NCBI RefSeq assembly: GCF_900105125.1
Contig: NZ_LT629750.1
Coordinates: forward strand, 1,984,001 to 2,048,000
Reading direction: 5' to 3'
Source: Bradyrhizobium canariense
Lineage (GTDB): Bacteria; Pseudomonadota; Alphaproteobacteria; Rhizobiales; Xanthobacteraceae
DNA length: 64,000 nt
Below, piece by piece: positions 1 through 64,000 of the stretch. The notes beneath the pieces were generated by a model. It had not been told where the DNA came from and did not search any database. It worked only from the letters and a program-made list of their open reading frames with translations. How positions within the stretch are numbered: the stretch's first letter is position 1; each line of letters starts with the position of its first letter. The translations under genes were made by a program, and so were the position numbers.

Positions 1-30
1 GTCGGCAAAGACCTTGTTCATGGACGTCAT
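1..30 (-). CDS. 5' end of an unidentified gene, cut by window edge
   Basis: Ten codons (MTSMNKVFAD) open on the minus strand 7 bases after the stop of the rhodanese gene and run off the left edge. The spacing suggests the next gene of the same transcript. An N-terminus MNKVFAD is reminiscent of 3-oxoacid CoA-transferase subunit A, but ten residues are far too few to name it. The second ATG (MNKV) may be the real start. Confidence 0.25.
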   Translation of the reverse strand, partial: MTSMNKVFAD

Positions 31-37
31 GGAACGA

Positions 38-388
38 TCAGCCGCCGGTGTTGGTCGGCAACCCAGCCGCCTTCCAGCCCAATATGCCCCCCGCAAGATG
101 CTTGTCGTAAGGCAGGCCCGCGGCCTGCGCCGCCAGCGACGCCGTCACCGAGCGTTTGCCGGAGCGGCAGGCGAAAACCACCTGCTTGCCTTGCGGATCA
201 GGAATATTTTTCGGCTCGAAGCTCGAAAGCGGAACAACCACGCCGCCCGGATAGGCTTCCGCAGCAACTTCATTCGGCTCGCGAACGTCGACCAGCAGAT
301 AGCGTCCTTCCGCCATGCCCTTCGATACGTCGTCCGGCGTTAAATCGTGCACCTGATGATCCGCCACGTAATCCTCCCAACGATCCAT
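38..388 (-). CDS. Single-domain rhodanese-like protein
   Basis: A 116-residue cytoplasmic protein with one rhodanese domain over nearly its full length. The LVDVREPNE motif at residues 32-40 is the conserved first half of the fold, and the active-site loop CRSGKR starts at Cys74, where a persulfide would form. A six-residue loop headed by Cys is the sulfurtransferase type rather than the longer Cdc25 type. No signal peptide or transmembrane segment is seen. Proteins like this carry sulfane sulfur to unknown acceptors, and the substrate cannot be read from sequence. The next gene upstream on this strand is kup, 108 bp away, so they may or may not share a transcript. Confidence 0.85.
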   Translation of the reverse strand: MDRWEDYVADHQVHDLTPDDVSKGMAEGRYLLVDVREPNEVAAEAYPGGVVVPLSSFEPKNIPDPQGKQVVFACRSGKRSVTASLAAQAAGLPYDKHLAGGILGWKAAGLPTNTGG

Positions 389-496
389 TTCTGACGGGCG
401 AATTGGCAGTGCCGACGGCCCGTATTTCGGTAGCCAAAGTCGCCTCTCGCGCAGCGAAAATCAAGCGCCGTGAAAGGTTTAAGACGCGACTTAAAT

Positions 497-2422
497 CTAT
501 ACGGTGACCTGTGTTCCCACCTCGACCACCCGGCCGGTCGGAATCTGGAAATAATCGGTCGCGTCATTGGCGGTGCGGCTCAGCGCAATGAAAAGATGAT
601 CCTGCCAGCGCGGCATTCCCGAATGCGCCGCGGGCTTCAGCGCGCGCCGCGACAGGAAGAACGAGGTCGACATGATGTCGAAATGCCAGCCGAGTTTACG
701 GGCGATCGCCAGTGTTTTCGGGACGTTGGGCGATTCCATAAATCCAAATCGCAATGTCACCCGGGAGAAGGTCGCGCTGATCTCCTCCAGCCGCACCCGC
801 TCGGAAGGATCGATCCGCGGCGTCGGCGCAGTCTCGATGGTGAGAATGACGTTCTTCTCATGCAGCACCTTGTAGTGCTTCAGACTATGCATCAAGGCGG
901 TCGGTGCGCTGACGGGATCGCTGGTCAGGAATACCGCGGTGCCGGAAACCCGCTGCGGCGGCCGCTTCTCCAGCATGGCCACCAGATCAGCCAGCGGAAA
1001 TTCCAGCTTGCGCGATTTCTCGAACAGCAACCGGCTGCCTCGCCGCCAGGTGTACATCAGCAAGATCACGACGGAGCCCAGAGCCAGCGGCACCCAACCG
1101 CCTTCGAACACTTTCAAAAGATTCGCCGCCAGAAAAGTGAGATCGAGGAACAGGAATGGCGCAATCAGCGCCGCGGCCGCGAAGGGCGACCATCTCCAGA
1201 CTCGCCATATCACGACAAAACCCATCATCGCCGTCACCACCATCGTGCCGGTCACGGAAATGCCGTAGGCCGACGCCAACGCGCTTGACGAGCGGAACAT
1301 CAGGACCAGCAGCGTCACGGCGACGAGCAGCAGCATGTTGACGCGCGGAATATAGATCTGGCCGGAATGGGATTCCGAGGTGTGGCGGATTTCAAACCGC
1401 GGCAACAGCCCGAGCTGAATGGCCTGACGGGTCAGCGAATAGGCGCCGGTAATCACTGCCTGGCTTGCGATCACCGTCGCCACGGTGGCGAGGGAGACCA
1501 TCGGCAACAACGCCCAATCCGGAAACATCAGGAAGAACGGGTTTTCGACGGCATGCGGATTGGCAATCAACAATGCGCCCTGCCCGAGATAATTCAGCGC
1601 CAGCGACGGCAATACAATGAACAGCCAGGCGGTCTGGATCGGACGTTTACCGAAATGCCCGAGGTCGGCATAAAGCGCCTCGGCGCCGGTGACCGCGAGA
1701 AACACCGCGCCCAGCGTCACGAACCCGATGATGCCGTGATGGAGCATGAATGAGACGGCGTGCAGCGGATTGAGCGCAAAGAGCACCTCGGGATGCCGCA
1801 TGATCGGAGTAATCGCCGCGATCGCAATGACGGCGAACCAGACCGTCATGATCGGCCCGAAGAATGCGGCAACGCGCGCCGTGCCGCGCGACTGAACCGC
1901 AAACAGTGCGAACAGGATAACCACGGTGAGCGGCACGACATAGGGATCGAACGCCGCGGTGACGAGCTTGATGCCTTCGATCGCGGAAAGCACCGAGAGC
2001 GCCGGCGTGATCACCGCGTCGCCGTAGAACAGAGCGCCGCTGATGATGCCCAGCAGCACGATCGTGCTGGCGCCGTGACTGACCGCACGTTGCGCCAACG
2101 CCATCAGTGCCAGCGTTCCGCCCTCGCCATGATTGTCCGCGCGCAACAGGATCAGCACATATTTTAGCGTCACCACGACGATCAACGCCCACAGGATCAA
2201 CGACAGCACGCCGAGCACGGCCTGCGGGTTGACGGCGTTGGCGCCGCCGCTGGCGGCGATGACGGCCTCACGCAGCGCATACAGCGGGCTGGTGCCGATG
2301 TCGCCATAGACCACGCCGATGCTGCCAAGCATCAGCGCTTTGAATCCGGCGGTGGAATGCGTGTCGCCACGACCATTTGCCGCCGACGTTTCCGCGGCGG
2401 GGGCTACAACATCAGTCGTCAT
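497..2422 (-). CDS. kup: Low-affinity K+ transporter Kup (copy 1)
   Basis: A 641-residue KUP/HAK-family K+/H+ symporter of the inner membrane, normal length for the family. The signature [18 protein letters not shown] lies at about residues 37-54, followed by some 12 hydrophobic segments to about residue 450 and a soluble C-terminal domain. The C-terminus ([20 protein letters not shown]) is almost identical to that of the next gene upstream, which encodes a second Kup 122 bp away on the same strand. The pair is a tandem duplication. The start ATG at 2422 keeps a short polar N-terminus before the first membrane segment. The intervening 122 bp show no clear terminator. Confidence 0.95.
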
Positions 2423-2544
2423 GAGAATGGGGGCCTCAAAAATGCTTCACTGCACAATAGCAAAGCGACGCGGCTTATAGCCCTGCGCTTAGAGCATGGC
2501 CTACCCTGATTCCGGGTTCATGTCATGCAAAAATGCATAGGTTG

Positions 2545-4443
2545 TTAGATAGTGACCTGCGTTCCGACTTCAACCACCCGGCCGGTCGGAATCTGGAAGT
2601 AGTCCGTAGCATCGTTCGCCGAGCGGCTCAATGCAATGAACAGGTGATCCTGCCATTGCGGCATCCCGGATTGCGCCGACGGCTTCAGCGAGCGCCGCGA
2701 TACGAAGAACGATGTCGCCATGATGTCGAATTGCCAGCCGAGTTTTCGGGCAATCACCAGCGCCTTCGGCACGTTCGGCGACTCCATGAAACCGAAGCGC
2801 AGCCGGACGGTCGCAAATTTATCGCTGATCGTTTCCATGCGGACGCGATCGACCGGATCGACGCGCGGGGTTTGCGCGGTTTCGATCGTCAGGATCACAT
2901 TGTGTTCGTGAAGCACCTTGTTGTGCTTGAGATTGTGCAGCAAGGCGGTGGGAACGAAATTGGGATCGCTGGTCAGAAAAACCGCGGTGCCTTTTACGAT
3001 GTGAGGCGGCCGCTTTTCGAGGCTGGTGATCAACTCCCGGAGCGGAACTTCCGTGCGCCGGGTCTTGGCGATCAGGATCGCGGTGCCCCGGCGCCAGGTC
3101 CAGATCGTGATCGCCATGGTGAGACCGAACAACAGCGGCACCCAGGCGCCTTCGAACAGCTTCAGGAGATTTGCGCTGAAAAACGTGGTGTCAACAACGA
3201 CAAATGGAATAATCAACGCCGCGGCGGTAGCCGCGCGCCAATTCCACAGCTTCCATATCACGACGAAACCCATGATGCCGTCGGCGACCATGGTTGTGGA
3301 AACGGCGATGCCATAGGCGGAAGCCAGTCCGCTCGACGTGCGGAATAACAGCACCAGCAGCAGCACACCGGTCAGCAACAGCGTGTTGACGCGCGGCAGA
3401 TAGATCTGCCCGGCATGCGTCTCGGAGGTGTAGCGGACCTCAAAGCGCGGTAGCAGACCGAGCTGCACGGCCTGGCGGGTCAGCGAATACGCCCCCGTAA
3501 TCACCGCCTGGCTCGCAATGACGGTTGCGAGAGTCGCCAGCACCACCAGCGGCAACAGCAATATTTCCGGCACCATCCGATAGAACGAGTTCTCGATCGC
3601 CGCGGGATGCGAAAGCACCAGCGCCCCCTGACCGAAATAGTTGATCAGGAGCGACGGCAGCACGAAATAGAGCCAGCCGGCCTGGATTGGCTTGCGTCCG
3701 AAATGACCCAGATCCGCGTAGAGCGCCTCGCCGCCCGTCACCGCGAGAAATACCGCTCCCAGCGTCACCATTCCAACCGTGCCGTGCGACAGCAGGAACT
3801 GGATTCCGTACCAGGGATTGATCGCGGCCAGCACGGAGGGATCGTCGCTGATATGAACGAGGCCCATCGCCGCGAGAGTACTGAACCAGACAATCATGAC
3901 CGGCCCAAATGCCGATGCGACGCGAGCCGTCCCGCTGCTCTGAACCGAGAACAGCACGACCAGGATGAAGACCGTCAGCGGCACCACGTAATGTTCCAGC
4001 GCCGGCGTCGCGAGCTTGAGACCTTCGACGGCGGAAAGCACCGAAATGGCCGGCGTGATCATGGAATCGCCGATAAACATCGAGGCGCCGATGACCCCCA
4101 GCACCAGCAAGGGCCAGCTTCGCCGTCCGATCGCGCGCTGACCGAGCGCCATCAGCGACAACGTGCCGCCCTCGCCGTTATTATCGGCGCGCAACAGCAG
4201 CAGGACGTATTTGGCGGTGACGACGATAAAGAGCGCCCACAGGATCAGCGACAGAACCCCGAGCACGATGACCCGGGTGATCGGCTGGCCTTGCGCGGCA
4301 CCGGCGACGGCCTCGCGAAACGCATAAAGTGGCGAGGTTCCGATGTCGCCAAAGACCACGCCGATGCTTCCGAGCGTCAAAGCCCAAAAGCCCGCCGTGA
4401 CCGGCCCCTCCCGGGCTTCGGTGGATGTGACGCTGAGAACCAT
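2545..4443 (-). CDS. kup: Low-affinity K+ transporter Kup (copy 2)
   Basis: A 632-residue KUP-family K+/H+ symporter, paralogous to the downstream neighbour along its full length. The signature [18 protein letters not shown] is at about residues 28-45, with the usual 12 hydrophobic segments and a C-terminal cytosolic domain ending [13 protein letters not shown]. Rhizobia often carry two or more kup genes, and this head-to-tail arrangement indicates local duplication followed by divergence, most visible at the N-terminus. The start at 4443 has no strong ribosome-binding site. Which copy works under which K+ or pH condition cannot be told from sequence. Confidence 0.95.
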
Positions 4444-4602
4444 TGCGCTGGAAAAACGCTCTATCGGTGGGTTTGATCCCGCTCGGCTATCGACGCTTCC
4501 GGAAAGCCTGTCAACCGATCAACCGTCGCATGGCTGACCATGCCGGACCTGCCGGTCCGTCAGTTACCCTCGCAACCGAGATGGTAATATCGTAGCGCCG
4601 AA

Positions 4603-5433
4603 TTATGGCTTCAGGTCAGGCGGCAGCGCCGGGTCCTCGCGCATCAGCGTAATGGTGACGCGGCGGTTCGCAGATAGCGACGGGTCGTCGGGGAACAGCG
4701 GCTGGGTGTCTGCTTTTCCCGACACCGCATAGATATGGGCCGGCGGCAGTCCTTCGCGTTCGAGAATCTGGCGGACCGCGTTGGCGCGATCGGCCGACAG
4801 ATCGAACGCGCCGTAGTCGCTTTGCGTCGGCACGAAACCGGCTGCGGTGTGGCCGACGATCGAGATGCGCAGCGGCGTCGCCTTGAGCGGAGCGGCGAGT
4901 TTTTCGATCAGCCGGCGCGTGCGGTCGTAGGGCACCTTGGATCCGTCGGCGAACATCGAACGGCCATCCTGATCGACGATCTCCAGATTGAGGCCTTCCT
5001 TGGTCTCCTCAAACATGATGTGTTTTGATATCTCGGTCAGTTCCGGCATATCCTGCAATGCCTGTCGCAGCGATGCCGAGGCCAGCGCGAACTCGCGGTC
5101 CATCTTGAGACGGGCGCCATTGGCGTGCTGGTCCTCATGGTCATCCGGGGTCGGCGTGTTGGACGCGTCCTCCGGCTGGATATGTGCGGCGTTCTTGAGC
5201 TTCGGTTTCGTCGGCAGTCCGTCGGATTCGATGATGCCGGAATAGCGTTTGTCGGTTTGCACGCCGAAAGCATCCCGCATCGAACCGGCGACGATCTTGA
5301 GCTTGTTGTTGTCCATGGTGGAAAACGCGACGAGCATCACGAAGAAGCTCATCATCAGACCCATGAGGTCGGCGAAGGTCACGAACCAGCCGTGCCCTCC
5401 TCCATGCGCGTCGCCACGTTTCTTCTTGGCCAT
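4603..5433 (-). CDS. motB: Flagellar motor stator protein MotB
   Basis: A 276-residue inner-membrane and periplasmic stator subunit. Residues 1-14 are basic and glycine/histidine rich. The single transmembrane helix at about 17-38 carries the proton-accepting aspartate (Asp22 in FADLMGLMMSF), equivalent to the essential Asp of E. coli MotB. After a linker, the C-terminal half (about 140-265) is an OmpA-like peptidoglycan-binding domain with GHTA and LSADRANAVRQIL motifs. It lies 29 bp downstream of motA on the same strand, the usual order. No other flagellar genes are in the window, so the stator operon stands apart from the main cluster. Confidence 0.93.
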   Translation of the reverse strand: MAKKKRGDAHGGGHGWFVTFADLMGLMMSFFVMLVAFSTMDNNKLKIVAGSMRDAFGVQTDKRYSGIIESDGLPTKPKLKNAAHIQPEDASNTPTPDDHEDQHANGARLKMDREFALASASLRQALQDMPELTEISKHIMFEETKEGLNLEIVDQDGRSMFADGSKVPYDRTRRLIEKLAAPLKATPLRISIVGHTAAGFVPTQSDYGAFDLSADRANAVRQILEREGLPPAHIYAVSGKADTQPLFPDDPSLSANRRVTITLMREDPALPPDLKP

Positions 5434-5462
5434 TGCGGTTTTTCCGGATCTGGATCGGCTGA

Positions 5463-6236
5463 CTACGCCGGAACCGGTTCACCCTCTTCATGGCGGTGTT
5501 TTTCCGGCAGGTAGGCCAGCAACATTTCCCTGACCAGCGCCGGGCTTTTGGAATCCCGGATCATCAGAATGCCGTCGATGATCAGCGTCCGGTTGGTCTC
5601 CTCGTCGAGCAGCTTGCCATGCAGCTTGTCGGCAATCGGCAGACAGAACAGGTTGGCGACCAGCGCGCCGTACAGCGTTGCGAGCAATGCGGTCGCCATG
5701 AACGGGCCGAGCTTCGAGGGGTCGGTCATGTTGGCGAACATCTGCACCATGCCGATCAGCGTGCCGATCATACCGAACGCCGGCGCGCAGTCACCCACGG
5801 CGCGGTAGATCTTGCTGCCTTCATCGAGGTGCATCAGAAAGTTGTCGCGGTCGCGCTCGAGATTGTCGCGGATGAATTCGAGATCGTAACCGTCGGCGAC
5901 ATACCGGATCCCCTTGGCAAGGAAGGGTTCATTGGTTTCGACCTTTTCCAGGCCGACCGGTCCCTGTTTGCGCGCGATCTCGGCGATGCGGGCCAATTCG
6001 TCGACCAGATCATGCGCAGCCAGCCGGCTCATCGTGAAGGCGAATTTTGCGCCGAGTGGCAAGCCATGCATCAGGGCGCTGAGCGGAAACCGGATCATGG
6101 TAGCGGCAATCGAGCCACCGAAGATGATGATCACGGCATGTTCGGAAACGAACATGTGCAGATCGCCGCCCATGAGCACCATCGTGGTCACGACAAGGAT
6201 GCCGGACACGAGCCCAACGCTCGTCATGATATCCAT
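5463..6236 (-). CDS. motA: Flagellar motor stator protein MotA
   Basis: A 257-residue MotA/TolQ/ExbB-family inner-membrane protein forming the ion channel of the flagellar stator with MotB. Two N-terminal hydrophobic segments (about 5-50) precede a cytoplasmic charged loop (about 60-145). The conserved C-terminal pair of helices follows (CAPAFGMIGTLIGMVQMF and the ALLATLYGALVANLFCLPIA region). I chose the ATG at 6236 (MDIMTSVGL) because TTGGAG sits just upstream at good spacing. An in-frame start 57 bp earlier would add a polar stretch unlike the family. It is followed by motB after 29 bp. Confidence 0.92.
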   Translation of the reverse strand: MDIMTSVGLVSGILVVTTMVLMGGDLHMFVSEHAVIIIFGGSIAATMIRFPLSALMHGLPLGAKFAFTMSRLAAHDLVDELARIAEIARKQGPVGLEKVETNEPFLAKGIRYVADGYDLEFIRDNLERDRDNFLMHLDEGSKIYRAVGDCAPAFGMIGTLIGMVQMFANMTDPSKLGPFMATALLATLYGALVANLFCLPIADKLHGKLLDEETNRTLIIDGILMIRDSKSPALVREMLLAYLPEKHRHEEGEPVPA

Positions 6237-6397
6237 GGGAAACTCCAACGCGTACGCGAACGCCCGGCCATCCTGGACGGAGGTGCGGTCCACCCTGAAC
6301 CGCCCGAGCGAACCCTAGGTGGACGCAATTAAAGACGCGTTACCGAATTTGGTAGGCATAACAGTTGGTTAATAAAAAGCTAGAAACCCGGTCGCCT

Positions 6398-6945
6398 TTA
6401 ACCGCATCCACCCTGCGGGGCGCCGACCCAGAAACTGCCATTGACGATCAGGTCGATACGGCCGCGATATTTTGCCGGAATGAGTTCGTCGATGGCGGAA
6501 TTGACGGCGGCATATTCACCGCCAATTCCCATGCCGGTGAGCATCCGGAAAAACGCAAAGCTCCAAAACTCCAGGCGCAGGCACTCAAAAGGACGCCCGC
6601 GAGATAAACGATCAGGGTCGCATAAAACACCAACCGTCGTCCAAAACGGTCAGTCACCCAACCCGAAACCAGCGCGCCGGTAACAGCCCCGATGACGTAG
6701 AACGAAGCGATCGCCCCCAGATTTGCGCTCGACAGATGAAGCGTCAGGGGATTTTGCAGCGCCGGCCCGAGCGCACCGACAATGGTCACCTCGAGCCCGT
6801 CCAAGATCCAGGTCACGCCGAGGCCGACGACAATGAGAAGATGAAAGCGGCTCCAGGGCAGCCGGTCCAGCCGCGCGGGAACATCTGTTTTCACCGCCGC
6901 ATTGCTCGGCGAAGATATTTCGGCGGCAGACATTAAGACACGCAA
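6398..6945 (-). pseudogene. Truncated, frameshifted MFS transporter
   Basis: The first about 130 codons encode the start of a 12-helix major facilitator: a first helix with GLGVTWILDGLEVTIVGALG and the MFS loop motif GWVTDRFGRR. After GALR the frame shifts. The continuation FFRMLTGMGIGGEYAAVNSA is found in the next frame, consistent with loss of one base in a run of five A (plus strand, about 6549-6553). The restored frame reads ELIPAKYRGR and NGSFWVGA, then meets a stop at 6398 after about 180 residues. The remaining roughly 250-300 residues of an MFS protein are missing, so this is a remnant even if the frameshift were a sequencing error. Family: probably aromatic-acid or sugar type MFS; substrate unknown. 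Confidence 0.8.
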
Positions 6946-7038
6946 GCTCCCTGCTCCTCGGCAGAGCTAACCTGCGCTTCATGAAGTGGTTCCCGAGAAC
7001 TCTCCGCTTCGCCGCGCGATCACGCGCGGCAGACTGAA

Positions 7039-7377
7039 TTAGTCGCCTTGTCCCGGCTCGGCCGAGAAATACTGCTCGAGCTTGTTGGCAACCCCATCGA
7101 AAGCCTTGGCATCCGCAGGCGCCTCGCGCTTGCTGGTGATATTCGGCCAAACCTCGGCGTATTGCGCATTCAGCTTGATCCAGCTTTCAAGGCCCGGCTG
7201 CGTATCAGGAAGAATGGCCTCGGCAGGGCATTCCGGCTCGCATACGCCGCAATCGATGCATTCGTCCGGGTTGATGACGAGCATGTTGTCGCCTTCGTAG
7301 AAGCAATCGACCGGACACACTTCCACGCAGTCCATATATTTGCATTTGATGCAATTGTCGGTGACGACGAAAGTCAT
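7039..7377 (-). CDS. fdxA: Seven-iron ferredoxin FdxA
   Basis: A 112-residue soluble electron carrier with one [3Fe-4S] and one [4Fe-4S] cluster. The N-terminus ([20 protein letters not shown]) is nearly the same as Azotobacter vinelandii ferredoxin I. The two cysteine groups [17 protein letters not shown] and [12 protein letters not shown] are complete, and the C-terminal extension ([13 protein letters not shown]) is also present. I start at ATG 7377, whose ATGA overlaps the stop of the haemoglobin gene upstream, which implies translational coupling. A TTC at position 3 and the family N-terminus support this start over one seven codons earlier. The genetic linkage suggests it passes electrons to the truncated haemoglobin; that is inference. 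Confidence 0.95.
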
Positions 7378-7787
7378 CGCGCCTGCTCCGGCGGCCACGA
7401 ACGATCCGGCCGATAGAATAATGCGAGCTTCAAACTCTCGGCGATCCGGACGGCCTTGCCACGAAACGCCTCGCTGCTGCCGGCATCGAACAGTTCGTCG
7501 CAGGTTTCGTTGAAAAGTGCGAGCCAGCGTTCAAACAAGGATGGCTGCATATCCGGGATTGCCAGATGCTTGACCACCGGATTGCCCTTGTAGCGACCGG
7601 TCGTGAGCATCACCGACGACCAGAAGGCGTACATCTTGGTCAAATGCGGCTGCCAGTCACCGGGAATGGCCCGCAAAAAGATCGGCGCCAGTATAGGGTC
7701 GCGGCGAACCCTTTCGTAAAAGGAATCGACGAGCAGGCGAATGCTTTCCTCGGAAACATGATCAAGCTTTGCGGTCGAGGAGATCAT
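7374..7787 (-). CDS. Group III truncated haemoglobin
   Basis: A 137-residue globin of the truncated group III (P/Ctb-like) class. The segment [20 protein letters not shown] followed by [11 protein letters not shown] is the hallmark of the group, the last His being the likely proximal haem ligand. The C-terminal [15 protein letters not shown] and [12 protein letters not shown] also match. I use the internal ATG at 7787 ([14 protein letters not shown]), which overlaps the stop of a small upstream ORF as ATGA. The 44 extra upstream codons in this frame are out-of-frame reading of that ORF. Related globins act in resistance to nitric oxide or nitrosative stress. The gene is coupled to fdxA downstream and faces an NsrR-like regulator. 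Confidence 0.92.
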
Positions 7788-7954
7788 ATCGCGAGCACCA
7801 CCACGAAAACGCCAAGTATCGTCCAGAACAACGAGTTGATCAGCATGCGGACCAGATCCTGGTGTCTGGAAAGGCCGAAGATTCGGCACGCGAGAGTCCC
7901 GGGCAGCAAGAATGGCCACGCGACGGCATCGCCGATCGAAGCAGTCCTCCTCAT
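7784..7954 (-). CDS. 56-residue membrane protein, first gene of NO operon
   Basis: A short ORF not long enough for routine length cutoffs. It begins at ATG 7954 behind an excellent GGAGAG ribosome-binding site and ends at 7784 with TGA overlapping the haemoglobin ATG. The product starts MRRTASIGDAVAWPFLLPGT and has a C-terminal hydrophobic segment (about residues 38-56, [16 protein letters not shown]) that should span the membrane. It has a tandem-arginine basic N-terminus. Its position as first gene after the NsrR-like palindromes, with start/stop coupling to the globin, argues that it is real. Function unknown; it might anchor the globin at the membrane. Confidence 0.75.
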   Translation of the reverse strand: MRRTASIGDAVAWPFLLPGTLACRIFGLSRHQDLVRMLINSLFWTILGVFVVVLAI

Positions 7955-7964
7955 CGATCTCTCC

Positions 7965-8033
7965 TATAAGATATATACACCATACATCTTATAGGTCGAC
8001 GCTTGCCGTAAAGCAATATCCATTATACATCTT
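7965..8033. promoter_or_regulatory. Two NsrR-like operators in divergent promoter
   Basis: Site 1 spans 7968-7990: arms AAGATATAT and ATACATCTT around 5 bases, extendable to 12-bp arms (7965-7993, one mismatch). Its 23-bp length and AAGAT...ATCTT ends match the known NsrR operator plan. Site 2 at 8011-8033 has the same right arm ATACATCTT and a weaker left arm. Site 1 lies just upstream of the ribosome-binding site of the small membrane protein gene, and site 2 is 31 bp before the rrf2 gene. One regulator could therefore repress both directions. Confidence 0.65.
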
Positions 8034-8063
8034 TTACACCAAACGCTGCCCAGGGAGATACAC

Positions 8064-8516
8064 GTGCGCCTGACCGTCTACACCGATTATGCGTTGCGCG
8101 TGCTGATGTACCTCGCCTTGAAGAAAGACCAGCTGGCGACGATCGCGGAGATCGCCGAAAGCTACGACATTTCCAAGAACCATCTGATGAAGGTAGCCCA
8201 TCAATTGGGTGTTGCAGGCTATGTCGAAACCGTTCGCGGCAGAGGCGGCGGGCTGCGCCTTGCAAAACCGATCAAGGCCATCGGGCTTGGCGAAGTGGTG
8301 CGCCACACCGAGCCGGATATGGCGATCGTCTCCTGCTTCGAGCCTGTCAATGCATCGTGTGCCATTCAACCATGCTGCGTGCTGAAGCGCGCATTGAAGA
8401 AAGCAAGCGACGCTTTTGTCGAAGTGCTTGACGATTACACATTGGGCGATCTGGTCGAGCCGCGGAGCCGGCTTTCCGACCTGCTGGGTATCACCCACGG
8501 CAATGCGCTTTCGTAG
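8064..8516 (+). CDS. nsrR: Rrf2-family NO-sensing repressor, NsrR-like
   Basis: A 150-residue Rrf2-family transcription factor. The N-terminus MRLTVYTDYALRVLMYLA begins a winged helix-turn-helix that runs to about residue 70 (recognition region SKNHLMKVAHQL, wing RGRGGGLRLA). Cluster-ligand candidates are Cys91, Cys99 and Cys105 (also Cys104) and Asp8. This matches the NsrR arrangement of three Cys plus Asp8 binding [4Fe-4S], rather than IscR. NsrR proteins lose DNA binding when nitric oxide attacks the cluster. It is transcribed away from the membrane protein/haemoglobin/ferredoxin operon, with two NsrR-like palindromes between. Autorepression is likely. Confidence 0.88.
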   Translation: MRLTVYTDYALRVLMYLALKKDQLATIAEIAESYDISKNHLMKVAHQLGVAGYVETVRGRGGGLRLAKPIKAIGLGEVVRHTEPDMAIVSCFEPVNASCAIQPCCVLKRALKKASDAFVEVLDDYTLGDLVEPRSRLSDLLGITHGNALS

Positions 8517-8528
8517 CTCCGGCCAGGC

Positions 8529-8960
8529 CTATTTGCCTCGACTTACCTCCGAGAGCTGACGCTTCAACGCTCGCACTTCCTCGAAGCGCTTGGTGACGTC
8601 ACGAAGGATTGCGACCGTTCCGGTCGGGCGGCCCTGTTTGTCTTTCAGCATCGCGATCGTGAACTCGACCGAGACGCGCTGGCCGCTCTTGGTCAGCGCC
8701 GGCACCGACAAAAGATCGCCGTGGCCATAACGGCTTTCTCCGGTCTGCATGACGCGATTGTATCCGCTCCAGTGCCGGGCGCGAAGATTCTCGGGAATGA
8801 TGAGATCGAGCGAGCGTCCGATGGCTTCGTCAGCCGCGAAGCCGAAAATCCGTACCGCGCCGGGATTCCAGAAATCAATGATACCGGCGTGATCGGTGGC
8901 GATGACGGCATCCGATGCCGTCGTCAGGATCGCGTCAATGAGCCCGTCAGGAACGATCAT
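8529..8960 (-). CDS. Single PAS-domain sensory protein
   Basis: A 143-residue protein that is essentially one PAS domain (about residues 5-120; DAVIATDHAGIIDFWNPGA start, PAC-like end TGTVAILRDVTKRFEE) followed by a short helical tail. No output domain is present, so it must act through a partner or as a stand-alone sensor. The PAS core shows GRSLDLIIPENLRARHWSGY. It is convergent with the nsrR-like gene, ending 12 bp from it, and lies 81 bp downstream of the Rieske-flavoprotein gene on the same strand. The start at 8960 has AAGGAT upstream. Ligand (haem, flavin or none) cannot be decided. Confidence 0.85.
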   Translation of the reverse strand: MIVPDGLIDAILTTASDAVIATDHAGIIDFWNPGAVRIFGFAADEAIGRSLDLIIPENLRARHWSGYNRVMQTGESRYGHGDLLSVPALTKSGQRVSVEFTIAMLKDKQGRPTGTVAILRDVTKRFEEVRALKRQLSEVSRGK

Positions 8961-9041
8961 GATATCCTTGGCCAGTGAGAGAGTGAGCGCGGAAATAGCT
9001 GTTTCGACCGATGATCTGAAGAATTCCGGCGATGATGCCGG

Positions 9042-10562
9042 TCAGCGCATCGTCCCCTGCTCCATCGCAAGCTCAGCCTGAAGGCTTGCGAGGTCGCGAT
9101 AGATCGAGGCAACGGCGAGCACGCGGCCTCTGCTCTTGTAGCGCAGCAGGCAGTCCTTTGCCGCGATATCGCCGTCGATCACGATATCGTCCCATTGTTC
9201 GGCGTGACCGACATAGTTGATCGGCACGTCGTAGTGCTGGCTCCAGAAAAACGGCACCGCATCGAACGGCTCTCGCTGCCCCAGCATGTTGCGCGCGGCA
9301 GTCTGGCCCTGGCGCTCCGCCACCACCCAATGCTCGACCCGGATGTTCTCGCGGGAATGCGGATCGGGCCAGCGCGCGATATCGCCCGCGGCGAAGATTC
9401 CCGGAACGCTGGTTTCGAGGAATTCGTCCACCGCAACACCGCGATCGAGCTTAAGACCCGCCTGCTCGGCCAAGGCGAGGCGCGGGCGTACACCCACGCC
9501 GACAACGACCAGGTCTGCCTCCAGCGTGCCGCCGCTCTTGAGCGTGGCGCGCTTGCCGTCGATCGCGGCCACGGTATCCCCGAGGTGGAAGACGACGCCG
9601 TGCTCCTGATGCAGTCCGCGCAGGAAATCGCCCATTTGGGGCCCCAGCACCCGCTCCATCGGCCGCTGCTCGGGCGCAACGACGTGAACCTCGATATCAC
9701 GTGCACGCAACGCAGCCGCGGCTTCCAGGCCGATGAAACTCGCGCCGATCACGATCGCGCGCCGGGCGCCATTCGCAGAGTCGATGATGCCGTTGCAATC
9801 CGCCAGGGAACGCAGCGTATGGACGTGCGGTTGATCGGCACCTGGGATCGGTAGCCGCACCGGTTCGGCGCCGGTCGCCAGCAGCAGGCGATCATAGGAA
9901 ACGTCGCCGCCGGCGATCGTGACCTTCCGCGCCTTGACGTCGATCGCGGTGACATTGCTGTTGAGCCGAAGATCGATGCCGGCCTCCGTATAGAAGCTGT
10001 CCGGACGCAGCGGCAGCCAATCCTCCGGCGCGCTGCCGGCGAGATAGTCCTTCGACAGATTCGGCCGATCGACCGGCGCCGCGCCGTCGTTGCTCAGCAT
10101 GACGATATCGCCGCCGAACCTCTCGCGTCTCAGCATTTCCGCCGCGGCGAACCCCGCCGCACCGCCACCGATGATCACAATCCTGTCGGGTGCTGCAGTC
10201 GGCCCCTTCCCGCTTGGCTCCGGCTGCTCGCGTTTCCGCCTGACATGGATGCGCCCGCCTTCGTGCTCAACCTGCCAGACCGCGAGGGGCGTCAACGCGG
10301 GCGCACGTGTCGCCTCCCCGGTTCGCAGATCGAAGCAGGCATGATGCCAGGGACAGCGGACGGTATGTCCGACCACGAGCCCCTCCGCGAGCGGCCCGTG
10401 ATAATGACTGCACTGGGCGTCGATCGCGAAAATCTCGCCTTCCGAACGCACCAGCAGGACTTCCTGGTCTCCGACGTGGCCAAGCAAGGTCTCGCCCGTG
10501 AAATCACCTGCCGCAACGCCGTGGGAGAGATCCGGCCCGGCGGGCGTCTGTTCCTCAGCCAT
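9042..10562 (-). CDS. Rieske [2Fe-2S] domain fused to FAD/NAD(P) reductase
   Basis: A 506-residue cytoplasmic flavoprotein. Residues about 8-100 are a Rieske domain with ligands Cys51-His53 and Cys70-His73 (CSHYHGPL, CPWHHACF). Residues about 122-500 are a pyridine-nucleotide-disulfide-type reductase with two dinucleotide folds (IVIIGGGAAGFAAAEMLRRE and AIVIGASFIGLEAAAALR) and the FAD motif GIFAAGDIA. This architecture resembles AIFL/Nfrl proteins and reductase components of oxygenases. There is no oxygenase nearby. ATG 10562 is chosen because GGGAG precedes it; an upstream GTG two codons earlier is possible. The physiological acceptor is unknown. Confidence 0.9.
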   Translation of the reverse strand: MAEEQTPAGPDLSHGVAAGDFTGETLLGHVGDQEVLLVRSEGEIFAIDAQCSHYHGPLAEGLVVGHTVRCPWHHACFDLRTGEATRAPALTPLAVWQVEHEGGRIHVRRKREQPEPSGKGPTAAPDRIVIIGGGAAGFAAAEMLRRERFGGDIVMLSNDGAAPVDRPNLSKDYLAGSAPEDWLPLRPDSFYTEAGIDLRLNSNVTAIDVKARKVTIAGGDVSYDRLLLATGAEPVRLPIPGADQPHVHTLRSLADCNGIIDSANGARRAIVIGASFIGLEAAAALRARDIEVHVVAPEQRPMERVLGPQMGDFLRGLHQEHGVVFHLGDTVAAIDGKRATLKSGGTLEADLVVVGVGVRPRLALAEQAGLKLDRGVAVDEFLETSVPGIFAAGDIARWPDPHSRENIRVEHWVVAERQGQTAARNMLGQREPFDAVPFFWSQHYDVPINYVGHAEQWDDIVIDGDIAAKDCLLRYKSRGRVLAVASIYRDLASLQAELAMEQGTMR

Positions 10563-10716
10563 GTCCACTCCCTGCTTCGTTGCACCACGATCGAACGAAA
10601 ACTGTTCAAACCGTTAGATGATCCGCGGGCGCATTGGTTCCCGGATTTCACCCCGACCGTTGGAGCCAGTAAAGCTTGAATTCGGCAAATCTACCGATGT
10701 TCCATGGCCTCAACGA

Positions 10717-13700
10717 CTATTCGGCCGCGTATTTCTGCTGGTCATGTTCGGCCCCTTCCGGGGACGTGTCGGATTTACGTGTCCGGCTCCAGCGCGAAAG
10801 CGCATTCGAGAAGTTATCGAGATAGAGATAGACCACGGGCGTCGTGAACAGTGTCAGCGCCTGGCTCACGATCAGCCCGCCCACCATGGCGTACCCCAGC
10901 GGCTGGCGAATCTCGGAGCCGGTGCCGGTGCCGAGCATCAGCGGCACGCCGCCAAGCATCGCCGCCATCGTCGTCATCATGATCGGGCGAAAGCGCAAGA
11001 TAGCAGCTTTGCGGATCGATTCCCGCGGCGACAGATGCTCGTCGCGCTCGGCCGAGATCGCGAAGTCGACCATCATGATGCCGTTCTTCTTCACGATTCC
11101 GATCAACAGGATGATGCCGATCAGGGCGATCAGGCTGAAATCGAAACCGAACGCCATCAGGATCGCAAGCGCGCCAACGCCCGCCGATGGAAGCGTCGAC
11201 AGGATCGTAAGCGGATGGATGTAGCTTTCATAGAGAATGCCCAGGATCAGGTAGACCACGACGAGGGCCGCCATGATCAGCAACGGAACAGTGCCGAGCG
11301 ATTGCTGGAACGCCTGTGCCGTGCCCTGGAAGCTCGAAGTCAGCGTCCCGGGCGCGCCCAGATCAAGCACCGCTTTCTGAATAGCCGCGGTGGCCTGGCC
11401 GAGCGCCACGCCCTGGCCGAGATTGAAGCTGATGGTGATGGCCGGAAACTGGCCCTGGTGGGCGATCGAGAGCGGCCTCACGGGCACCGTCGTCCATTTG
11501 CAGAATACAGATAGCGGCACCTGACCGCCCGTGGTCGGCGACTTGACGTAGATCTTGTCGAGCGTATCGAGCCTGCCTTGCAGTTCGGGGAGGATCTCCA
11601 GCACCACGTGGTAGCTGTTGAGCTGGGTAAAATACTGCGTCACCTGACGCTGGCCGAACGCATCGTACAGCGTGTCGTCGATCAATTGCGGCGTAATGCC
11701 GTAACGCGACGCGGTATCGCGATTGATCGCCAGCGTCAGCGTTGTCCCCTGGGTCTGCTGGTCGGTCGCGACGTCGCGCAATTCGGGAAGCGTTTGCATC
11801 CTGGCCAGAATTTTGGGCGCCCACCCATTCAACTCGTCCAGATTGGCGTCCTGCAGCGTGTATTCGAACTGCGTGCGCGTGGCGCGACCGCCGAGCCGCA
11901 CATCCTGCGAGGCCTGCATATACAGCCTCGCGCCTTCGACCTTTTCCAGTTTTGGCCGCAGTCGCGTAATGATCTGCCCTGCGTTGGCATTGCGCTCTTC
12001 GTGGGGTTTCAGGGTAATGTACATGCGGCCGGAGTTAAGCGCGGTGCCGCCGCCGCCGATGAACATGGCAATGCTGTCGACTGCGGGATCGGCCTGCACG
12101 ATGTTGCTGAGTTCCTCCTGATGTCGTTCCATGTCGGCAAAGGAAATGTCCTGCGCCGCCTCCGATGTCGCGGTAAGAAAGCCGTTGTCCTGTTGCGGGA
12201 AAAAGCCCTTGGGAATGATGATGAAGAGATAGACCGACAGCCCTACGGTTGCGAAGAAGATGACAAGCGTCGTCTTGCTCCAGCGCAGCGCCAGGTCCAG
12301 TCCACGTTCATAGCGGTGAAGCATCCCGTCGAAGGCGCGTTCGCTCCATTGATAGAACTTGCCGTGCTTCAGCTCACTGTGCGCCCGCAGGAAGCGCGAA
12401 GCCATCATCGGGGTCAGCGTCAGCGAAACGACCAGCGAGACGAAAATGGCCATCGAGAGCGTCACCGCGAATTCGCGGAACAATCGCCCGATGATTCCGC
12501 CCATCAGCAGAAGCGGAATCAACACGGCGACCAGCGAAATACTGATCGATACGATGGTGAATCCGATCTCGCTGGCGCCCCTGAAGGCGGCAGCCAGCGG
12601 CTTCTCGCCCCGCTCGATGTAACGTGTGATGTTTTCCAGCATCACGATGGCGTCGTCGACCACGAATCCGACAGCGATCGTCAAGGCCATCAGCGACAGG
12701 TTGTCGAGCGTATAGCCGAATGCCCACATCAACGAGCAGGCGCCGAGCAATGCCAGAGGCACCGTGACGCTCGGAATGATGGTCGCCCACGCACTTCGCA
12801 AAAAGATAAAGATCACCATGATTACCAGCATGATGGTGATCAATAGTGTGAATTGCACATCCTTGACGGCAGCACGGATGGTCAGGGTCTGGTCGCTGAT
12901 GATCTTGATCTTGATGGCGGGAGGAATGGCGGCAATGAGCCTTGGCAATTGCGCCTTGATCTTGTCGACGGTGTTTATGACGTTGGCACCGGGCTGCTTG
13001 AAGATCACCAGGAAGACGCCGCGCTTGCCGTCGGCCCAGGCGGCCTGCTTCATGTCCTCGGGCCCGGCAATAGCCTTGCCGATGTCCCGGATCCGCAGAG
13101 GACCCCCATTGCGATAGGCGATGATGACGTCGTTCCAGGCGTCCGGATCCAGCAACTGGTCGTTGGCATAGATCGTATAAGCGCGCTTTACGCCGTCGAT
13201 GTTGCCCTTCGGACTGTCGACCGTCGTTGCCGCGATCTGGCTGCGGATATCTTCCAGGGACAAACCTTTGGCCACCAGCTTGGCTGGGTCAATCTGGACG
13301 CGGATTGCCGGCTTTTGCTGGCCTCCGATGAACACCTGCGCGACACCCGAGATCTGGCTGATCTGTTGTCCAAGCTGGGTATCGACCGCATCGCTCACCT
13401 TGATCAGGGGCAGCGTATCCGACGTCGCCGACAACAGCAGTACCGGCGAGTCCGCCGGATTGACCTTCCGGTAAGTCGGTGGCGTAGGCAGGTTTTTCGG
13501 CAACTGCCCGCTGGCAGCGTTGATGGCGCCCTGCACGTCGTTGGCGGCGCCGTCGATGTTGCGGTTAAGGTCGAACTGGATCGTGACCGCGGTCGAGCCG
13601 AGCGAACTCGTCGAGGTCATTTGCGCAATGCCGGGGATTTGCGCGAGCTGCCGCTCCAGCGGCTGCGCCACCGAGGAAGCCATCGTTTCGGGGCTTCCAC

Positions 13701-13863
13701 CCGGCAAGGATGCAGAGACTTGAATTGTCGGGAAGTCGACCTGAGGCAGAGGCGCTACCGGCAGCAGCGGATAGGAAACGACGCCGACGAACAAAATGCC
13801 CGCCATCAGCAATGACGTTCCGATCGGGTAGCGAATGAATGGCGCCGAGATGCTCTCGTTCAT
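10717..13863 (-). CDS. RND-family multidrug efflux permease, MdtB/C type
   Basis: A 1048-residue inner-membrane HAE1-family RND pump, full length. It opens with FIRYPIGTSLLMAGILFVG, the first transmembrane helix, and has two large periplasmic loops. The proton-relay aspartate pair is in VGFVVDDAIVMLENI (TM4). Sequence character (PLPQVDFPTIQVSASLPGGS) is that of MdtB/MdtC pumps. These normally come with a periplasmic adaptor and often a second RND gene, but neither is present: upstream 38 bp away on the same strand is livF, downstream is the Rieske reductase. It must use an adaptor encoded elsewhere, or it is a separated member of the family. Confidence 0.93.
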   Translation of the reverse strand: MNESISAPFIRYPIGTSLLMAGILFVGVVSYPLLPVAPLPQVDFPTIQVSASLPGGSPETMASSVAQPLERQLAQIPGIAQMTSTSSLGSTAVTIQFDLNRNIDGAANDVQGAINAASGQLPKNLPTPPTYRKVNPADSPVLLLSATSDTLPLIKVSDAVDTQLGQQISQISGVAQVFIGGQQKPAIRVQIDPAKLVAKGLSLEDIRSQIAATTVDSPKGNIDGVKRAYTIYANDQLLDPDAWNDVIIAYRNGGPLRIRDIGKAIAGPEDMKQAAWADGKRGVFLVIFKQPGANVINTVDKIKAQLPRLIAAIPPAIKIKIISDQTLTIRAAVKDVQFTLLITIMLVIMVIFIFLRSAWATIIPSVTVPLALLGACSLMWAFGYTLDNLSLMALTIAVGFVVDDAIVMLENITRYIERGEKPLAAAFRGASEIGFTIVSISISLVAVLIPLLLMGGIIGRLFREFAVTLSMAIFVSLVVSLTLTPMMASRFLRAHSELKHGKFYQWSERAFDGMLHRYERGLDLALRWSKTTLVIFFATVGLSVYLFIIIPKGFFPQQDNGFLTATSEAAQDISFADMERHQEELSNIVQADPAVDSIAMFIGGGGTALNSGRMYITLKPHEERNANAGQIITRLRPKLEKVEGARLYMQASQDVRLGGRATRTQFEYTLQDANLDELNGWAPKILARMQTLPELRDVATDQQTQGTTLTLAINRDTASRYGITPQLIDDTLYDAFGQRQVTQYFTQLNSYHVVLEILPELQGRLDTLDKIYVKSPTTGGQVPLSVFCKWTTVPVRPLSIAHQGQFPAITISFNLGQGVALGQATAAIQKAVLDLGAPGTLTSSFQGTAQAFQQSLGTVPLLIMAALVVVYLILGILYESYIHPLTILSTLPSAGVGALAILMAFGFDFSLIALIGIILLIGIVKKNGIMMVDFAISAERDEHLSPRESIRKAAILRFRPIMMTTMAAMLGGVPLMLGTGTGSEIRQPLGYAMVGGLIVSQALTLFTTPVVYLYLDNFSNALSRWSRTRKSDTSPEGAEHDQQKYAAE

Positions 13864-13901
13864 GCGAGTTGCTCCCTAAGTCGCGACTGCACTTCACTCC
13901 G

Positions 13902-14600
13902 TTAGACGCCGAGGTAACGCTGTAAAATCTCAGGCTGAGCCTTGATCTCCTGGGCCGGGCCCTCGTGAACAATATGTCCGTTGTTGACGATGTAGATGCG
14001 CTGCGCGAGCGTCAGCGTCGCCGCCAAATTCTGTTCGACCAGCACGATGGTCTGACCGGCCGCGGCGAGATCGCTGCACGCCTTCATGAGGTCGCGCACG
14101 ATGATCGGGGCCAGTCCTTCGAACGGCTCGTCGAGCAGAATGATCTTCGGATCCCGCACCAGCGCGCGCGCGATCGCCAGCATCTGCTGCTCGCCGCCGG
14201 ACAGGTCGGTGCCGCGGTTGCCGCGCCGCTCCTTAAGCCGCGGGAACATCTCGTAGATACGGTCGAGCGGCCAGCGCTTCGAGGCGGTCAGCCCCGCCAG
14301 AACAAGATTTTCCTCGACATTGAGGCTGCCGAAGATCCTGCGATCCTCGTGCACGAGCTGCATGCCCGCCTGCGCGATGGCGTGACTCTTTCGCCCCGCA
14401 ATATCGACGCCGTCGAACATCACCGAGCCCGCGCGCGGCGTCACCACGCCCATCAGGCTTTTCAACGTCGTGCTCTTGCCGGCGCCATTGCGGCCGAGCA
14501 GCGCCACCACCTCGTTACGCTCGACCCGCATCGAGACGTCGAAGAGGATATGGGAATCCCCATAATAGCTGTTCAGGCCATTGACCTCGAGCAGGCTCAT
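13902..14600 (-). CDS. livF: Branched-chain amino-acid-type ABC ATPase LivF (locus 1)
   Basis: A 232-residue cytoplasmic ATPase of the HAAT family. Walker A GRNGAGKST is at about 36-44, the signature LSGGEQQM at about 135, Walker B IILLDEPFEGLAP next, followed by the H-loop region LVEQN. The lysine-to-glutamine EQN at the switch is typical for LivF. Start ATG 14600 overlaps the stop of the livM-livG fusion by ATGA, so translation is coupled. It is the last Liv gene of the minus-strand operon solute-binding protein, livH, livMG, livF. Confidence 0.93.
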   Translation of the reverse strand: MSLLEVNGLNSYYGDSHILFDVSMRVERNEVVALLGRNGAGKSTTLKSLMGVVTPRAGSVMFDGVDIAGRKSHAIAQAGMQLVHEDRRIFGSLNVEENLVLAGLTASKRWPLDRIYEMFPRLKERRGNRGTDLSGGEQQMLAIARALVRDPKIILLDEPFEGLAPIIVRDLMKACSDLAAAGQTIVLVEQNLAATLTLAQRIYIVNNGHIVHEGPAQEIKAQPEILQRYLGV

Positions 14601-16456
14601 GCGTCGAGCACTCCATGCACGCCGCCCAGATAGGACTCTTGCACCGCCGCACTGCCCTTGATTTCCTGCGGCGTGCCTTCAACCAATACGCGGCCTTCCT
14701 GCAATACAGTCACGCGCTCGGCCAGTTCGAACAACGCATCCATGTCATGGTCGATGATGATCATGGTGCGATCCCGGCTGATCGATTTGAGCAGCCTCAC
14801 CGTCTCCACACGTTCGCGCGGGCTCATGCCGGCAAGCGGCTCATCCAACAGCAGCAGGCTCGGCGACGTCGCCAGCGCCAGCCCGATTTCCAGACGGCGC
14901 TTCTCGCCATAGGCAAGCTCGGACACCGGCGTGTCGGGCCGCGACGCAAGATTGACGAGCTGGAGCGTACGTTCCACCTGCTCGTTCAACCCGGGGATCT
15001 TATCCAAACTCCGGAACAGATCGAGACGAAACTTTCCGCGCAGTTTGGCCAGCGCCGCGATGACGATATTTTCCCGAACCGTGAGCCCGGTGAACAGCTG
15101 ATTGACCTGATAGCTCTTGGTCAAGCCGAGCTGGCATACGTCGGTGACGCCGGTAGCCGTGATGTCCCGCCCTTCGAATACGATCTTGCCCGAGGTCGGC
15201 GAGACCTCGCAGGTCAGCATCTTGAAGAAGGTCGATTTCCCGGCACCGTTAGGCCCGATGATACCACGCAGCTCGCCCCGGTTGACCGTGAAATCGATGT
15301 CGCTGTTGGCAACCAGGCCGCCGTAGCGTTTGGTCAGGCCAGTTGCCTGCAGGATGGGACCATCAGCGGCTTCGCTATGCCGAGCCGACGGCTCACTGGC
15401 GCTTTCAGCTACTGCCTTCTGTTCATCGGCGGCGGCGAAATCGGGCACGGGCGCCGCCTCGTCCGGCTCGATATGCTTTGCACGCTTGCCGGAAATCAGG
15501 CCGTACAGATCCTCAAGACCGCCGATAATGCCGCGGCGCAGGAAGCAGACCAGCAGCACGAAGATGACGCCAAGCACGAGCTTCCAGGCCGCACCCAGCC
15601 CCAGCGCGGCCTGCAGGAAATCCTGCAGGAACAGCCAGACGGCCGCACCGACCAGCGGGCCGAACAATGTCCCGCGGCCGCCGATCGCGGTCTGCATCAC
15701 CAGCTGACCTGATGTGTCGAAGGTAAAGGCATCGGGAGGCATGAACGCCTGCAGCACGCCGAGCAGCCCGCCGGCAAACCCGGCATAGGCAGCCGCGATC
15801 ACGAATGCCGTGAGCTTGTAACCGTGGATGTTGTGGCCGACAGCGGTGGCGCGCAGCGGATTGTCCCGGATCGCGCTCAGTATCGCGCCGACCGGCGAGC
15901 GCACGATGCGCAGCGCGATCACGACGCCGATGAAGTAACACAGCGCAAGAAACTGATAGAGCGACCAGCCGGTCGTAAAATGAACGGTCGTAAAGCCCAG
16001 ATTGAAGCTCGGCGTCGGCACGCCCGGCAAACCGTTCTCGCCACCGGTCCAGTCCGCCAGCGGATTGAACTCAACGAAAAAGAACACTTCCGCGATCGCC
16101 ACCGTGATCATGGCGAAGTAGATGCCGGTACGCCGCAGCGCGATCAGCCCCACGAGATAACCGACCGCGGCGGCGGCAATCATGCCGATGACCAGCGCCA
16201 GGACGACATTGGGAAAACCGGCGCGGGTGAGAAGATAGGCCGCGACAAAGCCGCCGGTGCCATAAAAGGCCGACTGGCCGAACGAAAGCAGCCCGGTAAA
16301 GCCAAACAGGATGTCGAAGCCGAGACCGAACAGGCCCCAGACCAGGATCCGGTTTACCGTGTTGGGTGCAAAACCGAGATGAGGCAGCAAGAACGGTGCG
16401 ACGATCAAGCCGATCGCCGTCAGCGTCTCAACCAAAAAGCGACGTTGCTTGAGCAT
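14597..16456 (-). CDS. Fused LivM permease-LivG ATPase (locus 1)
   Basis: A 619-residue fusion. Residues about 1-325 are a LivM-type permease with around nine hydrophobic segments (GILFGFTGLLSFGQSAFYG-like motif near 50). A charged, Ala/Glu-rich linker follows (about 325-365), then a LivG ATPase with Walker [10 protein letters not shown], signature variant LAYGEKRRLEI and Walker B LLLLDEPLAGMSP. LivM and LivG are normally separate proteins. The ATG at 16456 lies 13 bp after the livH stop; an earlier in-frame start would overlap livH and add a Cys/Arg-rich tail unlike the family. It is coupled to livF. Substrate probably an amino acid or aromatic/organic acid. Confidence 0.92.
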   Translation of the reverse strand: MLKQRRFLVETLTAIGLIVAPFLLPHLGFAPNTVNRILVWGLFGLGFDILFGFTGLLSFGQSAFYGTGGFVAAYLLTRAGFPNVVLALVIGMIAAAAVGYLVGLIALRRTGIYFAMITVAIAEVFFFVEFNPLADWTGGENGLPGVPTPSFNLGFTTVHFTTGWSLYQFLALCYFIGVVIALRIVRSPVGAILSAIRDNPLRATAVGHNIHGYKLTAFVIAAAYAGFAGGLLGVLQAFMPPDAFTFDTSGQLVMQTAIGGRGTLFGPLVGAAVWLFLQDFLQAALGLGAAWKLVLGVIFVLLVCFLRRGIIGGLEDLYGLISGKRAKHIEPDEAAPVPDFAAADEQKAVAESASEPSARHSEAADGPILQATGLTKRYGGLVANSDIDFTVNRGELRGIIGPNGAGKSTFFKMLTCEVSPTSGKIVFEGRDITATGVTDVCQLGLTKSYQVNQLFTGLTVRENIVIAALAKLRGKFRLDLFRSLDKIPGLNEQVERTLQLVNLASRPDTPVSELAYGEKRRLEIGLALATSPSLLLLDEPLAGMSPRERVETVRLLKSISRDRTMIIIDHDMDALFELAERVTVLQEGRVLVEGTPQEIKGSAAVQESYLGGVHGVLDA

Positions 16457-16469
16457 CAGCTGACCACGC

Positions 16470-17345
16470 TCATTCCCGGCCCTGCGTGCCGAGCAGGCCG
16501 TGCGGCCGCACCACAAGCACAAGCGTCATCGCCGCAAACAGCATGACGTAGGCATAGCCGGGGTTAAACATCGAGGTGATGCTGATGATTTCACCGGCGA
16601 TCAGGCCGCCGAGAATGGCGCCCGGAAACGATCCGACGCCGCCAATCACCACCACCACAAAAGTTTCAACCAGGATGTCATCGCCGACACCCGGCGTCAG
16701 CGAGACAACTGGCGCATTGACGATGCCGGCAAAACCGGCCGCCATCGCGCCGATGCCGAACACGATCATGAACACGCGATAGACATTGATGCCGAGCGAG
16801 TCGACCATGACAGAATCTTCGATGCCGGCCCGCACGATCATGCCGAGCCGCGTACGGTAGAGAACGACGAACAGGGCGCCGAGCGCGACCGCCACGATGC
16901 CGACAACCGCCAGGCGGTAGGTCGGGTAATACATGAAGCCAAGCGACGTGATGCCCTGGAATAATGGCGGCGGCGGCACCAATTTCGACTCGCTCGAGAA
17001 GAAAAGGCGGACCAGTTCGACGAAGCAGATGCTCAGCCCGAACGTCACAAGCAGCTGATCCTCGTGCGGACGATGATAGAAGTGACGGATGATCAGTCGC
17101 TCCATCACCACGCCCACCAGCATGACAAACAATGAGCCGGCGATCACAGCGACGATAAACGAACCTGTATATTCGTAGGCGACGTAGCCGGCGTAACCGC
17201 CGAGCATGAACATCGCACCATGCGCGAGGTTGAGCACCCCGAGCGTGCCGTAGATAATGGTCAGGCCGGAGCTGATCAGCGCGAGCAAAGCTCCGAGCGC
17301 CAACCCATTGAAGAGCTGTGAAATGAAATTCGGCCAACTAATCAT
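16470..17345 (-). CDS. livH: LivH-type ABC permease (locus 1)
   Basis: A 291-residue integral membrane protein of the HAAT permease family with about eight hydrophobic segments. Family motifs are LNLAHGAMFMLGGYAGYVAY near residue 45 and GGVGSFPGAILGGLIAGE near 245. I prefer ATG 17345 (MISWPNFISQ) over a TTG five codons upstream. The gene is separated from the solute-binding protein gene by a strong terminator-like hairpin, so it is probably transcribed at a lower level than that gene. It is followed by the livM-livG fusion after 13 bp. Confidence 0.92.
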   Translation of the reverse strand: MISWPNFISQLFNGLALGALLALISSGLTIIYGTLGVLNLAHGAMFMLGGYAGYVAYEYTGSFIVAVIAGSLFVMLVGVVMERLIIRHFYHRPHEDQLLVTFGLSICFVELVRLFFSSESKLVPPPPLFQGITSLGFMYYPTYRLAVVGIVAVALGALFVVLYRTRLGMIVRAGIEDSVMVDSLGINVYRVFMIVFGIGAMAAGFAGIVNAPVVSLTPGVGDDILVETFVVVVIGGVGSFPGAILGGLIAGEIISITSMFNPGYAYVMLFAAMTLVLVVRPHGLLGTQGRE

Positions 17346-17400
17346 GAAAAGAATTCGCAAAACCCGGTTGGTCGGCTGGCCCGATCGTCAAACGCAGCAA

Positions 17401-17437
17401 CTAAAAAGGCGCCGCAGGGAATATAGCCTGCGGCGCC
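17401..17437 (-). terminator. Intrinsic terminator/attenuator between SBP and livH
   Basis: Perfect 11-bp inverted repeat GGCGCCGCAGG / CCTGCGGCGCC (17408-17418 and 17427-17437) around an 8-base loop. On the minus strand the stem is followed directly by TTTTT (17403-17407). It sits in the 108-bp gap after the solute-binding protein gene and before livH, where partial termination would give more binding protein than permease. Confidence 0.85.
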
Positions 17438-17453
17438 AGGGTTCAAGCGTCGC

Positions 17454-18809
17454 TCAGGTATAATCGCCGAGATTGCAGCCAAACGCGTCCGGCTTCTGCA
17501 TCAATCCCTCGCCGGGCACGATTTCGACCACGTCATAGTAGTCTTCCTTGCCCTTCATGTCCTTTTCCATCTTGCCCTTGACGATAATGACGGGACGAAC
17601 GCACTGGTGGTCTTCCTTGCGGTAGTGCACGTCGCCAACCAGGGACGGGATCGTTTCTTCCTTCTCATAGGTCTTGATGACATCTGGCGGATAGAAGGTG
17701 CCGGCCTCTTCGATCATGCGCGCCCAGTGCGCGAAGCTGATGTAGGAGTTTGCCGCGCCCCACTCAGGCTTGTAGCCGTTCTTCTTCTCGAACGCCTCGT
17801 TGAACATCTTGGCCAGCGGATACTTGTCCTCGATGGTCCACCAGTAGTCGGTGGAAGCATAGACGCCCTGCATCAGGCCACCGGTCTCGCGGGCGAGGAA
17901 CGGCACCTGGTAGGGAACGATGAGCTTCATCTTGTCGAGCACGCCGAACTGCTTGGCCTGCTGGATCGACAGCACGGCATCGTGTCCCCAGTTGACGTTG
18001 ATGAGGACGTCGGCGCCGGAATTGGCGACATTGAGCAGATAGGATGAATAGTCGGGCGCGCCGAGCGGCGAGACCTGGTTGGTGGTCGTCGTCCATCCCG
18101 CAGCCGCGAGTTGATCCTGCATCGACTTCGTAACGGTGTGGCCATAGGTGTAGTCCGGCGTCAGGTAAGCGGCCTTCTTGTTCTTGCCGAAGGTCTTGAT
18201 CAGCACCGGGCTGATCGCGGCTGCAGCCGTCTGGCCGTAGAAGTTCTGACGGACACCATAGCGGACGCAGTCCTTGCCGGTGGTGTCGTTCGAACCGGAG
18301 ATACCGCACACGAACAGAACCTTTTCGCGTTGCGCGAGCTTGTTCAGCGCGACCGCCACGGCGCTCGAAGTGCCGCCGGTGATCATGATCGCCTTGTTCT
18401 CGCTGATGAAGCGCTGCTGCGCCTGCACGGCTTCGTTCGGCTTGGCGGCGGAATCCGCGACGCCGTATTTCAATTCCTTGCCAAGCAGGCCCTTGGTGGT
18501 CTTGGGCGAGATCTTCTTGATCAGCTCGTGACCGCTGTTGATGTGCTCGATCGCAAGCTCGTAGCCCTTGAGCTCGTCTTCGCCCTGCACCGCATAGGTC
18601 CCGGTGCGCGGCACGGAAATGCCGATGAAAACCGAAGAACCCGATGAGCCGGCCGGATATGTCCCGATTTCCGGATGATCCTCGGCAAATGCCGGGAGCA
18701 TCATCCCCGCTGGAAGCATCGCTCCACCTGCCAGCCCTGCAGCGGTCTGCAACAGCCTGCGACGGGAGACTACGAGGCCCGAATCTTGTCCGACAATTGC
18801 GTTTTTCAC
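17454..18809 (-). CDS. ABC solute-binding protein, Tat-exported (locus 1)
   Basis: A 451-residue periplasmic type I binding protein (Peripla_BP_6/LivK-like). A twin-arginine signal, SRRRLLQTAAGLAGGAMLPA with cleavage after AFA, covers about residues 16-40. The mature part begins with the long form of the family (VFIGISVPRTGTYAVQGEDE) and is larger than simple LivJ/LivK proteins. I use GTG 18809 because GGGAGGA lies 7 bases upstream. First gene of the minus-strand Liv operon. The ligand is not evident; several relatives bind amides, urea or aromatic acids. Operator-like palindromes lie 33-200 bp upstream. Confidence 0.9.
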   Translation of the reverse strand: MKNAIVGQDSGLVVSRRRLLQTAAGLAGGAMLPAGMMLPAFAEDHPEIGTYPAGSSGSSVFIGISVPRTGTYAVQGEDELKGYELAIEHINSGHELIKKISPKTTKGLLGKELKYGVADSAAKPNEAVQAQQRFISENKAIMITGGTSSAVAVALNKLAQREKVLFVCGISGSNDTTGKDCVRYGVRQNFYGQTAAAAISPVLIKTFGKNKKAAYLTPDYTYGHTVTKSMQDQLAAAGWTTTTNQVSPLGAPDYSSYLLNVANSGADVLINVNWGHDAVLSIQQAKQFGVLDKMKLIVPYQVPFLARETGGLMQGVYASTDYWWTIEDKYPLAKMFNEAFEKKNGYKPEWGAANSYISFAHWARMIEEAGTFYPPDVIKTYEKEETIPSLVGDVHYRKEDHQCVRPVIIVKGKMEKDMKGKEDYYDVVEIVPGEGLMQKPDAFGCNLGDYT

Positions 18810-18841
18810 TACCGGTCCTCCCAACTATTTATTGTGACGTA

Positions 18842-19015
18842 TCCGACTTTAGTCGGACATTCAGACGATATCGCACGAGCTGGCGCTCCTGCGTGGATGC
18901 GCGCTGTGTGCTGATGTGGTGCGGCCATATCGCTTCACGATATGCGCCGCTGTCAATGTCACTTTCGTCGCAGAAGGGCACACTTGCATCGGAATATATA
19001 TCGTCTCACGATATA
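18842..19015. promoter_or_regulatory. Palindrome cluster in divergent regulatory region
   Basis: Three perfect palindromes lie between the solute-binding protein gene and the helix-hairpin-helix gene. TCCGACT-N2-AGTCGGA is at 18842-18857. CATATCG-N5-CGATATG is at 18926-18944 and TATATCG-N5-CGATATA at 18997-19015, two versions of one operator with centres 71 bp apart. A bare CGATATCG core is at 18866-18873. The ATATCG pair looks like binding sites for one dimeric repressor, possibly the MarR protein encoded at 19778. The TCCGACT palindrome is probably for a different factor and lies 33 bp upstream of the GTG start. Confidence 0.6.
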
Positions 19016-19080
19016 CGGATAGCTCCGCCCGGATTGTGCAGTGCGGTGCACGGAAGCAGCCTGGCAGGACAGGAGAGGAA

Positions 19081-19644
19081 ATGCCTGCGAAAGACGGCGC
19101 TATCGCGCGAGACCGGCACGCAGTCGCAGCGTCAGACGAAAAAGTCGAGCGTGCATTTTCGACCGGCGCCCGCTTCAAATTGGCGGAAGACGCGGCCTCC
19201 CCGGCCCGGGGCGGCATTGCCACGTTCGGGCGCGCTCATTCCCGTGGGCTCAGCAACCGCGCCCTGAACGTTTTGAAAATGTTGGCGGCTGAAATCACCG
19301 GCGAATGTGCGACCCGAGAGCAATGGATTCCGTCTACCGCCTTGCTACGGGAAATGACGTTCAAGCATCTGCTGACCGCGCGAAACTGCGGCCCTCGAAC
19401 CACGGCCGAGATCGTCCAGTGGGCGCAATCGCAGGGGGTGACGATTCAGCCGCTACTCTACGCGGGCAAATCGCTCTCGGAAACATGGAGAGACTTGAGC
19501 GCGAAATTTACCGCTGGCGAACTCACCCATGCCGAAATCGCGGCAGCCCTCGAAAAATCCGTGCGCCGCAAAAGCACGACGATCCCGATCGCCGTTCAGA
19601 AGATTCTGTTGCATCTTCTCAATACGGCCAACGGAAAATCCTGA
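19081..19644 (+). CDS. Hypothetical protein with RpoA-CTD-like HhH region
   Basis: A 187-residue soluble protein starting at ATG 19081 behind GGAGAGGAA. Residues about 55-125 hold RGLSNRALNVLKMLAAE and, later, LLTARNCGPRTTAEIVQWAQ. The spacing and glycine placement resemble the helix-hairpin-helix C-terminal domain of RNA polymerase alpha (its GRKSLNEIKE stretch). I infer a nucleic-acid-binding or protein-docking fold; no function is known to me. The N-terminal 50 residues are polar and probably disordered, and the C-terminal part is helical. It diverges from the Liv solute-binding gene and precedes a MarR regulator, so a regulatory role is plausible. Confidence 0.75.
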   Translation: MPAKDGAIARDRHAVAASDEKVERAFSTGARFKLAEDAASPARGGIATFGRAHSRGLSNRALNVLKMLAAEITGECATREQWIPSTALLREMTFKHLLTARNCGPRTTAEIVQWAQSQGVTIQPLLYAGKSLSETWRDLSAKFTAGELTHAEIAAALEKSVRRKSTTIPIAVQKILLHLLNTANGKS

Positions 19645-19777
19645 GGCTTGAGCCTCCCGCCGAAAAGGCTGGAATCATCGCCACCGGCCCGGCATATTGT
19701 ACCATCGACCGGGATGCGCGACGTATTGGTGTCGCCGACACCGGCAATCCGCGCACGCGTGCAGCATAGGGATGGGA

Positions 19778-20254
19778 ATGGCCGTCTCAACAAGAGGACC
19801 ACGACGCCCGGCAAAGGCTCGCGCCCGCGAGGCGTCAGATGGTCGCAATACGCCCGATGTCGTGGATTATGAAGCGCTCGCGCGGCTGCGATATGAATTG
19901 CGGAAATTTCAGGCATTCAGCACCGCCGCGGCCGAGAAGGCCGGGCTGACGCCTCAACAGCATCAGACGCTTCTTATCATCAGGGGATTTTCCAACCGCG
20001 ACCCTGTTTCCATCGGTGATCTTGCGAAGTTTCTGCTCATTCGGCACCACACCGCTGTCGAACTGGTGGATCGAATGACAAAACTCGAACTTTTGAGCCG
20101 GGTCGTCGACGACGCCGATGGCCGGCGCGTTCTGGTGAAGCTGACAAGGGAAGGCGAAAAACGGCTCCAGAAGCTGTCCAAAATCCATTTGAGGGAGCTT
20201 CGGGCCATCGGCCCGACCCTAACCAGGATGCTGAAGCCGTTTCAGCAATCCTAA
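19778..20254 (+). CDS. MarR-family transcriptional regulator
   Basis: A 158-residue winged helix-turn-helix repressor. After a basic, Arg/Ala-rich N-terminal tail of about 28 residues, the MarR fold runs from YEALARLRYELRKFQAFS through the helix-turn-helix SIGDLAKFLLIRHHTAVELVDRM and the wing VVDDADGRRVLVKLT to a C-terminal dimer helix. The longer family form resembles aromatic-acid regulators such as BadR, but ligand is unknown. ATG 19778 has AGGGATGGGA just before it; ATG 19772 is also possible. It lies 147 bp before the second Liv operon in the same direction and probably controls it. Confidence 0.88.
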   Translation: MAVSTRGPRRPAKARAREASDGRNTPDVVDYEALARLRYELRKFQAFSTAAAEKAGLTPQQHQTLLIIRGFSNRDPVSIGDLAKFLLIRHHTAVELVDRMTKLELLSRVVDDADGRRVLVKLTREGEKRLQKLSKIHLRELRAIGPTLTRMLKPFQQS

Positions 20255-20401
20255 GGTTGCGAAATCCCGTCGTCACCGGACTGGGCCGAACTATCCGCTT
20301 GAATTAGGCAGACGGTTGGTGAATTTGGCTGCAACGAAAAAAGCCAGCGCACCGGGCAGCACAATCCCCGGATACAGCGCCTCCCGGGGGATCGAACGCG
20401 C

Positions 20402-21439
20402 GTGGACGCAACCATTTTCCTGTTCCTGCTGCAGGACGGCATCATCAACGGTGCGGTCTATGCGCTCGTTGCGATCGCGACCGTATTGGTGTTTGCGGTC
20501 ACGCGGGTCATCCTGGTCCCGCAGGGCGAGTTTGTGGCGTTTACCGCGCTGACCATTGCTGCGCTCGAGAATGGCAAAGTTCCGTCGACGCCATGGTTGT
20601 TGCTGGCGCTTGGATGCCTGGCGGCAACCTCCGAGCTGGTGCGGCATTTTCGCGAGCTGACCGTGCGGCGCGTAGCCAGGATCGTGCTGTTCGATCTGGC
20701 GTTGCCGATCGCTCTCCTGCTGCTGACGCGAACGCTGGCGCCGCTGAAGCTTGGCCAGGCAGTGGACATCCTGCTCGCGATCGCGCTGATCACGCCGATG
20801 GGCCCGATGATCTATCGTATCGCGTTCGAGCCGATCGCTCATTCCAGCGTCCTTGTGCTGCTGATGGCCGCGTTCGGCGTGCATTTTTCGCTGACCGGGT
20901 TGGGCCTGTTGTTTTTCGGACCCGAAGGCACCGGTACGGCGCCGCTGTCGTCGGCCTCGTTTTCGCTCGGCGACCTCGTCGTGACCGGCCAAAGCGTCGC
21001 AGTGGTGGTGGTCACGGCGCTGCTGCTGGCATTGTTCGCGGTGTTTTTCGGGCGAACCCTGCTCGGCAAGGCGCTCCGCGCCTGCTCGTCGAACCGTATC
21101 GGCGCGCGATTGGTGGGGATTCCGACCTCGGCGGCCGGACAAATCGCGTTCGCATTGGCCGCTCTTCTCGGCGCGGTTTCCGGCGTGCTGGTTGGCCCAT
21201 TGATGACGGTGTTTTACGACAGCGGCTTCCTGATCGGATTGAAAGCCTTCGTTGCGGCGATCCTCGGCGGGCTCGTGAGCTATCCCATGACAGTGCTCGC
21301 GGCGCTTGGCGTCGGATTTGCCGAAGCGTTGTTCTCATTCTGGGCGAGCAACTTCAAGGAAGTGCTGGTTTTCACACTGATCATTCCGGTTCTTGCCTGG
21401 CGCTCGGTGTATGCGCCGCACGCCGAGGAAACCGAATGA
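20402..21439 (+). CDS. livH: LivH-type ABC permease (locus 2)
   Basis: A 345-residue HAAT-family integral membrane protein, longer than usual (about 290-300) because of an insertion after about residue 60 (the [20 protein letters not shown] stretch). The start of the family pattern, [20 protein letters not shown], is near residue 10, and [18 protein letters not shown] near 290. Translation starts at GTG 20402. Its TGA overlaps the ATG of the livM-livG fusion (ATGA). This locus is only distantly related to locus 1 and has its own binding protein at the other end of the operon. Confidence 0.9.
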
Positions 21440-23208
21440 AGCTGCCTCGCGGACCCGTTATTCCCGGCGTTTGCGCGTTGGCGATCCTGATCGCGCCGTT
21501 CACGGGGCTGCTGCCGGACTATTGGATCACGCTCTTCAACTACATCGGCATTTCGAGCCTTGTCGCGATCGGTCTCGTGCTGTTGACCGGTGTCGGCGGC
21601 ATGACGTCGTTCGGACAGGCCGCCTTTGTCGGCTTTGGCGCCTACACCACCGCCGTCCTGACTTTGCGTTTCGGCATCTCGCCGTGGCTGACGCTACCCG
21701 CTTCGCTGGTTGTGACGATGCTTGTTGCCGGCCTGATCGGCGCGATCACGGTCCGCCTGTCCGGCCACTATCTGCCGCTTGGCACCATCGCCTGGGGCAT
21801 CGCGTTTTTCTATCTGTTTGGCAATGTCGGCTGGCTCGGCGCGCACGATGGCCTCGACGGCATCCCTGCCCTGCGGATCGGCTCGCACGCGCTGATCAAG
21901 CCACGCGAGTATTTCGTGGTGGTCTGGATCGCCGTCATGCTCGCGGTGGTCGCGACGCAAAATCTGCTCGGCGGCCGCGTCGGTCGCGCGATCCGCGCGC
22001 TTCGGCGCAGCACCCGCGCCGCTGAGGCTTTCGGCGTGAATACTTCTGCCGCCAAGCTGATGGTGTTCGTCTATGCCGCGATGCTGGCGGGCCTTGCGGG
22101 CTGGCTCTACGCGCACTTCCAGCGTTCTGTTTCGCCCGGTCCGTTCGGAATCGGAGCCGGCACCGAATATCTTTTGATGGCGGTTCTGGGCGGCGCCGGG
22201 CGCGTCTACGGCGCCATTCTCGGCGCCGCGGGAATTACGGTGCTGCGCGATCAATTGCAGAATTTTCTGCCGTGGCTCGTCGGCAATACCGGTAATTTCG
22301 AAGCGATCGCGTTCGGCGCGATCCTGGTGCTGATCCTGCAATCGGCATCCGGCGGATTATGGCCGATCCTGTTTGGGCTTCCGCCGCCACCCAGGCTGCC
22401 GATTCCGCCCAAGGATCAACATTTGCCCGATCGCGTGCTGCCCGCAGCCGGGACACCGCTGTTGCAGGCGCAATCCGCACGCAAGGCATTCGGCGGGCTG
22501 GTTGCCGTGAATGACGTCAGCTTCGAGGTCGCAAGCGCCGAGATTATCGGCCTGATCGGTCCCAATGGCGCCGGCAAGAGCACCACCTTCAATCTGATCA
22601 CCGGCGTGCTTCCGCTGACCTCCGGCCACATTCAGTTCGAAGGCCATGAGTTGCGGGCCCAGACGCCACAACGGGCCGCAACGCTTGGTCTCGGGCGCAC
22701 CTTTCAGCACGTTGAAATCGTGGCCGATATGAGCGTGATCGAGAACGTCGCGCTCGGCGCGCATTTGCGCGGATCTGCCGGTATGCTGCGTTCGATCCTC
22801 GATCTCGATCGCGCCGAAGAAGCGCTGCTGTTTGCCAATGCGCAACGTCAGCTCGATCGCGTCGGTCTCACCGATGTCGCGTTCAAGCCGGCCGGCACGC
22901 TGGCGCTCGGCCAGTTGCGGCTGGTCGAGGTCGCGCGTGCACTATGTCTCAATCCGGTGCTGCTGTTGCTCGACGAGCCCGCCGCTGGCTTACGCGTCGG
23001 CGAGAAGAAAGCACTGGCGCGTTTGCTTCGCGAGGTCCGCGGCGAGGGAATCAGCGTGCTGCTGGTCGAGCACGACATGGATTTCGTCATGAGCCTTGCG
23101 GATCGCCTGGTGGTGCTGGACTTCGGCACCAAGATCGCCGAAGGCGTGCCCGCTGATATCCGGCAGAATCCCGCCGTGCTCGAAGCCTATCTCGGAGGCG
23201 TATCGTGA
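21436..23208 (+). CDS. Fused LivM permease-LivG ATPase (locus 2)
   Basis: A 590-residue fusion starting at ATG 21436 ([12 protein letters not shown]), coupled to livH. Residues about 1-310 form the LivM permease ([20 protein letters not shown] near 50, [18 protein letters not shown] near 255). Residues about 340-590 are the LivG ATPase with Walker [10 protein letters not shown], the degenerate signature [15 protein letters not shown], Walker [15 protein letters not shown] and H-loop LVEHDMDFV. The domain order equals that of locus 1, but the linker is shorter and the two are not close copies. An open frame extends far upstream but is only out-of-frame reading of livH. Confidence 0.92.
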
Positions 23209-23930
23209 CCGCGCCGCTGCTGGATGTTCGCGATCTCTGCGTTTCCTACGGGCGCGCACAGGTCGTGCACAACGTCTCGATCGCGGTGAACACGGGCGCC
23301 CTTGTCACCGTGATCGGCTCCAATGGCGCGGGCAAGACAACGCTGCTCAACGCCATCATGGGGCTGCTGAAGGCCAAGGGCCGCATCGGATTCCACGATG
23401 CCGAGATGAGTTCAGTGTCGCTGGAGAACCGCGTGCAGGCCGGTCTTTCGCTGGTACCGGAACGGCGCGAATTGTTCGCCGACATGCCAGTCGAGGACAA
23501 TTTGCTGCTCGGAGGGTTTCGGCGGTCTCGGGCCGAACGCAAGCAGACCTTGAGCGAGATTTATACGCGTTTGCCGCGGCTGCAAGAGCGGCGGCAGCAG
23601 CTGGCCGGGACGCTGTCCGGTGGCGAACGGCAGATGCTGGCGATGGGCCGCGCGCTGATGGCGCGGCCGGTGCTGCTGATGCTCGATGAGCCAAGCCTGG
23701 GGCTCGCGCCGCGCATCGTTCGCGACGTCTTTCATATCCTGACCGACTTGCGCAAGACCGGCGTTTCCATTCTGCTGGTCGAGCAGAATGCGCGGGCCGC
23801 GCTCGAAGTGGCGGACTATGCTTACGTGATGGAGCTCGGCGCCATCACCACGCAGGGACCGCCGGCGGAAATCGCCCGGGACCCGAGACTGGTCGAAAGT
23901 TATCTCGGCCTGGGCGGCAACGAGTATTAG
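23205..23930 (+). CDS. livF: LivF-type ABC ATPase (locus 2)
   Basis: A 241-residue cytoplasmic ATPase. Walker A GSNGAGKTT, signature LSGGERQML and Walker B VLLMLDEPSLGLAP are all present, with LVEQNARAA after them as in LivF proteins. It starts at GTG 23205 overlapping the TGA of the fusion gene (GTGA), so all three transport genes of this locus are translationally coupled. The solute-binding protein gene follows 42 bp downstream. Confidence 0.92.
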   Translation: MTAPLLDVRDLCVSYGRAQVVHNVSIAVNTGALVTVIGSNGAGKTTLLNAIMGLLKAKGRIGFHDAEMSSVSLENRVQAGLSLVPERRELFADMPVEDNLLLGGFRRSRAERKQTLSEIYTRLPRLQERRQQLAGTLSGGERQMLAMGRALMARPVLLMLDEPSLGLAPRIVRDVFHILTDLRKTGVSILLVEQNARAALEVADYAYVMELGAITTQGPPAEIARDPRLVESYLGLGGNEY

Positions 23931-23972
23931 AATAGAGACAATCAAACCAATAACAAACCGGAGGGAAACGTC

Positions 23973-25121
23973 ATGTTAGGAAATAAGGGATGGATGATCG
24001 CGCTGACGGCCGTGGTGCTGTCCGCCGGCAGCGCGCATGCGCAGATCAAGGTTGGCATCACCATGAGCGCGTCCGGACCGGGTGCTGCGCTCGGCCAGCC
24101 GCAAAGCAAGACGGTCGCGGCGCTGCCGAAAGAGATCGCCGGTCAGAAAATCACTTACTTCGCGCTGGACGATGAATCCGATCCGACCAAGGGCGCGCAG
24201 AACGCACGCAAGCTCATCACCGAAGAAAAGGTCGACGTATTGATCGGCTCATCGCTCACGCCGGTCAGCCTGCCGCTGATCGATATCGCGGCCGAAGCCA
24301 AAACACCCCTGCTCTCGCTTGCGGCTGCTGCCATTCTGGTCGCGCCGATGGATGACAAGCGCAAATGGGTGTTCAAGGTCGTACCGAATGACGACATCAT
24401 GGCCAACGCGATCCTCAAATACATCGCCAAGACCGGCGTCAAGACGCTGGGCTATATCGGCGTCTCCGACGCGTATGGCGAAGGCTATTACAAAGTACTG
24501 AGCGAGGCCGCGCCCAAGCTCGGCATCACGCTGACAGGCCACGAAGTCTACGCGCGCAGCGATGCCAGCGTCACCGGGCAGGCTTTGAAGATTCTCGCCA
24601 CCAAGCCCGACGCGATATTCGTGGCTTCAGCGGGCACGCCGGCCGTGTTGCCGCAAAAAGCCTTGCGCGAGCGCGGCTACAAGGGACCAATTTTCCAGAC
24701 CCATGGCGTCGCGACAGAAGAGTTCATCAAGCTCGGCGGCAAGGATGTGGACGGCGCGATCTTCACCGGCGAAGCCTTCACCGTCGTCAACGACCTGCCG
24801 GCGGACAGCCCGTTCCGGAAGACAACCGCGGCCTTCGTCGACGCCTACAAGGCCGCGAACGGAAACATTCCCTCGATCTTCGGCGCGCATCTCTGGGACT
24901 CCATGACCCTGGTGGAGCATGCGATACCGGGAGCGCTGAAGGTAGCCAAACCGGGGACCGAGGAATTCCGCGCCGCGCTGCGCAATGAGATCGAGAAGAC
25001 CAAGGATCTCGCGCTCAACAACGGCCTCTCCAACATGACGCCGGACAACCACAATGGCTATGACGAACGTTCGGCCTTCCTGATTGAAGTCAAGGACGGC
25101 GCGTTCCACATGGTCAAATGA
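23973..25121 (+). CDS. ABC solute-binding protein (locus 2)
   Basis: A 382-residue periplasmic type I binding protein (Peripla_BP_6). A Sec signal peptide of about 23 residues ends AGSAHA before QIKVGITMSASGPGAALGQP, the standard start of the mature family. It has a strong GGAGGG ribosome-binding site. It uses Sec, unlike the Tat-exported binding protein of locus 1, and the two are clearly different subfamilies. Related proteins occur in transport of aromatic acids and branched-chain amino acids. The gene closes the plus-strand operon and is followed by a palindromic repeat. Confidence 0.92.
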   Translation: MLGNKGWMIALTAVVLSAGSAHAQIKVGITMSASGPGAALGQPQSKTVAALPKEIAGQKITYFALDDESDPTKGAQNARKLITEEKVDVLIGSSLTPVSLPLIDIAAEAKTPLLSLAAAAILVAPMDDKRKWVFKVVPNDDIMANAILKYIAKTGVKTLGYIGVSDAYGEGYYKVLSEAAPKLGITLTGHEVYARSDASVTGQALKILATKPDAIFVASAGTPAVLPQKALRERGYKGPIFQTHGVATEEFIKLGGKDVDGAIFTGEAFTVVNDLPADSPFRKTTAAFVDAYKAANGNIPSIFGAHLWDSMTLVEHAIPGALKVAKPGTEEFRAALRNEIEKTKDLALNNGLSNMTPDNHNGYDERSAFLIEVKDGAFHMVK

Positions 25122-25138
25122 TCCGGGTCGGCGTTCTC

Positions 25139-25248
25139 GTCATTGCGAGGAGCCAACGGGTCGGCGCGAAGCGCCGCCCGATGACACGAAGCAATCCAGG
25201 GGGCCTAGTAAGACGCCCGATGGATTGCTCCGCTTCGCTCGCAATGAC
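25139..25248. repeat. Palindromic intergenic repeat, GTCATTGCGAG type
   Basis: Outer arms GTCATTGCGAG (25139-25149) and CTCGCAATGAC (25238-25248) are perfect inverse complements, and inner arms AGCAATCCA and TGGATTGCT also pair. The whole forms a long imperfect hairpin between the convergent ends of the Liv locus 2 and the SDR gene. A related tail (GGATTGCTTCGTCGCT...CTCGCAATGAC) recurs at about 41323-41353. It may stop transcription from both sides. Confidence 0.8.
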
Positions 25249-25268
25249 AACAAAACGCTGGCCGTGAT

Positions 25269-26093
25269 TCAACCGAGGCCCGTGAGCTCCAGGCTGAGCG
25301 CCCGCAACCGTTTGCGGGCGGCCTCATCATAGGCCTGCGCGTTGGCTTTCGACGGCTGCATGCCGTTGTAGAATAGTCCGGTCTTGCCGGCGACATCGTC
25401 GCCTTCAGCCAGATGCAGGATGGCCTTGCCGCCCTGCTCGACCGTGCTGATCGGCGTGATGCCGCCCTCGCGCACCATCGTGGTGTTCATGTAGGTGGCG
25501 GGATGCAGCGAGTTGACCGTGACATCAGATCCCTTGAGCTCGTTGGCGAGATCGATGGTGAACATGATTTGCGCGAGCTTGCTTTGCGAATAGGCGCGCG
25601 TGCCGTCGTAGCCTTTCGTAATCATCACGTCATCGAAATCGATCGGGTACTGGCCGAGTGAGGCGACATTCACGATACGCGACGGCGCGCTTGCCTTGAT
25701 CAGCGGCAGCAGCAGATGCGCGAGCAGAAACCCCGCGAGATAGTTCACGGCAAAGCGCAATTCATATCCGTCCGCGCTGGTCCGGCGCTCGGACCCGAGC
25801 GTGCGCGAGCCAATGCCGGCATTGCTGATGAACACGTCGAGCCGCTTCTCACTGGCGAGTACCGCTTCGGCAAGCTGTCGAGCGCCGGCAAGCGACGACA
25901 GATCGGCGTGATAGAAGGTTGGCTCACCGTGTCCTTGACGGCGTATCTCGTCGGCAAGCGTTTTCGCCCGCTCCCTGTCGCGGCCGTGGATCAGGACCTT
26001 GGCGCCGGCGGCGGCCAGTCTGGCCGCAACATAGCGGCCGACACCATCGGTCGAGCCGGTGATCAGGACCGTCTTGCCGTCCATCCTCGCCAT
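25269..26093 (-). CDS. Short-chain dehydrogenase/reductase
   Basis: A 274-residue NAD(P)-binding Rossmann protein of the SDR family, closest in character to WW-domain-oxidoreductase/retinol-dehydrogenase-like SDRs. The cofactor motif TGSTDGVG is at about 12-19, NAGIG at about 90 and the catalytic YSQSK tyrosine-lysine pair at about 158-162, after the VNVASLGQ serine strand. There is no signal peptide. It starts 10 bp after the stop of the RraA-like gene, so they are probably one transcript. Substrate not predictable. Confidence 0.88.
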   Translation of the reverse strand: MARMDGKTVLITGSTDGVGRYVAARLAAAGAKVLIHGRDRERAKTLADEIRRQGHGEPTFYHADLSSLAGARQLAEAVLASEKRLDVFISNAGIGSRTLGSERRTSADGYELRFAVNYLAGFLLAHLLLPLIKASAPSRIVNVASLGQYPIDFDDVMITKGYDGTRAYSQSKLAQIMFTIDLANELKGSDVTVNSLHPATYMNTTMVREGGITPISTVEQGGKAILHLAEGDDVAGKTGLFYNGMQPSKANAQAYDEAARKRLRALSLELTGLG

Positions 26094-26103
26094 ATGGTCT
26101 CCG

Positions 26104-26823
26104 TTAGTGGATTTCAGCCGAACGCTTCAGCGCCTCTTTGAGTTTTTCGAGCGTGAAGTCGGGGCTGCGCGCAATCTCCAGAATTGGCGTCTCACGGCGT
26201 CCGCAGAGTTCGGCCGCATCGGGCAATTTCGCCGCGATATCGTGCGGGATCACGATGGCGCCGTGGCTATCCGCGTGAATCAGATCGTCGGAACGCACCG
26301 TCATTCCGGCAACGCGAACCTCGCCGCCAAAACTTTCGGCATGGACCCAGGCATGCGACGGGCCGATCGAGCCCGCCAGCGCCTGGAAGCCCGGCGCCCA
26401 TTGCGGAATGTCGCGGATCGATCCGTCGGTGACGACGCCGATGCAGCCGAGCGCCTTGTGGACGTTGCTCTGAACCTCACCCCAGAACGCACCGTAACCG
26501 ACATCGGCGCCGTCGATGTCCTGGATCACGGTGATACGCGGGCCGTGTCCGGTCCCCATATATTCGTAGTACTCGATCCGCCGCTTGGCCTGTTCGGCGG
26601 CCGGCAGGCCGGACTGAAGGACCGAGCGGATCGTCACGGTCCGCGCGTAGCCGACGATCGGCGGCAAATCAGGAAATGGGCAAACCAGCGGCTTCGTCGT
26701 GTAGCCGATCAGCCGACGCTCCGGCGCAACGATCTCCATCGCGTTGCAGATCGTCGGCGTGTCATAGCGCGCCAAGGCTTCGAGGACGGAAGCGGGCAGC
26801 GGCGCGGATACGGATTTCGTCAC
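26104..26823 (-). CDS. RraA-like aldolase/decarboxylase family protein
   Basis: A 239-residue protein of the RraA/HMG-aldolase superfamily. The metal and substrate motif GAFWGEVQSNVHKALGCIGV followed by VTDGSIRD is conserved, with the Arg-Asp pair used by 4-hydroxy-4-methyl-2-oxoglutarate/oxaloacetate aldolases. Many members are annotated as RNase E inhibitor or demethylmenaquinone methyltransferase, which this is unlikely to be. The upstream N-terminal helix LARYDTPTICNAMEI is typical. It is followed by an SDR gene, which suggests a small catabolic unit for a hydroxy or keto acid. Confidence 0.85.
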   Translation of the reverse strand: MTKSVSAPLPASVLEALARYDTPTICNAMEIVAPERRLIGYTTKPLVCPFPDLPPIVGYARTVTIRSVLQSGLPAAEQAKRRIEYYEYMGTGHGPRITVIQDIDGADVGYGAFWGEVQSNVHKALGCIGVVTDGSIRDIPQWAPGFQALAGSIGPSHAWVHAESFGGEVRVAGMTVRSDDLIHADSHGAIVIPHDIAAKLPDAAELCGRRETPILEIARSPDFTLEKLKEALKRSAEIH

Positions 26824-26967
26824 GGCGTTCTCTCCTGATCGTTAAAGCCGACCGATTGCTCCGGGCCGGATATGATCAGGCTATACCCGACATTGGGAAC
26901 GAACCCAACCGGCCGATCTCTCATGCCAGATATTTCGGAATAACGCCCGCTTGGCCGTCGATCAGGT

Positions 26968-27855
26968 TCAGTTCAGCCGAACTGGCCGGTCGCCCGGTTG
27001 CGGCTCGGAAACGGGCGGTGCGTACGGTGGCGGCGGCGGGGTTGATGGCGCCACATTGGCCGGAACGGCGTTTTGCGCAGCGGCTTTGCGCGCGTGGTCG
27101 CGATAGGATTTCCAGCCCGCCGGCAGGCTCACAAGGTAGAGCACCGATCCCACCGAGAGGATGTGCCAGGGATAACCGATCAGAAGTGCAATGAAGAAAA
27201 CGACGGAGACGAAAACCGGCAGCACCATTTCCGGCGGCACGCGCATGCGCACGGTCTTGCCGGAAAACACCGGCAGGCGCGAAACCATCAGGAACGCAAT
27301 CAACAATGTGTAGAACGCGGTGAGCACCGCCGGAGGCTTCGGCACGCCCAGGAACGCGAGGTAGATCGGCAGCAGTACCGTGATCGCGCCGGCAGGCGCC
27401 GGAACACCGGTAAAGTAATTTGCCGCAAACGCAGGTTTGTTCGGATCGTCCATGGTCGCGTTGAAACGGGCGAGCCGCAGGCCGCCGCTGATCGCGAAAA
27501 CCATCGCCGCGATCCAGCCGCCATTGTTCAGATAATGCAGTTGCCAGAAGTAAAGGATCAGGCCCGGCGCCACGCCGAAATTGACGAAGTCAGCCAGGCT
27601 GTCGAGTTCGGCGCCGAATTTCGACTGGCCCTTGATCATGCGCGCCACCCGGCCGTCGAGGCCATCGAGCACGGCCGCGAACACGATCGCGGCTACCGCC
27701 AACTCCATCCGCCCTTCGGTGGACAGGCGGATCGCCGTCAGCCCCGCGCAGATCGCAAGCAGCGTGATGACGTTGGGCACCAGCATCCGCACCGGAATCG
27801 GGCGAAACCGGCGGCGACGCATTTCGGTATAGTTCGGATCAAGAGGCATCTGCAT
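26968..27855 (-). CDS. pssA: CDP-diacylglycerol-serine O-phosphatidyltransferase
   Basis: A 295-residue integral membrane enzyme making phosphatidylserine from CDP-diacylglycerol and serine. The CDP-alcohol phosphotransferase motif DGLDGRVAR...G...D...D is complete (VLDGLDGRVARMIKGQSKFG then AELDSLAD). Around eight hydrophobic segments follow, and the C-terminal 30 residues are Pro-rich and variable. I choose ATG 27855 (MQMPLDPNYTEMRRRRF); an upstream start adds 18 atypical residues. It lies 73 bp after psd on the minus strand, the next enzyme in the pathway, so both steps of phosphatidylethanolamine synthesis are paired. Confidence 0.93.
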   Translation of the reverse strand: MQMPLDPNYTEMRRRRFRPIPVRMLVPNVITLLAICAGLTAIRLSTEGRMELAVAAIVFAAVLDGLDGRVARMIKGQSKFGAELDSLADFVNFGVAPGLILYFWQLHYLNNGGWIAAMVFAISGGLRLARFNATMDDPNKPAFAANYFTGVPAPAGAITVLLPIYLAFLGVPKPPAVLTAFYTLLIAFLMVSRLPVFSGKTVRMRVPPEMVLPVFVSVVFFIALLIGYPWHILSVGSVLYLVSLPAGWKSYRDHARKAAAQNAVPANVAPSTPPPPPYAPPVSEPQPGDRPVRLN

Positions 27856-27928
27856 GGCCGCTCTTATATAGCAAGCACGAAGCCGCTCCGCCATCGCGGC
27901 AAGCCGCATGATCCCGTCGTTCAGATGG

Positions 27929-28627
27929 TTAATCAGCCCGATAAGTGCGGCCGGGATCGCCCAGCCTGAAATCCGCCAAAATGGTCTCGCCTGCCACCGC
28001 GGTCTGCCCCTCGGAGACCAGCGCGCTGGTTCCCTCAGGCAGATAGACGTCGAGACGCGACCCGAAGCGGATCAAACCGAACCGCTCGCCGGCGCCGATC
28101 GACTGCCCTTCGCGAACAAACGACACAATCCGCCGCGCGACCAGCCCTGCAATCTGGATGACACCGATCCGGCCGTTCGGTGTCGAGATCACGAGCGAAT
28201 TGCGTTCGTTGTCTTCGCTCGCCTTGTCGAGTTCAGCGTTGATGAATTTTCCCGGCCGATACGCAATCCGGTCAATCCGTCCCGCCACCGGGCTGCGATT
28301 CACATGACAGTTGAACACGCTCATGAAGATCGAGACGCGTGGCAATGGTCGATCGCCGAGCCCGAGTTCGGCCGGCGGCAATACTTGCGTGATCATCGAG
28401 ACGCGTCCGTCGGCCGGCGCGACAACAATACCTTCCCGCACCGGCGTTACCCGCACCGGGTCGCGAAAGAACAGCGCGCACCAGATCGTCAGCAGCGTGC
28501 CGATCCAGCCAAGCGGCGTCCAGATCCAGAACAGGATCAGACTGCCAAGCGCAAAGCCGCCAATGAATGGATAGCCTTCCGGGTGGATCGGCGGAATCTG
28601 CGCGCGAATGGAATTACCAATGGACAT
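27929..28627 (-). CDS. psd: Phosphatidylserine decarboxylase proenzyme
   Basis: A 232-residue membrane-associated pyruvoyl enzyme of the short rhizobial/type II class, converting phosphatidylserine to phosphatidylethanolamine. The self-cleavage site is the Gly-Ser in [11 protein letters not shown] near residue 185, where the serine becomes the pyruvoyl group. The conserved [18 protein letters not shown] core with its catalytic His is at about 102-120. Two hydrophobic segments near residues 20-52 anchor it. I use ATG 28627 rather than the TTG one codon before. It precedes pssA on the same strand. Confidence 0.95.
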
Positions 28628-28688
28628 CAAAGCTCACTGCAGTTTGCTATTCTTACCCTCTTCGCTTGTGCGAGAGGGCTATTTCAAA

Positions 28689-30647
28689 TCATTCGGCAGC
28701 GGCCGGTGTCGCCAGCGCGTCATCGATCGGAGGGGGTGACCGGTTAGGCGCTTCGCCGTCGTCGCCAATCCGCGCCAGCTTCTCCCGCGCTTCCTCAGCC
28801 TCGCGCTGCCTGTTCCACATACTGGCATAAAGCCCGTCCGTTGCCAAAAGCTGGGAATGAGTCCCACGTTCGGCGATCCGGCCCTGATCCAGCACAATGA
28901 TTTCGTCAGCGCTCACCACAGTCGAGAGCCGGTGCGCGATCACCAGCGAGGTGCGGTTGCGCGACACCCGTTCCAGGGCTCCCTGGATTTCGTGCTCGGT
29001 GTGGCTGTCGAGCGCCGACGTCGCCTCGTCAAGCAGCAGAATGGGCGGCGCCTTGAGGACGGTGCGCGCGATCGCCACGCGCTGCTTCTCACCGCCCGAT
29101 AGTTTCAGACCGCGCTCGCCGACCTGGGTCTCATACCCCTTCGGTGACATCCGGATGAAGCTGTCGATTTGGGCCAGTTGTGCCGCCTGCTCCACTTCGG
29201 CGTCGGTCGCGTCCCAGCGGCCGTAGCGAATGTTATAACGGATAGTGTCGTTGAACAGAACAGTGTCCTGCGGCACCATTCCGATCGATGCCCGCAGCGA
29301 AGCTTGCGTGACGTTCCGGATATCCTGACCGTCGATCAGGATCTTGCCGCTGGAAATGTCATACAGACGAAACAACAGGCGTGAAATCGTCGACTTGCCG
29401 GCGCCGGATGGACCGACGATCGCAACCGTCTTGCCGGCCGGGACTTCAAAGCTGAGGCCTTTGAGGATCAGCCGTTCGGGATCGTAGGCGAAACGCACAT
29501 CTTCGAAGCGGATATTGCCCGACGTCACGATCAGCGGCTGGGCGCCGGGAATATCCTTCACTTCCGGTTTTTGCGACAGAACGACGAACATCTTCTCGAT
29601 GTCGATGATCGCCTGCTTGATCTCGCGGTAAACCATGCCCATGAAATTCAGCGGCTGGTAAAGCTGGATCATCATGGCGTTGACCATGACAAAATCGCCC
29701 ACCGTGTTCCTGCCGCTACGCACGCCCAACGCGCACATCAGCATGGTCGCCGTCAGGCCTACGGTAAAAATAACCGCCTGGCCGGTATTGAGAACTGCGA
29801 GCGAGGTGTAGGTTTTCACGCTGGCGCGTTCATAGCGCTCCATCGAATGGTCATACCGCGTGGCTTCGCGCTCCTCGGCGCCGAAATATTTGACCGTCTC
29901 GTAATTCAGCAGCGAGTCGATCGCCTTGGTGTTCGCCTCGGTGTCGGAGTCGTTCATCTTGCGGCGGATATCGATCCGCCATTCGGTCGCGATGTAGGTA
30001 AAATACATGAACACCACGACCGTGATCATCGTGGCCAGCAGATAACGCCAGTCGAACTTCCACAGCAGCACCGCCATCAACAGCGAAACTTCGACGATGG
30101 TCGGGATGAGTTGCAGGATCACCATCCGCACGATGGTCTCGATGCCGGTGCGGCCGCGCTCGAGCACGCGGGTCAGTCCCCCGGTCTTGCGCTCCAGATG
30201 AAAGCGCAGCGACAGCTCGTGCATGTGGACGAAGGTGAGATAGGCGAGCTTGCGCACCGCATGCATCGCCACTTTTGCAAAGATGCCGTCGCGCCATTGG
30301 GTCAGGACCGCCATCAGCACGCGCAAGGCGCCGTAGCTGGCGGTCATGATCAAGGGCGATGCGATCAGCCACAGCGCCCAGTTCGACGCCTGTACGGGGG
30401 CGGTATCGGCGCCGGTCAGCGCATCGATCGCCCATTTGAATGTGAAGGGTACCGACAGTGTCGCGATCTTGGCGATCACCAGCAGCACCATCGACCAGAC
30501 CACGCGCATCTTGAGATCGGCGCGATCGCTGGGCCAGATATATGGCCAAAGATGCGCGAGCGTCCCGATCAAGGTGGCGCGTTCGACGAACTTGTCGGAA
30601 ACAGGCTGCGCTGCGCCGGCGCCTCGGGAGGAATCTGTGTGAGCCAT
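28689..30647 (-). CDS. Atm1-type ABC exporter (ABCB7/HMT1-like)
   Basis: A 652-residue half-transporter. Residues about 40-340 hold six transmembrane helices of the ABC type IV exporter fold. Residues about 370-620 are the ATPase with Walker A GPSGAGKST, signature LSGGEKQRVAIARTV and Walker B ILLLDEATSALD. The transmembrane part carries the Atm1 features FHLERKTGGLTRVLERG and NYETVKYFGAEE, which in the family line the glutathione-binding cavity. Homologues export glutathione-metal or sulfur compounds and support Fe-S or metal homeostasis. It lies upstream of psd by 61 bp, so may share its transcript. Confidence 0.93.
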   Translation of the reverse strand: MAHTDSSRGAGAAQPVSDKFVERATLIGTLAHLWPYIWPSDRADLKMRVVWSMVLLVIAKIATLSVPFTFKWAIDALTGADTAPVQASNWALWLIASPLIMTASYGALRVLMAVLTQWRDGIFAKVAMHAVRKLAYLTFVHMHELSLRFHLERKTGGLTRVLERGRTGIETIVRMVILQLIPTIVEVSLLMAVLLWKFDWRYLLATMITVVVFMYFTYIATEWRIDIRRKMNDSDTEANTKAIDSLLNYETVKYFGAEEREATRYDHSMERYERASVKTYTSLAVLNTGQAVIFTVGLTATMLMCALGVRSGRNTVGDFVMVNAMMIQLYQPLNFMGMVYREIKQAIIDIEKMFVVLSQKPEVKDIPGAQPLIVTSGNIRFEDVRFAYDPERLILKGLSFEVPAGKTVAIVGPSGAGKSTISRLLFRLYDISSGKILIDGQDIRNVTQASLRASIGMVPQDTVLFNDTIRYNIRYGRWDATDAEVEQAAQLAQIDSFIRMSPKGYETQVGERGLKLSGGEKQRVAIARTVLKAPPILLLDEATSALDSHTEHEIQGALERVSRNRTSLVIAHRLSTVVSADEIIVLDQGRIAERGTHSQLLATDGLYASMWNRQREAEEAREKLARIGDDGEAPNRSPPPIDDALATPAAAE

Positions 30648-30829
30648 CTATCGTGCCTGGCAGCTTACCCGAGCAATAGCGATTAAGTGATTTGGTTTCG
30701 TCATGCCGCTTTCATATAGGGTTTTTGGCTATCTTCGCACCCTCCAGGGCAAATCTTTTCCGTCTGCGAATCACTATCCCTGCGACGCTTAGCCTTGACG
30801 CTGCTGCGTTGCGGTGCCACATCGCTGCC

Positions 30830-31411
30830 GTGACGAAAATCAGCAACATCTGCGTCTACTGCGGCTCGAGCCCGGGTACCAATCCGCGGTTCATCGAGGC
30901 CGCGAAGGATTTCGGCAAGATTCTTGCCGAGAACAAAATCAACCTCGTCTATGGCGGCGGCTCATTTGGATTGATGGGGGCCGTGGCGACATCCGTGCTT
31001 GACCACGGTGGTACCGTGACGGGCATCATTCCGGAATCCCTGGTCGCCCGCGAGCGCGCGCTAAAGACGGTTCAGGAAATGGTGGTGACCAACCACATGC
31101 ATGAACGCAAGCAACTGATGTTTGACCGTTCGGATGCATTCGTGGCACTTCCGGGCGGCGTCGGCACGCTGGAGGAACTGGTCGAGCAGCTTACCTGGGC
31201 GCAGCTCAAGCATCACCGCAAACCGATCATACTCTGCAATACCGATTCGTTCTGGACCCCGCTGCTTGAAACCTTCGAGCGGATGAAATCCAGCGGCTTC
31301 GTCTATAATTCGGAAGTGCTCGACAATTTGATCTGCGATGACGTTAGCGAGATCCTGCCCATGATCCGTCGCAAGATGACGGCTGCCGCCGCTGAGCCCG
31401 CAAAGCCCTGA
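30830..31411 (+). CDS. LOG-family nucleotide phosphoribohydrolase-like protein
   Basis: A 193-residue Rossmann-fold protein of the TIGR00730/LOG family. The signature PGGVGTLEELVEQLTWAQL contains the conserved PGGxGTxxE, and the N-terminal VYCGSSPG is typical. LOG enzymes release free cytokinins from nucleoside 5'-monophosphates, and in bacteria many may act on AMP-like nucleotides. The start is taken at GTG 30830 (VTKISNICVYCG); upstream in-frame codons read as non-family sequence. It is divergent from the Atm1-type exporter. Confidence 0.9.
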   Translation: MTKISNICVYCGSSPGTNPRFIEAAKDFGKILAENKINLVYGGGSFGLMGAVATSVLDHGGTVTGIIPESLVARERALKTVQEMVVTNHMHERKQLMFDRSDAFVALPGGVGTLEELVEQLTWAQLKHHRKPIILCNTDSFWTPLLETFERMKSSGFVYNSEVLDNLICDDVSEILPMIRRKMTAAAAEPAKP

Positions 31412-31446
31412 TCGGGACCAAAGCCGCGCATCGACATGTCCGGCCG

Positions 31447-31824
31447 TCAATCGTTTGGAAACGTCACCGCCTCGATGCGATTGCCATCGGGATCGATGAT
31501 GAAAGCCGCATAGTAGCGCACGCGATCATGCGGACGCAGCGATGGTGCACTTTCCGAGGTTGCGCCGGCTGCCAGGGCCGCGGCATGAAAGGCGTCGACT
31601 TCGGCTGTCGATTTCGCGCGCAGGCAAATATGGGCGCCGCTATCCGGGGCTAGGCGCTGCATTCCGGTTCGCAGGTTGATCCAGACTTCCGGATAGGTCT
31701 TGCCAAAACCGACCATCGCAGGCCGCGTCACCAGCCGGGAAATCCCGAGCGGCGCAAAGGCGCGTTCATAAAATGGGACCGCACGCTCCAGATTGCTTAC
31801 AGCCAGCGAGACATGGTCGATCAT
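31447..31824 (-). CDS. Glyoxalase/VOC superfamily protein
   Basis: A 125-residue single VOC domain protein (MIDHVSLAVSNLERAVPFYE at the start, FIIDPDGNRIEAVTF at the end). The two beta-alpha-beta-beta-beta units of the fold are recognisable, and His4 and the terminal Glu are the usual metal ligands. Such proteins range from lyases to resistance proteins; the substrate is not predictable. It ends just before the LOG gene on the opposite strand and begins 11 bp before the stop of cimA on the same strand, so the order is cimA then VOC. Confidence 0.85.
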   Translation of the reverse strand: MIDHVSLAVSNLERAVPFYERAFAPLGISRLVTRPAMVGFGKTYPEVWINLRTGMQRLAPDSGAHICLRAKSTAEVDAFHAAALAAGATSESAPSLRPHDRVRYYAAFIIDPDGNRIEAVTFPND

Positions 31825-31834
31825 GGCCTGCCCC

Positions 31835-33433
31835 TTACGCCGGCGCGCCGGATTTCACCAGTTTGTAGATAACCGAGTCCATCAGCGCTTGAAACGAGGC
31901 GTCGATAATATTGGGCGATACGCCGACCGTGGTCCACCTCTCGCCCGCCTCGTCCTCGCTCTCGATCAGCACCCGCGTGACGGCTTCGGTGCCGCCATTG
32001 AGGATACGCACACGGTAGTCGATCAGCTTGAGGCCTTCGATATAGCTCTGATACTGGCCGAGGTCCTTGCGCAGCGCCACGTCGAGTGCGTTGACCGGAC
32101 CGTTGCCTTCGGCCGCCGAGATCAGTTTCTCGCCGGCGACATCGACCTTCACCACCGCCATCGCCACTGTCACGCGCTGACCGTTGGAGTTGTAGCGCTG
32201 TTCGACGTTGACATCGAATTGCTCGACGCGAAAATATTCCGGCACCCGACCAAGCGTGCGCCGCGCCAGCAATTCAAACGACGCGTCGGCGGATTCATAG
32301 GCGTAGCCCGCCGCTTCGCGCTCCTTCAATTCCTCGACAAGCCGCGCCAGCTTCGGGTCTTTCTTGTCGTAGGGAATGCCGACGCGATCGAGTTCGGCAA
32401 TGACGTTGGAACGGCCGGCCTGATCGGAAACCAGCACCTTGCGGTGATTTCCGACCAACTCGGGCAGCACGTGCTCATAGGTCTGCGGATCCTTCAGAAC
32501 GGCGGACGCATGAATGCCGGTCTTGGTCACGAACGCGCTTTCACCGACATAGGGCGCATGCCGGTTCGACGCACGGTTGAGCATGTTGTCCAGCGTCCGC
32601 GAAACCTTCATCAGGGTCGCCATCTTGTCAGACGAGACACCGATCTCGAAAGCGTCGGAGAACTCGCGCTTGAGCCGCAAGGTCGGGATCAGCGAGCATA
32701 GATTGGCGTTGCCGCAACGCTCGCCGAGGCCGTTTAGCGTGCCCTGGATTTGCCGTACACCCGCGCGCACCGCAGCCAGCGAATTGGCGACGGCCTGCTC
32801 GGTATCGTTATGCGCGTGAATGCCGACGTGATCGCCGGGGATCTGCTTGACGACCTCGCCTACGATGGTCTCGATCTCGTTCGGCATGGTGCCGCCATTG
32901 GTGTCGCACAACACCACCCAGCGCGCGCCGGAATCATAGGCCGCCTTTGCGCAAGCGAGCGCAAACTCCGGGTTCTCCTTGTAGCCATCGAAAAAATGCT
33001 CACAGTCCAGCATAACTTCGCGGCCCGCGGCCTTGGCGGCCTTCACGCTGTCGCGGATCGAGGCCAGATTCTCTTCGTTGGTGGTCTCCAGCGCCACCCG
33101 CACCTGATACGCCGAGGATTTCGCGACAAAACAGATCGCGTCGGCCTTGGCCTCCAGTAGCGCCGCGAGGCCAGGATCGTTCGAGGCCGAGCGGCCGGGC
33201 CGCCGGGTCATGCCGAACGCGGTGAAGCTGGCATGATCGAATTCCGGTTTCTCGGCAAAGAATTCGGTATCGGTGGGGTTGGCGCCGGGATAGCCGCCCT
33301 CGACATAATCGATGCCGAGTTCGTCGAGCATCTGCGCGATCAGCTGCTTGTCCTTCAGGGTAAAATCGACGCCGTTGGTCTGCGCGCCGTCGCGTAGCGT
33401 GGTGTCGAACAGATAGAGGCGTTCGCGGCTCAT
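31835..33433 (-). CDS. cimA: (R)-citramalate synthase
   Basis: A 532-residue enzyme of the isopropylmalate/homocitrate synthase family, condensing pyruvate and acetyl-CoA to citramalate in the threonine-independent isoleucine route. The HMGL-like TIM barrel starts LYLFDTTLRDGAQTNGVDF, with metal ligands HAHND near residue 210 and the CGNANL motif. The C-terminal third carries the LeuA-type allosteric domain (RVTVAMAVVKVDVAGEKLIS). Start ATG 33433 overlaps the stop of the GNAT gene as ATGA. Function in Ile synthesis is inferred; closely related enzymes are annotated 2-isopropylmalate synthase-like. Confidence 0.9.
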   Translation of the reverse strand: MSRERLYLFDTTLRDGAQTNGVDFTLKDKQLIAQMLDELGIDYVEGGYPGANPTDTEFFAEKPEFDHASFTAFGMTRRPGRSASNDPGLAALLEAKADAICFVAKSSAYQVRVALETTNEENLASIRDSVKAAKAAGREVMLDCEHFFDGYKENPEFALACAKAAYDSGARWVVLCDTNGGTMPNEIETIVGEVVKQIPGDHVGIHAHNDTEQAVANSLAAVRAGVRQIQGTLNGLGERCGNANLCSLIPTLRLKREFSDAFEIGVSSDKMATLMKVSRTLDNMLNRASNRHAPYVGESAFVTKTGIHASAVLKDPQTYEHVLPELVGNHRKVLVSDQAGRSNVIAELDRVGIPYDKKDPKLARLVEELKEREAAGYAYESADASFELLARRTLGRVPEYFRVEQFDVNVEQRYNSNGQRVTVAMAVVKVDVAGEKLISAAEGNGPVNALDVALRKDLGQYQSYIEGLKLIDYRVRILNGGTEAVTRVLIESEDEAGERWTTVGVSPNIIDASFQALMDSVIYKLVKSGAPA

Positions 33434-33942
33434 GATGGAACTCCGGGCGCTGCAGCATCGACCAAGGTCTTCTCCATGGTGGTGTTGGCGAGCCACTCAC
33501 CATTGACGATGACGCTGTTGCGCTGCTTGGCGACATAACCGCGCTTGGCAAAAAATACCTGCGCGTTGTCGCTGGCATCGACCTTGAGGCTCTTGGCACC
33601 ACGGGCGCCCGCGAGCTTTTCCAGCGCCTCGCACAGCATCGAGCCGACGCCCTGCCCGGCCGCGCTGGGGTGGACGTAGAGCATGTCGATATGATCAGCG
33701 CCCTTCAGCGAAGCAAAGCCGACGGGCGAATTCTGCAGCGTGGCGATCAGCGTGAGTTCGGAGGCCAAGCGCTTGCCGAATGGCTCTTCGTCGTCGGCAA
33801 CGCCGGCCCAGGCTTGCTGCTGCGTCTCGCTGTAATCCTCGCCGGTCAACTCCTCGATGGCGGTAACGAAGATCGCCGCCAGGACAGCCGTATCCACCGC
33901 AAGAAACGGCCGCAAAGCAGGTTTTGGCAATGCCTGTCCCAT
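33430..33942 (-). CDS. GNAT-family N-acetyltransferase
   Basis: A 170-residue acetyltransferase. The acetyl-CoA-binding motif A is MLYVHPSAAGQGVGSMLCEA, with the Q/RxxGxG/A element GQGVGS. The motif B end is VFFAKRGYVAKQRNSV. Overall it resembles the PhnO/YafP type. ATG 33942 (MGQALPKPALRPF) is preferred over one 13 codons earlier because the longer N-terminus is not family-like. Its stop overlaps the cimA start by 4 bp, so the two are translationally coupled. Acceptor unknown; the coupling does not by itself imply a role in isoleucine synthesis. Confidence 0.85.
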   Translation of the reverse strand: MGQALPKPALRPFLAVDTAVLAAIFVTAIEELTGEDYSETQQQAWAGVADDEEPFGKRLASELTLIATLQNSPVGFASLKGADHIDMLYVHPSAAGQGVGSMLCEALEKLAGARGAKSLKVDASDNAQVFFAKRGYVAKQRNSVIVNGEWLANTTMEKTLVDAAAPGVPS

Positions 33943-34053
33943 CGCGTCAAAACACTCCGAGCGATCTTGCGACAGGCGCAATCGCGGTTGCAGCCAATTT
34001 GACAGGGATCGAACAGTCCCAATACCGGTGAAACGGCGTGTCGAGACTGCTCA

Positions 34054-35460
34054 TCACGCGATCTCCCAGGTCGTGATCGGCTTACCGTCAGCGTCCTTGC
34101 CGTCCTTGAGCACGACGCCCATCGCCGTGATCATATCGCGGATACGATCGGACTCCTTGAAGTCCTTTCGCGCTCGCGCCGCGGCGCGCTCCGCGATCAA
34201 ATTCTCGATTTGCTTCGCATCGATGCCGCTCGCCTGCTGTTTCCGGCTCTTCCAATCCGCCGAACTCTCCGACAGGAAGCCGACATACCGCAACGAACCA
34301 GCAAACGCGTTGCGGCAGCCTTCATCGCCGGAAGCCGCGCTATTCCGTAAGCCGTGCAACGCTGCCATCATCTGCGGCGTGTTCAGATCATCGGAAAGTG
34401 CCTCGATAACGGTGTCGGCAGGCCGCCCGTCACGGGCATCCGCGGCGACCTCGTACCAATCGTCGAGCGTCTTCGCGCTCTCCTCCAATCCCTTCAGCGT
34501 CCAATCGATCGGCGAACGGTAGTGCGTCTTCAGCATATTGAGGCGCAGCACTTCTCCAGGCCAATCCGCCAGCAACTCCCTGATCGTGACAAAGTTGCCG
34601 AGCGACTTCGACATCTTCTCGCCTTCGACCTGCAGGAAGCCGTTGTGCAGCCAGTAGTTCGCCATCGTATGCGTGCCGTGGGCGCAACGCGACTGTGCGA
34701 TCTCGTTTTCATGGTGCGGAAAGATCAGGTCGAGACCGCCGCCATGAATGTCGAAGACGTCACCGAGATAAGCGGCGCTCATGGCCGAGCATTCGATATG
34801 CCAGCCCGGACGTCCCCTGGCCCACGGGCTTTCCCATCCCGGTTCGTCGTCGGACGATTGCTTCCACAGCACGAAGTCGGCGGGGTTTTTCTTGTGTGCG
34901 TCGACGGCGATGCGCGCGCCCGCCAGTTGCTCATCAAGCTTGCGGCCTGACAGCGCGCCATAGTCCGGCATCGAGACGGTATCGAACAACACCTCGCCGC
35001 CGGCTTCATAGGCATGGCCGCGCGCGATCAATTGCTTGATCAGCGTCACCATGTCGGCCTTGCCGTCGGCGCGCGGCAGCACGAAATCGGTGGCGCGTGG
35101 TTCGAATGTCGGCGGCAGGCAACCGAGCGCCGTCACGTCAGCATGGAACTGCGCGGCGGTCTTCTCGGTGACCTTGCGGATCGCTTCATTCAGCGGCAGG
35201 CCGGGAAAATCACGCGCGGCGCGGTCGTTGATCTTGTCGTCGACGTCGGTGATGTTGCGGACATAGGTGACGTGGTCGGCGCCGTAGAGATGCCGCAGCA
35301 GGCGGAACAGCACATCGAACACGATCACCGGGCGCGCATTGCCGATATGGGCGAAGTCGTAGACCGTCGGTCCGCAGACATACATGCGCACGTTGTCGCG
35401 ATCGAGCGGCACGAAGGGCCGCTTTTCCTTGGTCAACGTATCGTGAAGGCGCAGTTCCAT
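34054..35460 (-). CDS. cysS: Cysteine-tRNA ligase
   Basis: A 468-residue class I aminoacyl-tRNA synthetase charging tRNA-Cys. The HIGH motif reads HIGN ([16 protein letters not shown]) and KMSKS is intact in [11 protein letters not shown]. The Zn site uses CGPTVYD, the CSAMS and the HHENE region. The C-terminal anticodon-binding domain is present ([19 protein letters not shown]). Length matches the family. It is transcribed toward the GNAT gene, with 111 bp between, so is probably separate from the GNAT-cimA pair. Confidence 0.96.
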
Positions 35461-35747
35461 GGATATCCCGTCCCTTGCGGCCGGGCGTCCAGTGATCTCT
35501 GTTGAGAAAAGACGGCCTCAGCCAGCGAATCGCTAGCTCATAATCTCACGGCAAATGCCACAAATGGTGAGGAAACCGTACATGGGAACACCATGGGGCA
35601 CGCCGGGGGATTCCGTCAAGAGCCAGCTGACAGCCCGATTTCGGCCATCAAGCCCGGGCAACCGAGCCCTGGTTAATCATTATTAACATTTCGGACTTAT
35701 CGAGTAGGCGACATCCTCTCGTTCCGTCCTTTTCTCCCCGGTGCAAT

Positions 35748-36056
35748 ATGCGATCTCTATCGGCGTTTTTGGCCTGCCTGCTCCTCTGTGCGGCCTCGGT
35801 CGCGTTGGCGGACAGCCGCGTTTTCATCATCGAAAACCAGGCGGACGGTTATGGCGTCGACCAGTGCCTCGCCAAGGGCGAGAAATGCGGCGCGCATGCC
35901 GCCCTGTCCTATTGCAAATCGCGCGATTTCGCCCAGGCTTCCTCGTATCGGCGCGTTGATGCCGATGAGGTAACGGGGTCCGTTCCCACGGCAGCCGGCG
36001 CCAACTGCAGTCATGCCGGTTGCGGCGAATATATCGCCATTACGTGCCAGCGCTGA
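35748..36056 (+). CDS. Small secreted six-cysteine protein
   Basis: A 102-residue protein with a clear Sec signal peptide (MRSLSAFLACLLLCAASVAL, cleavage near residue 21). The mature part contains six cysteines (positions 40, 47, 56, 87, 92, 100), which could form three disulfides in the periplasm. I do not recognise the family. The sequence is followed 145 bp later by a DUF2865 gene on the same strand, also secreted, so they may share a transcript. AT-rich DNA with TTAATCATTATTAACA precedes it and may hold its promoter. Confidence 0.75.
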   Translation: MRSLSAFLACLLLCAASVALADSRVFIIENQADGYGVDQCLAKGEKCGAHAALSYCKSRDFAQASSYRRVDADEVTGSVPTAAGANCSHAGCGEYIAITCQR

Positions 36057-36201
36057 GCCCATCAATTTGCCGCATAGTGGAGTACTGCTGCTGCCACATC
36101 GGCGCCCCGGAAACGACGTGACGCTGCCCAGAGAAGCGGCTATGTGATGCCGCGACCGTGCTTTGGCTCCGTGCCGCGCGGAATCGTCCCAATGGCCGGA
36201 T

Positions 36202-37362
36202 ATGCCTGAAACCTTGATTACGCGCTTCCCTAAATCGATCTTGGCTTGCGTTGCGTTGCTTGGCGTCCTCGCGCCGGGCGTTGAGGCCCTGGCGCAGATG
36301 GACCCGAACGCCCCGCCGCCCTCGCAAGGTGCACCAGCCAACCCGATGTGCCCACGGCTTGAAGGGCAGCTGGCGGCGATCGACCGCGGCGGCAGCACCG
36401 GAGACCCGGCGAAGGACGATCAAATCCGCCGCTATCAGGATGCCGCCAACAAGCAGCAAGGCGAGCTTGATCGCGTGACGTCGCAGGCCAAGCGAATGGG
36501 CTGCGACAGTTCCGGGTTTTTCTCGCTGTTCAGCGGCCAATCGGCGCAATGCGGTCCGGTCAACAACCAGATCCAGCAGATGCGGGCGAATCTGGATCAG
36601 ATCACCAGCAGCCTCGAGCGGCTGCGCGGTGGCGGTTTCGGCAGCGATCGCGACAATCAGCGCCGCTCGGTGCTGACAGCGCTGGCGCAGAACAATTGCG
36701 GGCCGCAATACGCCGCAGCGCTGAACAACGGTCCGGGCAATTTCCTGAACAATTTGTTTGGTGGCAACAACAATAATCCCAATCCCGGCGCGCCGGGCGC
36801 CGATACCGGCCCGCAGTCCGGAACCTACCGCACGGTCTGCGCCCGCAGCTGCGACGGTTTCTATTTTCCGATCTCCTTTGCCACCGTCCCCGGGCGTTTT
36901 CCCGACGACGAAAAAACCTGCAAGGCTCTGTGTCCGGCGGCGGACGCCACGCTCTTCACCTATCGCAATCCCGGTGAAGACATGAGTTCGGCGGTCTCGA
37001 TCAACGGCCAACCTTATTCGTCGTCTCCGAACGCCTTCCGCTACCGTCAGGAATTCAATCCGTCCTGCTCCTGCAAGGCTCCCGGACAGACCTGGTCCGA
37101 CGCCCTGAAAAATATCGACGACAAGGCTGCCGCCGCACAGCAGGGCGACATCATTGTCACCGAGGAGAGCGCGAAGAAGATGTCGCAGGCGCCGAGCAAG
37201 CCCGTTCCGACCTCTGCCAAGAAGGGCAACGCTCCGGCAGGCGCCGCGCCGGTCGCCGACGATCCGGCTGGGGCTGGCACCACCGCAGCGGCGCCTTCGG
37301 GCAATGCGACCGACAACAAATCGGTGCGGACGGTCGGGCCGACCTTTATCCCGGCACGCTGA
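36202..37362 (+). CDS. DUF2865 domain secreted protein
   Basis: A 386-residue exported protein with a signal peptide (FPKSILACVALLGVLAPGV, cleavage near residue 31). The central and C-terminal DUF2865 domain is marked by YRTVCARSCDGFYFPISF and PSCSCKAPGQTWSDALKN. A Pro/Ala-rich low-complexity tail follows from about residue 335. The family is widespread in Bradyrhizobium relatives and of unknown function; its repeated Cys suggest a disulfide-stabilised periplasmic protein. ATG 36202 is used because the 13 preceding codons are not hydrophobic and not family-like. The central Asn-rich stretch (NNLFGGNNNNPNPG) is a flexible linker. Confidence 0.9.
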   Translation: MPETLITRFPKSILACVALLGVLAPGVEALAQMDPNAPPPSQGAPANPMCPRLEGQLAAIDRGGSTGDPAKDDQIRRYQDAANKQQGELDRVTSQAKRMGCDSSGFFSLFSGQSAQCGPVNNQIQQMRANLDQITSSLERLRGGGFGSDRDNQRRSVLTALAQNNCGPQYAAALNNGPGNFLNNLFGGNNNNPNPGAPGADTGPQSGTYRTVCARSCDGFYFPISFATVPGRFPDDEKTCKALCPAADATLFTYRNPGEDMSSAVSINGQPYSSSPNAFRYRQEFNPSCSCKAPGQTWSDALKNIDDKAAAAQQGDIIVTEESAKKMSQAPSKPVPTSAKKGNAPAGAAPVADDPAGAGTTAAAPSGNATDNKSVRTVGPTFIPAR

Positions 37363-37405
37363 TCGCTGTTTGTTTTGACGCCTATCCACTTCGCTTGAAA
37401 GCGCC

Positions 37406-39163
37406 CTACCCTTCGAAGGCCTCTGCCGAACCGCGGCTCGCGCGCGATATCAGCGCATCGTCGGGTTCGGGCAGCGGCTTACCCACATCGCGAAAACGGT
37501 TGGTGATGGGATAGCGGCGGTCGCGGCCGAAATTCCGCCGCGTCACCTTGACGCCCGGGGCGGCCTGGCGGCGCTTGTATTCGGCGATATTGAGCAGGCG
37601 ATCGATCCGCGCCACCACCTCGCGATCGAATCCCGCCGCAACGATCGAGGCCAGCGGTTCCTCGCGCTCGACCAGCCGTTCCAGGATCGCATCGAGCATG
37701 TCGTAGGGCGGCAACGAATCCTGATCGGTCTGGTTTTCGCGCAGCTCCGCGGTCGGCGGCCGGGTGATGATATTTACCGGGATGACTTCGCCCGACGGGC
37801 CGAGCGCGCCGTCCGGCTTCCACGCATTGCGCAGGCTCGAGAGCCGGAACACCTCGGTCTTGTAGATATCCTTGATCGGGTTGAAGCCGCCATTCATGTC
37901 GCCATAGAGCGTGGCGTAGCCGACCGACATTTCCGACTTGTTGCCGGTCGTGACCACCATCGCGCCGGTCTTGTTGGAGATCGCCATCAACAGCGTGCCG
38001 CGCGCGCGGGCCTGCAAATTTTCCTCGGTGATATCGCGCGGCAGGCCCTTGAAGGTTTCGGATAAAATCTTCTCGAACCCGTTGACGGCGTCCGCGATCG
38101 GCAGCACCTCGTAGCGAATGCCGAGCGCTGTGGCGAGCTTGGCCGCATCGTCGAGCGAAACCTGCGCGGTAAAGCGGAACGGCAGCATCACGCCGCGGAC
38201 GCGTTCTGCCCCCAGCGCATCGACCGCGATCGCCGCGCACAGCGCGGAATCGATGCCGCCGGACACCCCAAGCAGCACGCCGGGAAAGCCGTTTTTGCCG
38301 ACATAGTCGCGCAGTCCGAGCACGCAGGCCGCATAATCGCCCTTGTCGCCGTCGAGCAGCGGCGTGACCGGACCCGTGCAGCGCCAGCCGGCGTCGGTCT
38401 TGCTCCAGCGCAAGGTCGTGATGTTCTCCTCGAACGCCGGAAGCTGTGCTGCGACCGAAAGATCGGCATTCAAGGCGAACGACGCACCGTCGAACACCAG
38501 TTCGTCCTGGCCGCCGACCTCATTGAGGTAAATCAGCGGAAGCCCGCTCTCGGTGACGCGCGCCACCGCGATCGACAGCCGCAAGTCGTTCTTGTCGCGG
38601 GCATAGGGCGAGCCATTGGGCACGATCAAGATTTCCGCGCCGGTCTCGGCCAGGCATTCGACGACGTTTTCGTACTCGGCCGATTCCTCGAGCCAGATAT
38701 CCTCGCAAATGGGCACGCCGACCCGGATGCCGCGCACCGTTACCGGGCCCGCGGCGGGTCCCCTTGCAAACAGCCGCTTTTCGTCGAATACGCCGTAGTT
38801 CGGCAGATTGGCCTTGAAGCGCATCGCGGCGATGCGCCCATCGTCCAGCAACGCGCAGGCATTGTAGAGCTTGCCGTCCTCGACCCAGGGCGTGCCGATC
38901 AGCATGGCCGGACCGCCGTCGGCGGTTTCCCGCGCCAGCTCCTCGATGGCGGCGCGGCAGGCCGACTGAAAGGCCGGCTTCAACACCAGATCCTCCGGCG
39001 GATAGCCGGCAATGAAGAGTTCGGACAGCACGACGAGATCGGCGCCGTCGGCACGCGCCTTGACGCGCGCGGCGCGCGCCTTGGCGGCGTTGCCCGTGAC
39101 ATCGCCCACCGTCGGGTTCAACTGGGCGAGCGTGATCGAAAACTGAGCGGCAGATTTGTTCAT
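37406..39163 (-). CDS. nadE: Glutamine-dependent NAD+ synthetase
   Basis: A 585-residue two-domain enzyme making NAD+ from deamido-NAD+. Residues about 1-250 are a nitrilase-type glutaminase (catalytic Glu, Lys and Cys in VLSELF, KANLPNYG and PICEDIW). Residues about 290-585 are the synthetase with the ATP-pyrophosphatase loop LLGVSGGIDSALCAA. The size and domain order are those of the glutaminase-containing NadE. Start ATG 39163 (MNKSAAQFSITLAQLNP). Upstream in-frame codons include a repeat and are not coding. The gene is convergent with the DUF2865 gene. Confidence 0.95.
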   Translation of the reverse strand: MNKSAAQFSITLAQLNPTVGDVTGNAAKARAARVKARADGADLVVLSELFIAGYPPEDLVLKPAFQSACRAAIEELARETADGGPAMLIGTPWVEDGKLYNACALLDDGRIAAMRFKANLPNYGVFDEKRLFARGPAAGPVTVRGIRVGVPICEDIWLEESAEYENVVECLAETGAEILIVPNGSPYARDKNDLRLSIAVARVTESGLPLIYLNEVGGQDELVFDGASFALNADLSVAAQLPAFEENITTLRWSKTDAGWRCTGPVTPLLDGDKGDYAACVLGLRDYVGKNGFPGVLLGVSGGIDSALCAAIAVDALGAERVRGVMLPFRFTAQVSLDDAAKLATALGIRYEVLPIADAVNGFEKILSETFKGLPRDITEENLQARARGTLLMAISNKTGAMVVTTGNKSEMSVGYATLYGDMNGGFNPIKDIYKTEVFRLSSLRNAWKPDGALGPSGEVIPVNIITRPPTAELRENQTDQDSLPPYDMLDAILERLVEREEPLASIVAAGFDREVVARIDRLLNIAEYKRRQAAPGVKVTRRNFGRDRRYPITNRFRDVGKPLPEPDDALISRASRGSAEAFEG

Positions 39164-39222
39164 CGCCGGATGGTGCCCTGCACGCGCGAAAACTGCAATT
39201 GCATGCTTTATCTTTTTGTTTG

Positions 39223-39269
39223 AGCATGATCTTTTCGGAAAACCGGCATCCACTTTTCCGGATCATGCT
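39223..39269. repeat. 47-bp palindromic repeat AGCATGATC...GATCATGCT
   Basis: Arms AGCATGATC (39223-39231) and GATCATGCT (39261-39269) are exact inverse complements, and inner CGGAAAA / TTTTCCG also pair, giving a long imperfect hairpin. It fills the space between the 3' end of dgkA (stop at 39270) and nadE. It probably acts as a terminator for the aroG-dgkA transcript. Its type is common in this bacterial group. Confidence 0.75.
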
Positions 39270-39623
39270 CTATATCGCGCCCATGCGTTCGGCGATGGCG
39301 AACAGCCAGAACGACCCCGCCATCAGCAGCGCGACGCCCACCGCCGCCGAGCCCATGTCCTTGACCCGCCCGATCTGCGGATCATGGTCTGTGGTCAGCC
39401 GGTCGGCGAGCTTCTCGATCGCGGTGTTGAGCAGCTCGACGACCAGAACCAGGGCAACCGCCGCGACCAGTTCGACCCGCCGCATCACGGTAATTCCGAC
39501 CAGCCACGCCAGCGGCAACGCCAGCGCGAGCACGATCAGCTCCTCACGAATGGCCTGCTCGGACCGGATCGCGAAAGCCAGGCCATTGCGCGAATTGACC
39601 GTGGCCCGCCAGAGCCTCAGCAA
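39270..39623 (-). CDS. dgkA: Diacylglycerol kinase (DgkA)
   Basis: A 117-residue inner-membrane kinase phosphorylating diacylglycerol with ATP. It opens LLRLWRATVNSRNGLAFAIR, as DgkA proteins do, then has three transmembrane helices. The catalytic motif VELLNTAIEKLADR with the conserved Glu and Asn is near residue 63, and KDMGSAAVGVAL follows. The likely start is TTG 39623, placed two bases after the aroG stop (TGA at 39625-39627), which matches the family N-terminus. A longer reading from 39692 would overlap aroG and add unrelated residues. Confidence 0.88.
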   Translation of the reverse strand: MLRLWRATVNSRNGLAFAIRSEQAIREELIVLALALPLAWLVGITVMRRVELVAAVALVLVVELLNTAIEKLADRLTTDHDPQIGRVKDMGSAAVGVALLMAGSFWLFAIAERMGAI

Positions 39624-39624
39624 C

Positions 39625-41013
39625 TCAAAGCCCCGCCGCGACCGGCATCGGCTTGACCTTGCTGCCGCTGTCCCGCTTGAGCAGTTCCGCAATCAGGAAA
39701 GCCATGTCGATCGACTGCTCGGCATTGAGACGGGGATCGCAGACCGTGTGATAGCGATCGTTGAGATCCTCATCCGTGATGGCGCGGGCGCCGCCGGTGC
39801 ATTCGGTGACGTCCTGGCCGGTCATCTCCAGATGGACGCCGCCGGCATGGGTGCCTTCCGCGGCGTGGATCGAGAAGAACGACTTCACTTCCGACAGGAT
39901 GCGATCGAACGGACGGGTCTTGTAGCCGCTGGTCGAACTGATGGTGTTGCCATGCATCGGATCGCACGACCACACCACCACATGCCCTTCGCGCTGCACG
40001 GCGCGGATCAATTGCGGCAGATGATCGCCGACCTTGTCCGAGCCGAAACGGTTGATCAGCGTCAGCCGTCCGGGTTCGTTGTCCGGATTGAGCACGTCGA
40101 TCAGCCGCAGCAATTCGTCCGGCTTGAGCGACGGGCCGCACTTCAACCCGATCGGGTTCTTGATGCCGCGGAAATATTCGACATGGCCATGATCGAGCTG
40201 GCGGGTGCGGTCGCCGATCCAGATCATATGACCTGAGGTCGCGTACCAGTCGCCGGTCGTCGAATCCACCCGCGTGAAGGCCTGCTCGTAGCCGAGCAGC
40301 AGCGCCTCGTGGCTGGTGTAGACATCGGTGGCGCGCAGCTCGGGATGGCTTTCGAGATCGAGACCGCAGGCACGCATGAAATTCAGCGCGTCCGATATCC
40401 GGTCGGCCAGTTCCTTGTAACGGCGTGACTGCTGGGAATCCTTGATGAAGCCCAGCATCCACTGATGCACGCTGCCGAGATTGGCGAAGCCGCCGGTCGC
40501 GAACGCGCGCAGCAAATTGAGCGTCGCGGCCGACTGGCGATATGCCATCAGCTGGCGCTGCGGATCCGGCGTGCGCGACTCCGCCGTGAACGCGATATCG
40601 TTGACGATGTCGCCACGGTAGCTCGGCAGTTCGACGCCGTTGATCTTTTCCATCGGAGAGGAGCGCGGCTTGGCGAATTGTCCGGCGATGCGGCCGACCT
40701 TCACCACCGGCACGGCGCCGGCATAGGTCAGCACCACCGCCATCTGCAGCAGCACGCGGAAGAAATCCCGGATGTTGTTGGCGCCATGCTCGGCGAAGCT
40801 TTCGGCGCAGTCGCCGCCCTGGAGCAGGAAGGCCTCGCCAGCGGCGACGCGTCCCAGCGCTTTTTTCAGGTTGCGCGCCTCACCTGCAAAAACCAGCGGA
40901 GGAAACGTGGCAAGCTGCGCCTCGACGTCGGCCAGGGCCTTCGCGTTGGGATAATCGGGTACTTGCAGCACCGGCTTGGCGCGCCAGCTATCTGGTGTCC
41001 ACCGCTCGGACAT
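39625..41013 (-). CDS. aroG: Type II 3-deoxy-7-phosphoheptulonate synthase
   Basis: A 462-residue class II (plant/Mycobacterium-type) DAHP synthase, the first enzyme of the shikimate pathway, joining phosphoenolpyruvate and erythrose 4-phosphate. Diagnostic motifs are [10 protein letters not shown] near residue 65 and [13 protein letters not shown] after it, and the C-terminal metal-site [20 protein letters not shown] ribosome-binding site lies upstream of the ATG 41013. A hairpin followed by TTTTT sits 18-46 bp upstream of the ATG. The dgkA gene follows directly and may be expressed from the same transcript. Confidence 0.95.
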
Positions 41014-41030
41014 GACGTTAACTCCTGAGC

Positions 41031-41058
41031 AAAAACCGCTACTTATCAGAGGTAGCGG
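41031..41058 (-). terminator. Terminator-like hairpin in the aroG leader
   Basis: On the minus strand CCGCTAC-9 bases-GTAGCGG (41036-41058) is followed by TTTTT (41031-41035), 18 bases before the aroG ATG. A short reading frame GTG-TAT-AAC-... (V Y N A T L R Y L stop) ends inside the stem-loop. This has the form of an attenuator for an aromatic amino-acid biosynthesis gene, but could also be the terminator of an upstream unit. Confidence 0.55.
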
Positions 41059-41204
41059 AGGGTCGCGTTATACACAGGCTGAACACGGACCGCTATCGGA
41101 TTTTCAGGACCCCGAACCAAGCCCTTGTGGCAGCAACTGAATTCGGATTGCGGACAGGATTGCAAAGATAGGATGAAAATCCCTGGGCCGGAGCGGTCTG
41201 GCTG

Positions 41205-41353
41205 GAGGCCGTCATTCCGGGGCGATGCAAAGCATCGAACCCGGAATCTCGAGATTCCCCGATGTGCAGTTGCACATCTGAGGTCTGGTGCTAACGCACC
41301 ATCCCGGAATGACTGAGCTTGGATTGCTTCGTCGCTTACGCTCCTCGCAATGA
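41205..41353. repeat. Palindromic intergenic repeats, CGTCATTCCGGGG type
   Basis: Arms GTCATTCCGGG (41211-41221) and TCCCGGAATGAC (about 41303-41314) are inverse complements. Inner arms occur at GATGCAAAGCATC and GATGTGCAGTTGCACATC. The following 41315-41353 holds GGATTGCTTCGTCGC and CTCGCAATGAC, related to the repeat at 25139. Both types look like mosaic repeats common in Bradyrhizobium-like genomes. Confidence 0.7.
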
Positions 41354-41379
41354 CGGCTCCAATGACAGACACGACTCCA

Positions 41380-42554
41380 CCTTCCCGCGGCGCGATGCGC
41401 CCGAGCTTTGTGCCAGCTTCCCTCCGAAGACAGAGGGCGTGGGGAATGCCGGGTGCCCGCTGCACCCGCAGCCCCGTGTGCAATGGTGGAGGTAGCACAC
41501 GAGTGTCGTCACCACAGGTCCACCGGAACACCCGGCATTCCCGCACGCGAATGGTTTTAACGGCTTATTCCGCGCTCTCCCCGGCGACGAATTCGTCTTG
41601 TCACCGTCGTCGGCGAATGAACGGCATCGCCAAAGCCCGGTCGGGCCGGCATGCCTTCGCCAACTTGACACCAGCAACGGGTGCCAGGACCACACGGCTT
41701 CACCGTCCGCGACCCGCCTTCGCCAACAGGCTTCGCCGGACTTGGTACCCGTCCGTCGAAGTTTTGGCGAAGGCGGAAAGCAGCGCCGTTCGTCTGCGCG
41801 CCCCTTGATCGCTCACAGGCCTGATCGGCCTGCCCTGCAATCTCAGTCGCGCGCCCGACGCTGCCGCGTCCACCGCATCCCATCCCAACGTCCGTGACGA
41901 TCGCGATACGCCCCTCGTGGGGGACAGGACGGCGAGGCTTCTAGGGTTGATTTGGGTCGGGCGGGAATGGAAATATTTTTGAGAATGGGGATGGACAGGG
42001 CAAATCAGTGGCTGGAGGCGGCCCAATCTTAATCTTATGCTGCGCGTGCCGATGCAGATTGCTTGGTTTTCTGCCGAGCTGGAGGCAATGGGTTCGGCCG
42101 TCGACGCGGGGGAATCTGAGACGCACGCTCAACAACATGGTCGATGATAAGGCGCATCTTCATGAGCGCACTCCCTTCGCAGCCTCAAGCGCAAGCGATC
42201 AGAGGCGCACTTCCGTCTGGCTGGGTACGCCAAATTTAAGCAAAGAGTTCCAGCTTCAGCTATGGTGGCAAGCGGACACGATTGCGCATGTCCGTGGCAG
42301 CGACGCCCTTTCACTGCAACTGTTCACAGCCCCTAGCTCTGCATCAAGCATGATGAATCGAATGCGCGAGCCTGCACCCGTGCTCCCCGACTTGCCGTTA
42401 CCCTTCACCACCCCGAACTCTCCATCGAAAATTTTGCAAGCGTCAAATTACACGCCCCCCGAGCATCAGGGGTAAATGTTCAGTTTGAATTTCAGCTCTG
42501 CCTGGGAGCCAACGGCAGCTATCAGGCGAGCGGACCTCCTGATATAAGACGGTA
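41380..42554. other. Non-coding, repeat-rich stretch with structured element
   Basis: No convincing gene is seen in about 1.2 kb; open frames here are Arg/Pro/Ser-rich and lack any recognisable domain. A perfect 14-bp inverted repeat, GGGAATGCCGGGTG (41442-41455) and CACCCGGCATTCCC (41530-41543), encloses about 74 bases with smaller hairpins. This could be a structured RNA or a MITE-like element. The downstream piece GACTTGGTACCCGTCCGTCG...TTGGCGAAGGCGGA is also repeat-like. The 42008-42475 open frame on the plus strand is not supported by any motif. Nothing recognisable was found at 42480-42554 except the leader of the GFA gene. Confidence 0.5.
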
Positions 42555-42977
42555 ATGCTGAAACTTACCTGTCTCTGCGGTCAAGTCCGCATCGAAGTGG
42601 CAAAGCGACCGGACTTCATCAACGAGTGCAATTGCACGCTATGCAGCAAGTCTGGCGCTCGCTGGTCCTATTTCCACCCCTCCGAAGTCAGCATCGAGGG
42701 CGCGACCAGAGAATATAGCCGGGAAGACAAAGACGATCCGGCCGCAGAAATCCACTTCTGCGGCCGATGTGGTTCGACTACGCATTTCACGCTGACGGAG
42801 AGCGCCATATCGAAATTCGGTAATGTCCAGACGGGCGTTAATATGTCGCTGGCAGATGAAAGCGATCTCGTCGGAATCGAACTTCGTTACCCTGACGGAC
42901 GGGCTTGGTCGGGCGGGGCCGACTTCGGCTATGTGCGGGAGCCCCGAGTCATTGGCCAAAGCGCGGCTTCGCAATGA
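42555..42977 (+). CDS. GFA/Mss4-like zinc protein
   Basis: A 140-residue protein of the glutathione-dependent formaldehyde-activating (GFA)/CENP-V family. Zn-binding cysteines occur as CLCGQVR near residue 7, CNCTLCSKSG near 25 and FCGRCGS near 73, a full set for the two zinc sites of the fold. Most bacterial members have no proven enzyme activity. The 3' end (RVIGQSAASQ) reads into a low-complexity end typical of an unstable terminus. It is surrounded by non-coding repeats, so it may be a recent acquisition or a survivor of deletion. Confidence 0.88.
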   Translation: MLKLTCLCGQVRIEVAKRPDFINECNCTLCSKSGARWSYFHPSEVSIEGATREYSREDKDDPAAEIHFCGRCGSTTHFTLTESAISKFGNVQTGVNMSLADESDLVGIELRYPDGRAWSGGADFGYVREPRVIGQSAASQ

Positions 42978-43361
42978 CTACTTACGAGGATTGCCGCAAA
43001 GGCGAAAGCCAAGCTGAGACACTACCAAAAATCCGGGATTGCCGTGGCGGAGGCTGTCAGCCGTATCATCTCCGGCACGCAGGGCGAAGCTCGGTAACTC
43101 TCCCGGCAATTTTAACTGGCTGAGAACACGAAGGGATTTTGCGCGAGCGGTCCGACCAGCCGATATCCCACGTCTCTTAATCATCTTAATCCTCACGACT
43201 TTCTGGCAGCGGTAGTCGTCCGACGCGCGAGTGCCAGCGCAGCCTTGCACTAAATACAAAACCGCAATGCCCGCGCTGCGCTAGCCACCGGTTCGTGCTT
43301 GTTCATTTGGGGTTCATTACGGATTGGTAATGTGAGACGTCGAAACAGACGGAGTTTTGCG
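42978..43361. other. Non-coding spacer
   Basis: No gene or strong motif found. Short frames on either strand lack domains. A GAGGAT/ATTGCCG-rich start and an AT-rich TTAATCATCTTAATCC stretch lie inside. The last 60 bases should hold the promoter and ribosome-binding site of the Tat-signal gene at 43362. Confidence 0.4.
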
Positions 43362-43661
43362 ATGAGTAAACTCAATTCGACAGTGATCTCACGTCGAAGG
43401 GCTCTTTCCCTGCTGGGGCTAGCCACGTTGGTCCTCGCATTGCCTGGCACCGTGCTAACGGTGTCAGATGCTGAGGCCCAGGCGCAGCAGCCCGCCGCCC
43501 CGGAGGCCCCGGTGACCGGCACAGAGCGGCGTCAGGAGCGGCGCACAGGCCGCGTGAGACGACGTACGGGGCGACGCGCAGCTCGCAGGAAAGGTCGCGA
43601 GGAGCGACGTGAGTTGCGGCGCGAAGGCGGAGAGGAGAAAGGCAGCAAGGAAAAGAAGTAG
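43362..43661 (+). CDS. Small Tat-signal protein with Arg/Glu-rich tail
   Basis: A 99-residue protein starting ATG 43362. The N-terminus ISRRRALSLLGLATLVLALPG is a twin-arginine signal peptide, with likely cleavage near residue 38-41 (DAEAQAQQ). The mature tail of about 58 residues is almost only Arg, Glu, Gly, Lys and Thr. It carries repeated ERRQERRTGR-like units and no hydrophobic core, so it is probably disordered, basic and able to bind anions (nucleic acid, cell wall polymers or phosphate). I know no function. GTG/ATG alternatives further upstream read poorly. Confidence 0.75.
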   Translation: MSKLNSTVISRRRALSLLGLATLVLALPGTVLTVSDAEAQAQQPAAPEAPVTGTERRQERRTGRVRRRTGRRAARRKGREERRELRREGGEEKGSKEKK

Positions 43662-43739
43662 CTCCGCTGCTGCCGCAGGTCGGACACCACTCAGAGGCCA
43701 ACGTCAGTGGGAGTTGCTGCTGGGCCTGTGCTCAATCGC

Positions 43740-43900
43740 GTATAGCGGCCGCTGAAGAATTGTCTGCGATGAAGTTCTGTGCGCAAGCCGTCGAGGCGGA
43801 AGCGTGCCACAAGCGCTCGCACGCGTTGAGGAAGCCAACCTTCGAAAATGTCTCGGACATAACCTCCTCCAGGTCATCACCGAGGCGCTGCGTTATCTGC
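43740..43900 (+). pseudogene. Decayed partial copy of the downstream coiled-coil gene
   Basis: About 110 bases here match the 3' end of the gene at 44058-44540. FCAQAVEAEA in one frame corresponds to FRAQAVEAEA, then after a frameshift QALARVEEANLRK corresponds to QALALVEEAIRR. No start is present and the reading frame is broken, so this is a remnant of a tandem duplication. The following 43900-44057 continues without a recognisable gene. Confidence 0.65.
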
Positions 43901-44057
43901 GCTCGAAGACGAGATCGCGGCAGCGGTATCGCCCACGACGCGGAAACCCAACCACTGCTCGGCGCATCTCCTTGCGCCGATCCGCAGCCTTAACCGTCCC
44001 TTTACCATACCTGTTCATGCTGCTGCACGTAGTCATCCGTAAAGGGTCTTGAACTAC

Positions 44058-44540
44058 ATGGCACAGCGCAATCTAAGAACATCAGTGGGAAGGAATGAAA
44101 ACGTCCTGAGCTTTGCCCGGACGTCGGCACCGGACTGCGGCGAGACCGCACTCAATCTTGTGTACCAGGCCGCCGAAGTCTTCAGCAGCATGGAGGATCA
44201 TGCCCGCGAGACCGAAGCACGCGCGCAGTCGCTGTGCAAAAGCGCGGCTGAAAGACTGAAGCTCGCCGAAAAGCGACTTGAAGCCGCAGAGCGCGCCCGG
44301 CGTGAAATCATCAGTGAGGCCGATTGCAAGCTGCAGGACGCTTCCAGGGCTTTAAGGCAGGCCCAATCGCGCATCGAGGCCGCCGAAGATCAGCTCGTAG
44401 CGGTGGAGTTCCGTGCGCAAGCGGTCGAAGCGGAAGCGCGCGAAGCCAAGCAAGCGCTCGCCCTCGTTGAGGAAGCCATCCGCAGGCGTCTGCTTTGCCC
44501 AAACCCGGATGTTGATATCAGGCTGAACGGCGTGCCCTGA
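44058..44540 (+). CDS. Coiled-coil protein of unknown function
   Basis: A 160-residue protein, ATG at 44058 (MAQRNLRTSVGRNEN); TTG 44049 is also in frame. Residues about 45-150 are one long heptad-type coiled coil (ARETEARAQSLCKSAAERLK, AEKRLEAAERARREI and AEDQLVAVEFRAQAVEAEAR), rich in Ala, Glu and Arg. No membrane segment or known domain is seen. The 3' part has a decayed copy about 300 bp upstream. A protein of this size could be a structural or scaffolding partner; nothing else can be said from sequence. Confidence 0.8.
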   Translation: MAQRNLRTSVGRNENVLSFARTSAPDCGETALNLVYQAAEVFSSMEDHARETEARAQSLCKSAAERLKLAEKRLEAAERARREIISEADCKLQDASRALRQAQSRIEAAEDQLVAVEFRAQAVEAEAREAKQALALVEEAIRRRLLCPNPDVDIRLNGVP

Positions 44541-44584
44541 CGGGCCGCGCCTGAGGCCACACCGCGAGACGCAACAGCGCAGTT

Positions 44585-44857
44585 TCAACGCAGCGTTCGG
44601 GCGTGGCTTCGATCAACGAATTCGACGCCGCAGATATTGCCGTCCCTCCACACCACATGGCAGTGCTTCGTCGTCTTGAAACCATCGAATGACAGATCGA
44701 ATTCGAAGGCTGCAATGTGAAACGTGGATGAATGAAGCCTCGCTCCCTGATCGTGGAAATCCATCACCATGCAGGGATAGATGCCGCAAACACGGTCCAG
44801 GTGAAGCATGGCCGGCTGATTAATTTCAATGCGCTCCAGGGCTCGACGTTCAATCAT
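44585..44857 (-). CDS. PilZ domain protein
   Basis: A 90-residue single-domain PilZ protein, a candidate cyclic di-GMP receptor. The RxxxR arm is in ERRALERIEI at the start. The second motif is DFHDQGARL, where the usual D/N-x-S-x-x-G has His in place of Ser, which may weaken or alter nucleotide binding. The C-terminus HCHVVWRDGNICGVEFVD is the typical end of the beta barrel. ATG 44857 is used because GGGAGATG lies directly upstream; the ten earlier codons look like leader. It converges with the coiled-coil gene. Confidence 0.82.
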   Translation of the reverse strand: MIERRALERIEINQPAMLHLDRVCGIYPCMVMDFHDQGARLHSSTFHIAAFEFDLSFDGFKTTKHCHVVWRDGNICGVEFVDRSHARTLR

Positions 44858-45112
44858 CGGAACATCTCCCAAAGAAATTTTGATCAAAACTTCCGGGGCA
44901 GTAACAGGGCCGAGATTAGCGCCCGTCGACCTTCAATAAAAGTCAGGCCTGCTAACTATTTAAAGTTGTACAGGACCCGCACGGCACCGAGCCGTGGTCA
45001 GCCGTCGATGGCGTTCCGGTTCGGCAGGCTGGCCAGGGAGCGCTTTTTTTAATTGCCCTCTTCCGGAATTGGACTAGCCTGCTGAATGTCATTTTTGGGA
45101 GGGCCGCGCCGC

Positions 45113-45250
45113 GTGAACTCCACCCTTAAAATTCAGACCCCAGCAGCAATAAGCCTGATCCAAAAAATCAAGGCCGAACTCCAAAAGCGTGCGGAGTTAA
45201 AGGCCAAACGGATGTTGCTGAAAGTGCCCAAACGGCAGGTGAAACGTTGA
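45113..45250 (+). CDS. Possible 45-residue basic small protein
   Basis: GTG 45113 opens a 45-codon frame after GGGAGGG at 9 bases spacing. The product (VNSTLKIQTPAAISLIQKIK start) is Lys-rich (about 10 Lys), with an amphipathic middle and the end KMLLKVPKRQVKR-like. It has no homologue I know. The ribosome-binding site argues for translation; the short length keeps confidence low. It ends just before a 100-bp repeat. Confidence 0.4.
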   Translation: MNSTLKIQTPAAISLIQKIKAELQKRAELKAKRMLLKVPKRQVKR

Positions 45251-45256
45251 GGGCTG

Positions 45257-45356
45257 GAGCCTTTTCGGTTCTGATTGAATCAGAACCGAGGCTCTAACTT
45301 TTGATTTGACGCGTTTTCTTCATGCTAACCGGCGTCCACTTCGCTCGAAAACGCTC
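45257..45356. repeat. 100-bp repeat, copy A
   Basis: Copy A of a 100-bp sequence repeated at 47347-47446, with three mismatches. It begins with a hairpin, AGAGCC/GGCTCT outer arms (GGAGCC here) around CGGTTCTGATT/AATCAGAACCG, and ends TCGCTCGAAAACGCT. It touches the CTAA target duplication of the IS element. The hairpin may act as a terminator for the adjacent gene. Confidence 0.9.
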
Positions 45357-45670
45357 TAACAGGCCGTTGAAGAAGTCTTTGAACGACGTGCGATGAACGG
45401 GATGTCGTCGCCATTGAGGAGGCAGATTTCACCTTCGAGTGAGCCGTCATCCCGCAGTTCGGCCCAACCGTCACCATTGGCAGGCTCCATTTCGTCGTTT
45501 CCCTGCCAGCCGAACTGGACGGCATCGCCGTCACAGGGTCCATGAATGGAGCCCGTGAGGCAATCGAAGGCGAACTCGCCGCCGTCCTCATCGAACAGGA
45601 TGTAGGCGCCGGCCACGGCCATGTCGTAGCCTGGTGTCTCGACGACCCGCCATCTGCCCCGGATGCTCAT
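45356..45670 (-). CDS. IS passenger protein, unknown function
   Basis: A 104-residue ORF starting at ATG 45670, overlapping the transposase stop (ATGA), so it would be translated by coupling. It is acidic and Gly/Asp-rich (ILFDEDGGEFAFDCLTGSIH), with no known domain to me; strand-like repeats suggest a small beta-rich fold. The last codons run through the left inverted repeat (SKTSSTAC), and the stop TAG lies in the target duplication, not in the element. A second ORF of this kind is unusual for an IS5 element. Confidence 0.75.
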   Translation of the reverse strand: MSIRGRWRVVETPGYDMAVAGAYILFDEDGGEFAFDCLTGSIHGPCDGDAVQFGWQGNDEMEPANGDGWAELRDDGSLEGEICLLNGDDIPFIARRSKTSSTAC

Positions 45671-46846
45671 GCCGGTGCCGCCAGAAGCTTGGGCAGCCGG
45701 ATCAGATTATAGGCCGCAAGCGCCAGGACGAAGACGGCATCCACCCGGTCGCGGCCTCGTAGCTTGACCTTGGCCAGACCAGCGGAACTCTTGATCCAGC
45801 CGAAGACTTCTTCGATGCGTTTGCGGCAACGCTGGCTGATGTCATAGCCGCTGTGACGTGTGGTACGCGCGTCGATCGCCGTCTTGCGCCGCTTGCCGGT
45901 CTTACTCAGATGTCCGTCGATCGCGATATGCGGCGTAACCGATCTATATCTCAGGTCGTGCACGAACGGCGTGACGTCATAGGCCTTATCCGCCCCCACC
46001 GTGATCCGCTTGGCGCCACCGCGCTTGTCGATCATGGCAAGCGCAATCTCCCGTTCGGCGGTGCCTGTCGCTTGGCTCACTTCACCCAAAACCGCTAAAC
46101 CATTGCGGTTCTCCATCAGCGCATGGCCCATATAGCTCAGCTTGGCCGGCTGGCCGTCTCCCTTCTTGTAAAGCCGCGCTTCAGGATCGGTCGTGCTCGC
46201 ATGGGTCTCGTTGGATCGCTTTTCCTTGTGGAAGCTACGCTCGGCATTGCGTCCCGGACCGTCCTGATCTTTGTCGCTGCCATCCTTCCGTCGGAAGCTC
46301 TTGATCGAAGCCCAAGCTTCAATCAGAGTACCGTCCACCGAGAAGTGATCGCTCGATAGCAGACGCTTGACCTTCGGCTGCGCCAAAAGCGCGCTCAGGA
46401 ACTTGGCCGCAATCTCGCCCTCAAGCAGCCGATCGCGGTTCTTCGAGAAGGTCGAATGGTCCCAGACCGCATCGTCCACCCCAAGCCCAACGAACCAGCG
46501 GAACAGAAGATCGAACTCCATCCGCTCCATCAGGTGCCGTTCCGAGCGAACCCCATAGAACGCCTGCAGGAGCATCGCCCGAAGCAACTTCTCCGGTGCA
46601 ATCGAGGGGCGGCCGAAGTCCGTGTAGAGCTTGCCGAACTCCCCAGAAAGATCGCCCAGCGCCGCATTCGCCAAGTCCCTAATCACCCGGAGCGGGTGGT
46701 CGGCGCGAACCCGAGCCTCCAGGTCCACATAACTGAAAAGCGAGCCAGACCCTTCGTCACTTCCCCGCATCGCGTCACCTCAGCAAAATCCTGTCCTAGG
46801 GAATCACGATCCAAAACGCTTCGCCAGAGACTTCTTCAACAGCCTG
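45360..46846 (-). mobile_element. IS5-family insertion sequence (1487 bp)
   Basis: Terminal inverted repeats CAGGCCGTTGAAGAAGTCT (45360-45378) and AGACTTCTTCAACAGCCTG (46828-46846) match at 18 of 19 positions. A 4-bp direct repeat CTAA lies immediately outside both ends (45356-45359 and 46847-46850), fitting the YTAR target of the IS5 group. The element has a transposase gene and a passenger ORF on the minus strand. All parts are intact, so it may be active. Confidence 0.93.
45667..46770 (-). CDS. IS5-family transposase
   Basis: A 367-residue DDE transposase. The N-terminal DUF772-type domain has RPSIAPEKLLRAMLLQAFYG and ERMEFDLLFRWFVGL. The catalytic residues are in HFSVDGTLIEAWAS (first Asp), VGADKAYDV (second Asp) and the C-terminal YDISQRCRKRIEEVFGWIKS (Glu). 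Complete and without frameshift. The start at 46770 is about 76 bp inside the right inverted repeat. It is coupled at its stop to the passenger ORF. Confidence 0.95.
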   Translation of the reverse strand: MRGSDEGSGSLFSYVDLEARVRADHPLRVIRDLANAALGDLSGEFGKLYTDFGRPSIAPEKLLRAMLLQAFYGVRSERHLMERMEFDLLFRWFVGLGVDDAVWDHSTFSKNRDRLLEGEIAAKFLSALLAQPKVKRLLSSDHFSVDGTLIEAWASIKSFRRKDGSDKDQDGPGRNAERSFHKEKRSNETHASTTDPEARLYKKGDGQPAKLSYMGHALMENRNGLAVLGEVSQATGTAEREIALAMIDKRGGAKRITVGADKAYDVTPFVHDLRYRSVTPHIAIDGHLSKTGKRRKTAIDARTTRHSGYDISQRCRKRIEEVFGWIKSSAGLAKVKLRGRDRVDAVFVLALAAYNLIRLPKLLAAPA

Positions 46847-47134
46847 CTAATCGATCAGCCCCTCGGTATCGCCGGTCTCTTTGAAAAGCGTCCTCAGCAA
46901 CCGCCATAGTTCGCGGTGCCCGGCCGTTTGGCCGCCTTGCTTGAGGTAATCCGCAATATCCATGGTGGCGGTCTGCATCTCGATGCTGCCGGCGGCGCCC
47001 GCGTCGCAATGCGCCACTTCGCGCTCGACGTACAAATTTTTGGCATCGGTATCGAAAACCAGCGTGCAGCGATCGGCGTGGGTGACCTCAGGGCCTTTCA
47101 CCTGACGATATAATTCGCGCTTGAGGAGAGCCAT
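46847..47134 (-). CDS. Conserved hypothetical protein (95 residues)
   Basis: A 95-residue soluble protein (MALLKRELYRQVKGPEVTHA start) with no domain I recognise. Its middle (DRCTLVFDTDAKNLYVEREV, AHCDAGAAGSIEM) looks like a small beta-sheet domain and the end is helical. The ORF ends TAG within the CTAA target duplication of the IS, so its 3' end is exactly restored after insertion. The gene is bracketed by two copies of the 100-bp repeat. A GGAG-like site (AGGAGCGGAAA on the minus strand) precedes the ATG. Confidence 0.8.
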   Translation of the reverse strand: MALLKRELYRQVKGPEVTHADRCTLVFDTDAKNLYVEREVAHCDAGAAGSIEMQTATMDIADYLKQGGQTAGHRELWRLLRTLFKETGDTEGLID

Positions 47135-47346
47135 TTTCCGCTCCTGTCAGGAGTGCTGACTTAATCACCCGGCGTCTCGATCATACCAATTCTTTTGATC
47201 ACGTGGCAGGCACGCCAGCGCATTTCACGCCTGCCGATGTTTTCGGGTTCCGCGCTCGGCCGTTGCCGTGAGCCTAACGTGCATGGTGCGGAAATGATCC
47301 GGCCGGGATCACGACATGAGTTCGCGATGATGCCGGAGAGTCCGCA

Positions 47347-47446
47347 GAGCCTTTTCGGTTCTGATTGAATCAGAACCGAGGCTCTAACCTTTGATTTGAC
47401 GCGTTTTCTTCACGCGAACCGGCGTCCACTTCGCTCGAAAACGCTC
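47347..47446. repeat. 100-bp repeat, copy B
   Basis: Second copy of the repeat found at 45257-45356, same orientation, differing at three positions. It begins with the AGAGCC/GGCTCT and CGGTTCTGATT/AATCAGAACCG hairpin and ends TCGCTCGAAAACGCT. It lies 22 bp after the gor stop and 213 bp upstream of the 95-residue gene start. A fragmentary relative (CTTCGCTTGAAAGCGC) is near 37388. Confidence 0.9.
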
Positions 47447-47468
47447 CGGTCCGCCGCAGCGCCCGCCC

Positions 47469-48866
47469 CTACTCCGCGGCCGCCTCACGGACATAGCGCG
47501 CGGTCGGCGTGCGCATGGTCACCAACTCTTCCGCCGCGGTCGGATGCAGCGCAAACGTCGAATCGAAATCGGCCTTGGTCGCTTTCATTTTGACCGCGAT
47601 GGCGACGGCCTGGATGATTTCGGCGGCGGCATCGCCGACGACGTGGCAGCCGACCACGCGGTCGCTGGTGCCGTCGACAACGAGCTTCATCAGGACGCGG
47701 GTGTTGCGGCCCGACATCGTCGACTTGATCGGGCGGAAATCGGCTTTGTAGATATCGACGTGGCTGAACTGCGCGCGCGCTTCGGCCTCGGTCAGCCCGA
47801 CCGTGCCGACCTCCGGCTGGGAAAATACGGCGGTCGGAATGGTCGCGTGATCGACCTGAACCGGGCGCTTGCCGAACACGGTGTCGGCGAAGGCATGGCC
47901 TTCGCGGATCGCGACCGGCGTCAGATTGATGCGGTGGGTGACGTCACCAATGGCGTAAATGTTCGGCACCGAGGTCCGCGACCAGCCATCGACCGAAATC
48001 CCGCCATTCCTTTGGTTGAGGGCGACGCCCACTTTCTCCAGCCCGAGACCGGCGACGTTCGGATGCCGTCCGATCGCAAACATCACGAGATCGGAGGCGA
48101 TGCTCGAGCCGTTCGACAGATGCGTCGTGAATTCCCGGCCGTGCCGTTCGACCTTGTCGACCTTGTTCACGGTGCAGCGCGTGAGAATGTTGATGCCCTG
48201 CTTCTCCATCTCGGCGCGCAGATGGGCGCGGACGTCCTCGTCGAAGCCGCGCAGGATATTGTCGCCGCGATAGATCACCGTCACGTCGGAGCCGAGCCCT
48301 GCGAAAATGCCGGCGAACTCCAGCGCGATATAGCCGCCGCCCTGGATCACGATGCGCTTGGGCAATTCCGGCAGATGAAACGCTTCATTCGACGAAATCA
48401 CGTGCTCGATGCCGGGGATCGCCGGGCCGTGGTTGGGCGTGCTTCCGGTGGCAATCAGGATGGTGTTCGCCCTCACCGTCCGGCCATTGCTGAGGCTGAT
48501 CGTGTGGGCGTCCTCGATCGCCGCGCGCGCTTTGACGACCTGCGCGCCGGACTTCTCCACATTGGTGGTGTAGATGCCCTCCAGCCGGGCGATTTCCTTG
48601 TCCTTGTTGGCGACCAGGGTCGGCCAGTCGAAGGTCGCGGAAGGGATCGACCAGCCAAAACCCGCGGCGTCTTCGATCTCCTGGTGAACGTGCGAGCCGA
48701 GAACGAACAGCTTCTTGGGAACGCAGCCGCGGATCACGCAGGTGCCGCCCATCCGATACTCTTCGGCAATCATCACCTGCGCGCCATAACCGGCGGCGAT
48801 CCGGGCGGCACGCACGCCGCCCGACCCGCCTCCGATCACGAACAGATCGACGTCGAACTCAGCCAT
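47469..48866 (-). CDS. gor: Glutathione-disulfide reductase
   Basis: A 465-residue FAD-dependent reductase of the pyridine-nucleotide-disulfide family, keeping glutathione reduced with NADPH. The redox-active pair is Cys43 and Cys48 in GGTCVIRGCVPKKL. The FAD site is GGGSGGVRAARIAAG, and the C-terminal HPTAAEELVTMRTP holds the active-site His and Glu. I use ATG 48866 (MAEFDVDLFV) with GGGA upstream; an in-frame ATG lies two codons before. It is the third gene of a probable minus-strand operon rpiA, DUF2059, gor. Confidence 0.94.
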   Translation of the reverse strand: MAEFDVDLFVIGGGSGGVRAARIAAGYGAQVMIAEEYRMGGTCVIRGCVPKKLFVLGSHVHQEIEDAAGFGWSIPSATFDWPTLVANKDKEIARLEGIYTTNVEKSGAQVVKARAAIEDAHTISLSNGRTVRANTILIATGSTPNHGPAIPGIEHVISSNEAFHLPELPKRIVIQGGGYIALEFAGIFAGLGSDVTVIYRGDNILRGFDEDVRAHLRAEMEKQGINILTRCTVNKVDKVERHGREFTTHLSNGSSIASDLVMFAIGRHPNVAGLGLEKVGVALNQRNGGISVDGWSRTSVPNIYAIGDVTHRINLTPVAIREGHAFADTVFGKRPVQVDHATIPTAVFSQPEVGTVGLTEAEARAQFSHVDIYKADFRPIKSTMSGRNTRVLMKLVVDGTSDRVVGCHVVGDAAAEIIQAVAIAVKMKATKADFDSTFALHPTAAEELVTMRTPTARYVREAAAE

Positions 48867-48923
48867 ATCCATTCCCGCCCGCGTTCGATGATTGCAGGGA
48901 CCAGATCCGGAATCAGATCTGGA

Positions 48924-49436
48924 TCAGATCTGCTTCCCGCGCTTGCGCATCTCGGAGCGGAACTCGGCGTTCACGGTCTCGGCAAATTGCTGCGCCCACT
49001 GGTTCATATAGGCCATGCTGCCCTGAATTGCCCGGGGTTCCGTCGTCAGCAGCTTCTGGCCCAGCGGTGACTTGTAGAAGGTCACGAGGTCCTTCAGCTC
49101 CTGTTCGGTGAAGTCGGCGGCGTAGATCTTCGCCATTCCATCGCCGATTTCCTTTTCGCGGCCGGCAAGCTTCTGGGCGACGATCACGGCGACCTCGTTG
49201 AGGTCCTTTTGATAGTTGAGGTTGGTCTGCAGCAACTGATCCTTGGTCTGTTGCACGATGTTGGGAACGGCGGCGGCATACATCCCGTCCGCGTGCTTCA
49301 TCCCCAGGATTTCCTTGGCCGCGGCAATGGCTGCCGGAGAAACCGGCTTATCCTGCTGCGCCTTGGCCGGAACGCCGGCAAAAGCGAGCCCCAGCACGAG
49401 GCCCGCGGCCGACAACATTCTCGAAAGGCTCTTCAT
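48924..49436 (-). CDS. DUF2059 periplasmic protein
   Basis: A 170-residue protein with a Sec signal peptide (LSRMLSAAGLVLGLAFAGVP, cleavage near residue 27 after AKA). The rest is DUF2059 (the FTEQELKDLVTFYKSPLGQK motif). Function is unknown; it is widely distributed in proteobacteria. ATG 49436 is chosen because AGGAG is at correct spacing. It sits between rpiA (23 bp upstream) and gor (57 bp downstream) on the same strand. Confidence 0.88.
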   Translation of the reverse strand: MKSLSRMLSAAGLVLGLAFAGVPAKAQQDKPVSPAAIAAAKEILGMKHADGMYAAAVPNIVQQTKDQLLQTNLNYQKDLNEVAVIVAQKLAGREKEIGDGMAKIYAADFTEQELKDLVTFYKSPLGQKLLTTEPRAIQGSMAYMNQWAQQFAETVNAEFRSEMRKRGKQI

Positions 49437-49459
49437 TCCGATTCTCCTCGATTGCGGCA

Positions 49460-50158
49460 TTACCGCCGTTCAACAACGCGAATTCCCTGGGCGCCCGCCA
49501 GCACCGCGGTGCTGGCGACGCCGATGAACAGGCCGTGCTCGACCACGCCCGGTATTACGCTCAGCAAGCCTGCCAGGCGGGCCGCATCGGCTATTCGGCC
49601 AAGATGGGCATCGACAATCCAGTGGCCACCATCGGTGACAAAAACGTGGCCATCTTTGCCCTTGCGGACCACCATTTGGCCGGAAACGCCGCTTTCCGCA
49701 AACGCCTTGGCCATGGCGCGCTGGGTCGCGGCGAGGCCGAATGGAACGACCTCGACCGGTAGCGGGAAGCGGCCGAGAACGTCGACCCATTTGGATTCGT
49801 CGGCGATGACGATCATGCGGTCGGACGCGGTGGCCACGATCTTCTCGCGCAGCAATGCGCCGCCGCCGCCCTTGATGACATTGAGCGCCGGATCGATTTC
49901 GTCGGCGCCATCGACCGTGAGATCGAGCCGGTCGATCGCGTCCAGCGTGGTCAGGCGGATGCCGCACCGCTCCGCATCGGCGCGGGTCACCTCCGATGTC
50001 GGCACGCCGATGACATCGAGCCCGGCGCGAACGCGCTCGCCCAGCAATTCGACGAAATGCTTGGCAGTCGAACCGGTGCCGAGGCCAAGCCTCATGCCGT
50101 CGCGCACCGCTTCAAGCGCGCGCGCCGCTGCTTGCCGTTTCAAGTCGTCCATATTCAC
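49460..50158 (-). CDS. rpiA: Ribose-5-phosphate isomerase A
   Basis: A 232-residue enzyme interconverting ribose 5-phosphate and ribulose 5-phosphate in the pentose phosphate pathway. The phosphate and active-site motifs [34 protein letters not shown] and the LREKIVA lysine are all present. Length is normal. Start GTG 50158 (with GAGG 11 bases upstream) or ATG 50152 ([13 protein letters not shown]) are both possible. First gene of the operon with DUF2059 and gor, which links NADPH-producing carbon flow and glutathione reduction. Confidence 0.93.
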
Positions 50159-50318
50159 GTGCAGGCTTGCCTCGAAAGCCGCTGCCGATCGGGCGATCGG
50201 CCATGTCCGGCCGCGGCATATCTAGCGTCGTTTTCTCGCGAGGAACAGCGCTTTACCCCCGCCATGGCCGCAATTGATCACTTTTGCTGAGCGAGGCGGA
50301 TTGGCCCCCAAATACCGG

Positions 50319-51155
50319 CTAGCGGGCCGCCGCCCGGTCCATCGCCGCCTGGATGGCGGCAAACCGCTCGTCCACCTCGCCGCGCATTTCCGGATGCGTG
50401 AACACGTAGAGTTCGTCCTCGCGGATCGCGCTCAGCACTCGCGCGGCGACCTCCGACGGGTCGAGACCGGACTGCAGGTGCTCGGCAATCTGGGCAACGA
50501 GCAGCCCGGCCGGGCTTGCGGGGTCCGGCGGCTGCGTCGCGCCATAGCGCTGCGGCCGATTGCGGCCACTTTCGCCGATGCGGGTGCGGACATACCCCGG
50601 ACAGATCACGGTCACGCCGATGCCGAGCGGCTTGAGCTGCCCTGCCAGCCCCTCGGACATGGCGACCACCGCGAACTTGCTGGCCACGTAAGGGCTGAAG
50701 CCAAGCCCGCTCTGCAGACCGGCCATCGATGCGGTGTTGACGATATGGCCGCCTTCGCCATGCGCGCGGATATGCGGCAGGAACGTACGGATGCCGTGCA
50801 GCACCCCCATCAGGTTGACGTCGAGAACCCACCGCCAATTGTCGAGCGAGATATGGTCGATGCCGCCGCCGGCGGCGACACCGGCATTGTTGCCGATCAC
50901 ATGGACGTTCCCGAACGCCTCATATGCCGCCTTCGCCGCGCGCTCGACGCTGGCAGCGTCGGCGACGTCGCAAGTCACGCCGCGGACGTCAGATCCTAGA
51001 CCGCGCAGGCCTTCGACGGCGGCGGCCAGCGCGTCGACTTCGATGTCGGCAAGCATCACCTTCATGCCCGCCTCGGCAAAGGCTTTGCCGAGCGCCAATC
51101 CGATGCCGCCGGCTCCCCCCGTGACAAAGGCTGTCTTGCCGGCAAGCTCCCGCAT
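50319..51155 (-). CDS. Short-chain dehydrogenase/reductase
   Basis: A 278-residue SDR-family oxidoreductase. TGGAGGIG is the cofactor motif near residue 11, NNAGV near 90, and the catalytic Tyr-Lys pair is YVASK after NTASMAG. The C-terminal part is extended (VFTHPEMRGEVDERFAAIQA). I start at ATG 51155 (MRELAGKTAFVTGG); the long frame upstream overlaps the promoter region of gph on the other strand and has no family sequence. Substrate unknown. It may be an alcohol or steroid type SDR. Confidence 0.88.
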   Translation of the reverse strand: MRELAGKTAFVTGGAGGIGLALGKAFAEAGMKVMLADIEVDALAAAVEGLRGLGSDVRGVTCDVADAASVERAAKAAYEAFGNVHVIGNNAGVAAGGGIDHISLDNWRWVLDVNLMGVLHGIRTFLPHIRAHGEGGHIVNTASMAGLQSGLGFSPYVASKFAVVAMSEGLAGQLKPLGIGVTVICPGYVRTRIGESGRNRPQRYGATQPPDPASPAGLLVAQIAEHLQSGLDPSEVAARVLSAIREDELYVFTHPEMRGEVDERFAAIQAAMDRAAAR

Positions 51156-51246
51156 GGTTTTTCCCGCCACTTTTGGATGATCGCCAAAATCTACCATCCC
51201 TTGCATCCCCTTGCATGATTGTACCGGGACCGGTAGCGATTTTCGA

Positions 51247-51933
51247 ATGACCTCTGTTCGCACTGTTGTCTTCGATCTCGACGGCACGCTGGTGGATACC
51301 GCGCCCGATTTGATCAACGCGCTTAACTTCGTGCTCGCGCGCGAGGGTTTGCCTCCCGTTCCCCTCGCCTCGGCGCGCACCATGATCGGCGCCGGCGCCC
51401 GGCGGATGCTCGAACGCGGCCTGGAACTGGACGGACGTACCGTTGGCCTCGCCGACATCGACCGGCTCACCAAGGATTTCATCGACCATTACGCGGCCCA
51501 TATTGCCGAGCTTTCCCGCCCGTTCGACGGACTGGAAGACGCGCTCGATGATCTCCGGTCGCGCGGCTATCAGTTCGCGGTTTGCACCAACAAGCTGGAA
51601 TGGCTGTCCAAGCTGCTGCTCGACCAGCTCGGACTGAGTTCGCGATTTGCGGCGATTTGCGGCGCGGACACTTTCGGCGTTTCAAAACCCGATCCGGTCA
51701 TCCTCAGGCAAACTCTGGCGCGCGCGGGCGGCGAGCTTTCCTCGGCGATCATGGTGGGCGATGCCGGTCCGGATATTGGCGTCGCCCGTCGCGCCGGCAT
51801 TCCCGTCATCGGCGTCGAATTTGGCTATACCGAGGTACCGATTGCCGATCTGAAGCCGGATCGGCTGATCGCTCACATGCGGGATTTGCCGGGGGCCGTC
51901 GAAAGTCTGATGCATCACCGGAACCCGGCGTAA
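51247..51933 (+). CDS. gph: Phosphoglycolate phosphatase, HAD family
   Basis: A 228-residue HAD-superfamily hydrolase. The catalytic DLDGTLVDTAPD holds the nucleophilic Asp, the VCTNKLEWLSKLLL region is motif II, and MVGDAGPDIGVARRAGIPVIG is motif IV. This matches phosphoglycolate phosphatases of the Gph type, which clear 2-phosphoglycolate made by DNA repair or RubisCO. Divergent from the SDR gene with 92 bp between. ATG 51247 is chosen; 12 earlier codons read from untranslated leader. Confidence 0.88.
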   Translation: MTSVRTVVFDLDGTLVDTAPDLINALNFVLAREGLPPVPLASARTMIGAGARRMLERGLELDGRTVGLADIDRLTKDFIDHYAAHIAELSRPFDGLEDALDDLRSRGYQFAVCTNKLEWLSKLLLDQLGLSSRFAAICGADTFGVSKPDPVILRQTLARAGGELSSAIMVGDAGPDIGVARRAGIPVIGVEFGYTEVPIADLKPDRLIAHMRDLPGAVESLMHHRNPA

Positions 51934-52081
51934 ATATCTGACATTATTATGTATTTAGATCAGCTAGTCAGCAAAATTAACCATTATTTAACGATACAGA
52001 CCCGCCCGGTTGCGCGACTGTGCCGACGCTCTTATGGTCATCAGGGGGTTGTGGCAGTTAGCCGCAGAGAGTGACGGGTTT

Positions 52082-52561
52082 ATGATGCGTCGAGTTATCG
52101 TGATTGCCGCAGCCGGCTTCGGCCTGGCCGGCTGTTCCTCCTTTTCCATGGATGCCTTCAAGCCGACGCCGCCGATGGTGCAGGTCCAGCTTGATTCGAC
52201 GCCGCAAGGCGCCGACGCCAAGACTTCGCTTGGCCCGGGTTGCAAGACCCCGTGCACGGTCTCCGTGGCCGCCCCGGACAGCGGATTCTCCGTCTCCTAC
52301 ACCATGAACAAGTTCGAGCCGGCCACCATCCCGGTCCAGGTTGTCCATGTTCCCGCTGATTTCGGCTCGCCTGCGACAACCAACATCGATCCCAATCCGG
52401 TGGTCGCGGAACTTCAGCCGCAAGGCCCGCCGCCCAAGGCAGCGCGGAAAAAAGTGATGCGGCCGAAACAGCCGAAGCCGCCCAAGAGCACCGCGGCTCC
52501 GCCCGCGGATTCGGCGTTCCCGGATTCGGGTCAATCGACCCCGCCCCCGCCCGGCCGCTGA
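52082..52561 (+). CDS. Lipoprotein with PEGA-like domain
   Basis: A 159-residue exported lipoprotein. The lipobox LAGC puts the acylated cysteine at position 18 after a hydrophobic signal. The next about 80 residues (VQLDSTPQGADAKTS, CKTPCTVSV, FSVSYTMNKFEPATIPV) follow the PEGA-type beta pattern of surface-associated domains. The last 50 residues are Lys/Pro-rich (KKVMRPKQPKPPKSTAAPP), probably reaching the wall. ATG 52082 has GAGAG upstream; an ATG one codon later is equally possible. AT-rich DNA before it may hold its promoter. Confidence 0.82.
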   Translation: MMRRVIVIAAAGFGLAGCSSFSMDAFKPTPPMVQVQLDSTPQGADAKTSLGPGCKTPCTVSVAAPDSGFSVSYTMNKFEPATIPVQVVHVPADFGSPATTNIDPNPVVAELQPQGPPPKAARKKVMRPKQPKPPKSTAAPPADSAFPDSGQSTPPPPGR

Positions 52562-52691
52562 TTGCTTGCACTGCACACACAACAATCTCCTGCAAGCTAT
52601 TGATTGTGTGCGGGTAGCATGATGCATACATTGGTGTTGTAGGGTTGCCGCCTGCGCTCGCGGCGACCGTTGCAGCAACAAGGCCGGTTGA

Positions 52692-53726
52692 ATGAATGGA
52701 CCCATATTGAGTCCGCTTGCATCGCTGTCCCGTCCGATGACCGATCCGTTCGGCCGGACGATCAGCTATTTGCGGGTATCGGTGACGGACCGCTGCGATC
52801 TGCGCTGCTTCTATTGCATGTCGGAAGACATGACATTCCTGCCCAAGGCCGATCTGCTGACGCTTGAGGAGCTTGACCGGCTTTGCTCGGCGTTCATCGC
52901 CAAGGGTGTGCGCAAGCTGCGGCTGACCGGCGGCGAACCGCTGGTCCGGCGCAATGTGATGTCGCTGGTGCGTTCGCTGTCGCGCCACCTCGGCACCGGC
53001 GCGCTCAATGAACTGACGCTGACGACCAACGGTTCACAGCTGGCGCGCTTCGCCGCCGAGTTGCGCGACTGCGGCGTGCGCCGCATCAACGTCTCCTTGG
53101 ATACGCTTGATCCCGCCAAATTCCGCGCCATCACCCGCTGGGGCGATCTCGACAAGGTGCTGGCCGGCATCGAGGCCGCGCGATCAGCCGGGCTCGCCGT
53201 GAAGATCAACGCGGTTGCGCTGAAGAACATGAACGAGGACGAGATTCCCTCGCTGATGCAATGGGCGCATGGCAAGGGCATGGCGTTGACGCTGATCGAG
53301 GTGATGCCGATGGGCGACATCGGCGAAGGACGCATCGACCAGTATGTGCCGCTGTCGCTGCTTCGCGCGCGTCTCGCCCAGCAATACACCCTGACCGACC
53401 TCGCAGATGATACCGGCGGACCGGCGCGTTACGTTCGCGTCAGCGAGACCGGCGGCAAGCTCGGTTTCATCACCCCGATGACCCATAATTTCTGCGAGTC
53501 ATGCAACCGGGTGCGGATCACCTGCACCGGCACGCTGCACACCTGCCTCGGCCACGAGGACGCCTCCGACCTGCGCAAACCGCTGCGCGCCTCCACCGAC
53601 AATGAGCTCCTCAGCGCGGCGATCGATCGCGCGATCGGCCTGAAACCCAAGGGCCACGACTTCATCATCGATCGCCGGCACAACCGGCCGAGCGTCAGCC
53701 GCCATATGAGCGTGACCGGCGGTTAA
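52692..53726 (+). CDS. moaA: GTP 3',8-cyclase MoaA
   Basis: A 344-residue radical SAM enzyme for the first step of molybdopterin cofactor synthesis. The SAM cluster is Cys35-x3-Cys39-x2-Cys42 (CDLRCFYCM). The C-terminal cluster is [18 protein letters not shown], and the protein ends in Gly-Gly, as needed for MoaA. ATG 52692 gives the longer N-terminus; an internal ATG at 52737 is an alternative start of family-like length. Moco made here would serve enzymes such as SorA about 10 kb away. Confidence 0.94.
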
Positions 53727-54041
53727 GCCCTCAGGCGGCGGATTCACCAAGCCACGCAACTGGTTGATGCCGCCTCAATTTGCCCATTTTCCGATTGACG
53801 CCGCCACCCCGCGCTGAAATGGTGCGCCGGCTTCGTGCTAGCCCGGCTGGATAAGCCGCTGAGTTCTCCTGCTCAGCCAAGACAGCAGAAGTGCAATTGG
53901 GGGAGGACCATCGTTGCAATCGCTCGTGAAGATGAGCCGCGCTTTTGCGTGTTCCGGCTCCGCGCGTTCACCACGCGCCGGCGATGCGACGCCTGTTGAA
54001 ACGATCGGCGTGCCCTAGTGGCAAGCGCCGGGGAGAAAATG
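53727..54041. other. Non-coding spacer, moaA to dctQ
   Basis: About 315 bp with no recognisable gene. GGGGGAGGACC precedes TTG at about 53920 without a matching protein. The final GGGGAG before dctQ is its ribosome-binding site. Promoter for dctQM probably lies here. Confidence 0.4.
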
Positions 54042-54581
54042 ATGCGGCCTTTATTGGCACTCAGCGCGGCGATCGACCTGGTCAACGAAAAGATAGGCTA
54101 TGTTTGCAATTTGCTCGTGCTGGCCGCCTGTCTGGTCAGCGCCGGCAACGCCATGATCCGCTACGCCTTCGGCTACAGCTCGAACGGCTGGCTCGAGCTG
54201 CAATGGTACATGTTCGCGATCCTGGTGATGTTCGGCGCGTCCTACACCTTCAAGCGCAATGAACACGTCCGGGTCGAAATCTTCTATCTGTTCCTGTCCG
54301 AGCGCGGCCAGCTTTGGCTCGACCTGATCGGCACGCTGTTCTTCCTGATCCCGTCCTGCCTGCTGCTCAGCTATTTGTCGTGGCCGTTCTTCCATCAGGC
54401 TTACGCCGTCGGTGAAATGTCGGGCAATGCCGGCGGCCTGATCCGCTGGCCGATCAAGTTCGTCATCCCCTCCGGCTTCGTGATGCTGGCGTTGCAGGGT
54501 GTCTCGGAGGTGATCAAGCGTATCGCCGCCTTGCAGGGCCAGGTGACGATCGATGCGAAGTACGAGAGGCCGACGCAATGA
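54042..54581 (+). CDS. dctQ: TRAP transporter small permease subunit DctQ
   Basis: A 179-residue four-helix membrane protein of the TRAP small subunit family. It has DLVNEKIGYVCNLLVLAACL in the first helix, the conserved KRNEHVRVEIFY loop, and FFLIPSCLLLSYLSWPFFHQ in the third. I place the start at ATG 54042, six bases after GGGGAG, rather than at GTG 54018. It overlaps dctM by ATGA. The periplasmic substrate-binding partner is not adjacent: a TRAP binding protein lies 7.4 kb away at the right window edge on the opposite strand. Confidence 0.88.
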   Translation: MRPLLALSAAIDLVNEKIGYVCNLLVLAACLVSAGNAMIRYAFGYSSNGWLELQWYMFAILVMFGASYTFKRNEHVRVEIFYLFLSERGQLWLDLIGTLFFLIPSCLLLSYLSWPFFHQAYAVGEMSGNAGGLIRWPIKFVIPSGFVMLALQGVSEVIKRIAALQGQVTIDAKYERPTQ

Positions 54582-56182
54582 TTACGCTGGGGATGATGCC
54601 GCCGATGATGTTCGGCGGCCTGGTGATCGCCATGCTGATCGGCTTCCCTGTGGCGTTCACGCTCGCCGCGGTCGGGCTTTCATTCGGCTTCCTCGCCATC
54701 CATCTCGGATTCTTCGACCTGAATTTCCTTCAGGCCATTCCGGGCCGCGTATTCGGCAGCGTTCTCTCCAACGAGCTGCTGCTCGCGATTCCCTTTTTCA
54801 CCTTCATGGGCGCGATCCTCGAACGCTGCGGACTTGCCGAGGACATGCTGGATTCGATGGGCCAGCTGTTCGGGCCGATCCGCGGCGGCCTTGGCTATTC
54901 GGTGATCCTGGTGGGCTTCATCCTCGGTGCCATCACCGGCACCGTGGCGGCGCAAGTCATCGCCATGGCGCTGATCTCGATGCCGGTGATGATCCGCTAT
55001 GGCTACAACATCCGCTACATCACCGGCGTGCTGGCGGCTTCGGGCACCATCACCCAGCTGGTGCCGCCGTCGCTCGTATTGATCGTGCTCGCCGATCAGC
55101 TCGGCAAGTCCGTGGGCGACATGTATCTCGGCGCATGGGGTCCTTCGATCTTCCAGATCGTGCTGTTCGCCGGCTACACATTCGTGCTCGGCCTCGTCAA
55201 ACCCGATCATTTGCCGGCCGTGCCGAAGACCGCGCTGACACTGACCGGCTGGCCGCTGTGGCGTAAATGTCTGCTCGGCATCATCCCCTCGGCGGTGCTG
55301 ATCTTCGTCGTGCTCGGCACCATGATGATGGGTCTCGCCACGCCGACCGAGGCCGGCGCGATGGGCGCCGTCGGCGCGATCGTGCTGGCGGCGATCCACA
55401 GCAAGGATTTCAGCACGACGGGCCGTAAAATTCTGATCATCGGCGTGATCGCCGGCGGCATCGGCACGATCATCGGCATTTTCATGACCGAGGGAATTTT
55501 CTTCAAGACCGCCTTTGCGGTCACCTATTTCGCCGTGGTGTGGATTTGCCTCGAGGCCGTTCGGATTCCCGTACTGCGCAATCTGATCAAGCAGGGCTAC
55601 GAGACCACCATGCGCATCACCACCATGGTCACGTTCATCCTGATCGGTTCGACCTGCTTCTCGGTGGTGTTTATGGGCGTCTCAGGCGGCGTCTGGCTGG
55701 AAAACCTGCTGACGTCCCTGCCCGGCGGCGTCTGGGGATTCCTGATCTTCATCAATCTCTTCATCTTCTTCCTGGCGTTCTTCCTGGATTTCTTCGAGAT
55801 CGCCTTCATCATCCTGCCGATGATCGCGCCGATTGCGCAAAAAATCCTGGCGCCGGTCGTCGGCCCGGATGCCGCACTGATCTGGTTCGGCGTCATGCTC
55901 TGCGTCAACATGCAGACCTCATTCATGCATCCGCCGTTCGGATTCGCGCTGTTCTATCTGCGCGGCGTCGCACCGAAAGAGGTGAAGAGCTCCGACATTT
56001 ACTGGGGCGCGCTGCCTTGGGTGGGGTTGCAGGCGATCATGGTGATCCTCGTCATCGCCTTCCCGGTCTTCGTCACCGGCCTGCTCGACAAGCCCGTGAA
56101 TGTCGACCTGAACAAGGTCAAGATCGACGTTCCGCAGATCGATCTGCCACCACTGGATTTCGGTCCGCCGGCGAAGCAATAA
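54578..56182 (+). CDS. dctM: TRAP transporter large permease subunit DctM, long form
   Basis: A 534-residue integral membrane protein, the ion-coupled transport subunit of a tripartite ATP-independent periplasmic transporter. The family elements are FPVAFTLAAVGLSFGFL, NELLLAIPFFTFMGAILER and TGTVAAQVIAMALISMP. It is about 100 residues longer than ordinary DctM (about 430), as in the larger class with extra helices in the centre. Start ATG 54578 overlaps dctQ. An intrinsic terminator follows at 56213-56243. Confidence 0.93.
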   Translation: MITLGMMPPMMFGGLVIAMLIGFPVAFTLAAVGLSFGFLAIHLGFFDLNFLQAIPGRVFGSVLSNELLLAIPFFTFMGAILERCGLAEDMLDSMGQLFGPIRGGLGYSVILVGFILGAITGTVAAQVIAMALISMPVMIRYGYNIRYITGVLAASGTITQLVPPSLVLIVLADQLGKSVGDMYLGAWGPSIFQIVLFAGYTFVLGLVKPDHLPAVPKTALTLTGWPLWRKCLLGIIPSAVLIFVVLGTMMMGLATPTEAGAMGAVGAIVLAAIHSKDFSTTGRKILIIGVIAGGIGTIIGIFMTEGIFFKTAFAVTYFAVVWICLEAVRIPVLRNLIKQGYETTMRITTMVTFILIGSTCFSVVFMGVSGGVWLENLLTSLPGGVWGFLIFINLFIFFLAFFLDFFEIAFIILPMIAPIAQKILAPVVGPDAALIWFGVMLCVNMQTSFMHPPFGFALFYLRGVAPKEVKSSDIYWGALPWVGLQAIMVILVIAFPVFVTGLLDKPVNVDLNKVKIDVPQIDLPPLDFGPPAKQ

Positions 56183-56212
56183 CGATCCAGTCGCTTGCAA
56201 ACGCCATGAATA

Positions 56213-56243
56213 AAAAACCCCGGAACATCGTTGCGGGGTTTTT
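56213..56243 (+). terminator. Intrinsic terminator after dctQM
   Basis: AAAAACCCCG (56213-56222) and CGGGGTTTTT (56234-56243) form a 10-bp stem with an 11-base loop, and the T-run continues into the stem side. It lies 30 bp after the dctM stop and is symmetric, so it may also work for transcripts from the other strand. Confidence 0.85.
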
Positions 56244-56443
56244 CCGGGGCGTGAATCCATAATTTTAGTAACGGCCGCGGATATCCGCTTTGATACGCAT
56301 GACGGACTCGAGTCAGGCCTCGCGCAAGGTCCGAAACGTGCCATAAGCCGTCGTCGAAGACGGGATTACAAGCCCCAACGAAATCTCATCTACATCAACG
56401 CCGATCCGGGTTCTGCTCGGCGGTGTATTTAGAATGACGTGAT

Positions 56444-56824
56444 TTAGCCTACTCGCTCAACAAGGTGCGCACGCGAGGGTGCAGGGTCAAACCGATCGGC
56501 GAAATATTGCGTTTCATGGGCCACCAGTCCTTCGCGAAATTCCATGATGCTTACCGTGTAAGACGGTATGCCGTCATAGGTAAGTACGAACTCAGTGACC
56601 CAGAGATCGCCGCTGCCGATAATGCGCCGGACCGTAAAACGCTTCTTGTTTGGCTGGACGAATCGGCTCTCTTGAATGTTGTGCCGGCCGCGGATCCGCT
56701 CGCCCGATTGCGGATAATCAAGCACAGCATCTTCGCGGTAGATTTCATGTTCGACGTTGAAATCGCTCGCGTCCGAAGCATCCCAATGGCGCTGCAGCGC
56801 CGCCCGCACGGTTCGATCATCCAT
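56444..56824 (-). CDS. NTF2/SnoaL-like protein
   Basis: A 126-residue protein with the cone-shaped NTF2-like fold (RAALQRHWDASDASDFNVEH start, YREDAVLDYPQSGERIRGR, EFREGLVAHETQYFADRFD end). Members are small-molecule enzymes (isomerases, cyclases) or ligand-binding domains; the active-site pocket residues here are not diagnostic. It stands alone between the dctM terminator and 400 bp of non-coding DNA. Confidence 0.85.
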   Translation of the reverse strand: MDDRTVRAALQRHWDASDASDFNVEHEIYREDAVLDYPQSGERIRGRHNIQESRFVQPNKKRFTVRRIIGSGDLWVTEFVLTYDGIPSYTVSIMEFREGLVAHETQYFADRFDPAPSRAHLVERVG

Positions 56825-57224
56825 CTCAATCTCCCAACTGCGCTTCCGGCTATCGTTTCGGGACCACCGAATTCATTGTGCTGTACGTTATTCTGAAACG
56901 TGGGGCGCTGTTGCCGATCGCGCCAGTCGCGTGTCGCCCTCACGATGCGGGCGATTGCGGTTTAAGAATATGCCTGTGGGGAGCCCGCGACAATATGCGG
57001 ATTTCGTCGGTTAGTGGCGCGAAGAACTTCTCGCCTCGATTTGGACAAGTGGCCTAACCGAATGCCACCCTTGGGTCATTTTCGACGGGCTTGACGACGT
57101 CCGGGTTAAGTTCGCTTTTGCGCCGTTAGCGACTATCGAGTGGACGTCGCGCGAGGTCTCAAAGGTGTCAAAAGCAGAAGTGACCGGACCCACTAGCGCA
57201 GAGCGGTGGAGACAATCGCTATCT
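56825..57224. other. Non-coding spacer
   Basis: 400 bp with no gene found. Open frames on both strands are short and Arg/Ser-rich. AT-poor in most parts; it holds the promoter region of the NTF2-like gene at its left end, and the right end is beyond the stop of the kinase gene. Confidence 0.4.
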
Positions 57225-58430
57225 TTATGCCGGCGCGACAAGCGACGCCATTGGAACGCGCAGCGTATACACAAAGCCGGTCGGTTCATACGCAAGTTGG
57301 ACTTGGCCTTTCAATTGTTGGCCAAGAGACTCGATCAGGCGCGTCCCAAAGCTCTGTCGGGACGGTGCGCGCACCGAAGGACCGTCTTTTTCGGACCATG
57401 TTAGCTGCAGCCGCTGCGTTGCTTCGTCAATCTTCCATGCAATGTCGATGCTTCCCGCCGGCACCGACAGCGCTCCGAATTTCGTGGTGTTGGTGCAAAG
57501 TTCGTTGAGTGTCATCGCCAGGGCGATCACCGCTCCCGACGTGATTTTGACGTCGGGACCGGCGATCGAAAATCTGCCGGCGCCCTCGCTGTCATACGGC
57601 GCGGTCGCGCCGCGGATCGTGCTTGCAAAGTCGGCATTTGCCCATCTCGCTTGCAAAAGCAGATCGTGCGCTCGACCGAGCGCGACCAGTCGCCCTTCGA
57701 TCGCGTGTTGCCCGTGTTCGATACTTGTTGCTGTCCGCAGGCTTTGTGAGGCAATGGCACTCACGGTCGCCAGGGTGTTCTTGATGCGGTGGTGCAACTC
57801 CTCCAGAATTAATTTTTGCAGCTTATCAGCGGCTTCGCGCTGCTTCGCGTCGATGCCCGCCTGCGCCAACAGAACCTCTGCGTCGATGCTCGCTTGCTCG
57901 AGCAACAGGCGCAGGCTGTCGTTTTCTGCCGTCAAAACTTCGTTGGAAGCAGAACCATTTGATCGTGGCGTCTCAGAACTTTTGCGCGTTTCGGCCTGCG
58001 CAGCCTTGGCGAGAACCGGGGAAATATCAGCCTGTACGATACTTAGGGAACCCTGCCCAAGCATTTCCTGCATTTCCGCGATCATCTGCTTCACCTCCAG
58101 CGGCTTTCCAAAAAAGCGACTGTGGACGGGCTTTTCGGCGTCGGTCGGCGTCAGTTTGCCGGAAACAAGGATGATCTTGATGGATGGCCATCGCTCATGG
58201 ACGGCGTGGGCCAGCTTGAGGCCATCCATGCTGCCGGGCATCTGAATGTCGGTAAACAGGAGTTCGATATCGGAGCGTGATTCAAGAATGGCGAGCGCCT
58301 CGTCGGCGTTCAGCGCTTCGACGGGAGTGAACCCCGCATCCTCGACGATGTCTACCGCACGCATGCGCAGCAGCATTTCGTCCTCGACGACGAGAACTTT
58401 GGGGGGCGCCGGGGTTTGGTGAAGAAGCAT
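57225..58430 (-). CDS. Hybrid response regulator-HWE histidine kinase
   Basis: A 401-residue cytoplasmic protein. Residues about 11-125 form a receiver domain with phospho-acceptor Asp61 (FTDIQMPG), acidic Glu16-Asp17 and Lys109 in the FGKP loop. A coiled-coil linker spans about 160-205. Residues about 205-400 form a HWE-type kinase: His214 in ELHHRIKNTLATVS is the likely phosphorylated residue, followed by NELCTNTTKFGA (the N-box) and LTWSEKDGP (the Trp-x-Glu of the HWE family). There is no sensor domain or membrane segment, so input comes through the receiver. No gene for a partner response regulator is next to it. Confidence 0.9.
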   Translation of the reverse strand: MLLHQTPAPPKVLVVEDEMLLRMRAVDIVEDAGFTPVEALNADEALAILESRSDIELLFTDIQMPGSMDGLKLAHAVHERWPSIKIILVSGKLTPTDAEKPVHSRFFGKPLEVKQMIAEMQEMLGQGSLSIVQADISPVLAKAAQAETRKSSETPRSNGSASNEVLTAENDSLRLLLEQASIDAEVLLAQAGIDAKQREAADKLQKLILEELHHRIKNTLATVSAIASQSLRTATSIEHGQHAIEGRLVALGRAHDLLLQARWANADFASTIRGATAPYDSEGAGRFSIAGPDVKITSGAVIALAMTLNELCTNTTKFGALSVPAGSIDIAWKIDEATQRLQLTWSEKDGPSVRAPSRQSFGTRLIESLGQQLKGQVQLAYEPTGFVYTLRVPMASLVAPA

Positions 58431-58861
58431 AATGGCCTGGCGATTTCTTTATGAGCCAAAATTGATCAGTCCGCGCCAGCTGCTCGCTCATGGCTTCGGA
58501 CATGCAATCAGGCTTATGAATACTGATTGTCCGCCTCCTTGTAGCACAGCGCCGGCGGCGAGCACGGAATAAGAGTCGATCTGAATGTGAGCTGTTTTGC
58601 TCACTCCCCGCAGACCAACGGAGAACGCCTTTGCAACAGGAGCGATCAATCCGGCGTGGCCCCTGCTTATCGGTGGAGAAGAGACATCCGTGGAGAATTT
58701 AAACTCCAATTTGCATAATCTAACCCGCCCGCCAGCGAGGATGTGTACTCGTAAATCCGCGCTTTGAGCTCTCCGATAGCCGCAGCGAAGGCGGACACGC
58801 AGGAAGTCCGGGTTGGGCCCATCAGCGCAATCTTGAAAGTCGAGGCCGGTGCATTCGTGGT
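58431..58861. other. Non-coding spacer
   Basis: 430 bp upstream of the kinase gene and downstream of the methyltransferase gene. Small frames on both strands have no domain. One weak candidate, a 73-codon frame at 58488-58709 on the minus strand beginning with TTG, has no support. Confidence 0.4.
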
Positions 58862-59485
58862 CTATGAATTTTGTTGGTTATGAACCGCGCGAGCCAGCCA
58901 GAAAATCCGACCACCCTTTGCCGGGTCATTGATCGAATGCTCGATGAGTTCGAAACCGACGTCCGCCAATAAGGCCTTATATTCGGACGCATCGAGGCTT
59001 GCGTGGTACAGAGGATCGCCTCGGTACGAGCCCAATGCCTCGCCATGACCAAAGCCGGCATTGAACATCAGAATAGCGGATGGCGCCGCGTGCGCGGCAA
59101 ATATGCCAAACATCGTCCGCTGGTCTTCGTGCCGGAGATGAAAGAAGCTATCCCAAGCCAATACCCCGCCAAATCGCTGGCCAAGAGCCAAAGACCGCAT
59201 ATCGCCGACGATCCACTCCTGATCGGGCATCCTGGTTCGGCATAGCGAAATAAGCGTCGGGGAGCTGTCCACGCCAGTGACGTGAAAGCCCTGCGCAACC
59301 ATGTGAAACGCAACGGGCGATCCGCCCCCACAGCCAAGATCCAGAACAGGCGCGCCCCGTGGCAGGAAACCAAGGAAGCGCTCGATAAAGGGTTTATCGA
59401 TCCAATCAGCAGCACGGCGGTCGGCATCCCATGACAACGCATGGCGCTCATAATGGTCTACAATCCGGTTTGCAGCATCTTCCAT
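58862..59485 (-). CDS. Class I SAM-dependent methyltransferase
   Basis: A 207-residue cytoplasmic enzyme with a Rossmann-type methyltransferase fold. The SAM motif I is VLDLGCGGGSPVAFHM near residue 50, the acidic GVDSSP loop follows, and motif IV has FGGVLAWDSFFHLRHED. The N-terminus ANRIVDHYERHALSWDADRR is typical of Tellurite/ubiquinone-like small methyltransferases. ATG 59485 is chosen because GGAGG precedes it; codons before it are not family-like. Substrate unknown. Confidence 0.87.
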   Translation of the reverse strand: MEDAANRIVDHYERHALSWDADRRAADWIDKPFIERFLGFLPRGAPVLDLGCGGGSPVAFHMVAQGFHVTGVDSSPTLISLCRTRMPDQEWIVGDMRSLALGQRFGGVLAWDSFFHLRHEDQRTMFGIFAAHAAPSAILMFNAGFGHGEALGSYRGDPLYHASLDASEYKALLADVGFELIEHSINDPAKGGRIFWLARAVHNQQNS

Positions 59486-59846
59486 GGAAACCTCCGTGCA
59501 CCGCTGAACTGTCAGCACTCGACCGACGGTTCCAAAACGTCTGTCTTGGGTGAAACTCGGTAAGTCTCAGCTTCAGGACAACAAATCCGCTTCATTGAGA
59601 TTGGCCCCCAGACCGTGATTCACGTCTTAAAAAAGATGGGCGCTCCCACAATTTCGTCGTTAAGACGATGACGTTATGCGTGCGTCAGGTGGCACCACGA
59701 TGGGTGTCATGATGGAAAGGTAGACCGCCGACCAAGCTCCAATATTCTGAGAATTTTGCCTTGAACACCACGTTCCGCCGAACCAATTGCTGCGGATCAA
59801 GGCGTTCGTCAGCATGGCGCCAATCTCGAACGACGAGGAGTTGAAA
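59486..59846. other. Non-coding spacer and divergent promoter region
   Basis: 360 bp between the divergent methyltransferase and flavoprotein genes. No gene recognised. The last bases contain GAGGAG for the flavoprotein start. Short inverted repeats near 59630 (CCACAATTTCGTCGTTAAG) are weak. Confidence 0.4.
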
Positions 59847-61238
59847 ATGTCCCAACCGGAACACTTTGAAATGCTCATCATCGGTAGTGGCGAAGGCGGC
59901 AAATATCTGGCCTGGCACATGGCCAAATCCGGGCGCCGCACGGCCGTCGTTGAACGCAAGTTGATCGGCGGTTCCTGTCCCAACACCAACTGCCTGCCCA
60001 GCAAGAACGAAATTTGGAGCGCAAAAGTTGCCGATTTCGTTCACCACGCCGGCCGCTTTGGCACCGTGACCGGCCCCACCGCCACGGACATGAAACAAGT
60101 GCAGGCGCGAAAGCGCGGCATGGTCGAGGACATGATCGCCAAACATCTCGAGCTCTACAAGGCCAGCGGCGCCGAGCTGATCATGGGTACGGCCCGCTTC
60201 ATTGCGCCGAAAACCATCGAGGTTGAATTGAACGACGGCGGCACCCGCGTGCTGACCGGCGAGCGCGTGGCTATTAATCTGGGGACGCATGCGACGATCC
60301 CGGATATTCCGGGCCTCGCGGCCGCAGCGCCACTCACCAATGTCGAGTTGCTCGAGCTCGATCGACTGCCCGAGCACTTGATCGTACTGGGCGGCGGGTA
60401 TGTCGGCCTCGAGCTGGCGCAAGCCTATCGCCGCTTCGGCAGCCGCGTCAGCATCGTGGAAACAGGACCGCAGCTCGCCGGCCGGGAAGATTCCGATGTC
60501 ACGGCCGCGCTCCTCGAGATGCTGCGCGACGAAGGCGTCGTGGTGCATCTCGGAGTCAAGGTTCTGCGTGTGGAGGGCCGGTCCGGACAGGCCGTCAGCC
60601 TGCAAATGCGCACATCGGCAGGCGATCAGACCATCGAAGGCAGCGATATCCTGGTCGCGGCGGGACGCACTCCCAATACGAGCGGGATTGGGCTCGACAT
60701 CGCCGGTGTCACACTCGACGAGCGCGGATATATCGCAGTCAATGATCGGCTCGAGACCAGCGCACCCGGTGTCTGGGCGATTGGCGAGGCCGCAGGCAGC
60801 CCACAGTTCACCCATGTCTCGTTCGACGATTTCCGCATCATCTCGGCCAATCTGACCGGCGGGAATCGTACCAAGCGTGATCGGCTGGTCCCGTACTGCA
60901 TGTTCACCGACCCGCCGCTCGCGCGCGTCGGCTTGAGCGAGGCCGAGGCCCAGCGCCAGGGCATTGCCGTTCGCGTCGCCAAGCTGCCCGTCGCCGCTGT
61001 GTTGCGAGCGCAGACGATATCGGAGACGCGCGGCTTCATGAAGGCGCTGGTCGAGGCCGGCGGCGAGCGCATTCTCGGTTTCACCATGATCGGCGCCGAG
61101 GCCGGCGAAGTCATGACCGTGGTCCAGGCCGCCATGTTGGCGGGCATGCCTTACACAGGCCTGCGCGATGCGATTATCGCGCACCCGACAATGGCGGAGG
61201 CCCTCGGCGCGCTCTTCTCGAACCTGCCGGCGCGATAG
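59847..61238 (+). CDS. FAD-dependent pyridine nucleotide-disulfide oxidoreductase
   Basis: A 463-residue flavoprotein of the dihydrolipoamide/mercuric/glutathione reductase family. The FAD site GSGEGGKYLAWHMAK is at about 13-27. The redox-active pair is Cys44 and Cys49 (GGSCPNTNCLPSKN), where standard Lpd and MerA have GTCVNVGC. The NAD(P) site is VLGGGYVGLELAQAYRRFG and the C-terminal HPTMAEALG supplies the His. There is no second cysteine pair as in MerA. Its exact substrate is unknown; it is divergent from and adjacent to the sulfite dehydrogenase genes. ATG 59847 follows GAGGAG. Confidence 0.87.
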   Translation: MSQPEHFEMLIIGSGEGGKYLAWHMAKSGRRTAVVERKLIGGSCPNTNCLPSKNEIWSAKVADFVHHAGRFGTVTGPTATDMKQVQARKRGMVEDMIAKHLELYKASGAELIMGTARFIAPKTIEVELNDGGTRVLTGERVAINLGTHATIPDIPGLAAAAPLTNVELLELDRLPEHLIVLGGGYVGLELAQAYRRFGSRVSIVETGPQLAGREDSDVTAALLEMLRDEGVVVHLGVKVLRVEGRSGQAVSLQMRTSAGDQTIEGSDILVAAGRTPNTSGIGLDIAGVTLDERGYIAVNDRLETSAPGVWAIGEAAGSPQFTHVSFDDFRIISANLTGGNRTKRDRLVPYCMFTDPPLARVGLSEAEAQRQGIAVRVAKLPVAAVLRAQTISETRGFMKALVEAGGERILGFTMIGAEAGEVMTVVQAAMLAGMPYTGLRDAIIAHPTMAEALGALFSNLPAR

Positions 61239-61517
61239 GGCTCGCGCAGGACACAAAATGCCAACCCTGTTCGAGGCCGGCGGCTTCCATCCAAGAATGG
61301 CGTATGTTCTTTACGTACGCCTCTCCGGAAGAGATGCGCTTGTGCTGGTCAGTTGCGCAAGGGGCCGCTCAGGGTCATCCGCGTCGGTTTTGGCATGTCC
61401 CGTTAGGGGCAATCCCGGAAATGCCGGTGGCGGCCTCTTTTCACCCATTAACAATCGCAGTCGCGGTTCCTCGAGGAAGCGAAGCGCCATCAGCGCAATG
61501 AAGCCAAGCTGTCGAAC

Positions 61518-61841
61518 CTATGGAATCGATTTCGTTTTGACCAGATATTCCACAATCTGCTTTTCGTCGTCAGGCAAAATAGGCGCCTTGTAAGCGGTCA
61601 CCATTTTATGAACAACTTCTGCCCAGGCTTCCTTCGAAAGAAGAGGCTGGTACAACACATGGTCGGCGGAATGGCAGGCCAAACAGTTGTTGTTGATCGC
61701 ATCCGCGCCGTTACCAGTGAACACTGCGTCAGAGGCTGGATATTCGACCTTGGTTGACTTCAATTGGATAGAAGCGGCACCGACGGGGTATGCAATCACG
61801 AAACTCAGAAATACCGCTGTCGACGGAAGGATGCGCCACAT
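61518..61841 (-). CDS. sorB: Sulfite dehydrogenase cytochrome c subunit
   Basis: A 107-residue periplasmic monohaem cytochrome c. A signal peptide covers residues 1-23 (LPSTAVFLSFVIAYPVGA). Haem-binding CLACH is at Cys53, Cys56, His57, and a distal Met is probably in the KMVTAY region. It lies 14 bp downstream of sorA and fits the SorB subunit that takes electrons from SorA and passes them to the respiratory chain. Length and order match the SorAB type. Confidence 0.9.
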   Translation of the reverse strand: MWRILPSTAVFLSFVIAYPVGAASIQLKSTKVEYPASDAVFTGNGADAINNNCLACHSADHVLYQPLLSKEAWAEVVHKMVTAYKAPILPDDEKQIVEYLVKTKSIP

Positions 61842-61855
61842 TTCCGATGCCTCCT

Positions 61856-63082
61856 TCAGGTCGCGGTGACATGAGTTGATTCAATCGTGTTGTAAAGGTA
61901 GCCGGATGGATTCCAGACCGGGAAACTCGGCTGCGCCAAACCGGCAGTGTTGGTGCACCGAACCATCAGAGTCTGCGCGCCAGCTACAGGCAGCGTTAAC
62001 TGCGTCTGCCATTGCCGAAGGCTGTATTTTCCTTCGTCCGGACCAAGCTGGGTCGGTTGCCAACTCTTGCCGTCATCGATCGATGCATCAACACGCGCGA
62101 CGCCGCAATCACCGCCAAAGGCGATGCCGCGGACAAGCGTCTCTGCTCCTGCCTTGAGCTTGTCGTCATTATGAATGTTCGTAATGAAGGATCGCGGTGC
62201 ATTACCGGTTACCGGGATGAGCCGGAAATCCTTGTCGCCCGGCTTGACCGTGTGGTTCGGAACATCGGGTACACGGTACGCTGTCGAGGTCCAGTAGTTG
62301 GTATCCGGCTTCGACAATACCTCAATATCGTTCAGCATCTTGACCCAGTAGACACCGCTCCACCCGGGAACAACCAATCGCAGTGGAAAGCCGTTCAGCA
62401 TCGGAAGCTGCTCTTCGTTCATGCCGTAAGCAATCATCACTTCGCCGTCACGGGCGTGATCGATGGTAACCGACTTCAGGAATTTTGGCCCGTCCGTCAT
62501 CACCGGTTCGTCGAGTCCGCCGAAGCGAACCTGGATCGCACTGGCTTTCACACCTGCGCGGTCCAGCACATCCTTGAGACGCACTCCGGTCCACTTTGCA
62601 TTGCTCAGCGAGCCCAACCACCATTGGGCGCCGGCCACGCGCGGCACCATCAACATACGCGAGTTTCCAGCGCACTGGTTGACTGCAACGATTTCAAATT
62701 GTGGCAGACTTTGAATGTCTTTGAGCGACAGCGACAAGACGTTATCAACCTCGCCGCGCACGGCCAGACGGAAAGTGTCGACGTTGACATCCTCGGGATA
62801 TGTCGCCCAATGCCAGCTTACGTAATGTTGGTTATTTGGTGTGATTACGCTTTTGTCGTAAATATCAAACGGCGTCTCGAGCCAGGGCGGCGATGTACGC
62901 TGCAGGATCATCCTTCCCTTCTCGGGGAAGCTCGTGGTGATTGGCCGAACACTCGGCCCACCCGGGACTTTGAAGTCGAATGTGTCTTGCGCCCATGCTG
63001 GCACCGACATCATCCCGACAACGCCGGCTCCCATTCCTTGCAGCACGCGCCGTCGCGTCAACGGCTGTCGATCCCGTTCCAT
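61856..63082 (-). CDS. sorA: Sulfite dehydrogenase molybdenum subunit SorA
   Basis: A 408-residue periplasmic molybdopterin enzyme of the sulfite oxidase family oxidising sulfite to sulfate. A twin-arginine signal lies at the N-terminus (LTRRRVLQGMGAGVVGMM; cleavage near 31). The Mo-ligand Cys137 is in AVNQCAGNSR, the sulfite-oxidase motif. The C-terminal half is the Mo-Co dimerisation domain (PVTGNAPRSFITNI, IAFGGDCGVARVD). ATG 63082 is used after a GGGAG site; the GTG one codon earlier is possible. SorA is followed by sorB on the same strand. Confidence 0.94.
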   Translation of the reverse strand: MERDRQPLTRRRVLQGMGAGVVGMMSVPAWAQDTFDFKVPGGPSVRPITTSFPEKGRMILQRTSPPWLETPFDIYDKSVITPNNQHYVSWHWATYPEDVNVDTFRLAVRGEVDNVLSLSLKDIQSLPQFEIVAVNQCAGNSRMLMVPRVAGAQWWLGSLSNAKWTGVRLKDVLDRAGVKASAIQVRFGGLDEPVMTDGPKFLKSVTIDHARDGEVMIAYGMNEEQLPMLNGFPLRLVVPGWSGVYWVKMLNDIEVLSKPDTNYWTSTAYRVPDVPNHTVKPGDKDFRLIPVTGNAPRSFITNIHNDDKLKAGAETLVRGIAFGGDCGVARVDASIDDGKSWQPTQLGPDEGKYSLRQWQTQLTLPVAGAQTLMVRCTNTAGLAQPSFPVWNPSGYLYNTIESTHVTAT

Positions 63083-63555
63083 CACGGTCTCCCAAAGTGG
63101 GTGCCGTCGAACAACTTCGACGAAACTATTTCACTTCGAGATGGGCTTACGGCCCAACTCGGCGCGGTGAGACTGCGACGTCGTCAGGGGTCACCGGTGC
63201 TCGGCGAGAGCCTATACCCTATTTCAGAAATGTGCCGACAACCGCCCGATCCAAAAGCATCACAAGCTGTTGAACCGCTGAACTGCATCACCGTCTGCGA
63301 GCGCGCTCGACCATCTCACGGCTAGTCCAAAATGACTTGCCACACCTGAGCTACCGGCCGAACTCGCCAGCAGCGCCCCCTCACCCGATTTGCACCTGAA
63401 GATGCGGAGCCTGTCATCCGGCGTGCGTTGGTGCGACCCGTTGGCACCGCCGTTGGCAAAACCGACCTCTCCCCGACCGGGGAGAGGTGAACCGAGTCTG
63501 CGGAAAAACCGCTTCAACCAAAAGCCATCCTGCTTCTGAGACGCCGACGGCGTCA
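63083..63555. other. Non-coding spacer with perfect hairpin
   Basis: 473 bp without a gene. It contains ACCTCTCCCC-GACC-GGGGAGAGGT at 63465-63488, a perfect 10-bp stem with 4-base loop, a repeat of a kind common in rhizobial intergenic DNA. The hairpin is 68 bp after the stop of the TRAP binding protein gene on the minus strand and may close its transcript. The sorA promoter should be in 63083-63300. Confidence 0.6.
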
Positions 63556-64000
63556 TCAGCTTTGGGCGTGACGCGCCATGAAGTTGTCGTAGCCGACTTC
63601 GGCGACCTGGAACCACTGATAACCGGTGCTCGAGAAGGCCATCAGCGATTCATAGACCTTCTTGAAATTCGGATTGGTCGCGGCAACTTCGTTGTTCAAT
63701 TCTTTGGTCGCCTTGAAGCTCGCTTCCATGATGGCCGGCGAGAAGCCATGCAGCTTGGTGCCACCGGCCAGCAACTTCTTCAGGGCCAGCGGATTTACCG
63801 CATCGTATTTGGCCATCATCCAGTTGTTGGCGAAATGCCCGGCCTGTTCGAGAACGCTCTGATAATATTTCGGCAAGGTGTTCCATTTGTCGAGATTGAC
63901 CATCGTGAGCAGCATCGGGCCGCCTTCCCACCAGCCGGGGTAATAATAGTGCGGCGCGACCTTGTAGAGGCCGAGCTTCTCGTCGTCATAGGGACCAACC
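63556..64000 (-). CDS. TRAP solute-binding protein, C-terminal part
   Basis: 148 codons of a gene that starts beyond the right edge. It reads VGPYDDEKLGLYKVAPHYYYP followed by GWWEGGPMLLTMVNLDKWNT, which is a marker of the TakP/DctP-type subfamily binding keto or hydroxy acids. It ends FQVAEVGYDNFMARHAQS with a stop at 63556. Helical segments such as KYDAVNPLALKKLLAGG match the C-lobe of these proteins. The membrane partners may be the DctQ-DctM at 54042-56182, whose own locus lacks a binding protein. Confidence 0.9.
   Translation of the reverse strand, partial: VGPYDDEKLGLYKVAPHYYYPGWWEGGPMLLTMVNLDKWNTLPKYYQSVLEQAGHFANNWMMAKYDAVNPLALKKLLAGGTKLHGFSPAIMEASFKATKELNNEVAATNPNFKKVYESLMAFSSTGYQWFQVAEVGYDNFMARHAQS

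Follow-up and report, generated by a model that had tools for sequence, protein, structure and literature searches.

A gene for a group III truncated haemoglobin (trHb3) was found between genes for a small membrane-type protein of 56 residues (TM56) and a ferredoxin, FdxA, in the window, a stretch of 64,000 nucleotides from Bradyrhizobium canariense. What is new here is an FdxA lineage linked to trHb3; the exact order TM56-trHb3-FdxA is rare. The reading we favour, and hold as a whole to be slightly better than an even bet, is that of an operon derepressed by nitric oxide (NO), which would provide a globin that removes NO, a seven-iron ferredoxin dedicated to it and a small membrane protein.

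Gene arrangement and the probable NO-type control region

The features discussed are the following.

7784-7954, minus strand: TM56, 56 aa, C-terminal membrane-type helix (open reading frame)
7374-7787, minus strand: globin, group III truncated haemoglobin (trHb3), 137 aa; 2ig3 is the top match by sequence and fold
7039-7377, minus strand: FdxA, predicted seven-iron ferredoxin of the trHb3-linked clade (99/92), 112 aa; NCBIfam match, nine Cys
8064-8516, plus strand: Rrf2 regulator, NsrR-like, GTG start, 150 aa, Asp8 and Cys91/99/105; PF02082, 5n07, clade 99/97
7968-7990, no strand: operator 1, NsrR-type palindrome AAGATATATACACCATACATCTT; 1/18 mismatch, 13/14 against the published consensus
8011-8033, no strand: operator 2, AAGCAATATCCATTATACATCTT, with the variant half-site AAGCAATAT; 3/18 mismatches, conserved in related loci
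8003-8031, plus strand: putative regulator promoter, TTGCCG, 17 nt, TACATC; from stacked loci, TTG in 11/11
7988-8016, minus strand: putative TM56-globin-fdxA promoter, TTGCTT, 17 nt, TATAAG; from the sequence
8529-8960, minus strand: PAS protein, FixL-like, possible associate; top PDB matches FixL and DosP
9042-10568, minus strand: Rieske + FAD/NAD(P) reductase (PF00355, PF07992), possible electron source, association uncertain

The sequence-only reading had described TM56, trHb3 and FdxA as minus-strand genes joined by ATGA at both junctions and facing a regulator of the Rrf2 family that has Asp8 and three cysteines of the cluster type. The coordinates and sequence of the open reading frames bore out the first part (TM56 stop and globin start at 7784-7787, globin stop and FdxA start at 7374-7377), and residue alignment the second. 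Named close relatives of the locus proteins, as judged by protein matches, were from Bradyrhizobium. Since 80 proteins including the window's own matched TM56 at E <= 0.01 and the junctions recurred in other genomes, we regard the locus as more than a chance arrangement. Further along the minus strand (6448-6945) lies a piece of 165 aa of an aromatic-acid/H+ symporter-type MFS protein, whose match is confined to the first quarter of the family model and which is probably a remnant.

The regulator matched PF02082 with 132.6 bits and aligned best to ScNsrR (5n07; E 6.9e-20). With 141.1 bits it stayed below the NCBIfam cut-off of 182 bits and was thus not assigned to the NsrR family by this model; it likewise stayed below the RirA cut-off (144.4 versus 193 bits). 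For this reason the NsrR label was derived from residue 8, the tree and the operators. The protein carries Asp at position 8 and cysteines at positions 91, 99, 104 and 105, so that Asp8, Cys91, Cys99 and Cys105 would make up an NsrR-type ligand set. Among 52 regulators compared, Asp8 was present in 14 of the 14 regulators from related loci, while residue 8 of L009, whose start is misplaced, was not used. In the regulator tree, in which L116 and L211 form long branches, the window's regulator belonged to a supported clade of 15 rows (99/97) comprising the 14 related loci and L116. Neither RirA nor the regulators from the common Bradyrhizobium globin loci were part of it. One TGA was present inside the regulator match of G112.

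A regulator answering iron or cluster status like RirA would turn the locus into an iron or oxygen response. The window's regulator shares with RirA the Rrf2 family and the cysteines at 91, 99 and 105, which are the positions in the RirA proteins compared, and its RirA model score is slightly higher than that for NsrR. In contrast to its Asp8, the five regulators exceeding the RirA cut-off carried Asn (four) or Ser (one) at residue 8. According to the available part of one study, an Asn8-to-Asp exchange gave RirA NsrR-like spectra and abolished iron sensing (PMC10510648). Given Asp8, a clade apart from RirA and the NsrR-type operator, an iron response is highly improbable, and RirA identity was rejected on Asp8, the separate clade and the score below its cut-off.

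Two NsrR-type palindromes, offset by 43 bases from start to start, are located between the divergent genes. They were the only sites with at most 3/18 mismatches in the 7.84-Mb genome, and a control with the reversed pattern gave no site at this threshold in the same genome. Within operator 1, the stretch 7971-7989 agreed at 13 of 14 positions with the NsrR consensus gATGyAT-N5-ATrCATc, as stated in the part of the publication at hand (PMC1274295), and thus has the sequence of an NsrR-type operator. Sites with three mismatches occurred in 79 of the 98 genus genomes, often with the same unrelated sequence; because of this frequency we put weight on operator 1 with its single mismatch and on conservation. 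No other one-mismatch site was present among the genus-genome sites listed. For 12 of the 14 loci in the clade, no more than 4% of the control stretches reached the best intergenic score (exceptions: L005, 12%; L062, 33%), these stretches overlapping one another and being few in loci of 3.3 kb. The half-site AAGCAATAT, the left half of operator 2, was found exactly in 11 of the 14 clade loci, 43-62 nt ahead of the regulator start and in all 11 preceded by TTG-N4-A, and L053, L062 and L119 contained similar strings instead. Only 7 of 25 common Bradyrhizobium loci stood out against the published motif; the palindrome there is AATAGGTATTTGAAATACCTATT, with variants.

These stacked sequences suggest a regulator promoter composed of TTG, 17 nt and TA(T/C)ATC, within whose spacer operator 2 would start. 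The putative operon promoter (TTGCTT, 17 nt, TATAAG) would touch both operators. A sigma-70 scan reported neither of the two. Three more NsrR-type palindromes were noticed downstream of the operon in L005 (5969-6813), among them one at 6791 with 18/18 positions beside a DUF2249-like ORF, as judged by eye.

Some of the related globins have NO-linked neighbours. The hmp gene follows trHb3 in L008, L011, L017 and L102, and DUF1971 lies just downstream of trHb3 in L009, L044, L052 and L053, with hmpA next in the latter two. In the window's genome full-length Hmp was not found, the Hmp query giving reductase-domain matches and one separate globin-like match; we counted this in favour of the module. 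No NirK exceeded the cut-off there, which we counted against it. In G201, a second trHb3 (L260, G201:C56) is situated approximately 1 kb from nirK. The NO response postulated from the letters of the window is well supported by the operators, Asp8, the regulator clade and Hmp or DUF1971 beside some related globins. Regulation of the NO type thus appears very likely, where sensing of NO and repression by the regulator are deduced from sequence.

The globin and its linked ferredoxin

The globin barely exceeded the PF01152 cut-off (21.5 versus 21 bits). Its top PDB match by sequence was the Campylobacter jejuni group III trHb 2ig3 (E 1.6e-19), and 2ig3_B was also the top fold match of the model (TM-score 0.75 by query length; model pLDDT 76). 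Tyr24, His48, His74 and Trp88 aligned with the pocket of Ctb; we take them to be Tyr B10, His E7, His F8 and Trp G8. With a group III protein as the nearest known relative and the pocket residues present, the globin was classified as a group III truncated haemoglobin. All three of His48, His74 and Trp88 are missing at the aligned positions of the FdxA-linked globin of Mesorhizobium (L051), so that one or more of the linked globins may lack normal globin function. This result counts against one uniform role of the globins. The globin tree required six changes of the FdxA label, and the linked globins are therefore not one clade; the row of G040, covering 20% of the columns, was ignored in this tree, and L010 and L119 are long branches.

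FdxA reached 167.6 bits with the NCBIfam model FdxA_Protbact (cut-off 135), and its nine cysteines sit at the positions of Azotobacter vinelandii FdI. On this model score and these cysteines it was assigned to the seven-iron ferredoxins, its cluster content being a prediction. Several families have an FdxA gene adjoining trHb3, in most cases with an identical overlap of 4 nt, which was seen in eight loci including the window's (L001, L005, L021, L051, L055, L057, L066 and L119). The two genes are 43 nt apart in L087 and overlap by roughly 80 nt in L059. In L056 (G323:C25) FdxA starts alike, with its first 19 residues out of frame with the rest, and is either a decayed gene or a sequence error.

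Eleven of the 12 trHb3-linked FdxA proteins grouped together in a single clade (99/92) that excluded 17 unlinked ones, 11 of which were drawn from the same genomes as linked copies; the G170 protein was counted as linked by its coordinates. The linked FdxA of G219 fell outside, and forcing all 12 into one clade gave a p-AU of 0.239, a value at which such a clade is neither rejected nor demonstrated. The tree omits an 84-residue fragment of G044 and two G000 proteins (42-43%), and L087 meets a long branch. Each of 10 searched genomes with a linked copy contained at least two FdxA matches, each of six without it one. A chance linkage of FdxA was rejected in view of the recurrence in other loci and the single clade of linked FdxA proteins.

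The idea of a dedicated ferredoxin, raised from the window alone, gained strength from the clade of the linked copies. It can be reasonably inferred that FdxA donates electrons to the globin, and we consider this fairly likely. The main alternative is that FdxA does not serve the globin and is an NO-induced spare for the ordinary FdxA or an NO sink, the two genes sharing an operon because both products are needed under NO. Such a role would suit the second, ordinary FdxA encoded elsewhere in the window's genome, which is 75% identical, as well as the many NsrR-trHb3 loci that lack FdxA, and Mycobacterium tuberculosis ferredoxins fall under NO according to the part of the report available (PMC8811941). 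A general spare, however, needs neither a lineage that stays beside trHb3 in several families nor the same overlap, and in L231 the gene after a trHb3-DUF1971 fusion encodes a different ferredoxin; we therefore deem this alternative unlikely.

Distribution of the gene order and the small membrane protein

The expectation that the three-gene order would be conserved mostly failed, as the order occurred in 2 of 98 genus genomes and in one named Bradyrhizobium record. A trHb3 match was present in 91 of these 98 genomes, and a close globin together with a strong TM56 match in G000, G044 and G040 only, the last without FdxA. Among the best 29 genus loci after the window's own, FdxA was located downstream in one, a divergent Rrf2 regulator in 27 and TM56 upstream in two. 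Within the taxonomic order, a trHb3 match was present in 166 of 297 genomes, and 89 loci besides the window's (29 top returns and 60 from further down the list, some skipped) yielded FdxA downstream in seven, the divergent regulator in 31 and TM56 upstream in none. Named records added L005 (Bradyrhizobium LY.54, from 16 loci) and L051, a Mesorhizobium plasmid, which was one of four globin regions opened among 173 plasmid records with a match. Elsewhere in the class, outside the order, an ordinary FdxA directly downstream of the globin was found in 0 of 29 loci. L231 has an atypical ferredoxin directly downstream, and in L244 FdxA lies about 1 kb away on the other strand. By eye, trHb3 appeared to be fused to a DUF1971-like domain in L231 (1489-2184, 231 aa) and in L239 (1486-2148, 220 aa); in L231 the fusion is followed by the atypical FdxA-like ferredoxin.

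TM56 did not match any Pfam or NCBIfam family. Its relatives share the conserved motifs PFLLPG..C....G and VRMLINSLFWT, with invariant residues in both halves, and the model shows a helix from residue 20 to 55 that is confident only from about residue 33. TM56 precedes the globin in the window, L005, L021, L022, Phyllobacterium (L050) and Polymorphobacter of the Sphingomonadales (L053), and a weak relative lies directly downstream of the globin in four loci of one family (L096, L098, L128 and L134). In Phyllobacterium and G040 the TM56-globin pair occurs without FdxA. TM56 and FdxA are separable, because each of them occurs with trHb3 without the other. The common Bradyrhizobium locus (L023-L048) encodes a different small membrane-type protein that abuts or overlaps the trHb3 stop; it clusters across 26 loci, one of them a duplicate region, and has 44-45 residues in the four inspected. 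From TM56, its relatives and this protein we conclude that a tiny membrane protein beside trHb3 is a recurring theme. This recurrence is the one observation that points to anchoring of the globin by TM56, a role we propose tentatively and rate as somewhat short of probable.

Which reaction group III globins carry out is not settled, and a low-potential ferredoxin suits reductive chemistry. The globin could thus perform a different kind of gas or redox chemistry (delivery of O2, or delivery under low oxygen; reduction of NO or nitrite; reactions with peroxide or sulfide), and TM56 could be a leader or membrane-stress peptide instead of an anchor. The FixL-like PAS protein nearby, one histidine of which presumably corresponds to the haem position of FixL, would agree with this, as would the confident modelling of TM56 in its C-terminal helix only. 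Seven loci (L003, L004, L006, L022, L093, L108 and L205) contain relatives of the PAS protein in the vicinity of trHb3 or of a related regulator. Against such a function stand the loci that related globins share with hmp, the many invariant residues of TM56 and the weak TM56 relatives downstream of globins, so that we regard it as quite improbable.

Proposed function and relation to known systems

For the NO-derepressed operon we propose the following course of events. The Asp8-type Rrf2 repressor, which probably carries a [4Fe-4S] cluster, would bind both operators between the divergent genes and keep the TM56-globin-fdxA operon as well as the regulator gene itself silent. Damage of the cluster by NO would lift repression. 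The trHb3 would then remove NO, most probably by acting as an O2-using NO dioxygenase, and the co-translated FdxA would re-reduce the haem. Electrons for FdxA might in turn come from an NAD(P)H reductase whose gene lies elsewhere; a possible candidate is the Rieske flavoprotein (9042-10568), strong relatives of which were found only near L155 (the same place as L022) and L050. TM56 may hold the globin at the inner membrane. In keeping with the nature of these data, we suggest that the module works like an NO dioxygenase system, not that it is one.

The flavohaemoglobin Hmp is likewise an NsrR-controlled globin for NO removal that is supplied with reducing power; however, Hmp is one fused flavoprotein, whereas globin and ferredoxin are separate in the window and the operon lacks a flavin domain. 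The locus might accordingly be pictured as a split analogue of the flavohaemoglobin, with a membrane-held trHb3, a dedicated FdxA lineage inherited with trHb3 across families, a distinct Asp8 clade and a two-operator code (NsrR-type palindrome plus TTG-N4-AAAGCAATAT-N5-ATAYATSTT). This full picture is speculative and, in our estimation, has roughly one chance in three.

The nearest precedent is Legionella, where glbN and a ferredoxin-reductase gene (lpg2536) are described, in the available parts of two papers, as the sole NsrR target with a proposed role in NO oxidation (PMC1274295, PMC3820574). As here, a truncated globin and a redox-partner gene are under NsrR, but the Legionella globin is of the cyanoglobin type and its partner a ferredoxin reductase, and those parts name neither FdxA nor a small membrane protein, both of which the window has. 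Campylobacter Ctb (2ig3) is alike in its group III fold, pocket and NO-linked control, yet it is governed by NssR of another regulator family, and a linked FdxA is not mentioned in the portion of the review concerned (PMC3820574). The group III trHb bll6222 of Bradyrhizobium diazoefficiens is similarly tied to denitrification control, but it depends on NnrR instead of an Rrf2 regulator and is listed without operon partners in the part of the source at hand (PMC6710368). A survey of rhizobial globins calls the neighbours of trHb genes rather variable, and the word 'ferredoxin' did not occur in its searchable text (PMC4648194). We found no report of a trHb3-FdxA linkage in the open-access literature.

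In its available part, a survey of 2005 named one exception only for NsrR-type control in Alphaproteobacteria (PMC1274295). The locus would extend this type of control into the class and gives a precise operator. How small globins without a reductase domain are reduced is an open question, and the linked FdxA is one candidate donor. The ferredoxin lineage adjoining trHb3 differs from the ordinary FdxA that these cells also have.
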